Below are positions 1 through 32,771 of a DNA stretch of 32,771 nt, in pieces; the stretch's first letter is position 1; the number at the start of each line of letters is the position of its first letter. Made by a program: the position numbers and the translations under genes. Source of the stretch: a virus; IMG/VR virus record IMGVR_UViG_3300043449_001435, positions 1-32,771 of that record; one strand, 5' to 3'. The notes under the pieces are model-generated. The model was not told the origin of the DNA. It made no database searches and saw only the letters and a program-made list of their open reading frames with translations.

Positions 1-459
1 GTTCGCGGAGAAGAGGCAAAGGGTGTACAGGTATGGGAATACGGTAAGCGTGCATATGAGACTATGATTGGTCTTGTTCTTAACCCAGAGTATGGTGACA
101 TTACTGATCCACAGGATGGTCTTGACCTTGTAATTGATTATACTAAGCCTCCTGCTGGTGCAAAAGACCAGTTCCCAGAGACTAAGATTACACCTCGCCG
201 TAAGTCCTCACCACTTTGCGACCCATCTTATGGTGGAGCAGCAAAATGCAAGGAACTTCTCGATACAATCCCAGACTTTGGAACACTTTATCCACGCCAG
301 AGTACACAAGAGGTTCAGAAAATCCTCGATGCTGCCCTTGCTTCTGATGAATCTGCTGAAACTGAGTCCCGTGAGATTGTGAAAGGTGGTAATAAGTCCA
401 AAAAGTCTTCACCTGTTGATGAAGCCTTTGCAGGATTTACTGGAACAGACGACGACTAA
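1..459 (+). CDS. ssDNA-binding protein, gp32-like, C-terminal part
   Basis: The reading frame is open from base 1, so the start lies outside the window; 152 residues are visible. It resembles the C-terminal half of gp32-like single-stranded DNA-binding proteins of T4-type phages: a 'VQVWEYGKRAYETM' stretch, then 'NPEYGDITDPQDGLDL', a basic segment 'KITPRRKSSPL', and a long flexible tail ending in acidic residues (GTDDD). In this family the acidic tail contacts partner replication proteins, while the core coats ssDNA at forks and recombination intermediates. A strong hairpin terminator follows directly, and the next gene is the UvsX-like recombinase, a natural functional neighbour. Codons are rich in GGT, CGT and CTT, as expected for an abundant protein. 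The assignment rests on motif memory and context; the DNA-binding core is not visible. Confidence 0.72.
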   Translation, partial: VRGEEAKGVQVWEYGKRAYETMIGLVLNPEYGDITDPQDGLDLVIDYTKPPAGAKDQFPETKITPRRKSSPLCDPSYGGAAKCKELLDTIPDFGTLYPRQSTQEVQKILDAALASDESAETESREIVKGGNKSKKSSPVDEAFAGFTGTDDD

Positions 460-463
460 TCTG

Positions 464-492
464 TTGACTAACTAACGAAACGGGTGTATCTT
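464..492 (+). promoter_or_regulatory. Sigma-70-like promoter for uvsX, nested in terminator
   Basis: TTGACT (464-469), 17-base spacer, TATCTT (487-492). The -10 starts in the last two bases of the 5' hairpin arm and runs into the loop. Initiation near 499 would fall in the 3' arm, so the new transcript would lack the terminator. The -10 matches the consensus at 4 of 6 positions. Confidence comes from the same layout recurring elsewhere in the window. Confidence 0.6.
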
Positions 493-508
493 ATGGGTAC
501 ACCCGTTT
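478..508 (+). terminator. Rho-independent terminator hairpin after ssb
   Basis: Eleven perfect base pairs (478-488 with 498-508, core CGGGTGTA/TACACCCG), a 9-base loop, and a short T-run at 506-509. It lies 19 bases after the ssb stop codon. A sigma-70-like promoter overlaps it, with its -10 at the loop edge. Confidence 0.85.
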
Positions 509-530
509 TCATTTATCACAAAGGAACCAA

Positions 531-1655
531 ATGGCTAAAAAAACTCAAACAACGACAAATGGTAAATTATCTATTGCACAAATGAGAGATGCAATTAATA
601 AAAAAGCAGGAATTGAAGTTTCTTTTGATCTTCTTGAACAAAATCCATCAGAAGTAACAGAATGGATTCCAACAGGTTCAGACGTACTAGACTCTATTAT
701 TTGTAGAGGTAAGAAAGCAGGAATTCCAGTTGGACGCATTACTGAACTTGCAGGTATTGAAGCCTCTGGTAAGTCTTACTTTGCTGCTCAGATTGCTGCT
801 AATGCCCAAAAGATGGGAATGACAGTAGTTTACTTTGATTCAGAATCTGCACTGGACCCTTCTTTTCTTAGTAAAGCTGGTTGCAATGTAGGTGAGATTA
901 TTTATACTCAAGCAGTAAATATTGAGTTTGTACTTGAAACTATTGAACAACTTCTTGGAGAAGGTGATCACTTCTTGTTTGTTCTTGACTCGTTTGCATT
1001 TACTCCATCACTTGCAGACCTTGAAGGAGACTTTAACCCTCAATCTTCAATGGCAGTAAAACCAAGAATTATGTCAAAAGGTCTTGCAAAACTTATTCAA
1101 CCAATTGCAAACAAGAAAAGCACATTCCTTGTCCTTAATCAGCTAAAACAAAACATTGTAATGGGACCAACAGCACATACAGAAATGCTTGTAAATCCAT
1201 TTATAACTCCTGGTGGTAAAGCACTATCTTATGCTTACTCACTTAGAATTTGGCTTACTCCCAAAAAGAGTAAAGCAAGTTATGTTGTATCACCAACAGG
1301 GTTTAGAATCGGGTCAGAGACTAAATGTGTTCTAAAGAAATCTCGTTTTGGTACAGAAGGTAGAGAATGTTCGCTTAAACTCTTATGGGGTGGAGAGCGA
1401 GTAGAAGTTTCAGACCATGAAGCTTGGCTTGACATTATTTCTAAATCAGATAGAGCTTCAAGCGGTGCATGGTGGACAATTACTCTACTTGATGGGTCAG
1501 AGAAAAGATTTAGATCAGCAGACTTTCCTACAGAACTTCAGAATGAAAGCTTTAGAAATGCAGTATTAAGTATTGTGGAAGAAGAACTTATTACTAAATT
1601 TGATAAGCAAACTGGTAATGCTTCAAATTACTACAACATAGAAAGCGAAGACTAA
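531..1655 (+). CDS. uvsX: UvsX/RecA-like recombinase
   Basis: A 374-residue RecA-superfamily strand-exchange ATPase. The Walker A motif GIEASGKS is at residues 75-82, and a Walker B-like strand 'FLFVLDSFA' follows. 'FLVLNQLKQNIVMGP' and 'TPGGKALSYAYSLRIWL' match the conserved later RecA core (L2 region and C-terminal strands). The length fits UvsX (about 390) and RecA (about 350). The family forms filaments on ssDNA and drives recombination-dependent replication and repair, normally with gp32 and UvsY. The start is chosen by an AAGGA Shine-Dalgarno about 6 bases upstream. The gene stands alone between two terminators and has its own promoter in the upstream hairpin. The RecA-superfamily call is firm; the UvsX label is preferred because of the phage context and neighbouring gp32-like protein. 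Confidence 0.92.
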   Translation: MAKKTQTTTNGKLSIAQMRDAINKKAGIEVSFDLLEQNPSEVTEWIPTGSDVLDSIICRGKKAGIPVGRITELAGIEASGKSYFAAQIAANAQKMGMTVVYFDSESALDPSFLSKAGCNVGEIIYTQAVNIEFVLETIEQLLGEGDHFLFVLDSFAFTPSLADLEGDFNPQSSMAVKPRIMSKGLAKLIQPIANKKSTFLVLNQLKQNIVMGPTAHTEMLVNPFITPGGKALSYAYSLRIWLTPKKSKASYVVSPTGFRIGSETKCVLKKSRFGTEGRECSLKLLWGGERVEVSDHEAWLDIISKSDRASSGAWWTITLLDGSEKRFRSADFPTELQNESFRNAVLSIVEEELITKFDKQTGNASNYYNIESED

Positions 1656-1673
1656 TCTTAATTAAAAACTAAC

Positions 1674-1706
1674 AGGCTCCGTGGGGTTGACTTCCTCACG
1701 GAGCTT
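1674..1706 (+). terminator. Rho-independent terminator after uvsX
   Basis: Hairpin 1674-1706 with core stem GCTCCGTG (1676-1683) and CACGGAGC (1697-1704), extended inward by G-T/G-C pairs, followed by TTTGTT. The apical loop holds the bases TTGACTT. Confidence 0.8.
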
Positions 1707-1715
1707 TGTTACTAT
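1687..1715 (+). promoter_or_regulatory. Sigma-70-like promoter for the deaminase operon
   Basis: TTGACT (1687-1692), 17-base spacer, TACTAT (1710-1715). Here the -35 hexamer, not the -10, forms the loop of the terminator hairpin. The predicted start near 1722 lies just before the GGAGAG Shine-Dalgarno of the next gene. Confidence 0.6.
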
Positions 1716-1739
1716 GTATCTGTTGGAGAGAAGAGCATC

Positions 1740-2165
1740 ATGGAGAGTCACCCGAGTAATAAGCTGTCGAAGAAGAAGCAGAGGTATATTGAGCTTGCTG
1801 CACGAATTGCCCAGCAGACCGAGTTTAAGGAATACAAGCATGGTGCTGTTCTTGTTCGTGCTGGTGCGGTAATCAATACGTCTTGTAATAAGAACAAGTA
1901 CAAGGCATGGGCAAATCAGTTTCGTAAGAAGCAGCGTGGTCATGCTACTGTTCATGCTGAGATTGGTGCTATTCTTGGTCTTGACCGCTCTGTTACTGAG
2001 GGTGCTACTATCTACGTTGTTCGTGTTGGTCGCGATGGATGCCTTCGTAATTCTAAGCCTTGTGCTATGTGTGAGGCTGCTATGCAGTATGTTGGGATTA
2101 AGAAGGTCGTCTACTCTAGCGAAGATGGACAGATTGAATCTATGAGGATTTACAATGAGCTATAA
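1740..2165 (+). CDS. Cytidine/deoxycytidylate deaminase family protein
   Basis: A 141-residue zinc-dependent deaminase. HAE (residues 72-74) supplies the zinc-binding His and catalytic Glu, and PCAMC (107-111) supplies the two zinc cysteines. The family hydrolyses the amino group of cytosine-type substrates. In lytic phages the usual member makes dUMP from dCMP, feeding thymidylate synthesis, and this window also encodes ThyX and dUTPase. It is shorter than T4 Cd (about 190 residues), so the exact substrate (dCMP, cytidine or tRNA) is inferred from context. Its GGAGAG ribosome site is 9 bases upstream of the ATG. Codons favour CGT, GGT and AAG, unlike the more A-rich genes that follow. Its 3' end overlaps the next gene by 11 bases. 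Confidence 0.85.
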   Translation: MESHPSNKLSKKKQRYIELAARIAQQTEFKEYKHGAVLVRAGAVINTSCNKNKYKAWANQFRKKQRGHATVHAEIGAILGLDRSVTEGATIYVVRVGRDGCLRNSKPCAMCEAAMQYVGIKKVVYSSEDGQIESMRIYNEL

Positions 2166-2538
2166 TTGTTATGATGATGAAGACAATGTAGATAGGTACA
2201 AGAATTATGGTTGGAAGTCTGGTTCTTCTAATACTAATTACACTACCAATAATGCATATTTTCCAAATAGGAATCCTTGGGACAATCAAGAAGAAGGTTG
2301 TTGGGTAATTCGTAAATCCAAAGGTTGCACTTCTATGAAGAAGGTGAAAGAACAAGAAGGAACTGAAGAACTTGAAGCCTTTCATTATGCTATGGCTGTT
2401 TGTTATGATATTATGGTAAACGAAATTTCAAACACAGTTAATAGCGGAAAGCCTTATTCTTATTCTGACATAGCTCTAAATACTATCGAAGCTATTGGAA
2501 AAGTTATAAGCCAAAGGAGGAAAGATGTGGGAATCTGA
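2155..2538 (+). CDS. Hypothetical protein, Asn/Tyr-rich N-terminus
   Basis: I do not recognise this 127-residue protein. The first 55 residues are rich in Asn, Tyr, Asp and Ser and look disordered. The rest looks helical, with a Lys/Glu-rich 'KKVKEQEGTEELEAFHYAM' segment and a C-terminal helix ending in RRKD. There are three cysteines but no zinc-finger spacing. The ATG lies inside the end of the deaminase gene, and its own end overlaps the next start by 14 bases, so it is translationally embedded in the deaminase operon. Retention as an open frame with correct operon packing supports it being real. Confidence 0.6.
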   Translation: MSYNCYDDEDNVDRYKNYGWKSGSSNTNYTTNNAYFPNRNPWDNQEEGCWVIRKSKGCTSMKKVKEQEGTEELEAFHYAMAVCYDIMVNEISNTVNSGKPYSYSDIALNTIEAIGKVISQRRKDVGI

Positions 2539-2893
2539 AATGTATGAAAAGTATCCAAAAACTCTTAATAGTCTTTCTTACTTTGAAATTAATGAAGGAT
2601 GGAAGACACTTGTTGACGAGGTTACATCTAAGATTGAAACTATAAACAACAAGTATTCTCCATCAAGTTATATTCATGCTGTACAAATTAAACAGAAGTT
2701 TGGAGGTCTTAGATATTACGTTAGTATTGAAGAGATTGATGAACAGGACGTTAAATACGTTTATGATGTTATTGCAGAAGCAGAAAAAAGATCTTTCACT
2801 ATCTGCGAATTTTGTGGACAACCAGCCAAGCAGGGTAAGTATGGTTATACTATAGAGACTGTATGTGATGAACACAGAATTTCAAGAAGGTGA
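2525..2893 (+). CDS. Hypothetical phage protein with C-terminal zinc-finger-like motif
   Basis: 122 residues. The central 'VQIKQKFGGLRYYV' segment is a motif I associate with a widespread family of small, uncharacterised phage proteins. The C-terminus has CEFC, then a later Cys and His (VCDEH), consistent with one zinc site. An AGGAGG sequence sits about 4 bases before ATG 2525; the alternative ATG at 2540 is 19 bases away, too far, so 2525 is preferred. It overlaps both neighbours. Function is unknown; a nucleic-acid or protein-binding role is only a guess from the zinc motif. Confidence 0.65.
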   Translation: MWESEMYEKYPKTLNSLSYFEINEGWKTLVDEVTSKIETINNKYSPSSYIHAVQIKQKFGGLRYYVSIEEIDEQDVKYVYDVIAEAEKRSFTICEFCGQPAKQGKYGYTIETVCDEHRISRR

Positions 2894-3095
2894 CCTAGTA
2901 TGGGTTAATAAGTATGCTAAGTCATACAGCTCAGAACTTATTATTCATCGCAAAGCAAAACAAATGTCATTACTAGAAGAGTTTAGTATTTTGGGTATTG
3001 TTGTCTCAGCATACTCAGACCTTTGCTATGTTTGGGTAATGCAAGATGAAGAATACCACTATTTTTTCAAGGAGGATCTTAAATGCCAAGAATGA
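2868..3095 (+). CDS. Small hypothetical protein
   Basis: A 75-residue protein starting at the ATG at 2868; an in-frame GTG immediately precedes it. The opening 'FQEGDLVWVNKYAKSY' and the closing 'YVWVMQDEEYHYFFKEDL' suggest a small beta-barrel of SH3-like type, with the first strand resembling 'GDLV' openings of such folds. It overlaps the preceding gene by 26 bases, and its last 13 bases overlap the start of the 5' nuclease gene, whose AAGGAGG ribosome site lies inside it. I do not recognise a family. Confidence 0.55.
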   Translation: MNTEFQEGDLVWVNKYAKSYSSELIIHRKAKQMSLLEEFSILGIVVSAYSDLCYVWVMQDEEYHYFFKEDLKCQE

Positions 3096-4039
3096 TGGTT
3101 GTTGATGCTAATAATCAGTATCTTCGTGCATACATTACTAATCCAACACTTTCACCAAACGGTCAACCTGTAGGTGGTGTTGTTGGATTTCTTAAAATTA
3201 TGCAGAAACTATGCAATACCATAAATCCAGATCTTATTTATATCTGTTGGGATGGTGAAGGTGGTTCTAAGAAACGTAAACTTATGAACTCAAATTATAA
3301 AGAAGGTCGCAATCCTCTTCGTCTTAATCGTGATGTTCGTAATCTTACAGAGAATGAAGAGATTTCTAATAGAATTTGGCAGCAAACTAGAGTTGCAGAA
3401 TATTTTAATCAAATGCCAGTTATTCAGCTTCTTTATCCAAATATTGAAGCAGATGACCTTGTATCTTATGTTGTAAATCATCAACACTATAAGCGTTGGC
3501 AAAAAGTAATTGTATCCTCAGATAAAGACTTTATTCAACTTATTAATGATAAGACCATTCTTTATCGTCCTATCCAAGAAGAGCTTTTAAATGTTTCTAA
3601 AATTATTGAAAAGTATGGCGTTCATCCTAACAATTTTGCCTTAGCAAGAGCAATTACTGGTGATGATAGTGATAATTTAAAAGGTGTGCGTGGTGTTGGA
3701 ATGGCTACAGTAGCTAAACGACTTCCTATGCTTGCTGAAGAAAAACAACATCTACCAAATGATGTTGTTGAATTCTCTAAAGATAAAGAAGGAAAAGCGT
3801 TTGACAGTATCGCCTCATCTTTTGAGGTGATTAGAGACAACTATCGCATCATGCAACTTTCTTCCCCACAGATTTCCTTTCAGACAAAGCAAATGATTGA
3901 TGAACTCATTGAAAGCTTTGAGCCACAACTAAATCAACTTGAATTTAAACGTATGTCTATGCAAGATGGTTTTGGTGTAGTAGATTTTACTTCTTTAATG
4001 ACTTGTTTTAAGAAAATTGTAGCCAACAATACTACTTAG
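3083..4039 (+). CDS. 5'-3' exonuclease / flap nuclease (T4 RNase H-like)
   Basis: A 318-residue FEN/PIN-superfamily nuclease, close in length to T4 RNase H (305). Acidic metal-binding motifs appear in the family order: VVDANN near the N-terminus, 'NIEADDLVSYV', 'VSSDKDFIQL', and 'ITGDDSDNLKGVRGVG', the last also forming the helix-hairpin-helix that grips duplex DNA. The family removes RNA primers and 5' flaps from lagging strands, so it should act with the helicase and polymerase encoded downstream. The start is supported by AAGGAGG about 7 bases upstream. Which gp32 or clamp partner it uses cannot be read here. Confidence 0.9.
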   Translation: MPRMMVVDANNQYLRAYITNPTLSPNGQPVGGVVGFLKIMQKLCNTINPDLIYICWDGEGGSKKRKLMNSNYKEGRNPLRLNRDVRNLTENEEISNRIWQQTRVAEYFNQMPVIQLLYPNIEADDLVSYVVNHQHYKRWQKVIVSSDKDFIQLINDKTILYRPIQEELLNVSKIIEKYGVHPNNFALARAITGDDSDNLKGVRGVGMATVAKRLPMLAEEKQHLPNDVVEFSKDKEGKAFDSIASSFEVIRDNYRIMQLSSPQISFQTKQMIDELIESFEPQLNQLEFKRMSMQDGFGVVDFTSLMTCFKKIVANNTT

Positions 4040-4043
4040 ATGT

Positions 4044-4820
4044 ATGAAGTATAATTTAATTTTAGAGAATTGGAGAACATTCTTAAAAGAAGCAGACCTT
4101 TCTTCTGTCGCTCCAACATCAGCAGCAACTAGCGTTACAACCTCAGCAGCAGATATTGCTGCTGCCGTTGAAAAAAGCAAAGACGAACTTAGAACAACAA
4201 AAGCTAAAGACGCAGTAAGAGCAGCTTTGACTGTTGCTAAAGAACAGGCAAAAGCTTTAGGTAAAGAATTGTCCGAAGATGAAATACGAGCCATATTAAA
4301 AACTGTTAGTGACGATTTAAGACTTTCTGAAGCTAAAAAAAAAAGGTCTAAAGTTGTAAAGAAGAAGAAATCTGGTGACCGTTGTACTAGAATAGCCAAA
4401 CGTAAATATGATGTTTGGCCTTCTGCTTATGCTTCTGGTGCTGTTGTTAAATGCCGCCAAGGAAAGATTTGGAAAGGTATAAGCGAAAGTACAACAGATG
4501 AAGAAATTGATGATGCTTTGCTTCTTGAAGAGATTGAGCAAATTGAAGTAATTGAAGAAGCTAAAAAGAAAGATTATAAGCCAAACTTCTCTAAAGAAAA
4601 TGAGCAAGGTCTTCATGGATGGTTTGCCAGAAACAAAGGTAAAGGCTGGATAAACTGTAGAACTGGTGGCCCTTGTGGTCGTGATTCTGCCGATAGTGGC
4701 GGTAAATACCCAGCTTGTAGACCAACCAAAGCACAATGTAAATCTGCTGGTAAAGGACCGCTAAGAAAAAAGAAATCATCTTCTCCAATCTCTTGGACCA
4801 AAAAGAAAAAGAAGGACTAA
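4044..4820 (+). CDS. Tagged Lys/Cys-rich protein (DUF5872-like C-terminus)
   Basis: A 258-residue protein in three parts. Residues 1-17 (LILENWRTFLKEA) form a short amphipathic tag like those on other genes in this window and reminiscent of T4 internal-protein capsid-targeting sequences. Residues about 18-105 are Ala/Lys/Glu-rich helix. Residues 114-137 hold a Cys module with 'KYDVWPSAYASG', and about 190-235 hold a second one with 'GLHGWFARNKGKGWI', several cysteines and 'YPACRPTKAQC'. The second module matches my memory of DUF5872, common in uncultured aquatic phages. The end is a poly-Lys tail. Glu-rich 'IEQIEVIEEAKK' between modules resembles a prohead-protease-type cut site. Function is unknown; a packaged or head-associated DNA-binding protein is an inference. 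Confidence 0.75.
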   Translation: MKYNLILENWRTFLKEADLSSVAPTSAATSVTTSAADIAAAVEKSKDELRTTKAKDAVRAALTVAKEQAKALGKELSEDEIRAILKTVSDDLRLSEAKKKRSKVVKKKKSGDRCTRIAKRKYDVWPSAYASGAVVKCRQGKIWKGISESTTDEEIDDALLLEEIEQIEVIEEAKKKDYKPNFSKENEQGLHGWFARNKGKGWINCRTGGPCGRDSADSGGKYPACRPTKAQCKSAGKGPLRKKKSSSPISWTKKKKKD

Positions 4821-4828
4821 TTAACAAT

Positions 4829-5242
4829 ATGAGCGACAAACTTACATCATTTAAAGATTTTCAAATATTAACTGAAAATTTTAAGAACTTTATTGAAACC
4901 GAAGAAACTGAATATGACGATGCAGTTTTAGATGATGGAACTCTTGTTTGTCCTGCTTGTCTTGAAGAAGTTCTTGAAAGCGAAAGAGCTATTATTCAAG
5001 AAGCTAAATACCAAGGAAGAACAGTTACATTAAACAAGCCAATGAAAGGCGATGTCAAGAAATCTAAAGTTTATGTTAAAGATCCAAAAACTGGTAATGT
5101 AAAGAAAGTTAATTTTGGCGATAAAAACATGAAGATTAAAAAGTCAAATCCAAAAAGACGTAAATCCTTCAGAGCACGCCACCACTGCGAAAACCCAGGA
5201 CCAAAGACTAAAGCACGTTATTGGTCTTGCAAAGCTTGGTAG
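4829..5242 (+). CDS. Tagged basic protein with C-terminal Cys/His motif
   Basis: 137 residues from ATG 4829, preceded by GAAGGA; an in-frame ATG at 4793 would add 12 residues overlapping the previous gene and has no ribosome site. It opens with 'LTENFKNFIETEE', the same xENxxxFxxE pattern as the gene before. An acidic patch with CPAC follows, then a strongly basic middle (KPMKGDVKKSKVYVKD), and a C-terminus with 'ENPGPKTKARYWSCKAW', a motif I recall as recurrent in aquatic phage proteins of unknown role. Tag, basic character and Cys modules pair it with the preceding gene; both may be head-associated. That role is inference. Confidence 0.72.
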   Translation: MSDKLTSFKDFQILTENFKNFIETEETEYDDAVLDDGTLVCPACLEEVLESERAIIQEAKYQGRTVTLNKPMKGDVKKSKVYVKDPKTGNVKKVNFGDKNMKIKKSNPKRRKSFRARHHCENPGPKTKARYWSCKAW

Positions 5243-5277
5243 ATCGTATTACTCTATAACTTCCCAAAAGGTGCAAA

Positions 5278-6669
5278 ATGACTACAGCCTCTACAAACGA
5301 GAGGAGTGACTTTTCTCGTTTCGGAAAAAGCTTTCAAGAGAGTCTAGTACAACTTATCCTTATGGATCGTCCTTTCTGTGACCAGATCCGTGAGGTATTT
5401 TCTATTGAATTTCTTGAGCTAAAGTATCTCCAAGCATTCGTGCAGATTGTATTTAGCTACAAAGATAAGTACAAAATTCATCCTACATTTGACATTATGA
5501 CCACACTTATTAGGTCTGGTCTTGAAGAACAAAACGAAACCGTGCAAAAGCAGGTTCGTGATTTCTTTGCTCGTATGCAGGACGCAGAGCCAGATGGTGC
5601 TCAATTTATCAAGGAAACTTCTCTTGATTTTTGTAAGAAGCAGAAATTAAAAGAAGCAATGTTGAAGTCTGTTAAACTTCTTCAATCTGCTTCTTTTGAT
5701 GAAATTTCCAAGACAATCAATGAAGCACTAAAGCTTGGTACAACTTCTGATTTTGGATATGATTATCTTGTAGACTTTGAGAAGCGTTTCCAAATTAAGG
5801 CTCGTAATCCAGTTAGTGTCGGATGGGCTGAGGTTGATAGTATTTGCAAGGGCGGACTTGGTACTGGTGAACTTGGAGTTGTTATTGCTCCTACTGGTGC
5901 TGGTAAATCAATGGTACTTGTGCATCTTGGAACAGAGGCACTAAAGGCTGGAAAGACTGTAGTACATTATACTCTTGAACTTGCAGACTCTGTTGTTGCT
6001 TCGCGTTATGATAGTTGCCTTACTGGTATTGAGTTGAAAGACTTATTTACTTTCAAAGAGCAGATTTTTCAATCGGTACAAGATTTGGCTGGTAAACTTA
6101 TTGTAAAAGAATATCCAACTAAATCTGCGTCCACTAATACTATTAAGCTTCATCTTGAGAAACTTAAAATTAAGGGCATCAAGCCAGATATGATTATTGT
6201 AGATTACGGTGATCTTCTTCGTCCTATTTCTAATCAGAAAGAGAAGAGACAGGAACTTGAAACTATTTATGAAGAGTTGCGAGGCTTAGCGCAAGAATAT
6301 ACTTGCCCTGTTTGGACGGCATCACAAACTAATCGCTCTGGTCTAAATGCAGAAGTAATCACGATGGAATCAATCTCAGAAGCATTCAATAAATGCTTTG
6401 TTGCTGATTTTATTTTTTCTGTATCGCGAACTGTTGAAGATAAAGCCTCAAACTCTGGTAGAATCTTTGTAGCTAAAAACCGAAACGGACCAGACGGTCT
6501 TGTCTATCCAATTTTCATGGATACAAGTAATGTTAAGATTAAAGTTTTGCCATCGACAGGAGAGACACCATCAGATATAATGGTGAGAACTTCTAAAGAA
6601 CAAGAAGATAATCTAAAGAAGAAATATTCAAAATACAAAAAGAAGAAAACGGAGAACTCAGATGTATAG
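5278..6669 (+). CDS. Replicative DNA helicase, DnaB/gp41-like
   Basis: A 463-residue hexameric-type helicase. The N-terminal 170 residues are helical, as in DnaB N-domains. The RecA-like core has Walker A APTGAGKS (204-211), 'VVHYTLELADSVVASR' (the DnaB H1a-like step), Walker B 'MIIVDYGDLL' near 305-313, and 'CPVWTASQTNRSG' (H3/H4-like sensor and arginine-finger region). The C-terminus is a Lys-rich tail that continues into the next gene's start. The family unwinds duplex DNA 5' to 3' on the lagging strand and recruits primase. T4 gp41 is 475 residues, so size fits. An AAAAGG ribosome site precedes the ATG. No primase or loader is visible in this window. Confidence 0.9.
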   Translation: MTTASTNERSDFSRFGKSFQESLVQLILMDRPFCDQIREVFSIEFLELKYLQAFVQIVFSYKDKYKIHPTFDIMTTLIRSGLEEQNETVQKQVRDFFARMQDAEPDGAQFIKETSLDFCKKQKLKEAMLKSVKLLQSASFDEISKTINEALKLGTTSDFGYDYLVDFEKRFQIKARNPVSVGWAEVDSICKGGLGTGELGVVIAPTGAGKSMVLVHLGTEALKAGKTVVHYTLELADSVVASRYDSCLTGIELKDLFTFKEQIFQSVQDLAGKLIVKEYPTKSASTNTIKLHLEKLKIKGIKPDMIIVDYGDLLRPISNQKEKRQELETIYEELRGLAQEYTCPVWTASQTNRSGLNAEVITMESISEAFNKCFVADFIFSVSRTVEDKASNSGRIFVAKNRNGPDGLVYPIFMDTSNVKIKVLPSTGETPSDIMVRTSKEQEDNLKKKYSKYKKKKTENSDV

Positions 6670-9067
6670 CAGGGAAGATGTAACAAAAGATAGTTTACAA
6701 TACTTTAAGGGTGATGAACTAGCGGCAAACGTATTCACATCAAAGTACGCTCTAAAAACAAAAGATGGTAAGTATCTGGAGACAAATCCAGATCAAATGC
6801 ATCAACGTATAGCCAAAGAATTTGCTCGTATTGAAGCAAAGTTTGGTAGTGAAAGCGCATTAAGTTATGAGACAATTTATAACGATATTGCTAATTTTGG
6901 ACATATCGTACCACAAGGTTCTCCTATGTATGGTATTGGTAATACTGAAGTCAATGTATCTTTATCAAATTGCGTTGTAGTTGCCTCACCAGAAGATTCA
7001 GTTTCATCTATTTTAGATTCTGGTAAGCATCTTGCAAACCTATTTAAACGTCGTTGTGGTGTAGGTCTTGATATTTCAAATCTACGTCCAGAAGGAATGA
7101 CCGTAAACAATTCTGCTGGCACCACAACAGGTGCTTGGTCATTTGCTGACTTCTATTCATATGTTTGTCGTATGATTGGTCAAAACGGTCGTCGTGGTGC
7201 GCTTATGATTTCACTTGACGTAAGACACCCAGATGTTGAAAAGTTTGCTATAATGAAACATGATTTGACAAAGGTTACAGGTGCAAATGTCTCAATCCGA
7301 ATCTCAGACGACTTTATGGAAGCTGTGGAGCAAGACCAAGACTTTACTCTTAGATTTCCTGTTAATTCCGATAATCCTACTTACTCTAAAACTATTAGAG
7401 CCAGAGATTTATGGAAAACAGTCGTTGACTCAGCGACGAGGACGGCAGAACCAGGACTTTTGATGTGGGGCAATATTGAGAAATACCTACCAGCACAAAG
7501 CTATGCAGAACAAGGCTTTAAAACACTTACAACCAATCCTTGTGGTGAAATCCCACTTTCTGCTTATGACTCTTGCCGTCTAATCTCAGTAAACCTTAAG
7601 TCATTTGTAGTTAATCCATTTGAAGCAAATTCATACTTTCATTTTGAAAAGTTTGAAGGTGTTGTAAAACGTGCAATGCGTCTTTCTGATGATCTTGTAC
7701 AACTTGAAATTGAGAAACTTACAAAAATTATTAGTGCTTGTGATACAGAGGACGAGAAAGAACTTTGGACCAACCTTCTAAGAGCATGTGCTGATGGTCG
7801 TCGTACAGGTCTTGGCACTCACGGTCTTGCTGATGCACTTGCTTGTCTTGGAATGCCATACGATTCAGCAGATGCACTTGTTACAATTGATAAAATTTAT
7901 AATACTCTTAAAGAATCTGCCTACACAGAGTCAGTTTGGCTTGCAAGAGAGCGCGGATCATTCCCAGTATTTGATTGGGAACTTGAAAAAGATAATGGTT
8001 TTATCAAATCACTTTCACCTTCACTTCAAAACGCAATCAAGACATTTGGACGCAGAAACATTAGCATCCTAACAAATGCTCCAACTGGTTCTGTTTCAAT
8101 TATGTCTCAAACTTCTTCTGGTCTTGAACCTGTATTCCGTAATTTCTACATTCGTCGTCGTAAACTTTCTCATAACGAGCAAGATCAAATGGCAGCTTTC
8201 GTAGATGCTATGGGTGATAGATGGACTGAATATAAAGTTTACCATCATAACGTTCAAGAATACCTAAAGAAATTTGAAACTGAAGAAGTTCCTGCTTTCT
8301 TTACAGAATCAGACAAGATTGATTGGAAGCGTCGTGTTGAAATTCAAGGTGTAATTCAAAAACATATTGATCATTCAATTTCTTCCACAATCAATCTTCC
8401 AAAAGGTACAAGTCCAGATGTAGTTTCTGAACTTTATCGTCTTGGATGGAAGCTTGGACTTAAGGGTATTACTGTTTATGTTGATGGTTCCCGTGATGGT
8501 GTTCTTATTACAGAAACCAAGAAAGAATCATTCCCACAACATAATGCTCCAAAACGTCCAACAACTCTTGAAACCGATATTCATAACCTTACAATTAAAG
8601 GTGAGAAATGGACAATTCTTGTTGGATTAATGGATGGTAAACCTTATGAAGTTCTTGGTGGAGCAAACAAAATTGTTGATCTTCCAAAAAATGCAAAGAA
8701 AGGACAACTTGTAAAAGTATCAACTGGTAAAAACCAAGCTAGATATGACCTAGTGGTTGATGATTTGACCGTTAAAGATGTATCCAAAGTCTTTGATAAT
8801 CCAAATTATTCTGCATTTACAAGACTTCTTTCACTATCTCTACGTCATGGTGCCCCAATTAACTATGTTGTAGAGCAGATGCAGAAAGAACAAGATTCAG
8901 ATATGTTCTCATTTGCCCGTTCTATTTCAAGAGTCCTAAAGCAATATGTTCCAGACGGTACAAAAGCCACAGGTCAAAAGACTTGTCCAGAATGTAGTTC
9001 AACTAACTTGATCTACCAAGATGGGTGTGTTACTTGCTCAGACTGTGGAAATAGCAAGTGCGGTTGA
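6662..9067 (+). CDS. nrdJ: B12-dependent class II ribonucleotide reductase
   Basis: An 801-residue enzyme converting ribonucleotides to deoxyribonucleotides with adenosylcobalamin. Key residues: C104 in LSNCVVV and C305 (11 residues after C294) as the likely redox pair; NPCGE at 292-296 with the thiyl Cys C294 and Glu E296; 'GVGLDISNLRPEG'; 'TGLGTHGLADAL'; and 'NAPTGSVSIM'. The C-terminus has a zinc-ribbon/shuttle Cys cluster (C775, C778, C789, C792, C795, C800), typical of dimeric NrdJ. No ATP-cone is visible at the N-terminus. Because it needs B12, the host must make or import cobalamin. It overlaps the helicase by 8 bases with a GGAG site inside that gene, so the two are co-translated; the operon ends in a strong hairpin. 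Confidence 0.95.
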   Translation: MYSREDVTKDSLQYFKGDELAANVFTSKYALKTKDGKYLETNPDQMHQRIAKEFARIEAKFGSESALSYETIYNDIANFGHIVPQGSPMYGIGNTEVNVSLSNCVVVASPEDSVSSILDSGKHLANLFKRRCGVGLDISNLRPEGMTVNNSAGTTTGAWSFADFYSYVCRMIGQNGRRGALMISLDVRHPDVEKFAIMKHDLTKVTGANVSIRISDDFMEAVEQDQDFTLRFPVNSDNPTYSKTIRARDLWKTVVDSATRTAEPGLLMWGNIEKYLPAQSYAEQGFKTLTTNPCGEIPLSAYDSCRLISVNLKSFVVNPFEANSYFHFEKFEGVVKRAMRLSDDLVQLEIEKLTKIISACDTEDEKELWTNLLRACADGRRTGLGTHGLADALACLGMPYDSADALVTIDKIYNTLKESAYTESVWLARERGSFPVFDWELEKDNGFIKSLSPSLQNAIKTFGRRNISILTNAPTGSVSIMSQTSSGLEPVFRNFYIRRRKLSHNEQDQMAAFVDAMGDRWTEYKVYHHNVQEYLKKFETEEVPAFFTESDKIDWKRRVEIQGVIQKHIDHSISSTINLPKGTSPDVVSELYRLGWKLGLKGITVYVDGSRDGVLITETKKESFPQHNAPKRPTTLETDIHNLTIKGEKWTILVGLMDGKPYEVLGGANKIVDLPKNAKKGQLVKVSTGKNQARYDLVVDDLTVKDVSKVFDNPNYSAFTRLLSLSLRHGAPINYVVEQMQKEQDSDMFSFARSISRVLKQYVPDGTKATGQKTCPECSSTNLIYQDGCVTCSDCGNSKCG

Positions 9068-9076
9068 TAAAATAAC

Positions 9077-9105
9077 TTGACACAAACCTCCTAATTGATT
9101 ATTTT
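9077..9105 (+). promoter_or_regulatory. Sigma-70-like promoter in the terminator for 9131 operon
   Basis: TTGACA (9077-9082, consensus -35), 17-base spacer, TATTTT (9100-9105) at the hairpin top. Initiation near 9112 yields RNA lacking the 5' arm, so the Shine-Dalgarno is free and no terminator forms. Confidence 0.55.
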
Positions 9106-9128
9106 ACTAATAATTGATTAGGAGGTTT
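9084..9128 (+). terminator. Terminator hairpin with embedded Shine-Dalgarno
   Basis: A very stable hairpin: 12 perfect pairs (9084-9095 with 9117-9128), then 6 more including two G-U pairs (9096-9101 with 9111-9116), and loop 9102-9110. A T-run ends at 9130. AGGAGG, the ribosome site of the gene at 9131, lies in the 3' arm, so read-through RNA from nrdJ would hide it. Confidence 0.85.
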
Positions 9129-9130
9129 TT

Positions 9131-9358
9131 ATGTCTATTAAATTGAATCATTTAGTACCAAGACACGATATGGATAAAAGATGTGATCCGCAAGATAAAA
9201 ATAGCAAAACACATTATTTTATTTTTACTGGTCACTTAGAAACAAAATTCAATGGTCTTATTGAAGTAGCCTTTGCTTGCAAGTATTGCGAAAGAAGAGT
9301 GACCAACTTTCTTACACAAGAAGAATATCAAACTCATAAAAAATTATTAGGTGCATGA
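9131..9358 (+). CDS. Small zinc-finger-like hypothetical protein
   Basis: 75 residues with a 'AFACKYCERRVTNF' segment holding a CxxC pair; a second pair is not clear, but His residues nearby (HDMDKRC near residues 12-18, HYF, THKK) could complete a metal site. No known family recognised. Its ribosome site is the AGGAGG inside the terminator hairpin, followed by TTTTT-ATG. It overlaps the next, GroES-like, gene by 4 bases (ATGA). First gene of an operon that continues to ThyX and probably the polymerase. Confidence 0.65.
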   Translation: MSIKLNHLVPRHDMDKRCDPQDKNSKTHYFIFTGHLETKFNGLIEVAFACKYCERRVTNFLTQEEYQTHKKLLGA

Positions 9359-9636
9359 TGTATTATTTATCCCCACGAAACAAGTTCTTGCTTGTTGAGC
9401 ATACTGAGGTTAAGGTAGAACAACCTCAACACGCTTTCGTTCTCCCAACAGACTATAAAGAAAAAGAGAAGCCACATAAGGTGGTTCGTGTTATAGAGGA
9501 TTCGACAGAGAAGTATGAACCAGAGAGTTTGATTCTTGTTCCAACTCATATGTTAGAAGAAGTTGATTTAGATGGTGAAAAACATTATCTTATTCAAGAA
9601 AATTATGTATTAGCAACCGTAACCAAGGAGGGTTAA
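9355..9636 (+). CDS. GroES/gp31-like co-chaperonin (candidate)
   Basis: A 93-residue protein, the size of GroES (97). It follows the GroES layout: opening strand 'SPRNKFLLVEH', a mobile-loop-like segment 'VEQPQHAFVLPTDYKEK' in which AFVLPT lines up with the GIVLP anchor that docks into GroEL, then 'HKVVRVIED' like the 'GEVVAVG' strand, 'ESLILVPTHMLEEVDLDGE', and 'KHYLIQENYVLATV' like the 'EYLILRESDILAV' ending. The residues differ, so this is a divergent member. It would cap the phage GroEL encoded at 26749 or modify host GroEL, as T4 gp31 does for the major capsid protein. The two chaperonin genes are 17 kb apart here, unlike the bacterial groESL operon. I see the alignment by eye only. Confidence 0.72.
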   Translation: MMYYLSPRNKFLLVEHTEVKVEQPQHAFVLPTDYKEKEKPHKVVRVIEDSTEKYEPESLILVPTHMLEEVDLDGEKHYLIQENYVLATVTKEG

Positions 9637-9893
9637 TGTCAGACGCACTAAGCCGTGAAGAGCACATCGCAAATTATGTTCGTAATGTCGCAACTATTGA
9701 AGAAGCAATTCAACCATTTAAAGATCAGATGAAAGATCTTCGCAAAGAATACGTCGATAATGCTTGGCTTACCAAAGAAGACATTAAAATGGCTGTAAAG
9801 GCTTATCGTCTTTCTAAAGCCAAGGTAAACATGGATGAACTTGTAGAAAGTCACAATACTCTTGTAAGCAAGTTTGTTATTAGTGAGGAATAA
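9636..9893 (+). CDS. Hypothetical coiled-coil protein
   Basis: 85 residues, nearly all helix: 'REEHIANYVRNVATIEEAIQPFKDQMKDLRKEY', then a short turn and 'EDIKMAVKAYRLSKAKVNMDEL'. The arrangement of a coiled coil followed by a lysine-bearing helix recalls GapR/DUF2312-type small DNA-binding proteins, but the resemblance is loose. Starts at a TAATG overlap with the GroES-like gene, with GGAGG about 5 bases before; ends immediately before thyX. Unknown role. Confidence 0.6.
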   Translation: MSDALSREEHIANYVRNVATIEEAIQPFKDQMKDLRKEYVDNAWLTKEDIKMAVKAYRLSKAKVNMDELVESHNTLVSKFVISEE

Positions 9894-10604
9894 ATGAAAT
9901 CTATTGAACTTTACGGTGATGGTATTGGTAAGGTAGAACTTGTAGATTCTATGGGTTCAGATCTTACAGTTGTAAACTCGGCCCGTGTATCATTCGGCAA
10001 GCACAAAGAGGAGCTAGATGAAAAAGATGAGAAACTTATCGATTATCTTATTCGTCATAAGCATACTTCTGTATTGGAGCACAATCTAATTACCTTTAGA
10101 TTCAAGGTTCCTTTGTTTGTACGTTCTCAACACCACAGGCATCGTACTTGGTCTTATAACGAAATTAGTCGAAGATACACAGATTTCAACATTGAGTTTT
10201 ATGAACCAAAACAATACAGGAAACAACATGCTTCTAACCGTCAAGCTTCAACAGATGAAACATTTGATCCAATGTTCCATAATGAAGGTTTTGGTACAGC
10301 TCACAGTGCATCATCAATTGTTGCTGGACACTTCAAGCACAGTCTTACCCTTTACAACAAGCTCATAGATAATGGTGTTTGTAAAGAACAAGCAAGAATG
10401 GTGCTCCCACAAGCAATGTATACTGAATACTATGGAACAGTAAATCTAGGCAATCTGCTTAAGTTTATTGATCTTAGAAGCCACGAAGGAGCACAGTACG
10501 AAATTCAAAAAGTTGCTGAGGCTTGTCTGCAAATTGCAAGCGAACTTTATCCCAAAACTGTTGCTGCCTATAGAAAGATAGTAGATGAAAGGCATAATTC
10601 ATAA
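9894..10604 (+). CDS. thyX: Flavin-dependent thymidylate synthase ThyX
   Basis: 236 residues. The ThyX signature RHRxxSxNExSxRY is present at 82-95 (RHRTWSYNEISRRY). 'RHKHTSVLEHNLITFRFKVP' before it and 'QARMVLPQAMYTEYYGTVNL' after it match conserved FAD- and dUMP-binding segments. The enzyme methylates dUMP to dTMP using methylenetetrahydrofolate and a reduced flavin, giving tetrahydrofolate, so no partner DHFR is needed; none is visible here. It completes the dCMP-to-dUMP-to-dTMP route with the deaminase at 1740 and the dUTPase at 18757. Its 3' end overlaps the next gene by 20 bases. Confidence 0.95.
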   Translation: MKSIELYGDGIGKVELVDSMGSDLTVVNSARVSFGKHKEELDEKDEKLIDYLIRHKHTSVLEHNLITFRFKVPLFVRSQHHRHRTWSYNEISRRYTDFNIEFYEPKQYRKQHASNRQASTDETFDPMFHNEGFGTAHSASSIVAGHFKHSLTLYNKLIDNGVCKEQARMVLPQAMYTEYYGTVNLGNLLKFIDLRSHEGAQYEIQKVAEACLQIASELYPKTVAAYRKIVDERHNS

Positions 10605-11535
10605 ATACGACAGAATAATAATAGGGGCTACTTTTGAGTCCCTATTATATGCAGCTTATACTAAAACACCAGTATTTTATGTAGTTCCTAAAGTTCCAAC
10701 TATTTTTGATAGTGTTTCAATAGGACAAAACTATAAATTTATTAATGTATTTGCAGAATTACATGAATTAGAAACTAACAAAGGCAAAATACTAACTAGA
10801 CCTCAAAAAGAACTACTTTGGGGTCGGTTAGTATTTCTTTTATCTGTTCGTGGGTTACTGCCAGCAAATAAACTACAATCAATTAGAATAGAAGACGGTG
10901 TTGTAAAACTAACTACAGAAAATTCAAGATTAGTTACGCTAGAAGCAAATCAAATATTGCTTTTTGATGATGAAGGGGTCGAAGGACTTCCAGAGCCAAC
11001 TGTAGTAAACGACCGTTACATTGTTAAAGATTATGTGCAATTTGATAAATTAAAATTTATAAACAAATCATATGATCTTATTTATACTGATTATGAGCAT
11101 GTAAACCAAATTTGGTTTCTTCCACCTTCAAGCAAGAAAAGACTGCACGATGGTTGCTTAATATCTTATTGTAGTTCTCTAAGAGAGGTTCAAGACGATT
11201 TAACAGATTATAATATTAAATTTATTCTTAAAGAACAATTTGATAAATACAATATGAAAGGTTGTGAGAACGGAATTGCTCCTAGTGGTTCTAAGAAATA
11301 TAGACCAGTTAGTTATTTTTTTCTTAATAGAATAGTTGAAAAAGAAAAGCCAAATGTTTTTGAGAATGTAGATAATATTAAATTTATGTCTTTAACAGCA
11401 GATGAGATAATTGGAATTTTTGGTAGATTTCCCACATTGGAGTATGTTTTATGCGACAAATTATCGAAGATCAGCTTACAACGCCGAAAATCGCGCACCT
11501 CGCAGGGATCGTACCGATTGCGGGTAAAGCTTTAG
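10585..11535 (+). CDS. Hypothetical protein with Rossmann-like N-terminus
   Basis: 316 residues. The N-terminus 'YDRIIIGATFESLLYAAY' looks like the beta-alpha-beta dinucleotide-binding opening of FAD/NAD enzymes, but the glycine pattern (GATFES rather than GxGxxG) is degenerate. I recall similar 'IIGG..' proteins in marine phages, unnamed. No second cofactor motif is recognised. Composition is A-rich. The last 28 residues are basic (KISLQRRKSRTSQG) and lie over the start of the next gene: the two share 85 bases in different frames, unusually long for this window. A redox or nucleotide-sugar role alongside the next gene is possible but unsupported. Confidence 0.65.
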   Translation: MKGIIHKYDRIIIGATFESLLYAAYTKTPVFYVVPKVPTIFDSVSIGQNYKFINVFAELHELETNKGKILTRPQKELLWGRLVFLLSVRGLLPANKLQSIRIEDGVVKLTTENSRLVTLEANQILLFDDEGVEGLPEPTVVNDRYIVKDYVQFDKLKFINKSYDLIYTDYEHVNQIWFLPPSSKKRLHDGCLISYCSSLREVQDDLTDYNIKFILKEQFDKYNMKGCENGIAPSGSKKYRPVSYFFLNRIVEKEKPNVFENVDNIKFMSLTADEIIGIFGRFPTLEYVLCDKLSKISLQRRKSRTSQGSYRLRVKL

Positions 11536-12344
11536 ACTTTAATATGCCGTGGCCCGATGCCATGATGCCTATTGGTCCAAATTATATAGCAGCAGAAAGA
11601 GCAATACTTGAGTGTGCTTGGGCTGGTTGTGAAACTATATGGGTTGTATGCAATCAAGATATTAGTAGAGTGTTAAAGAATAAAATTGGTGATTTTGTTT
11701 ACGACCCAGTAAGAAGCTATTTTAAGCATAAAACGCCAGAAGGCTTTGACACGGTTATGTTCAAAAAAATACCAATCTATTATGTTCCAGTACTTCAAAA
11801 CAAAAGGCATAAAACAAGTTTACCGTATTCAATAATACAAGGTGCTTACTACGCTTACCATACAAGTTATAAAATGTCTAAGTGGTTATTACCAGCGATG
11901 TATTATGTTGCTTTTCCATATGGCATTTATGCTCCAAAACAAGTATCCGTTAGTCGGGAAAAATATAATAATTATCAAAATTATTTACACGCATCAAAAG
12001 ACGGAAAAACTGTTTTAGATAATGAATATTTGGGCTTTACTTTCTCAAGAGCACAATTTAGAAAATGTAAAGAAATTATACATAAAAGAAAAGTTGATAA
12101 ACCTTGGACTGATTACGCCCTTGACGATGTTTTTAATCGAGATACTATAACTGAGTACAACGAAAACAAAGTTTATTCTTATTACAATATTGGAAGTTGG
12201 CAGCAATATTGTAAGTTTTTAGGTTCGCCAGAAACTAAATATTATAAAGAATCAACAATAAAAAAATACTTTATTGATAAACCGTTTACATTATATGGTA
12301 TGGTAGATGAACCAGAGGAGGAAGAGCAAGATGGGAATGTTTGA
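11451..12344 (+). CDS. Nucleotidyltransferase-like protein, unknown substrate
   Basis: 297 residues. The N-terminus reads 'HLAGIVPIAGKALDF', then 'AMMPIGPNYIAAERAILE' and 'CAWAGCETIWVVCN', which follows the order of sugar-nucleotidyltransferase openings (LAGG..., a proline-rich substrate loop, then a helix and 'AG..EI.IV' strand). The GxGTR phosphate loop is not conserved, so activity is uncertain. The rest, rich in Tyr, Lys and Asn, is not recognised; the C-terminus is acidic (EPEEEEQDG). It may be an inactive or divergent enzyme, or a glycosyl/nucleotidyl modification enzyme. The first 90 or so bases are markedly more GC-rich than the surroundings. Its end overlaps the next gene by 14 bases. 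Confidence 0.6.
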   Translation: MRQIIEDQLTTPKIAHLAGIVPIAGKALDFNMPWPDAMMPIGPNYIAAERAILECAWAGCETIWVVCNQDISRVLKNKIGDFVYDPVRSYFKHKTPEGFDTVMFKKIPIYYVPVLQNKRHKTSLPYSIIQGAYYAYHTSYKMSKWLLPAMYYVAFPYGIYAPKQVSVSREKYNNYQNYLHASKDGKTVLDNEYLGFTFSRAQFRKCKEIIHKRKVDKPWTDYALDDVFNRDTITEYNENKVYSYYNIGSWQQYCKFLGSPETKYYKESTIKKYFIDKPFTLYGMVDEPEEEEQDGNV

Positions 12345-12777
12345 TACTATTGAAGTTGTCGAAGACATTGAAAATGGACCATATGCTGGCGAGTACCAAA
12401 CAAAAGATCTTGGTTCTTATTTAGATAATTACCTTATTCACAATAATCGACTTTGGTTAGTTAAACGTAGAATTGAAGTTGTACCAGAAAGCGAAAGAAA
12501 ACATCCTGTACTTAATATGTTTCGTTCTGTTGAAGAAGAAACAGTAGACATTAGTTTTCACGGATGGTTTAAAATGTATGGTGCTTATACAACTTGGAAG
12601 CTTAAATTTACAGATGGAGAACTTATGCAGAGTATTTTTGTACCACATGATACTGATACAATTCGTGTTAGTGGTAGTACATCAGAAGATTCACAAGATG
12701 ACACAGAAGAAGTAGTTGCACACTGGAAAGGTGATGGTTATGTTCCAGAACCAGACTATGACGACTACGAGGGGTAA
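12331..12777 (+). CDS. Hypothetical phage protein (MGMFDTI family)
   Basis: 148 residues from ATG 12331, 9 bases after an AGGAGG; an upstream in-frame ATG at 12307 lies before that site and is rejected. The opening 'MGMFDTIEV' followed by 'EYQTKDLGSYLDNYLI' is a pattern I associate with a broad family of uncharacterised phage proteins. The middle looks like beta strands (SFHGWFKMYGAYTTWKLKF) and the C-terminus is strongly acidic (PEPDYDDYEG). It ends next to the polymerase ATG, and its GAGGGG tail serves as the polymerase ribosome site. Function unknown. Confidence 0.65.
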   Translation: MGMFDTIEVVEDIENGPYAGEYQTKDLGSYLDNYLIHNNRLWLVKRRIEVVPESERKHPVLNMFRSVEEETVDISFHGWFKMYGAYTTWKLKFTDGELMQSIFVPHDTDTIRVSGSTSEDSQDDTEEVVAHWKGDGYVPEPDYDDYEG

Positions 12778-15700
12778 ATGAATAACGAAATTAAGTTTGT
12801 TGGACTTCACGCACATTCTGTAGCAGGTTCAATCTTTGATGGTATGGGCTATCCGCCAGACCATATGGATTTTGCTTACTCTAACGGTATGGATGCCCTT
12901 GCTTTGACTGACCACGGAAATATGAATGGTCTTTCGTGGCAAGTTCTCCATGCAAAAAAGATGAAGAAGGAAGGTAAGGACTTCAAACCTATTTTTGGTG
13001 TTGAGGCTTACTTTATTCCTTCTATTGAAGATTGGCGTGCAGAATATGAAAAGCACAAGGAAGATAAGAAGAACAAGACGGAAGATGAATCCGTAACAGG
13101 TGCAATTGTAGAGGATGAAGGCGCGTCAAAGAAGGAGATTAAGTCTCTTCTTAATCGTCGTCGTCACCTTGTTCTTCTTGCAATGAATCAGCAGGGTCTA
13201 AATAACATTTTCAAGCTTGTTTCTGAAAGTTACAAGACTGAGAATTATTACCGATACCCCCGCATGGATTACACAATGCTAGAGAAGTATAACGAGGGTG
13301 TAATTGCCCTTTCTGCTTGTCTTGGCGGTGTTTATGCTGGATGCTATTGGGAAAATAAGGACAAGGGTGAGGAAGCAATTCTTGATTCTTTCCGTACAGT
13401 AACAAAGCGAATGGTTTCCATTTTTGGTGACCGTTGGTATGGCGAGCTACAATGGAATAACGTACCAGAGCAGCACATTCTAAATAAGTATATTATCAAG
13501 ATGCACGAAGAGTTTGGTATTCAACTTGTAACTACTTGTGATAGTCATTACCCAAATCCAGATGCTTGGAAAGACCGTGAGCTTTATAAGCGTCTTGGTT
13601 GGCTAGGTAAGGGCAAGCCAGAGTGGGCAGAGGGTAATTCAGAACTTCCTGCTGGTGTTGATGAAATTGGATACGAACTTTATCCCAAGAATGGGCAGCA
13701 AGTATTTGAGTCTTTCCAAAAGTACTCAAAAGAGTGTGGCGTTCACTATCAACAGAGTCTGGTTCTTGAAAGTATTACAAATAGTTATAAGATTGCACAC
13801 GAACGTATTGAAAGCTTTATGCCAGATAATACCGTTCGACTTCCTAACTTTGTAGTACCTGCTGGTTATACTGCTGGTGACGCTCTACGTCACTATTCTA
13901 TGGAAGGTATGCGTAATCTTGGTCTACTTGATAAGCCAAATTACATTAAGCAACTTGACCAAGAACTTGATGTTATTGAAGATAGAGGATTTAGTAAATA
14001 CTTCCTCACAATGAAGGCTATTTCAGATAAAGCTCAAGGAATGCAACTAGTTGGCCCAGGTCGTGGCTCTGCTGCTGGCTCACTTGTATCTTATGTTCTT
14101 GGAATCACTCAAGTAGACCCAATTAAACATGGGCTTCTATTTGAGCGTTTCATGACAAAGAATCAAGATGGATTTCCAGACATTGACTATGACGTTTCTG
14201 ACCCAATGGTACTTAAAGATGTTCTAATCAAAGAGTGGGGAGATACTACGGTAGTTCCAATTTCTAACTGGAATACTCTACAACTTAAATCTCTTGTTAA
14301 AGACATTAGCAAGTTTTATAACATTGAATTCAAAGAGGTAAATGAAGTCACTTCTAAAATGATGCTTGAGGCTACACCACTTGCCAAGCAAAAGCATGGA
14401 ATCAAATCTGGTGTTTATACACCAACATTTGAGGAGGTAAAAGAGTATTCTGCAACACTACAGGGATTTCTTAAAAAGTATCCACACATTGCAAATCACA
14501 TTAATGCTCTTTATGGACAAGTTCGCTCTTGTTCCCGTCATGCTGGTGGAGTTGTAGTTGGTGAAAACCTTGATCAATACATGCCTCTCATTAATTCAGA
14601 TGGTGTACGTCAAACTCCTTGGTCAGAGGGTCAAAACGTTCGCCACCTTGAGCCAATGGGATTCATCAAATTTGACATTCTTGGTATTGCTTCTTTGCGA
14701 ATGATTGAAGGTGCAATTCGACACATTCTTAAGCGTACAAAGGGAATCAAAAACCCAACATTTGAAGATGTTAAGGCTTTCTACAATGAAAACCTACACC
14801 CAGATAAAATGAACATGAGCGACAAGAAAGTTTACAAGAATGTATTTGAGAAAGGCAATTTTGCTGGAGTCTTCCAATTTACAGAAGCACCAGTTCAAGA
14901 GTTTTGCAAGAAAGTAAAGCCAAAAAACATCATTGATGTATCAGCAATTACTTCTATTTACCGTCCTGGCCCTCTTGGAGCAGACGTAGATAAACTTTAC
15001 ATTGCAGCAGTAGAAGACCCAGAAAGCATTAAGTATGTTCATCCAATAATTAAAGAAGTAACAAAGCAAACTCATGGCTTTTTGATCTTTCAAGAGCAAA
15101 TTGCTATTCTTGCTCACAAACTTGGTAAAGATGTTGACCTAGATGAAGGAAATAAACTTCGTAAACTTCTAACCAAGAAAGGAACAGGTAAAGGATTTGA
15201 GGAAAAAGACAAGATTCATCACAAATTTATCGAAGGTTGTGTGGAAAAAGGTATTGATAAGAAAGAAGCGCAGAAACTTTGGGAAACATTTGAGTATTTT
15301 TCAGGTTACGGCTTCAATAAATCTCATGCCGTTTGCTATTCGATCCTTTCATATCAATGTGCTTGGCTTTTGACTTATTACAAGGCAGAATGGATGGCAG
15401 CATTTTTGGATAAAGAAGATGCAAAAAACAAAGAGTATGCAATTAATCTTGCAAAATCTATGGGTTTCAAGATTGAGCCTCTAAACATCAATACTTCTGG
15501 TATGGTTTGGGAGATTTCAGAAGATGGAGAGACACTAATTCAACCCCTTTCTTCAATTAAAGGTCTTGGAGAAGTAGCAATTCAACAAATCTTTAATAAT
15601 CGACCATTTAAGACAGTTGAGGACTTTATTTTCAACGAGAATATTGTTTACAGTAAACTCAACAAAAAAGCTCTTGATGTTCTGATTCGTTCTGGTGCTT

Positions 15701-16197
15701 GTAATACTTTGATTGATGAAAGATTTACAGGTGCCAAACATTTCTGGTCAGCAGTAGCGGTTGATAGACCTCGTAAACTCAAGAATCTTATCGAAAACAT
15801 TGAAACCTATAAACCAGAAGGTGAATTCTCAAATGAAGAGAAAATTGAGTATCTTACACAACTAACTGGTGTTTATCCAATGAATCTTGTTGTATCTCCA
15901 GAAATTATGATTAGGCTTCAAGAGAAGATGGTTCCACCAATTTCTGAGTACGATGAAGAACTAGGACTTGCTTGGTTTGTTGTGCGAGAGATTGAAAAGA
16001 AGAAAACAGCAACTGGTAAAGATTATTGGGTTCTTAATACAATTGACAGTACAAATACCGAAGTTAAAATTAAATGCTGGGGCATAAAAGAGAAAGACAT
16101 TGTGTTTACTAATCGTCCTTATATGGTAAAACCAAATTATGATGATTGGGGATTTAGTGTAAATAATGTAGCAAAACAACTTAGATTACTTGCTTAA
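12778..16197 (+). CDS. dnaE: DNA polymerase III alpha subunit (C family)
   Basis: A 1139-residue C-family replicative polymerase, about the length of E. coli DnaE (1160). The N-terminal PHP domain keeps metal-type residues: HAHS (11-14), TDHGN (44-48), 'FGVEAYF', 'ALSACLGG' and 'CDSHYPNPDA', suggesting possible proofreading exonuclease activity. The palm has 'GPGRGSAAGS', then FPDIDYDVSD with catalytic D468 and D470, and D633 in 'IKFDILG', matching the E. coli D401/D403/D555 triad. 'YRPGPL' and 'FSGYGFNKSHAVCYS' are further DnaE hallmarks. The C-terminus has an OB-fold-like segment. No clamp, loader or separate epsilon is seen here. T4 phages use a family B polymerase, so its presence beside UvsX and a gp41-like helicase is notable. 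Confidence 0.94.
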   Translation: MNNEIKFVGLHAHSVAGSIFDGMGYPPDHMDFAYSNGMDALALTDHGNMNGLSWQVLHAKKMKKEGKDFKPIFGVEAYFIPSIEDWRAEYEKHKEDKKNKTEDESVTGAIVEDEGASKKEIKSLLNRRRHLVLLAMNQQGLNNIFKLVSESYKTENYYRYPRMDYTMLEKYNEGVIALSACLGGVYAGCYWENKDKGEEAILDSFRTVTKRMVSIFGDRWYGELQWNNVPEQHILNKYIIKMHEEFGIQLVTTCDSHYPNPDAWKDRELYKRLGWLGKGKPEWAEGNSELPAGVDEIGYELYPKNGQQVFESFQKYSKECGVHYQQSLVLESITNSYKIAHERIESFMPDNTVRLPNFVVPAGYTAGDALRHYSMEGMRNLGLLDKPNYIKQLDQELDVIEDRGFSKYFLTMKAISDKAQGMQLVGPGRGSAAGSLVSYVLGITQVDPIKHGLLFERFMTKNQDGFPDIDYDVSDPMVLKDVLIKEWGDTTVVPISNWNTLQLKSLVKDISKFYNIEFKEVNEVTSKMMLEATPLAKQKHGIKSGVYTPTFEEVKEYSATLQGFLKKYPHIANHINALYGQVRSCSRHAGGVVVGENLDQYMPLINSDGVRQTPWSEGQNVRHLEPMGFIKFDILGIASLRMIEGAIRHILKRTKGIKNPTFEDVKAFYNENLHPDKMNMSDKKVYKNVFEKGNFAGVFQFTEAPVQEFCKKVKPKNIIDVSAITSIYRPGPLGADVDKLYIAAVEDPESIKYVHPIIKEVTKQTHGFLIFQEQIAILAHKLGKDVDLDEGNKLRKLLTKKGTGKGFEEKDKIHHKFIEGCVEKGIDKKEAQKLWETFEYFSGYGFNKSHAVCYSILSYQCAWLLTYYKAEWMAAFLDKEDAKNKEYAINLAKSMGFKIEPLNINTSGMVWEISEDGETLIQPLSSIKGLGEVAIQQIFNNRPFKTVEDFIFNENIVYSKLNKKALDVLIRSGACNTLIDERFTGAKHFWSAVAVDRPRKLKNLIENIETYKPEGEFSNEEKIEYLTQLTGVYPMNLVVSPEIMIRLQEKMVPPISEYDEELGLAWFVVREIEKKKTATGKDYWVLNTIDSTNTEVKIKCWGIKEKDIVFTNRPYMVKPNYDDWGFSVNNVAKQLRLLA

Positions 16198-16219
16198 ATG
16201 ATAAACTCCTTACTATTTA
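16190..16219 (+). promoter_or_regulatory. Candidate promoter / ACTATTTA motif in hairpin
   Basis: ACTATTTA at 16212-16219 is at the top of the hairpin. A -35-like TTGCTT is at 16190-16195, 18 bases before TATTTA. Initiation near 16226 would give RNA starting in the 3' arm with the ribosome site free. The same ACTATTTA stands before three other genes. Whether it is a sigma-70 or a phage late promoter is open. Confidence 0.45.
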
Positions 16220-16239
16220 TGTGATAGTAAGGAGTTTAT
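16201..16239 (+). terminator. Perfect 16-bp terminator hairpin with embedded Shine-Dalgarno
   Basis: 16201-16216 pairs perfectly with 16224-16239; the loop is 16217-16223, followed by T's to 16243 and then ATG. The AAGGAG ribosome site of the gene at 16244 is in the 3' arm (16229-16234), so polymerase read-through RNA would hide it. A TATTTA hexamer straddles the loop. Confidence 0.85.
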
Positions 16240-16243
16240 TTTT

Positions 16244-16600
16244 ATGAAAAGAATAACAGAAGCACAAATTAGAAAAGTCATTAGAGAAGAATTAGTAAAA
16301 GTTCTTAATGAGCAACTAGAAGATAAAGGCTCTCAATTGTCAAGACAACATTTTCAAGAACGCCCAAATATGGCTCAATATGCAAAAGATGAAGCTGGTC
16401 GTTGTTTAGAAGGTCATAATCAAAATAATGGTCAGTATGCAATTGTAACTGGCTGTAAATATTATTATTTATCTGCACAAAATATGCAACGCATGAAAGG
16501 TGGCGAACTTCATAATGAAACATTCAATCGTATAGAAAGTTTATTAAAAGATTTGGGTTTATCAAAACAAATCAATGATTTACCAGTTCGATATGAATGA
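16244..16600 (+). CDS. Small tagged hypothetical protein
   Basis: 118 residues. The first 25 (MKRITEAQIRKVIREEL and on) form a charged amphipathic helix nearly identical to that of the next gene; the first 26 bases are the same at DNA level (16244-16269 versus 16614-16639). The remainder, with 'YAIVTGCKYYYLSAQNM' and two cysteines (residues 53 and 70 approximately), is not recognised. I recall the 'ITEAQIR..IREEL' opening from several unrelated aquatic phage proteins, which suggests a shared sorting or packaging tag rather than a domain. T4 internal proteins use such N-terminal tags, but the sequence is not the same. Function unknown. Confidence 0.7.
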   Translation: MKRITEAQIRKVIREELVKVLNEQLEDKGSQLSRQHFQERPNMAQYAKDEAGRCLEGHNQNNGQYAIVTGCKYYYLSAQNMQRMKGGELHNETFNRIESLLKDLGLSKQINDLPVRYE

Positions 16601-16613
16601 AAAAAGGATACAC

Positions 16614-17078
16614 ATGAAAAGAATAACAGAAGCACAAATAAGACAAGTTATTAAAGAAGAGTTAATTGGTCTTTTAAACGAAATGAGCCAAGAGCCAGTT
16701 AAAACTGTTAAATTTAGTGAATTGAAAAAAGCCCAAGAACAAGTAGGCAAGAACTATTCTTCTACTACTGGTACTGATTTATCGCAGTTTAAAAATATTC
16801 TTGATGATGCAATGATTCCAATTGTTAAAACTCGTATTGGATATGCTGCTATGATTAAAACTGAACCTCAAATGAAACCTATGGAGTTTGTAATCAGTAC
16901 AGAAGTAGCCAAAAAACTTGGTATTAATACCAATTCAGTTAAATCTGCACAAACAGGAAATGCGACCGAACCTTCACAAGTAGGAAACATAGCTGGGTTG
17001 CCACAAAATTTGCGTAGCCTTCACGGATTACAAGAAGCAATAAGAAGATTAATTTTAAAAGAGTTAAGAAGACGTTGA
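16614..17078 (+). CDS. Small tagged hypothetical protein with helical C-terminus
   Basis: 154 residues from ATG 16614, preceded by AAAAGGA; an in-frame ATG at 16575 lies in the upstream gene and lacks a ribosome site. It opens MKRITEAQIRQVIKEEL, a near-copy of the previous gene's start. The middle is not similar to that gene. The C-terminus, 'LQEAIRRLILKELRRR', is another short basic amphipathic helix of the same type, so the protein may carry a tag-like helix at both ends. The stop codon overlaps the -35 of the next promoter. No known function; tag plus small size suggests a packaged or structural role. Confidence 0.7.
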   Translation: MKRITEAQIRQVIKEELIGLLNEMSQEPVKTVKFSELKKAQEQVGKNYSSTTGTDLSQFKNILDDAMIPIVKTRIGYAAMIKTEPQMKPMEFVISTEVAKKLGINTNSVKSAQTGNATEPSQVGNIAGLPQNLRSLHGLQEAIRRLILKELRRR

Positions 17079-17103
17079 CCTTCTGACCCTCCTTGGATAG
17101 TAT
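17075..17103 (+). promoter_or_regulatory. Sigma-70-like promoter with -10 in hairpin loop (uvdE)
   Basis: TTGACC (17075-17080), 17-base spacer, TAGTAT (17098-17103). The -10 hexamer is almost exactly the hairpin loop. The predicted start near 17110 coincides with GGAGGG, so the RNA would begin at its own ribosome site. Confidence 0.55.
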
Positions 17104-17116
17104 GTCCTTGGAGGGT
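17086..17116 (+). terminator. Terminator hairpin with embedded Shine-Dalgarno before uvdE
   Basis: CCCTCC (17087-17092) pairs with GGAGGG (17110-17115), plus A-T at the base. A two-base T-T mismatch follows, then GGA (17095-17097) with TCC (17105-17107). The loop is TAGTATG (17098-17104). GGAGGG is also the ribosome site of the TTG-start gene at 17122. TTT C T follows. Confidence 0.72.
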
Positions 17117-17121
17117 TTCTC

Positions 17122-18042
17122 TTGTCTATCAATCTCGGCTATGCCTGCATCAACATGGGATTTTCTGAGCGTCCAGCAAAGTCCCGAATTACCACAAACC
17201 GTACAATGATTCGTAAGACGTTTGACGCAAAGGGAATTAACTATGCTGGGGAACTTATCGAGCAGAATCTCAATGACCTGTATACAATCCTACAATGGAA
17301 TACAGCAAACGGAATTGGGTTCTATCGTATGTCCTCCGATATGTTTCCTTGGGCATCCGAATACGGTGTCGCTAATCTCCCGAACATTGAGCGTGTTGCA
17401 GATTTGCTTCGTAAGTGTGGGGAATATGCTAATTCCACAAATCAGCGACTTTCTTTCCACCCTGGCCCATTCAACAAGCTCACATCTTCTAATCCTTCTG
17501 TAACTGCTAATACCATCAAGGATTTGACGGTTCATGCAGATATTATGGATTTGATGGGTCTTTCTCGCACTCATTACAACAAGATCAACATTCACGTTGG
17601 AGCAACTTACAAGAATAAGCCTATGGCTGTAGAACAGTTTCTTCGTAATTTTGAACTTCTTGAAGATAAGATTAGGAGTCGTTTTACACTTGAGAACGAC
17701 GATAAGGAATCCCTGTATACTACTGAGGAGCTTTATAATCTTGTTTACAAGCATACCAACATTCCTATTGTTTTTGACTACCATCATCACAAGCTAAATA
17801 ATGGTGGTATGTCTGAAAAAGATGCACTTGAAATTGCAATCTCCACTTGGCAAAACATCAAGCCTGTGGTACATTACTCTGAATCTCGTAGTGAGGAGCA
17901 GGGTATTAAGTGTCCAGCCCAAGCACACTCAGACTTTATCTACAAGCACATTGACACCTATGGTCATGATGCGGATATTATGATTGAAGCAAAGATGAAG
18001 GAACTGGCACTATTCAAGTATCGTGAACTACATAATGTATGA
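17122..18042 (+). CDS. uvdE: UV-damage endonuclease (UvdE/UVE1 family)
   Basis: 306 residues, about the length of Thermus UVDE. Opens 'SINLGYACINMGF' after a TTG start (GGAGGG is 6 bases before). The TIM-barrel metal ligands appear in order: SFHPG, 'INIHVGATY', LENDD, FDYHHHK, 'VVHYSESR', AHSDF and MIEAKMKE. The enzyme nicks DNA directly 5' to UV photoproducts and some other lesions, starting alternative excision repair. For an aquatic phage this fits sunlight damage, much as T4 uses DenV. No TTG alternative is as well placed. Codons are GC-richer at third positions than in neighbouring small genes. Confidence 0.9.
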   Translation: MSINLGYACINMGFSERPAKSRITTNRTMIRKTFDAKGINYAGELIEQNLNDLYTILQWNTANGIGFYRMSSDMFPWASEYGVANLPNIERVADLLRKCGEYANSTNQRLSFHPGPFNKLTSSNPSVTANTIKDLTVHADIMDLMGLSRTHYNKINIHVGATYKNKPMAVEQFLRNFELLEDKIRSRFTLENDDKESLYTTEELYNLVYKHTNIPIVFDYHHHKLNNGGMSEKDALEIAISTWQNIKPVVHYSESRSEEQGIKCPAQAHSDFIYKHIDTYGHDADIMIEAKMKELALFKYRELHNV

Positions 18043-18128
18043 TAGATTTAATACCAATTATGATTGTTTCGCTTTTTCCTTTGATGGTTCTACTTTATTT
18101 ATCAAGAAATGATGAGGACGAAAAATAA
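18039..18128 (+). CDS. 29-residue single-pass membrane microprotein
   Basis: A short frame not otherwise recorded, of 29 residues: MIDLIPIMIVSLFPLMVLLY followed by a charged tail (SRNDEDEK). The hydrophobic stretch of about 20 residues is a clear membrane segment, and the acidic tail would stay in the cytoplasm by charge rules. It starts in an ATGA overlap with the uvdE stop and ends in a TAATG overlap with the phosphoesterase start, filling a gap that otherwise carries no gene. The fit at both ends supports a real translated gene. Role unknown; lysis-related or inner-membrane regulator proteins are possibilities. Confidence 0.6.
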   Translation: MIDLIPIMIVSLFPLMVLLYLSRNDEDEK

Positions 18129-18757
18129 TGAAACTTACTTTTATTTCTGATACACACAATAAGCACAACCAAGTTACTATTAAAGAAACTGATATTCTGT
18201 TTCATACTGGTGATATGACCTCTAGAGGTAGACTACCAGAAGTGAAAGCGTTCCTTCACTGGTTTAGTAAGCAACCAGCAGAACACAAAATTTTAATTGC
18301 TGGTAATCACGATTGGTTGTTTGCAAAAGACCCAAATACAGCTAAACTTCTTCTTGAGGAGTATCCAAACATTACTTATCTTCAAGACCAAACTGTTATA
18401 ATCAATAATCTAAGAATTTATGGTTCTCCTTGGCAACCGCGTTTTTATGATTGGGCTTTTAATGCTGACAATTCACAGCTTTATGAACTGTGGGATAAAA
18501 TACCAGGAAATACTGAGATTCTTTTAACTCACGGCCCACCACATAAATTTCTTGATCTTACTTATGACCGTAGGAATGTTGGTTGTGAAATCTTGAAGAT
18601 GAATGTAATAAAACGTGTTAAACCTATGATTCATGCTTTTGGTCATATTCACGAAGCAAGACTAAAACTAAAGTTTGGTGATACTACTTTTGTTAATTCT
18701 TGTTGTCTTGATGAAGATTATATTTATAAAAATGAACCTATAGTTATGGAGATTTGA
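18128..18757 (+). CDS. Calcineurin-like metallophosphoesterase
   Basis: 209 residues with the full motif series: 'FISDTHNKH' (DxH), 'LFHTGDMTS' (GD), 'LIAGNHDWL' (GNHD), 'LLTHGPP' (GH-type His) and 'FGHIHEAR' (GHxH). These bind the two metals of phosphoesterases. The closest layout I know is the MPPED/Icc-like small phosphodiesterase group, which hydrolyses phosphodiester bonds including cyclic nucleotides, but the substrate is not readable. It lies between uvdE and dUTPase and overlaps both, so nucleotide or DNA-end processing is plausible. It could also remove signalling nucleotides made by host defence, a speculation. Confidence 0.88.
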   Translation: MKLTFISDTHNKHNQVTIKETDILFHTGDMTSRGRLPEVKAFLHWFSKQPAEHKILIAGNHDWLFAKDPNTAKLLLEEYPNITYLQDQTVIINNLRIYGSPWQPRFYDWAFNADNSQLYELWDKIPGNTEILLTHGPPHKFLDLTYDRRNVGCEILKMNVIKRVKPMIHAFGHIHEARLKLKFGDTTFVNSCCLDEDYIYKNEPIVMEI

Positions 18758-19248
18758 TGATTACAGCAGATAAAGAAACTCTTGAATGGCTTGAGTTTGG
18801 TTCTAATAACAATGAGGAAAAAATGAGTCTTAATCTTAAAGTTGTTAAAATGAGTGGATTTGTAAATCTTACTCAACGTGAAAAAGGAAATGCAGGTTTT
18901 GATCTTTATGCTACAGAAGATGGTATTTTAGCCCCAGGTGAAAGAGTAGTTGTACCAGTTGGTATTTCTACTTCTTTTAGTCCAGAGTATTACATGCGTG
19001 TTGCTCCTCGTTCTGGTCTTGCAGCAAAGAATGGTATTAATGTTCTTGCTGGTGTTGTTGACTCAAGTTATAGAGGAGAATGGAAAGTGATTCTTCACAA
19101 TACGTCAACGCTCTATTTTGATTGGAACATTGGCGACAGAATTGCACAAGCAATTCCAGAGAAGATTTCTACTGACCAATTTGAGTTTGTGGAGTCTTTA
19201 AGTGAAACTGACAGAGGAAGTGGTGGTTTCGGTTCGTCGGGACGTTGA
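18757..19248 (+). CDS. dut: dUTPase (trimeric)
   Basis: 163 residues from ATG 18757, TGATG overlap with the phosphoesterase. All five motifs are present: AGFDLYA; PRSGLAAK; 'NVLAGVVDSSYRGEW'; GDRIAQ; and RGSGGFGSSG at the C-terminus, the last closing over the active site. It hydrolyses dUTP to dUMP, keeping uracil out of DNA and feeding ThyX. Start is ambiguous: ATG 18823 (after GAGGA) gives a 141-residue protein beginning MSLNLKVVK, which is the usual dUTPase opening, while 18757 adds 22 residues of unknown role. Either may be used. Confidence 0.93.
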   Translation: MITADKETLEWLEFGSNNNEEKMSLNLKVVKMSGFVNLTQREKGNAGFDLYATEDGILAPGERVVVPVGISTSFSPEYYMRVAPRSGLAAKNGINVLAGVVDSSYRGEWKVILHNTSTLYFDWNIGDRIAQAIPEKISTDQFEFVESLSETDRGSGGFGSSGR

Positions 19249-19441
19249 ACCACAAGAAGGACACATTGTAAGATATAACGTTGACAATATGAATTTTGAC
19301 GGTATGTACATTGCAAGTGTTTTTGATGATAGAGGTTTTGATCTTAAAGAGTGTGTAGAATTTCACGAAGTTTTTGTGTTTGAAACAGGCTCTTTAGAAA
19401 GATTCTTTGCATTTGAGTTACTTGGAGTTTTAGAAATATGA
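19202..19441 (+). CDS. Small hypothetical protein overlapping dut
   Basis: About 79 residues as drawn from a GTG at 19202, but the start is uncertain: GTG 19223 follows a GAGGA and ATG 19289 lies further in. The first 47 bases overlap the dUTPase C-terminal motif V region in another frame, so a later start is likely. The predicted product is beta-rich ('EGHIVRYNVDNMNFDGMYI') and hydrophobic at the end. It ends in an ATGA overlap with the methylase. No family recognised. Confidence 0.45.
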   Translation: MKLTEEVVVSVRRDVEPQEGHIVRYNVDNMNFDGMYIASVFDDRGFDLKECVEFHEVFVFETGSLERFFAFELLGVLEI

Positions 19442-19920
19442 ATACAATTGTATGGTCGGCTGACAAAGATGAGTGGAGCACAGCACAAGACTTTTACGAT
19501 GGTCTTAATAGTAAATATAAATTTACACTAGATCCGTCTGCTGATGCTACAAATGCTAAATGTTCTAAATTTTATACTATCGATGACGATGGACTTTCTA
19601 AGGATTGGGCAGGAGAAACAGTATTTTGTAATCCTCCTTACTCAAAAGCGAAAGAATGGATGAAAAAAGCCTTTGAAGAAAGCAAGAAAGCAAACACAAA
19701 AATTGTTATGCTTGTTGCTGCTCGTACAGACACTAAGTTTTTTCATGATTATTGTATGAAAGCAAATGAAATCTTCTTTGTAAAAGGAAGGCTTAAATTT
19801 GGTGGCTCAAAGAATTCAGCACCATTCCCATCTATGGTAGTTGTATTTGACAAAAGTAATCTTAAATTATCATTACGCTTTGCACAGATGGACACCAAAG
19901 GAAGAGAGTTTAGAACATGA
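19438..19920 (+). CDS. Phage Dam-type DNA N6-adenine methyltransferase
   Basis: 160 residues. 'WSADKDEWSTAQDFYDGLN' and 'FTLDPSADATNAK' open it, with NPPY in 'TVFCNPPYSKAKEWM' as the catalytic motif, then 'VMLVAARTDTKFFHDY' and 'FVKGRLKFGG'. This is the small phage Dam family (PF05869 as I recall), which methylates adenine N6, usually to evade host restriction or mark replicated DNA. The recognition site cannot be read. The frame overlaps the next gene by 4 bases. As the enzyme needs an adenine N6 amino group, it argues against full 2-aminoadenine replacement but does not exclude it. Confidence 0.88.
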   Translation: MNTIVWSADKDEWSTAQDFYDGLNSKYKFTLDPSADATNAKCSKFYTIDDDGLSKDWAGETVFCNPPYSKAKEWMKKAFEESKKANTKIVMLVAARTDTKFFHDYCMKANEIFFVKGRLKFGGSKNSAPFPSMVVVFDKSNLKLSLRFAQMDTKGREFRT

Positions 19921-20939
19921 AAACGATCAACAATGTTGATATTGTATACGGTGCTTCATGGGGCGATGAAGGCAAAGGTAAAATTACACATTTCTTAGCA
20001 TCAAAACCAAATTATTATAATTTTGTTTGCAGATGGAATGGTGGGAGTAATGCAGGTCATACCATTTATCATAATGGTAAGAAATTTGCTACTCACATCG
20101 TTCCTTCTGGTGTTTTTTATGGAATTAAATCTGTTATTGGGCCTAATTGTGTAGTAAATATTGATTCTTTTTATAAAGAAATTGCTGAACTTGCTGCTGG
20201 TGGTCTTGATACTTCTCTTGTTAAAATCCATCCATTAGCACATATTGTTACTAATGACCATATCGAAGAAGATAAAGCTAATTTAGGACACCTTGGAACA
20301 ACTTCACAAGGTATTGCACCAGCATATCGAGACAAAGCCGCCAGAAAGGGTTTACTTGCTAAAGATAGTACAATAGATAAATCCTACATCTTAGATGAAC
20401 AACTATCTGGCAATGTGCTTTGTGAAGGAGCGCAGGGGTACCACCTTGATATTAATTATGGTAATTATCCATTTGTTACTTCAAGTGAATGTTTACCTTA
20501 TGGTGCTTGTTCGTTAGGATTTCCACCACAAAAAATTAAGAGTATATTTGCTTGTGCCAAATTGTATGACACACGTTCTGGTACTGACCCTCTATTTCCA
20601 GAAACTTTACTTGACGATCCAGTATTATCAAAAATTGGTCTTTTAGGTAAAGAATATGGCACCACAACAGGTCGTAGAAGAAAAGTAAATTGGCTTAATC
20701 TTGATAAACTTGTTGAATCAATTACAGTTTGTGGTGCCACTCATTTAATAATTAATAAATGTGATATTATTCAGCAGATTGGAATTTATAAAATATTTTA
20801 TGAAGGTAAATTAATTTCTTTTAATGAATATGAAGAAATGCAAGACTTTGTTCAATTTATATGTTATAATAGTTCCGATATGCTTGAAAATATATATTTT
20901 AGTGGCAATCCAGAAACATTAGAGGGGTTTAGTCTATGA
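19917..20939 (+). CDS. purA: Adenylosuccinate synthetase-like (PurA family, short phage type)
   Basis: 340 residues, compared with about 430 for bacterial PurA and about 340 for archaeal and phage forms. WGDEGKGK (15-22) is the P-loop; the aspartate at residue 17 is the catalytic base in PurA. 'NAGHT' has the general-acid His (H48). 'LGTTSQGIAPAYRDKAARKG' and 'YGTTTGRRRKVNW' match the IMP and GTP loops. PurA joins IMP and aspartate. PurZ makes the 2-amino-dAMP precursor from dGMP and, as I recall, lacks this aspartate (often Ser), so an IMP substrate is favoured. No DatZ- or MazZ-like gene is seen here. With the GMP-reductase-like gene at 22024, it could turn GMP into AMP via host PurB. Overlaps the methylase by 4 bases. 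Confidence 0.85.
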   Translation: MKTINNVDIVYGASWGDEGKGKITHFLASKPNYYNFVCRWNGGSNAGHTIYHNGKKFATHIVPSGVFYGIKSVIGPNCVVNIDSFYKEIAELAAGGLDTSLVKIHPLAHIVTNDHIEEDKANLGHLGTTSQGIAPAYRDKAARKGLLAKDSTIDKSYILDEQLSGNVLCEGAQGYHLDINYGNYPFVTSSECLPYGACSLGFPPQKIKSIFACAKLYDTRSGTDPLFPETLLDDPVLSKIGLLGKEYGTTTGRRRKVNWLNLDKLVESITVCGATHLIINKCDIIQQIGIYKIFYEGKLISFNEYEEMQDFVQFICYNSSDMLENIYFSGNPETLEGFSL

Positions 20940-21184
20940 TTTCAGCAAGAAAGATAAGAAAGCAAAATAAATTAATTCAAGAAAAAACACTTTTATTTGA
21001 TGCTTTGCCAAAAAATTGTAATGGTTGTAGTTCACCATATGATAGAAACAATAGAGAGCAAGCATTTTCTTGGTCTGTAATGGTGTTTAATGAAAGTAAA
21101 ACAGTTAAATTATTCTGTCCCACTTGCTATAAAGATATTCAAGCATGGGCAGAAGATACAGTTAAGGAGGCTGAAAATGAGTAA
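20936..21184 (+). CDS. Small zinc-ribbon-like hypothetical protein
   Basis: 82 residues. CNGC (residues about 31-34) and FCPTC near residue 60 make a CxxC...CxxC zinc-ribbon pattern. The N-terminus is a basic helix (ISARKIRKQNKLIQEK); the C-terminus is an acidic helix. It starts in an ATGA overlap with purA and overlaps the DUF3310 gene, whose AAGGAGG ribosome site lies inside it. No family recognised; nucleic-acid or protein binding is a guess from the metal site. Confidence 0.65.
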   Translation: MISARKIRKQNKLIQEKTLLFDALPKNCNGCSSPYDRNNREQAFSWSVMVFNESKTVKLFCPTCYKDIQAWAEDTVKEAENE

Positions 21185-21491
21185 TTATGACTATATTCCA
21201 AGTGCAGAAGATATGATTAAAACACTTGAAAAGTTCAGCGCACTAAAAGAAGTAGCAGAATCAGTAAGACCAACCGATGAAGTAAATCATCCAGAACATT
21301 ATAATTTTGGTGAGATTGAAGCTATTGATATTATTGAAGATCAAGGTCATGGTGAAGCTTTTTGTGCTGCAAACGTAATTAAGTATATTTTGAGATACAA
21401 ACATAAAGGCACACCACTAAAAGATCTTAGAAAAATTAAATGGTATACAGAGAGGTTAATAAGCTATTATGAAAATAATAATAAAAAGTAA
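21177..21491 (+). CDS. DUF3310 family protein
   Basis: 104 residues from ATG 21177 (AAGGAGG just upstream; a further ATG at 21090 lies in the previous gene). The C-terminal 60 residues read 'VNHPEHYNFGEIEAIDIIED', 'FCAANVIKYILRYKHKG' and 'DLRKIKWYTERLI', the hallmark of DUF3310, a common small phage family. Some relatives were annotated as nucleotide kinases or SaV-like proteins, without solid function that I know. It overlaps the zinc-ribbon and thioredoxin-like genes. Placed among nucleotide enzymes, but no role can be assigned. Confidence 0.85.
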   Translation: MSNYDYIPSAEDMIKTLEKFSALKEVAESVRPTDEVNHPEHYNFGEIEAIDIIEDQGHGEAFCAANVIKYILRYKHKGTPLKDLRKIKWYTERLISYYENNNKK

Positions 21492-21849
21492 TCCTTTTGT
21501 TAAAGAACTAACAATTGAAGATTTTGATGAAATAACCAAATCCGATAAGCCATATGTAATTAAGTTTTACAGCCCTACTTGTCATTTATGCAAGGGTCTT
21601 AAGCCAATTTTTAACGAAATTGCTGAAACCTATAAAGATAAGTTTTATTTTGGTACTATAAACTCTAGAACACAAAGAAAACTATTTCAACTGTTTAAAA
21701 TTGATGGTGTACCAGAAATTTTTATTGTTTATAATAACAAGCTTAAAAACATAAAGTACCCAAGCTCAGTTATAGCCGATCCTGTTTCTGGGTATCCAAA
21801 AAGTTACATAATACAAAATTTGGAGAAATACCTAAATGAATCAAGATAG
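21469..21849 (+). CDS. Thioredoxin-like protein
   Basis: 126 residues with a thioredoxin fold layout: 'KPYVIKFYSPTCHLCKGLKP' with the active-site CHLC, then 'KFYFGTINSRTQRKLFQLFKIDGVPEIFIVY', the last holding the conserved cis-proline region (GVP). The CHLC active site differs from the usual CGPC, so it may work more as a glutaredoxin or disulfide exchanger. A likely role is reducing the C-terminal cysteines of the phage NrdJ; that is an inference. It overlaps DUF3310 by 23 bases at its start and the next gene by 14. Confidence 0.85.
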   Translation: MKIIIKSNPFVKELTIEDFDEITKSDKPYVIKFYSPTCHLCKGLKPIFNEIAETYKDKFYFGTINSRTQRKLFQLFKIDGVPEIFIVYNNKLKNIKYPSSVIADPVSGYPKSYIIQNLEKYLNESR

Positions 21850-22024
21850 ACTTACAGAAATCAATAATATTATCGAATTTCTTCATATGGCTTGGAAGAA
21901 AAATCCAGATCTTCGTTTAATGCAAATTCTTGGAAATGGATTCCCTGCTGGCGACAACTACTATGTTGACGATCAAGCAGTATTAGATTACCTTATAAGG
22001 CTTGTAAATGAAGTGGAGGATTGA
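21836..22024 (+). CDS. Small hypothetical protein
   Basis: 62 residues, all helical in outlook: 'DRLTEINNIIEFLHMAWKKN', 'PDLRLMQILGNGFPAGDNYYVDDQAVLDYLIRL'. The 'PDLRLMQILGN...YY.DD..L...L' pattern is one I recall from small phage and plasmid proteins of unknown role. TGATG overlap with the following GMP-reductase-like gene. Nothing suggests an enzymatic activity. Confidence 0.6.
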   Translation: MNQDRLTEINNIIEFLHMAWKKNPDLRLMQILGNGFPAGDNYYVDDQAVLDYLIRLVNEVED

Positions 22025-23061
22025 TGTTCCGTGAAGCTCTAACTTATGATGATGTACTTTTAGTGCCACAATATAGTGATATTGAAAGTAGAAAAGAAAT
22101 CAATATTGGTAATTGGTTAGATGAAAGTAGAGGTTTATGGTTTGATCTTCCAGTTATTGCTTCACCTATGGATACTGTATGTGGGGCAGATATGGCTATT
22201 GAAATTGGAAGAATGGGTGGTCTTGGAATCATTCACAGATACAATACGATTGATAAACAATGCCAAATTGCAGATCAAATTGTAGAACAATTAGGTTCTA
22301 GTAAATTTGGTTGTGCTATTGGTATTACAGGCGATTATCTTGAAAGAGCCACAGCCCTAGTAGAGTCAAATGTTAAAATTTTATGTTTAGATGTTGCTCA
22401 TGGCGATCATATTTTAGTTAAAAAAGCCCTAATTACTCTAAGGGAGAAATTAGGTAATGAACCTCATCTCATGGCAGGAAATATTGCTACTCTTGAAGGA
22501 GCTAATAATCTTGCTGATTGGGGTGCTAATTCAATTCGTGTTGGTATTGGTGGTGGTAGTATTTGCTCTACTCGCATTCAAACTGGTCACGGAGTTCCTT
22601 CTTTGGATTCTGTTATGAATTGTTCTAAGGTAAATCATGATGTGGCGATTATTGCGGACGGTGGTATTAGGAACTCTGGTGATATTGTTAAAGCTCTTGC
22701 TGCTGGGGCTGATTTTGCTATGCTGGGTTCAGTTCTCGCTGGAAGCAGTGCAACTCCAGGTGAAACGTATGTTAATCCAAGGACAGGAGAAGCTACAAAA
22801 ACTTACCGTGGTATGGCATCAAAAGAAGCTCAAATGGATTGGAGAGGCAAAACTTCTTCTCTTGAAGGAGTCTCAACAACTGTGCCATACAAAGGAAATA
22901 CAAAAGACATTATCGAACAGCTTGATAATGGCATTCGTTCTGGCTTTTCTTACTCTGGAGCAAGAGGTATTACGCAATTATGGGGTAAAGCCCAATTCAT
23001 TAGACAAACTTCAGCAGCAGCAAGAGAATCCGATACACATATTCTACACAGAAGCAAATGA
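22024..23061 (+). CDS. guaC: GMP reductase-like (IMPDH/GMPR family)
   Basis: 345 residues from ATG 22024, the size of GuaC (347) and lacking CBS domains of IMPDH. The catalytic Cys C181 is in GGGSICSTR; '[26 protein letters not shown]' and '[10 protein letters not shown]' are family signatures. The flap reads '[12 protein letters not shown]', and the Arg-Tyr pair that marks IMPDH flaps ('RYF') is absent, so GMP reductase (GMP to IMP, NADPH) is favoured. IMP dehydrogenase is the alternative. Together with PurA this gives a GMP to IMP to adenylosuccinate route. The opening '[24 protein letters not shown]' matches both. Overlaps the preceding and following genes by 1 and 4 bases. Confidence 0.82.
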
Positions 23062-23372
23062 ACGATAATAATGTAAATAAATTATATTTTCGCTTACCAT
23101 CTGAGAAAACTGCAAGATTTATTGCTAAGTTAAAATATGATCAAGTAACTGGTCCAAAATTTCTTCAAACAGTAGTTGATGCATATTTAGATGATCATGA
23201 TGAGTTTATGAAATGGTGGTTTAGTTATAAAAGTACATTAAAATATCCAAAAATTAGATTAAAATCAAGAATTAAACTAATTAATGAAGGCAAAGAACTT
23301 GAAAAAGACTTTGCTCTTAATGAGGAAGAAATAGAAAATATTTTTGATATTTTAGAAAATATTGAAGATTAA
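23058..23372 (+). CDS. Hypothetical protein, possible ribbon-helix-helix
   Basis: 104 residues. A short strand 'KLYFRLP' followed by two helices ('KTARFIAKLKYDQ' and 'TGPKFLQTVVDAYLDDHDEF') has the outline of ribbon-helix-helix DNA-binding proteins, which pair through the strand. A 'KWWFSYKSTLKYPKIRLKSRIK' segment and an acidic C-terminal helix follow. It starts in an ATGA overlap with the GMP-reductase-like gene and ends the operon before the first ACTATTTA motif. A regulator of the later genes is possible; this is only an inference from fold outline and position. Confidence 0.55.
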   Translation: MNDNNVNKLYFRLPSEKTARFIAKLKYDQVTGPKFLQTVVDAYLDDHDEFMKWWFSYKSTLKYPKIRLKSRIKLINEGKELEKDFALNEEEIENIFDILENIED

Positions 23373-23402
23373 TTAAAAAAAAAGTATTTTTGTAATTTAG
23401 AC

Positions 23403-23410
23403 ACTATTTA
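23403..23410 (+). promoter_or_regulatory. ACTATTTA motif, candidate late promoter
   Basis: ACTATTTA 21 bases before the ATG at 23431, with AGGAG between. No -35 consensus is visible at the usual distance. One of four copies placed just upstream of genes. Confidence 0.4.
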
Positions 23411-23430
23411 TTCGTGTAGGAGCAATACAA

Positions 23431-24039
23431 ATGAGCAAAAAACCTTTATTATCAGAAAGTCAAGTAGCAAAGTGGATGAAACTTGCTAATATTGACCAAA
23501 ATGCAGCACAAAATTTTCTTTCAGAAAACAAAAAAAGCAACAAAAAGTTAGTTAAAGAAAATGCTATGTCATACGCCCGTGAAGATGAAGAAGCCCCAAT
23601 GGGTGAAGAAGATATGGATATGGGTATGGGAGAAATGGGTGACGGTTCAATGGGCGAAGAGCCATCCGTCATGGAACCAGAAGAAGATATGGGCGAAATG
23701 GGAGCCGATCAAGGCGAACTAGAATTTGATACAGTCGAAGATTTACAACAAGTATTAGTAAATGGTCTTGAAAGTGAAAGTGGTAGACAAGCATTAAAAA
23801 ATGCAATAATAGATGCTCTTAGCGAACTTGGCCTTGCCGATGAAATGGGTGGTGGCGAAGAAGAAGCAGAAGAAGAGCTTGATCTCGGCATGGAGGGAGG
23901 CGATGAAGGGGGTGATGACTCTGCCGAACCCGCTGAAGATGACGAGGACGAAGTACCACTTGCAGAAGGTGTTGAAGTCCTTACCGATAATGAAATAATC
24001 AATGAAGTCCTCAAACGTGTTATTCGTAGATTAGTTTGA
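23431..24039 (+). CDS. Acidic Met/Gly-rich tagged protein
   Basis: 202 residues with an N-terminal motif 'LLSESQVAKWMKLANIDQ', an opening I recall from many aquatic phage proteins, then a low-complexity stretch of Met, Gly, Glu and Asp (EEDMDMGMGEMG) and a Glu/Asp-rich middle, and a C-terminal helix 'INEVLKRVIRRLV'. Overall very acidic. The tag, acidity and end helix resemble prohead core/scaffold-type or packaged proteins, but no specific family is recognised. It stands upstream of a membrane protein, a ClpP-like protease and GroEL. The antisense strand also shows long Ser-rich frames; these are complement shadows of the acidic codons. Confidence 0.7.
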   Translation: MSKKPLLSESQVAKWMKLANIDQNAAQNFLSENKKSNKKLVKENAMSYAREDEEAPMGEEDMDMGMGEMGDGSMGEEPSVMEPEEDMGEMGADQGELEFDTVEDLQQVLVNGLESESGRQALKNAIIDALSELGLADEMGGGEEEAEEELDLGMEGGDEGGDDSAEPAEDDEDEVPLAEGVEVLTDNEIINEVLKRVIRRLV

Positions 24040-24061
24040 TAGATTAAAAAAATAATAAAGG

Positions 24062-24090
24062 TTGCTCTTTTAGCTACGCAGGGTTATAAT
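24062..24090 (+). promoter_or_regulatory. Sigma-70-like promoter, -10 in hairpin loop
   Basis: TTGCTC (24062-24067), 17-base spacer, perfect TATAAT (24085-24090). The -10 fills the hairpin loop. Predicted start near 24097 lies in the 3' arm, so RNA for the next operon lacks the terminator. Confidence 0.65.
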
Positions 24091-24104
24091 GACTCTGCGT
24101 AGTT
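24072..24104 (+). terminator. Rho-independent terminator after 23431 gene
   Basis: Stem CTACGCAG (24074-24081) with CTGCGTAG (24095-24102), extended on both sides to about 13 pairs, loop TATAATG (24085-24091), T-run 24103-24108. The loop is the -10 hexamer of a promoter. Confidence 0.85.
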
Positions 24105-24120
24105 TTTTATTTGGAGAAAT

Positions 24121-24504
24121 ATGACTTATTTATCTTGGGCTTTATTTTTCTTAGCTGGTATTATATTTTCTAAAATAGCATCTGGATTTTTTGATCTTGG
24201 GATTATTCTTATGTTTGCAAGAAGAATTTCAGATAGAATACTTGTTTCCTTGCTTATGCTGACACAGGAGTTAGTATACTTGAGAGAACTAAGGATACAG
24301 GTTCTTAAAGAAAAAGGTTGTACCGAAGAACAAATTGAATTTCAACTATCTTTGTTTGACAAATGGTTTACAAACTGGAAAGAAGCGGTTATAATTAATT
24401 TCATCGCTGCCTATCCAGAGCCTTATAAGAAAGACTTAGAATTCCACGATTGGGTTTCTATGACAAAGTATGTTGAAAAGATTGTAAAAGAAAAAAGAAT
24501 TTAA
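24121..24504 (+). CDS. Membrane-anchored hypothetical protein
   Basis: 127 residues. The N-terminus 'YLSWALFFLAGIIFSKIAS' is a hydrophobic segment and 'LGIILMFA' with 'ILVSLLML' continues it, so one or two membrane spans near the N-terminus. The rest is a soluble domain with helical 'ELVYLRELRIQVLKEKGCTE' and a basic C-terminus. GGAG is 7 bases before the ATG. It is the first gene of an operon with its own promoter in the terminator loop, and lies directly before the ClpP-like protease. No family recognised. Confidence 0.65.
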   Translation: MTYLSWALFFLAGIIFSKIASGFFDLGIILMFARRISDRILVSLLMLTQELVYLRELRIQVLKEKGCTEEQIEFQLSLFDKWFTNWKEAVIINFIAAYPEPYKKDLEFHDWVSMTKYVEKIVKEKRI

Positions 24505-24518
24505 CAAAAGAGGTATAA

Positions 24519-25217
24519 ATGTTATTCAACAAATCTCGTAAGAAAGTAAATGACGAACACGAACACGAAGATGAAGCAGAAGAGGCAGCAGAGGCTGGTT
24601 CTAAGCCACCTATTCCAATGACGCTATTTATGCCTCCTGCTGGTGCTGGTAAAGGAGACTCACGTTCAATTGGTCTATTTGGAGAAGTAGACGAAGTAAA
24701 GATTGCTCAAATTGTTGCAGTAATGCTTGATTTGGCAGAAAATTGTGAAGTTGACTACCCATCCAACCCAGATGATCCAGAATCTGAAATTGAGACAGAG
24801 AACGAACCTATTGAATTTATTATAAATACCCCAGGTGGTTCTGCTGATGATATGTTTGCGCTTTATGACATTATGCGAGTTATTAAAAATAAGTGCGACA
24901 TTGTAACTTTCGGTGTAGGGAAAGTAATGTCTGCTGGTGTTCTTCTTCTTGCAGCAGGAACTAAAGGACAACGTAGAATCGGAAAGAATTGTCGAGTAAT
25001 GATTCATTCAGTAATTGGTGGTAATGCTGGCCCTCTCCATAACCTTGAAAACGAAATGGACGAGATTAGATATGTTCAAAACGCTTATCTAAAGGCACTT
25101 GCAGCAGAAACCAATATGTCATTCCGTCAACTCAAGAAAATGATTGATAAGAAGGTCAATGTTTACCTTTCAGCAGAAGAAGCAGTAAAGCTTGGAATTG
25201 CTGATATTATTGTTTGA
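24519..25217 (+). CDS. ClpP-like serine protease (S14 family)
   Basis: 232 residues. The ClpP fold is visible from about residue 100: 'IEFIINTPGGSADDMFALYD', catalytic Ser in 'GKVMSAGVLLLAAG', catalytic His in 'CRVMIHSVIGG', and an Asp in 'MIDKKVNVYLSAEEAVKLGIAD'. About 90 residues at the N-terminus are acidic and Pro-rich, not present in bacterial ClpP. ClpP-type proteases form barrels; in phages they are used for head maturation or for degrading host proteins with a ClpA/X partner, none of which is seen here. The N-terminal extension would replace the normal axial pore loops. Context next to an acidic tagged protein and upstream of GroEL favours a head-related role, an inference. Confidence 0.88.
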   Translation: MLFNKSRKKVNDEHEHEDEAEEAAEAGSKPPIPMTLFMPPAGAGKGDSRSIGLFGEVDEVKIAQIVAVMLDLAENCEVDYPSNPDDPESEIETENEPIEFIINTPGGSADDMFALYDIMRVIKNKCDIVTFGVGKVMSAGVLLLAAGTKGQRRIGKNCRVMIHSVIGGNAGPLHNLENEMDEIRYVQNAYLKALAAETNMSFRQLKKMIDKKVNVYLSAEEAVKLGIADIIV

Positions 25218-25221
25218 TATG

Positions 25222-25229
25222 ACTATTTA
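25222..25229 (+). promoter_or_regulatory. ACTATTTA motif, candidate late promoter
   Basis: ACTATTTA ends 5 bases before the ATG at 25235. If it works like a T4 late promoter (-13 to -6), the RNA would start at the ATG, giving a leaderless message. No Shine-Dalgarno is seen before this ATG. Confidence 0.4.
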
Positions 25230-25234
25230 ATAAC

Positions 25235-26716
25235 ATGAACAACAATGAATTAGACAACTTAGTAGAAAGCTTTTTAACTCCAAAGAAATCAAAAATCATG
25301 GAGCTTAAAGAGCTTTTTGCTCTATTTGATGAATTAAAGCTTACAGAAGCCGCTCAATTACAAGCTGTTTATCCATCAGCGCAAAAGAAAGGATACGAAC
25401 AGGAACACGAAAGCATATCATTTTTTTATAAAATTTATAACGAAACACTTGCTACTCAAATACCAGAAGGTGAAGATCCAATAGATAAAATTGAAAATTT
25501 TATCAAATTTGTAGATATATTAAAAAAAGATCAAAACAAAGAAAATGTAAATTTATCTAACTCATTAGCTGCTATTATCTTTACCAGTTCTCTACACAAA
25601 TTGATTGAGGACTTTATACCAGATCAACCACAATCTGCTGGATTTTTCTTTGAAAAATTTATAAATTTATTATTTAAAGCTGGAACAGTTTCTACTGAAA
25701 ATGAAGTTAATAAATTTCCTATTCAAGACCTTGAAGTGAAGATGAATGATAAAATTTATTATTTATCATTAAAACTTATAAAAGACAAATCAATAACAGG
25801 TTCAATTGGAAATATGTTAAAATTCTTTGATAATAAGCACGATAGAACCTATAAAGCTGGTAATTATCATTTTTCTTTGATAAATTTTGATGAAACAGGA
25901 AATCCAATTGCTCTAACTTCTTCTGGTACTGATACTAAAAACATTATTTATGTTGTAGCCAATAAAACTAGCAAAAAAAATCAAAAAACTGGACAAGATG
26001 ATAATGTTATATCTTTTAATATGTTTGAATTTAATTTTAAAGAATTTTTACAAATGTTAGGTAAAGAAAAATGCTTAGCATTTAACAACTACCTTAAAGA
26101 TCCAGCTAATGCTTTAAAAGCTGAAATATCCAAATTAGAAGAAGAAGAAAAAACACTTGAAAGTCACATATCTAGAATACCCGATGAAATAGAATCAATT
26201 CAAGATAATATAAGAAGATTTATTGATAGTGAAGAGGAGCAAGATATTAGAGTAGTCGAAATGAATAATGAGGAAATTGAAAAATTAGATAAACAACAAC
26301 GCAACTATGAAGCAAAAAGAAGAGAAATACTTCAGCAAATTATATTACTTCAAAAAGATATAGGTAAAACTGGTTCTTCTTCAAGATATTTACAATTTGA
26401 CATTCCATCTTCAATGTTGGATGCTGGTTCAAGTAAGAAAAAAATGAATTTAGTTCTTTCTTTGAGATCGCATGAAAGAGATACTATTTTACAACAAAAC
26501 AAAAACTTATTTGATCAAGTTATAGAGCAAATATTAGAAGAAGCAAATACAATCAATTATAAAGTAAATAATTATTTATTATCTATTGATAATGCAGAAG
26601 TAAGCGATCAAGAAAGAAATCAATTAGCGCAAAAGGCTTATATGTCTGCCACAAGTCTACAAAGTAATCTAGCAACCAAAACTGGTTTAGTTCCAGTTGA
26701 CAGTAACGAAAAATAA
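25235..26716 (+). CDS. Large hypothetical protein, nuclease-like N-half and coiled coil
   Basis: 493 residues, not recognised. Residues about 140-190 read 'GFFFEKFINLLFKAGT', 'FPIQDLEVKM' and 'YYLSLKLIKDKSITGS', which follow the order E...D...xLK of PD-(D/E)xK nuclease-like folds, though the ExK is not intact. Residues about 290-380 are a long charged coiled coil (KLEEEEKTLES, EEEIEKLDKQQRNYEAKRREIL). The gene is very A-rich. It has no clear ribosome site; ACTATTTA ends 5 bases before the ATG. It could be a structural or internal protein, or a nuclease with a coiled-coil arm. The GroEL promoter -35 lies in its last codons. Confidence 0.6.
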   Translation: MNNNELDNLVESFLTPKKSKIMELKELFALFDELKLTEAAQLQAVYPSAQKKGYEQEHESISFFYKIYNETLATQIPEGEDPIDKIENFIKFVDILKKDQNKENVNLSNSLAAIIFTSSLHKLIEDFIPDQPQSAGFFFEKFINLLFKAGTVSTENEVNKFPIQDLEVKMNDKIYYLSLKLIKDKSITGSIGNMLKFFDNKHDRTYKAGNYHFSLINFDETGNPIALTSSGTDTKNIIYVVANKTSKKNQKTGQDDNVISFNMFEFNFKEFLQMLGKEKCLAFNNYLKDPANALKAEISKLEEEEKTLESHISRIPDEIESIQDNIRRFIDSEEEQDIRVVEMNNEEIEKLDKQQRNYEAKRREILQQIILLQKDIGKTGSSSRYLQFDIPSSMLDAGSSKKKMNLVLSLRSHERDTILQQNKNLFDQVIEQILEEANTINYKVNNYLLSIDNAEVSDQERNQLAQKAYMSATSLQSNLATKTGLVPVDSNEK

Positions 26717-26725
26717 GATTATAAT
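26697..26725 (+). promoter_or_regulatory. Consensus sigma-70 promoter for groEL
   Basis: TTGACA (26697-26702), 17-base spacer, TATAAT (26720-26725): a perfect consensus promoter. The -35 overlaps the last codons of the upstream gene. No terminator hairpin is seen with this one. Confidence 0.8.
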
Positions 26726-26748
26726 AATCCCCTATATACGGAGTTTTT

Positions 26749-28317
26749 ATGAGTAAACAGTATTGTGATGGACGCTCCTTGTCCGAAGCACTATTGAAAG
26801 GTGCTAATGTATTGGCAGATAATGTATCTTCCACATTAGGCCCAAGAGGAAGAAATGTAATTCTTCAAGAAAAAGGAAAAACACCAATCATTACAAAAGA
26901 TGGTGTAACTGTAGCCAATTTTGTTGAGTTGTCCGATCCATTTGAGAATTTGGGAGCACAAGTAATTAAGCAAGCATCACAACAAACTGCTGCTCTTGCT
27001 GGTGATGGAACTACTACATCAGTTGTTCTTTCCCGTGCCATTCTTCGTGAAGCACAACGCTATTTAACTTCTGGCGTTTCTCCAATTGAACTCAAGAGAG
27101 GAATCGATAAAGCTGTTGAAGCAATTGTCGAAAGACTGCAAGAGATTGCAAAACCAATTTCCTCAGAAGAAGATATTGAACACGTTGCTTCAATTTCAGC
27201 TAATAATGATAGGACAATTGGTAAATTAATTGCTACTGCTGTAGATAAGGTAGGTAAAGATGGTTCGATCACTATTGAAGAAGCACGCTCTGTCGATACT
27301 TCTCTTGATATTGTTGAGGGTTTCCGTTTTGATTCGGGGTACCTCGCGGGTGCGTTTATCAATGACGAAAGAAGAGGAGTTGTAAAATACGAAGACCCAT
27401 ACATTCTTGTAACAGATCGTAAATTTGACTCTGTTCAAGATATGCTTCCTGTTCTTGAATTAATCGCAAGAGAAGGTAAGCCATTTGTAATTGTTGCAGA
27501 TGAAATTGAAGGTCAAGCCCTTGCTGCTCTTATTATGAATGCAATGAGAGGCACAATGAAGGTTGCTGCTATAAAGGCTCCACGTTATGGTGAAGAACGC
27601 CGCAACATCATGAAAGACCTTGCAATCTCTGTTGGTGCTACATTTATTGCCACAGAGAACGGCACTAAAATGTCTGACGTAAAACTCAAAGATTTTGGTC
27701 GTGCAAAGAAAATTGAAATCGCTAAAGGCTTGACTACTATTGTGGGTGGTTATGGTTCTATGGACGATGTTGATAGACAAATCGACATTATCAAAGCAGA
27801 ATTACAACAAACCGAATCAATTTACGAATGCGAGAGACTTCAAGAAAGAATCACTCGTCTTGCTTCTGGCATTGCAATTATTCGCGTAGGTGCAGCAACA
27901 GAAGTAGAAATGATCGAGAAGAAACACCGTATTGAAGATGCCCTAGAAGCCGTCCGTAGTGCCCAACAAGAAGGCATAGTCCCAGGTGGTGGCGTAGCCC
28001 TCATCAGAGCCACAGAACGTCTTGAGGTGGTTACAGAGAACGAGGAACAAGCACTAGGAGTCAAGATAGTGTTGAAGGCAGTAGAAGAGCCTATTAGACA
28101 GATGGCAATGAATGCTGGTGAATCTCCAGACCTTATTGTAAGCATCGTAAAATCAGAAGTGTTTGATGCTGGATATGATTTCTTGAAACGCGATGTAATT
28201 ATGATGGTTAAAAGCGGAATTATCGATCCTGCAAAGGTCACAAGATGTGCCATTCAAAACGCAGCATCAGCCGCAGGAACTTTAATTACAACTAATTATT
28301 CCATTGTCCAAAGTTAG
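26749..28317 (+). CDS. groEL: 60-kDa chaperonin GroEL
   Basis: 522 residues, slightly short of E. coli GroEL (548) because the GGM-repeat tail is missing; it ends 'ITTNYSIVQS'. ATP-site motif GDGTTT is at 85-90, and 'IEDALEAVR' keeps the Asp equivalent to E. coli D398. 'LGPRGRNVILQEKG', 'DPTKVTR'-like 'DPAKVTRCAIQNAAS' and 'GGGVALIRA' are family hallmarks. The chaperonin folds proteins in its cavity, here most likely the phage's capsid or other late proteins. It has its own consensus promoter and CGGAG ribosome site. The candidate co-chaperonin is at 9355, far upstream. Missing GGM tails could change folding-cavity behaviour, which is unknown. Confidence 0.96.
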   Translation: MSKQYCDGRSLSEALLKGANVLADNVSSTLGPRGRNVILQEKGKTPIITKDGVTVANFVELSDPFENLGAQVIKQASQQTAALAGDGTTTSVVLSRAILREAQRYLTSGVSPIELKRGIDKAVEAIVERLQEIAKPISSEEDIEHVASISANNDRTIGKLIATAVDKVGKDGSITIEEARSVDTSLDIVEGFRFDSGYLAGAFINDERRGVVKYEDPYILVTDRKFDSVQDMLPVLELIAREGKPFVIVADEIEGQALAALIMNAMRGTMKVAAIKAPRYGEERRNIMKDLAISVGATFIATENGTKMSDVKLKDFGRAKKIEIAKGLTTIVGGYGSMDDVDRQIDIIKAELQQTESIYECERLQERITRLASGIAIIRVGAATEVEMIEKKHRIEDALEAVRSAQQEGIVPGGGVALIRATERLEVVTENEEQALGVKIVLKAVEEPIRQMAMNAGESPDLIVSIVKSEVFDAGYDFLKRDVIMMVKSGIIDPAKVTRCAIQNAASAAGTLITTNYSIVQS

Positions 28318-28363
28318 TACTAATTAAGGTATATAACTACGCTTGTAATGGAGGGTTTTGTCT

Positions 28364-28654
28364 ATGGCTACTGGTTCTGAACTTAATGAGTTAAAGGAAG
28401 CAATAACTTCACTTGACAAGAAAGTAGATAGAATGTTAAGCTCTATTGAGAATCTTAAAGAGAAACAGGACGACGTAGCCAAAGACATTACCAAGATAAA
28501 AGAAGCGGTATACCACCCAGATGATGGTATTTACGCAAGACTTAAAGTTATTGAAACTTGGAAAGAAAACCAAACAAAAGCAACTTGGATTGCAATAACT
28601 GCAATTATGGGTCTTGCTATGAAGCAGCTTTGGGATTTATTAATACAACACTAA
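28364..28654 (+). CDS. Coiled-coil protein with C-terminal membrane segment
   Basis: 96 residues from ATG 28364, 8 bases after GGAGGG (a TTG at 28358 is too close to that site). An N-terminal coiled coil 'LNELKEAITSLDKKVDRMLSS...KEKQDDVAKDITKIK' is followed by 'YHPDDGIYARLKVIETWKEN' and a membrane helix 'ATWIAITAIMGLAMKQL'. This coil-plus-tail-anchor plan is like phage lysis-associated XhlA/hemolysin-type proteins; it is common and uncharacterised. It follows groEL with no terminator, so it may share its transcript. Confidence 0.65.
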   Translation: MATGSELNELKEAITSLDKKVDRMLSSIENLKEKQDDVAKDITKIKEAVYHPDDGIYARLKVIETWKENQTKATWIAITAIMGLAMKQLWDLLIQH

Positions 28655-28668
28655 TTTAGAGGTGTTAA

Positions 28669-28959
28669 TTGAAAGTCAAAATTTCCTACACAGTAGAACT
28701 TGATGATGTACCAAGACAAGTCTACAAATTTTTGATTGATGAAAAGATAAATACAGCAAGTAGAGATTACGATAATATTCTAAAAGTTATTGATGATGGT
28801 AATATTGAACAAGCCATTCATGAAATTGATATATTTAGGCGTAATCTAGCGTCAATTGACCAAAAACTAGATGATGCACAATCTATCCTTGACGGTTACA
28901 TGAGAGCACGTTACGGTTCTAATACGAATGAAGAGAACCAAGATGTACAGAAAGAGTAA
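28669..28959 (+). CDS. Small hypothetical protein, TTG start
   Basis: 96 residues from TTG 28669 after an AGAGG. 'VKISYTVELDDVPRQVYKFL' opens it: a beta strand pair followed by helices and a coiled coil 'FRRNLASIDQKLDDAQSILDGY'. I recall the 'MKVKISYTVELDDVP' opening in phage proteins of unknown role. It overlaps the next frame. No enzymatic motif is visible. Confidence 0.6.
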   Translation: MKVKISYTVELDDVPRQVYKFLIDEKINTASRDYDNILKVIDDGNIEQAIHEIDIFRRNLASIDQKLDDAQSILDGYMRARYGSNTNEENQDVQKE

Positions 28960-29191
28960 ATACGAAGTTGGTGAGCCTGTTAAGATTCCCGCTTCTGTAG
29001 AACTTTTTCATCCTTCAATCAATTCTGCGTACAACTATAGACGAACTGAAGCACCAGAGATAGGTTGGGTTGTCGAAGATAGTTATACGCATATCAAAAT
29101 CCTTACAAACGACAACATTGTATGGGACACAGATAAACTTAACATTTACACATATGGAGACAAAGATGGTACGACTAACCGAAATCGTTGA
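28943..29191 (+). CDS. Small hypothetical protein
   Basis: 82 residues from ATG 28943 (GAAGAG about 9 bases before; an in-frame ATG at 28928 is less well placed). 'YEVGEPVKIPASVELFHPS' and 'IGWVVEDSYTHIKILTNDNIVWDTDKL' look like an SH3-like or small beta-barrel fold. Its start lies inside the previous gene, and its end overlaps the next by 26 bases. No known family. Confidence 0.55.
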   Translation: MYRKSKYEVGEPVKIPASVELFHPSINSAYNYRRTEAPEIGWVVEDSYTHIKILTNDNIVWDTDKLNIYTYGDKDGTTNRNR

Positions 29192-29450
29192 AGAGAATAT
29201 GGCTACTAACTTTAGTGTTAGGTCGGTTTTTGTAAATCCTTCCCACGTTGTTATGGTAAGGGATGATAATAGATTTAGGAATCTTCTTGGGGAGGGTAAG
29301 CTTTCCCATCTTGGAGTCGAGCCAAATATGCAGTTTAGCAGAATTACTGTTCGCGGTGGTTCTGGCAATTATGAAATTACAGTTATGGGTTCTTCTGATA
29401 TGGTGTACGAGAAGATTCAGACTTCAACAAAGACACTACTAAAGGGGTGA
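29166..29450 (+). CDS. Small hypothetical protein
   Basis: 94 residues from ATG 29166, chosen over ATG 29070, which lies deep in the previous gene; GGAG is 7 bases before. 'FSVRSVFVNPSHVVMVRDD', 'FSRITVRGGSGNYEITVMGSSDMV' suggests a beta-sheet protein. 'NPSHVVMVRDD' looks like proteins of the small FlbD/YlxS-like class only in being beta-rich, not by motif. It is in a chain of overlapping short genes, so co-translation is likely. Confidence 0.55.
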   Translation: MVRLTEIVEENMATNFSVRSVFVNPSHVVMVRDDNRFRNLLGEGKLSHLGVEPNMQFSRITVRGGSGNYEITVMGSSDMVYEKIQTSTKTLLKG

Positions 29451-29453
29451 CAG

Positions 29454-29660
29454 ATGCTTTGGACTGTGATAGGGTATAGACTAGAGTTCAACGAACAAAC
29501 TCTAAAAGAATTTCCTTTTGCTAAAACATTTTACGGTTCCCATAATGGTGAAACCGCTCTTGAAGATGCTAGAGAGTTTTTTAAAGAACAAAAAGTTATG
29601 GTTGTAGCAGTTGTAGCTGGCAATCACACATCGTCCACTTACATCAAGAATCACAAATAG
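29454..29660 (+). CDS. Small hypothetical protein
   Basis: 68 residues, just after the previous stop. 'LWTVIGYRLEFNEQTLKEF' and 'FFKEQKVMVVAVVAGNH' suggest an alpha/beta mini-domain. AAGGGG lies 8 bases before the ATG. Nothing recognised; short size and gene packing are the only evidence for it. Confidence 0.5.
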   Translation: MLWTVIGYRLEFNEQTLKEFPFAKTFYGSHNGETALEDAREFFKEQKVMVVAVVAGNHTSSTYIKNHK

Positions 29661-29668
29661 GAGTATTC

Positions 29669-30274
29669 ATGGCGTGGCCCAAAGGCGTACCTCGTAAGAA
29701 GAAGGTTGATAATGAAATCAAGCCAGAAGCAACAGAACCAGAAGTAAAAGTAGAGGCACCAAAGAAAGAGAGAAAGCCAAGAGCAACAAAAGCTTCTAAG
29801 AAAGATACTGATGAAAAAGAATCAGTACATTCAGATGCTGAAGAAGTTCTTGAAATTCGTAAGAAACTTGATGCAAATACACTTGACCCATTCGAGACTA
29901 TTACTAACAATCAATTTGAGTGTTCTTTTGTATCCCTTACTGAGCGTTTGACGCCTGTAGAAGCAGACAGTATTATTAAGGATGGTAGATACTCAAGTTC
30001 TTACTATCCAATTAAAAACATCAATCATACCGTTTGGCCTGTTCTAGCCTACATCAAGACTGACCTTGACGGGCTAAGGGAAAAGGGTTATACTGATAAG
30101 GAAATCTACGCTGGTTGTATTAATTACCTTTCCTCGCAAACCAGCGGGAAGAAGCGCAAGTACGGTAATCTTTTCCCATTTAGCTTTACAGTTAAGCCAG
30201 ATAGGATTATTGCAACTTTTATTACAGACGACCGAAAGAATAAGAACTTTTGGGGAGAGGGACTAGGAGTTTAA
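29669..30274 (+). CDS. Hypothetical protein with basic/charged N-terminus
   Basis: 201 residues. The first 70 are low complexity and very charged ('PKGVPRKKKVDNEI', 'KKERKPRATKASKKDTDEKE'), with an AT-hook-like 'KERKPRATK' stretch. The C-terminal 130 read 'LTERLTPVEADSIIKDGRY', 'NHTVWPVLAYIKTDLDGL' and 'FPFSFTVKPDRIIATFITDD'. I do not recognise the domain. AGGAG is 8 bases before the ATG. The N-terminal tail could bind DNA. It ends one base before the cupin gene. Confidence 0.6.
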   Translation: MAWPKGVPRKKKVDNEIKPEATEPEVKVEAPKKERKPRATKASKKDTDEKESVHSDAEEVLEIRKKLDANTLDPFETITNNQFECSFVSLTERLTPVEADSIIKDGRYSSSYYPIKNINHTVWPVLAYIKTDLDGLREKGYTDKEIYAGCINYLSSQTSGKKRKYGNLFPFSFTVKPDRIIATFITDDRKNKNFWGEGLGV

Positions 30275-30275
30275 A

Positions 30276-30659
30276 ATGAAATGTACTAAAGAACGAGTAG
30301 AGAAACCTTGGGGATACGAAGAAATCATTCAAAAGAATGAGCATTACGCTTTCAAGCACCTTCATATTGCCCCAGGAAAACGCTTATCCCTCCAATATCA
30401 TAAAGAGAAAATGGAAACCATCTATTGTCTTTCAGAAGAAGCAATCATATGGACGAAGCGTTCAGAGGATGATACAGAGACAAAGAAGGTGACGCTCCGA
30501 TACGGAGAAGCCTTCCACATCATGCCAAATCAGATTCACCGTTTTGCAGCAGGGTTTTATCCTGTTGACCTAATGGAAGTATCTACACCACAACTTGATG
30601 ATGTTGTTCGACTTGAAGATGATTATAACCGTATTGAAACTACAAAGGAGACAGAATGA
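30276..30659 (+). CDS. Cupin, mannose-6-phosphate isomerase type
   Basis: 127 residues. 'KPWGYEEIIQKNEHYAFKHLHIAPGKRLSLQYHKE' split by strands, then 'METIYCL', 'RYGEAFHIMPNQIHRF'. These are the cupin motifs 1 and 2 of the type II phosphomannose isomerase group, with His and Glu metal ligands visible (QYH, ETIY, PNQIHR). The bacterial version is often fused to a GDP-mannose pyrophosphorylase; here it stands alone. A substrate is not proved; sugar-phosphate isomerisation or a non-enzymatic cupin are both possible. Position amid small unknowns gives no further clue. Confidence 0.82.
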   Translation: MKCTKERVEKPWGYEEIIQKNEHYAFKHLHIAPGKRLSLQYHKEKMETIYCLSEEAIIWTKRSEDDTETKKVTLRYGEAFHIMPNQIHRFAAGFYPVDLMEVSTPQLDDVVRLEDDYNRIETTKETE

Positions 30660-30943
30660 CTTTTGCCCGTAACGCTATTGAGACTACCGATATTGATGAC
30701 AACATCGAGGTAGACGTTAATCGTTCATATTCCAGCTTTGGTGTTCGTATTGTTCGTAATAACACCAGCAAGCGTCGTCTTTCTAACCGTGTATCCGTCA
30801 CAATTCCAGATGGACGTAGTGAGAGCACTTTCCATCTTACTATTCGTGAGGCAAATGCACTTCGTAATTTTCTTAATGAAAATCTTGATGAAGCCCTTGC
30901 CTCTTCTACAATGGTGTCTATGTCTATGCGTGAGGCGAGTTAA
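30656..30943 (+). CDS. Small hypothetical protein
   Basis: 95 residues; ATGA overlap with the cupin and TAATG overlap with the Hsp20-like gene. 'DIDDNIEVDVNRSYSSFGVRIVRN' and 'VSVTIPDGRSESTFHLTIREANALRNFL' look like beta strands followed by a helix. No known family. Packed tightly with both neighbours, so likely translated. Confidence 0.55.
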   Translation: MTFARNAIETTDIDDNIEVDVNRSYSSFGVRIVRNNTSKRRLSNRVSVTIPDGRSESTFHLTIREANALRNFLNENLDEALASSTMVSMSMREAS

Positions 30944-31347
30944 TGAATCGCCCTACAACACATGGAGAAAATATTCAAATGAATTTAGTTCAAGCACTTG
31001 ATCGTATTTATGCAGATGCTTTCCCTATCGCATCTTATCCAATTCCACGTTCATCGCAGGGTAATGTGGATTTCACCTATGATACTAAAACTAGTACTTA
31101 TGTAGCGACAATTGATGCTGCTGGTGCTAATAAAGCTAAGTTTAATGTTAAGATTGTTGATTCTACGCTTAATGTTTCTTATGCTCATACAGAAGGTTAT
31201 AGATGCCGTTCTTTTGCCTATTCCTTCCCGCTTGGACGAGGCGCAAACGTAACAAGCTCAACAGCATCATATGTTGATGGGATTCTTACAGTAACGCTCA
31301 ATACTGCGACTCAAACACAGAATTCTACCACAATTCCAGTTAATTGA
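30943..31347 (+). CDS. Hsp20/alpha-crystallin-like small heat-shock protein
   Basis: 134 residues from ATG 30943; ATG 30979 gives 122 and has a GGAG 12 bases before, so either may be used. The alpha-crystallin layout is visible: 'TYVATIDAAGANKAKFNVKI' (the first strands), 'STLNVSYAHTEGYRCRSFAYSF' and 'SSTASYVDGILTVTLN' (matching the A-x-x-x-G-V-L repeat), and an IPV at the C-terminus like the I-x-I/V oligomer clasp. The N-terminal arm is short. Small heat-shock proteins hold unfolding proteins for refolding by GroEL or DnaK; cyanophages carry them. It would complement the phage GroEL. The family call is made by pattern alone. Confidence 0.75.
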   Translation: MNRPTTHGENIQMNLVQALDRIYADAFPIASYPIPRSSQGNVDFTYDTKTSTYVATIDAAGANKAKFNVKIVDSTLNVSYAHTEGYRCRSFAYSFPLGRGANVTSSTASYVDGILTVTLNTATQTQNSTTIPVN

Positions 31348-31364
31348 GTCTAAAATAAACAATT

Positions 31365-31396
31365 AAGCCGCCAATGGTTCATCACCTTGGCGGTTT
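31365..31396 (+). terminator. Rho-independent terminator after hsp20-like gene
   Basis: AAGCCGCCAA (31365-31374) pairs with TTGGCGGTTT (31387-31396), 10 pairs with one G-U, loop 31375-31386, then TTTTC. No promoter hexamer in the loop, unlike the others. Confidence 0.8.
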
Positions 31397-31409
31397 TCTT
31401 GTATCTAAA

Positions 31410-31417
31410 ACTATTTA
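31410..31417 (+). promoter_or_regulatory. ACTATTTA motif, candidate late promoter
   Basis: ACTATTTA 18 bases before the ATG at 31436, with AAGGAAA between. It lies after a terminator, as expected for a fresh transcription unit. No matching -35. Confidence 0.4.
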
Positions 31418-31435
31418 CATCGTAAGGAAAATGCT

Positions 31436-32771
31436 ATGACAAATTACGATAAACTCTGGAAAAATTGGCATAAAAAAGCTTCTATCAATGAAATACAAGA
31501 TAAATATAGAAGAGCATTATTAAAGCATATGAGAGATACAATGGAGCAACTAGGCTCAGATTCTCCAGAAATTCTTAGTAGATCAGCATTTAATTACGCA
31601 TTTAATAATGATTATCGTGTCATAGTACAATTAGATAAAAATGAAGAAGTTGAAGTAGCAAAGAACATTAATGCTTTGACAATTAAGATGAATGAAGTTT
31701 ATAAAGAAAAACAGAAAAAAGGTGATATAACAAATTTTTATGTTCAATTATTTATTCAAGAACAAAAAGTTCAACAATCTATAGAAGGTGGAAGAGATAG
31801 TAAAGAAGTTACGATAAAATCACCAGCAATGTCTATTGCCTATAAAAACAAAATGAACCAAACAAAGCAAGAAATAATACCACTTGGAAGAGCCTTTAAT
31901 AAATATGGAATGAAAAGAGAATTTGATCATTGGGCATCTATTCAAAGTACAATAACAAATTCTGAAAACAAAATTAACCAAATTCTTCATTATGTTAGTA
32001 TTCTTCCACAAAGCGATTTAACACATCTGCTACGAATAGTTAAACAATATGAAACTTCTGATTACGGTATAGTTATTAGTAGAAACCCTATAGACATTGC
32101 TCGTATGTCAGACTTCCCAGGAATTAGTTCTTGCCACTCTCAAGGAGGTAGTTACTTCATCTGCGCTCTTGAAGAAGCAAAGCGTGGTGGTGCTGTTGCT
32201 TATCTCTTAAAAAACGCAGACATAGAAAAAATAAGAAATAATTTACAAAATCCAGAAATCTTCTTTGATGAAGAAAACATCAAAGCAAATCTTCCACTAA
32301 ACGAAGCAGAAGAAGATGATGATGATGCAACTCCAATGGATTTTAGTGACGATCCAAGGTCTGGTCAACGTATTGTCCCAATAGCAAGACTTAGAATTAG
32401 AAGAGTAGTAAACGTTGATCAACAAATCGACTATATGGCACCAGATGATTCAATTTATGGTATTCATTACAATGAGTTTTTTAGCAAAGTTGCTGAATGG
32501 TGTGCATCTAAGCAAGCATTTTTGTTTAAAAAAGAAGGTTTATTTGACATTTCATCATTACAATCTGCAAATCTTGTTCTTACTGGCGGCAGTTACCAAG
32601 ATAGTGACATTTCAGTTGCGTTCGATGGTCAAATAAGACTTATCGCCAAACAAAGCGGAGCCGAAGATACTAAAAGAAAATTACTAAGAATTGGATGGAA
32701 AGGCGTAGAAAAATATGATGAATACATGTCATTATGTGAGCAACAAATTAATACAATAGCACAAATAGTGG
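31436..32771 (+). CDS. Large hypothetical phage protein, 3' end outside window
   Basis: The frame from ATG 31436 runs off the end of the window with 445 complete codons and no stop. The region about residues 205-275 carries 'ISRNPIDIARMSDFPG', 'SSCHSQGGSYFICALEEAKR' and 'GGAVAYLLKN', a motif set I recall from uncharacterised proteins of aquatic phages. An acidic stretch with DDDD follows near residue 295. The N-terminal 200 residues are helical and Lys-rich. AAGGAA is about 5 bases before the ATG, and an ACTATTTA motif 18 bases before. Function unknown; the motif set and late-type promoter suggest a virion or late protein. Confidence 0.7.
   Translation, partial: MTNYDKLWKNWHKKASINEIQDKYRRALLKHMRDTMEQLGSDSPEILSRSAFNYAFNNDYRVIVQLDKNEEVEVAKNINALTIKMNEVYKEKQKKGDITNFYVQLFIQEQKVQQSIEGGRDSKEVTIKSPAMSIAYKNKMNQTKQEIIPLGRAFNKYGMKREFDHWASIQSTITNSENKINQILHYVSILPQSDLTHLLRIVKQYETSDYGIVISRNPIDIARMSDFPGISSCHSQGGSYFICALEEAKRGGAVAYLLKNADIEKIRNNLQNPEIFFDEENIKANLPLNEAEEDDDDATPMDFSDDPRSGQRIVPIARLRIRRVVNVDQQIDYMAPDDSIYGIHYNEFFSKVAEWCASKQAFLFKKEGLFDISSLQSANLVLTGGSYQDSDISVAFDGQIRLIAKQSGAEDTKRKLLRIGWKGVEKYDEYMSLCEQQINTIAQIV

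Follow-up and report, generated by a model that had tools for sequence, protein, structure and literature searches.

The locus described here raises the question of what two small adjoining genes, which join Cys-bearing modules to Lys-rich runs, contribute to a phage. The window analyzed is the entire IMG/VR record IMGVR_UViG_3300043449_001435 (32,771 bases), a fragment from which the remainder of the phage genome is absent. ORF1 (4044-4820, plus strand) starts with ATG and encodes 258 aa in a reading frame that is intact according to the ORF listing and the translation. ORF2 (4829-5242, plus strand) comprises 137 aa counted from the ATG at 4829; its entry in the ORF listing begins at a TTG at 4793 (149 aa). 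The initial annotation had placed two adjoining genes at these positions, and both frames are indeed open and adjacent. All strings quoted there were recovered, namely KYDVWPSAYASG (module A) and GWFARNKGKGWI (module B) in ORF1 and PGPKTKARYWSCK (module C) in ORF2, and the Lys-rich runs adjoin the Cys modules, as had been said of poly-Lys regions. Based on sequence comparison, we consider it likely that both genes encode head-packaged precursors of T4-type internal head proteins, which would be cut into basic mini-proteins. The features behind this reading are listed below; an arrow marks a predicted cut or module boundary.

4044..4820, plus strand: ORF1, putative precursor with tag, spacer, module A, acidic linker and module B, in a conserved exonuclease-DnaB slot
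4044..4091, plus strand: ORF1 residues 1-16, capsid-targeting-like N-terminus ending LKE↓A (from sequence)
4092..4331, plus strand: ORF1 residues 17-96, spacer, charge -2, pI 5.1, ending LSE↓A (predicted cut)
4332..4487, plus strand: module A, predicted mature peptide, residues 97-148, charge +15, pI 10.6, 2 Cys, ending ISE↓S
4368-4472, plus strand: match of module A to PF19197, profile positions 5-38, below the cut-off
4488..4559, plus strand: acidic linker, residues 149-172, charge -11, ending IEE↓A (predicted cut)
4560..4817, plus strand: module B, predicted mature peptide, residues 173-258, charge +18, pI 10.2, 4 Cys
4563-4730, plus strand: match of module B to PF19197, profile positions 38-84, below the cut-off
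4829..5242, plus strand: ORF2, putative precursor of 137 aa with possible tag, acidic spacer containing CPAC, and module C (phrog_7595)
4829..4876, plus strand: ORF2 residues 1-16, possible targeting N-terminus ending LTE↓N, weaker than that of ORF1 (from sequence)
4877..5002, plus strand: ORF2 residues 17-58, acidic spacer, charge -11, pI 4.1, ending IQE↓A (predicted cut)
5003..5239, plus strand: module C, predicted mature protein of 79 aa, charge +21, pI 10.6, 2 Cys (from sequence and structure model)

The predicted products would have masses of about 5.9 (A), 9.5 (B) and 9.2 kDa (C).

The gene pair is set among replication genes (exonuclease, DnaB, nrdJ) and not among head genes. Its upstream neighbour is a 5'-3' exonuclease (PF02739, E 8.9e-27) and its downstream neighbour a DnaB-type helicase (PF03796, E 5e-20). 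The order exonuclease-ORF1-ORF2-DnaB is conserved in the 21 relatives compared, to the extent of their contigs: in the 2/21 relatives where DnaB is not visible the contigs stop near ORF2, and some relatives have larger intergenic gaps. The neighbouring exonuclease, DnaB helicase and ribonucleotide reductase speak for a different reading, according to which both genes encode intact, unprocessed multidomain nucleic-acid-binding proteins of replication or repair, with the linkers serving as flexible acidic spacers. Cys-rich and Lys-rich modules would also suit DNA or RNA binding. Nevertheless, the evidence on boundaries, gene starts and virion content given below leads us to regard intact replication proteins as unlikely.

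Promoter scans were not informative. The exact string TATAAATA (T4-type late promoter) occurs five times in the window against a mean of 2.79 in shuffles, with no occurrence before ORF1 or ORF2 on the plus strand, and sigma-70-like sites are at chance level (8 versus a mean of 7.6). A search of a phage collection for a near DNA match to positions 1-25000 of the window found none. Two Pfam candidates, HisK_sensor for ORF1 (E 0.34) and the TFIIB zinc ribbon for ORF2 (E 0.16), were discarded as under any useful level.

Relatives were obtained from two viral-contig scans, in which 79 and 80 loci were retained of 249 and 450 confirmed relatives, and modules were mapped by profile searches over the six-frame ORFs of 150 sequences. 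One of the six patterns used to retrieve module C contained IIQE, which introduces a mild bias. This analysis revealed a fourth module, D (KWSEKYK...INC..PKGFSQKAHC). Among 179 unique proteins, the window's own included, modules A to D occur in eleven arrangements: C (80), A-B (29), A-D-B (16), A-B-C (14), B (13), D (8), A (7), A-D (5), A-D-B-C (4), A-C (2) and D-A-B-C (1). The statement of the initial annotation that the modules recur in phages in different combinations is thus borne out. The named phages carrying them are mostly marine.

ORF1 matches two families of unknown function, phrog_727 (E 1e-6) and phrog_38880, and module C corresponds over nearly its full length to phrog_7595 (E 6.9e-14, profile positions 6-96 of 96), likewise of unknown function. 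The label "DUF5872-like" proved correct but weak, as the window fragment scores 23.9 bits, under the curated PF19197 cut-off of 27.5. This profile is matched at E<=0.1 by 23/24 aligned members, among them the window, and its two halves are present in order in ORF1 (A, 5-38; B, 38-84). Because A and B match its successive halves, DUF5872 corresponds to A+B. The A-type gene gp70 of phage CRP-2 lies above the PF19197 cut-off (41.9 versus 27.5 bits). The relation of module C to DUF5754/Tlr6f (PF19058) is weak: 5/24 aligned members match at E<=0.1 (best 1e-4). At E<=0.01, PF19058 was matched in 12/29 records, in 11 of these on the module C gene, and 0/29 records reached its curated cut-off of 27.4 bits. 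Module C of the window has no PF19058 match at E<=0.1, with ORF2 scoring E 0.41.

Across the 24-sequence alignments, four Cys are invariant in module B and two each in A and C. The structure model of A+B (mean pLDDT 61.9, pTM 0.28) is too poor for judging the metal-ligand geometry of the zinc binding that the initial annotation had thought possible. Module C gave a confident model (pLDDT 87.4, pTM 0.72) that had no match at E<=0.001 in the PDB and 15 at this threshold in BFVD, where ten are "uncharacterized", three nameless, one ChaB and one XkdF. Two fold candidates for module C were not used: Cren7-dsDNA entries, which recurred at E 1.7-5.5 and probability 0.09-0.23, and kinase domains, which reached at best Z 2.5 in a second comparison.

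The main evidence for processing comes from the residues in front of the modules. In T4, gp21 cleaves C-terminal to Glu in the motif L/I-X-E, and the internal proteins carry N-terminal propeptides of 10-19 residues that target them to the prohead core and are removed by gp21 (available text of PMC9026906 and PMC5694885). Most modules studied here are preceded by a closely similar motif, [L/I/V/M]-x-E. After the upstream sequences had been made non-redundant (no pair with more than 8 identities in 14), [LIVM]xE was found exactly at the boundary of module C in 42/46 representatives (101 instances, 0 skipped). The corresponding counts were 14/17 for D (34 instances, 1 skipped), 44/52 for A (78 instances, 3 skipped) and 28/35 for B (77 instances, 16 skipped), leaving 4/46, 3/17, 8/52 and 7/35 upstreams without the motif. 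The stricter form [LI]xE occurs in 29 (C), 13 (D), 40 (A) and 26 (B) representatives. The basic run before the core of A and B varies in length, and P1 was therefore set as the last acidic residue before this run, so that for these two modules only the choice of Glu over Asp and the residue at P3 are free. Of 150 representatives, 144 have Glu at P1 and 3 have Asp. P3 is one of LIVM in 93% (C), 82% (D), 85% (A) and 80% (B), compared with only 13%, 0%, 6% and 6% at P2. The motif also lies within a few residues after module A in 57/78 instances. This excess of Glu over Asp, the hydrophobic P3 and the fixed placement argue against intact, unprocessed proteins, for which it can be said that LxE is low in information.

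Such motifs could also arise without any protease, if the proteins are of low complexity with a patterned charge, so that amphipathic acidic helices bring about LxE ahead of Lys runs as a by-product. E, L and I are abundant in the linkers, and shuffles with P1 held fixed still yield means of 12.0 (C), 4.6 (D), 16.1 (A) and 8.9 (B). However, the observed 42, 14, 44 and 28 exceed the maxima of these shuffles (22, 10, 29 and 18), and full shuffling of the 20-residue upstreams gives means of only 2.5, 1.2, 2.7 and 2.4 with maxima of 8, 5, 8 and 8. The 80-93% LIVM at P3 against 0-13% at P2 likewise contrasts with comparable steps elsewhere: in 1215 other ORFs of at least 150 aa from the same loci, [LIVM]xE is present at 186/1059 acid-to-basic steps (18%), with 57% Glu, the step being defined slightly differently from the module-boundary test. 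We therefore consider a by-product of charge patterning very improbable. All 295 acid-to-basic steps of the module proteins, intramodular ones included, show [LIVM]xE in 24% and Glu in 53%. As this control mixes intramodular steps with boundaries, it is no test of the boundaries; it does show that [LIVM]xE is not general within module proteins.

In the window, the predicted sites are LKE↓A at the tag, LSE↓A before A, ISE↓S after A, IEE↓A before B and IQE↓A before C. N-termini resembling capsid-targeting sequences (CTS), scored with a permissive pattern, were found in 108/162 distinct module proteins versus 192/1076 other ORFs of at least 150 aa. The charge pattern follows the same division: with all unique proteins taken together, the mean net charge per residue is +0.18 to +0.26 for modules and -0.16 for the 267 linkers (range -0.64 to +0.21).

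A comparison of two relatives shows how module content changes. The ORF1 proteins of L003 and L006 are identical at 256/265 aligned residues, and L006 carries an additional 42 residues, comprising module D and an acidic linker, flanked by ...IEE↓ and ...IEE↓AKKKAYKP. In the window, the corresponding place is the boundary at the linker 149-172. Because L003 and L006 differ by this cassette, a module appears to have been gained or lost between predicted cut sites; the case consists of this one pair. A cassette lying between sites argues against intact proteins as well. ORF1 is the variable part of the locus: in five relatives (L003, L004, L006, L010, L035) its best segment is 54-66% identical versus 92-99.7% for RecA and DnaB, and in three others (L020, L027, L031) the matching segment is 88-94% identical over part of the protein.

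If the modules are released by a head protease, this enzyme should be sought in the same phages. The S77 (gp21-type) prohead protease was found in 15/26 records of the first set and 3/16 of the second, and Gp23 in 18/26 of the first. It was not seen in the 32,771-base window, itself a fragment, nor, within the first set, in three non-T4 phages (HTVC026P, Kolga, CRP-901) and four short records of close relatives (L003, L004, L012, L030); of the latter, the first three carry Gp23. One 184-kb record (L016, the same record as L097) contains S77, Gp23 and the same exonuclease-DnaB gene slot. Twelve IMG/VR records with S77 were inspected, and 11 have the site at the module C boundary; the exception, L040, has INE↓G two residues earlier. 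Gp23 of relatives bears a comparable site at residue 55-64 in 10/12 readable N-termini (18 loci tried). On the other side stand four long module-bearing records of 84-138 kb (L034, L116, L128, L142) with neither S77 nor Gp23, which favour intact proteins and, as they stand, conflict with the protease reading. These records may be incomplete. Even so, xxE boundaries are present in their module C or D proteins (LVAE↓A, MEE↓A, ITE↓K), with FSE↓A in L116 and INE, two residues off, in L034.

Named phages allow a comparison between genomes with and without the protease. Among 28 phage records with module C, 20 phages were read, the other eight being strain duplicates and CRP-3. In 4/4 phages with S77 (C48C1, immuto, Melnitz, HTVC008M), module C is preceded by LTE↓A, LDE↓G, MME↓S or LEE↓A. 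In the 16 phages without S77, which include the non-T4 phages HTVC026P, Kolga and CRP-901, module C is at the very start of the protein in 14 and directly follows the initiator Met in 8; in the latter, the initiation codon sits where P1 would be. Two phages deviate: CRP-2 has 14 residues ahead of C, and in CRP-6 the module forms a fusion with an XkdF/S78_2 head-maturation protease (E 7.2e-18). Versions from S77-less phages thus begin at or near the predicted cut residue, which argues against intact multidomain proteins. The motif occurs in frame just before the annotated start in 0/16 of these phages. The start codons were taken as annotated: in 12/16 a stop is found 14 codons or fewer upstream and the interval contains no further start codon, and an alternative upstream start is possible in Kolga, Aegir, CRP-235 and CRP-738. 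The 16 phages are not independent, as HTVC026P/111P/112P/202P, CRP-235/738, CRP-901/902 and Kolga/Aegir are mutually alike. In CRP-901, gp67 is module C, and the interval from gp68 to gp67 contains A and B, each in a small frame of its own; in S30-C28 and HTVC041P, the C gene lies between the scaffolding and capsid genes.

A homologue has been detected in a virion. Gp160 of Synechococcus phage S-CREM2 (128342-129235, coordinates that agree with the virion-table entry) is among the proteins listed (7 unique peptides, 13.1% coverage; PMC10665884, Table 3). It matches phrog_727 (E 9.1e-49), and from its sequence we read three units: one that is B-like (after LSE↓A), one with a Cys pair (after LEE↓K) and module A (after ISE↓G). 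According to the available part of that paper, the virion list also contains ORFs 154 (cytidylyltransferase), 155 and 156, the prohead protease and Gp23, and its authors regard some regulatory proteins as possible carry-over from purification. The N-terminus of ORF 154 ends in FLTE↓A. A homologue in S-B68 bears the annotation "structural protein", and the accessible text of PMC3037559 mentions cyanophage virion proteomics and not this cluster. Absence from virions, which the initial annotation had named as speaking against its proposal, is contradicted by the available part of the S-CREM2 report for this homologue, not for the phage of the window; the same virion entry argues against intact replication proteins. 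The proposal of head proteins is therefore supported by the capsid-targeting-like N-termini, the prohead-protease-like boundary motifs, the co-occurrence with S77 and the homologue in a virion. The initial annotation treated the genes as intact multi-module proteins; the evidence points to precursors meant for cutting.

Based on these observations, we infer targeting, cleavage and DNA binding for this phage, and the case for targeting and cleavage is strong. The N-termini of the ORF1 and ORF2 products would carry the chains into the prohead core, with one tag per chain. During head maturation, the S77 protease would cut after [L/I/V/M]-x-E, removing the tags, dicing the acidic spacers and freeing the three basic, Cys-bearing modules A, B and C. 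Until then, the acidic spacers probably balance the charge, keep the basic modules in solution and prevent their contact with DNA. Acting within the prohead, the protease would release the modules before or as DNA enters; with release in the prohead from one chain, release would be tied to packaging and the module ratios would be set. Once freed, the modules would remain inside the head alongside the entering DNA, which they would most likely neutralize or organize, and they may be ejected along with it. DNA neutralization or organization is the function we prefer for the released modules, with confidence that is roughly balanced. DNA compaction is plausible in view of the charges of +15, +18 and +21 per predicted product.

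Packaging and cutting could be the same, and the freed modules could, following ejection, serve in the host in anti-restriction or takeover, in the manner of T4 IPI and Alt, instead of on the packaged DNA. This alternative agrees with our explanation up to the last step. T4 IPI provides a precedent (accessible text of PMC9026906); moreover, ORF1 varies more than its neighbours and gains modules. However, the modules themselves are well conserved across diverse phages (mean column identity of 55% in each of two 24-sequence alignments), and the variability lies in the spacers and in module content. We see action in the host as a serious possibility, though somewhat short of probable.

Taking packaged and cut precursors as the preferred reading, features rather than sequences can be compared with known systems. 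Like T4 IPI, IPII, IPIII and Alt, ORF1 has a short N-terminal propeptide ending in L/I-x-E (16 residues, LKE↓A). The predicted products A, B and C are basic (pI 10.6, 10.2 and 10.6), as are T4 internal head proteins; relatives have S77 and Gp23, and a homologue was detected in a virion. T4 internal proteins, each a single protein, lose an end propeptide, whereas here up to four modules per precursor stand mostly behind their own sites. Several predicted cuts in one chain recall the T4 core and scaffold proteins gp22, gp67 and gp68, which are cut by gp21; unlike these, which mostly give scaffold fragments that leave the head, the conserved units here are basic modules with Cys residues, for which genes standing on their own are also known. 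Several domains per chain are likewise a feature of the polyvalent proteins found in phages and conjugative elements, which are thought to be co-packaged and partly released by proteolysis (available part of PMC5512222). They contain embedded peptidase or enzyme domains, in contrast to ORF1 and ORF2, where no Pfam match to such domains was found at E<=1 and which would rely on the head protease in trans.

Internal proteins with a CTS tag and core proteins that are cut several times both have precedents in T4. To the extent of a search of the open-access literature, which found no paper presenting these modules as head-protease precursors, the new elements seem to be the chain of modules, the cassette flanked by cut sites and the connection with the families Tlr6f and DUF5872. 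Tlr6f is described as conserved in nearly all polinton-like viruses (PLVs), several virophages, numerous giant viruses (Megavirales) and some phages, with no detectable similarity to domains of known structure or function (accessible text of PMC4642659). The giant algal virus CpV-BQ1 has both a DUF5754 and a DUF5872 protein listed (available part of PMC12085832). As the likely phage relatives of Tlr6f stand behind predicted prohead-protease sites within tagged precursors, the probable location of the Tlr6f family is the head interior. More tentatively, and with more doubt than belief, A+B (DUF5872-like) and C (Tlr6f/DUF5754-like) might form a kit of virion-internal mini-proteins shared by tailed phages, polinton-like viruses and giant algal viruses, made as chains in T4-like phages and as separate genes where S77 is lacking, which would organize packaged DNA across unrelated capsid lineages.

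The precursor reading would give a testable role to families apparently common to phages and giant viruses. In addition, it offers a way in which T4-like phages could bring several small proteins into the capsid at fixed ratios, by one tag, one chain and cutting on site, with modules swapped as cassettes between the cut sites.

Module C, the Cys module that ORF2 (4829-5242) carries, occurs in other phages both beside head genes and joined to a protease. In two Autographiviridae (L213 and L215), the module C gene is flanked by scaffolding and capsid genes, a head-gene address, and S77, the gp21-type prohead protease, is absent from both. In CRP-6 (L211:1435-2124), an XkdF-type head-maturation protease is fused to module C, and the name XkdF carried by BFVD A0A6J5T6Y7, a match to the module C model, suggests a second such fusion. 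Two features of the window belong here:

4937-4969: CxxC, GTLVCPACLEE, in the acidic spacer of ORF2
24519-25217: ClpP-like protein, with head-maturation proteases as its top PHROG hits (E 3.3e-22)

The spacer CxxC reads CAAC, CAGC, CEAC or CVAC in relatives, and it is conceivable that spacer and module share one metal site until they are cut apart. The ClpP-like protein could be either plain ClpP or a second head protease.

Further units and longer chains were found among the relatives. An additional Cys-rich unit, C(P)PATQDL.LNTKNRD...CGNCVAFD...GYCWMHHFKCHSA, lies upstream of module A in five loci (L065, L071, L075, L077, L079), and a unit CW.GY..VG.K......NCV stands between modules, for example in L065, and resembles Kolga gp57, a stand-alone gene of 32 aa. 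The longest chains among the module proteins listed are those of L036 (cut at its 5' end), L037, L038 and L046, in which modules A, D, B and C are set within proteins of 680-769 aa that have a long acidic N-terminus as well as repeats of an NNYMFW...DHI unit.

In S-CREM2 gp160 (L151:4236-5129), the Synechococcus phage homologue of ORF1, sequence reading revealed a stretch, GFTGAAAP.GP.AG.DP.M, in common with the capsid protein Gp23 (L171, L173), where it directly follows the predicted cut site. In a PHROG profile search, gp160 matched phrog_696 at E 4.8e-10, a family annotated as "major head protein". The gp160 precursor seems to reuse part of the arm of the capsid protein, perhaps for docking on the shell. 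Proteins resembling NMN adenylyltransferase or cytidylyltransferase are encoded near the module genes in MW353176 (L203, L204), KC465899 (L153) and likewise S-CREM2, whose cytidylyltransferase is on the virion list (PMC10665884).

Tag-like N-termini, resembling the T4 capsid-targeting propeptide, also occur outside the module proteins. Two adjoining small ORFs of the window have near-identical opening residues:

16244-16600: small ORF, MKRITEAQIRKVIREEL
16575-17078: small ORF, MKRITEAQIRQVIKEEL, the shared residues beginning 14 residues in

This shared N-terminus contains ITE|A, and both products are possible further head cargo. Among the loci used for N-terminus comparison, the strict tag L.ENW..FL.E also heads non-module proteins (16 distinct ORF N-termini), including one of 327 aa that continues KKGAYSFDYDETLIK and is, by its motif, presumably HAD-like. 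Enzymes may therefore be packaged too, alongside the module proteins.
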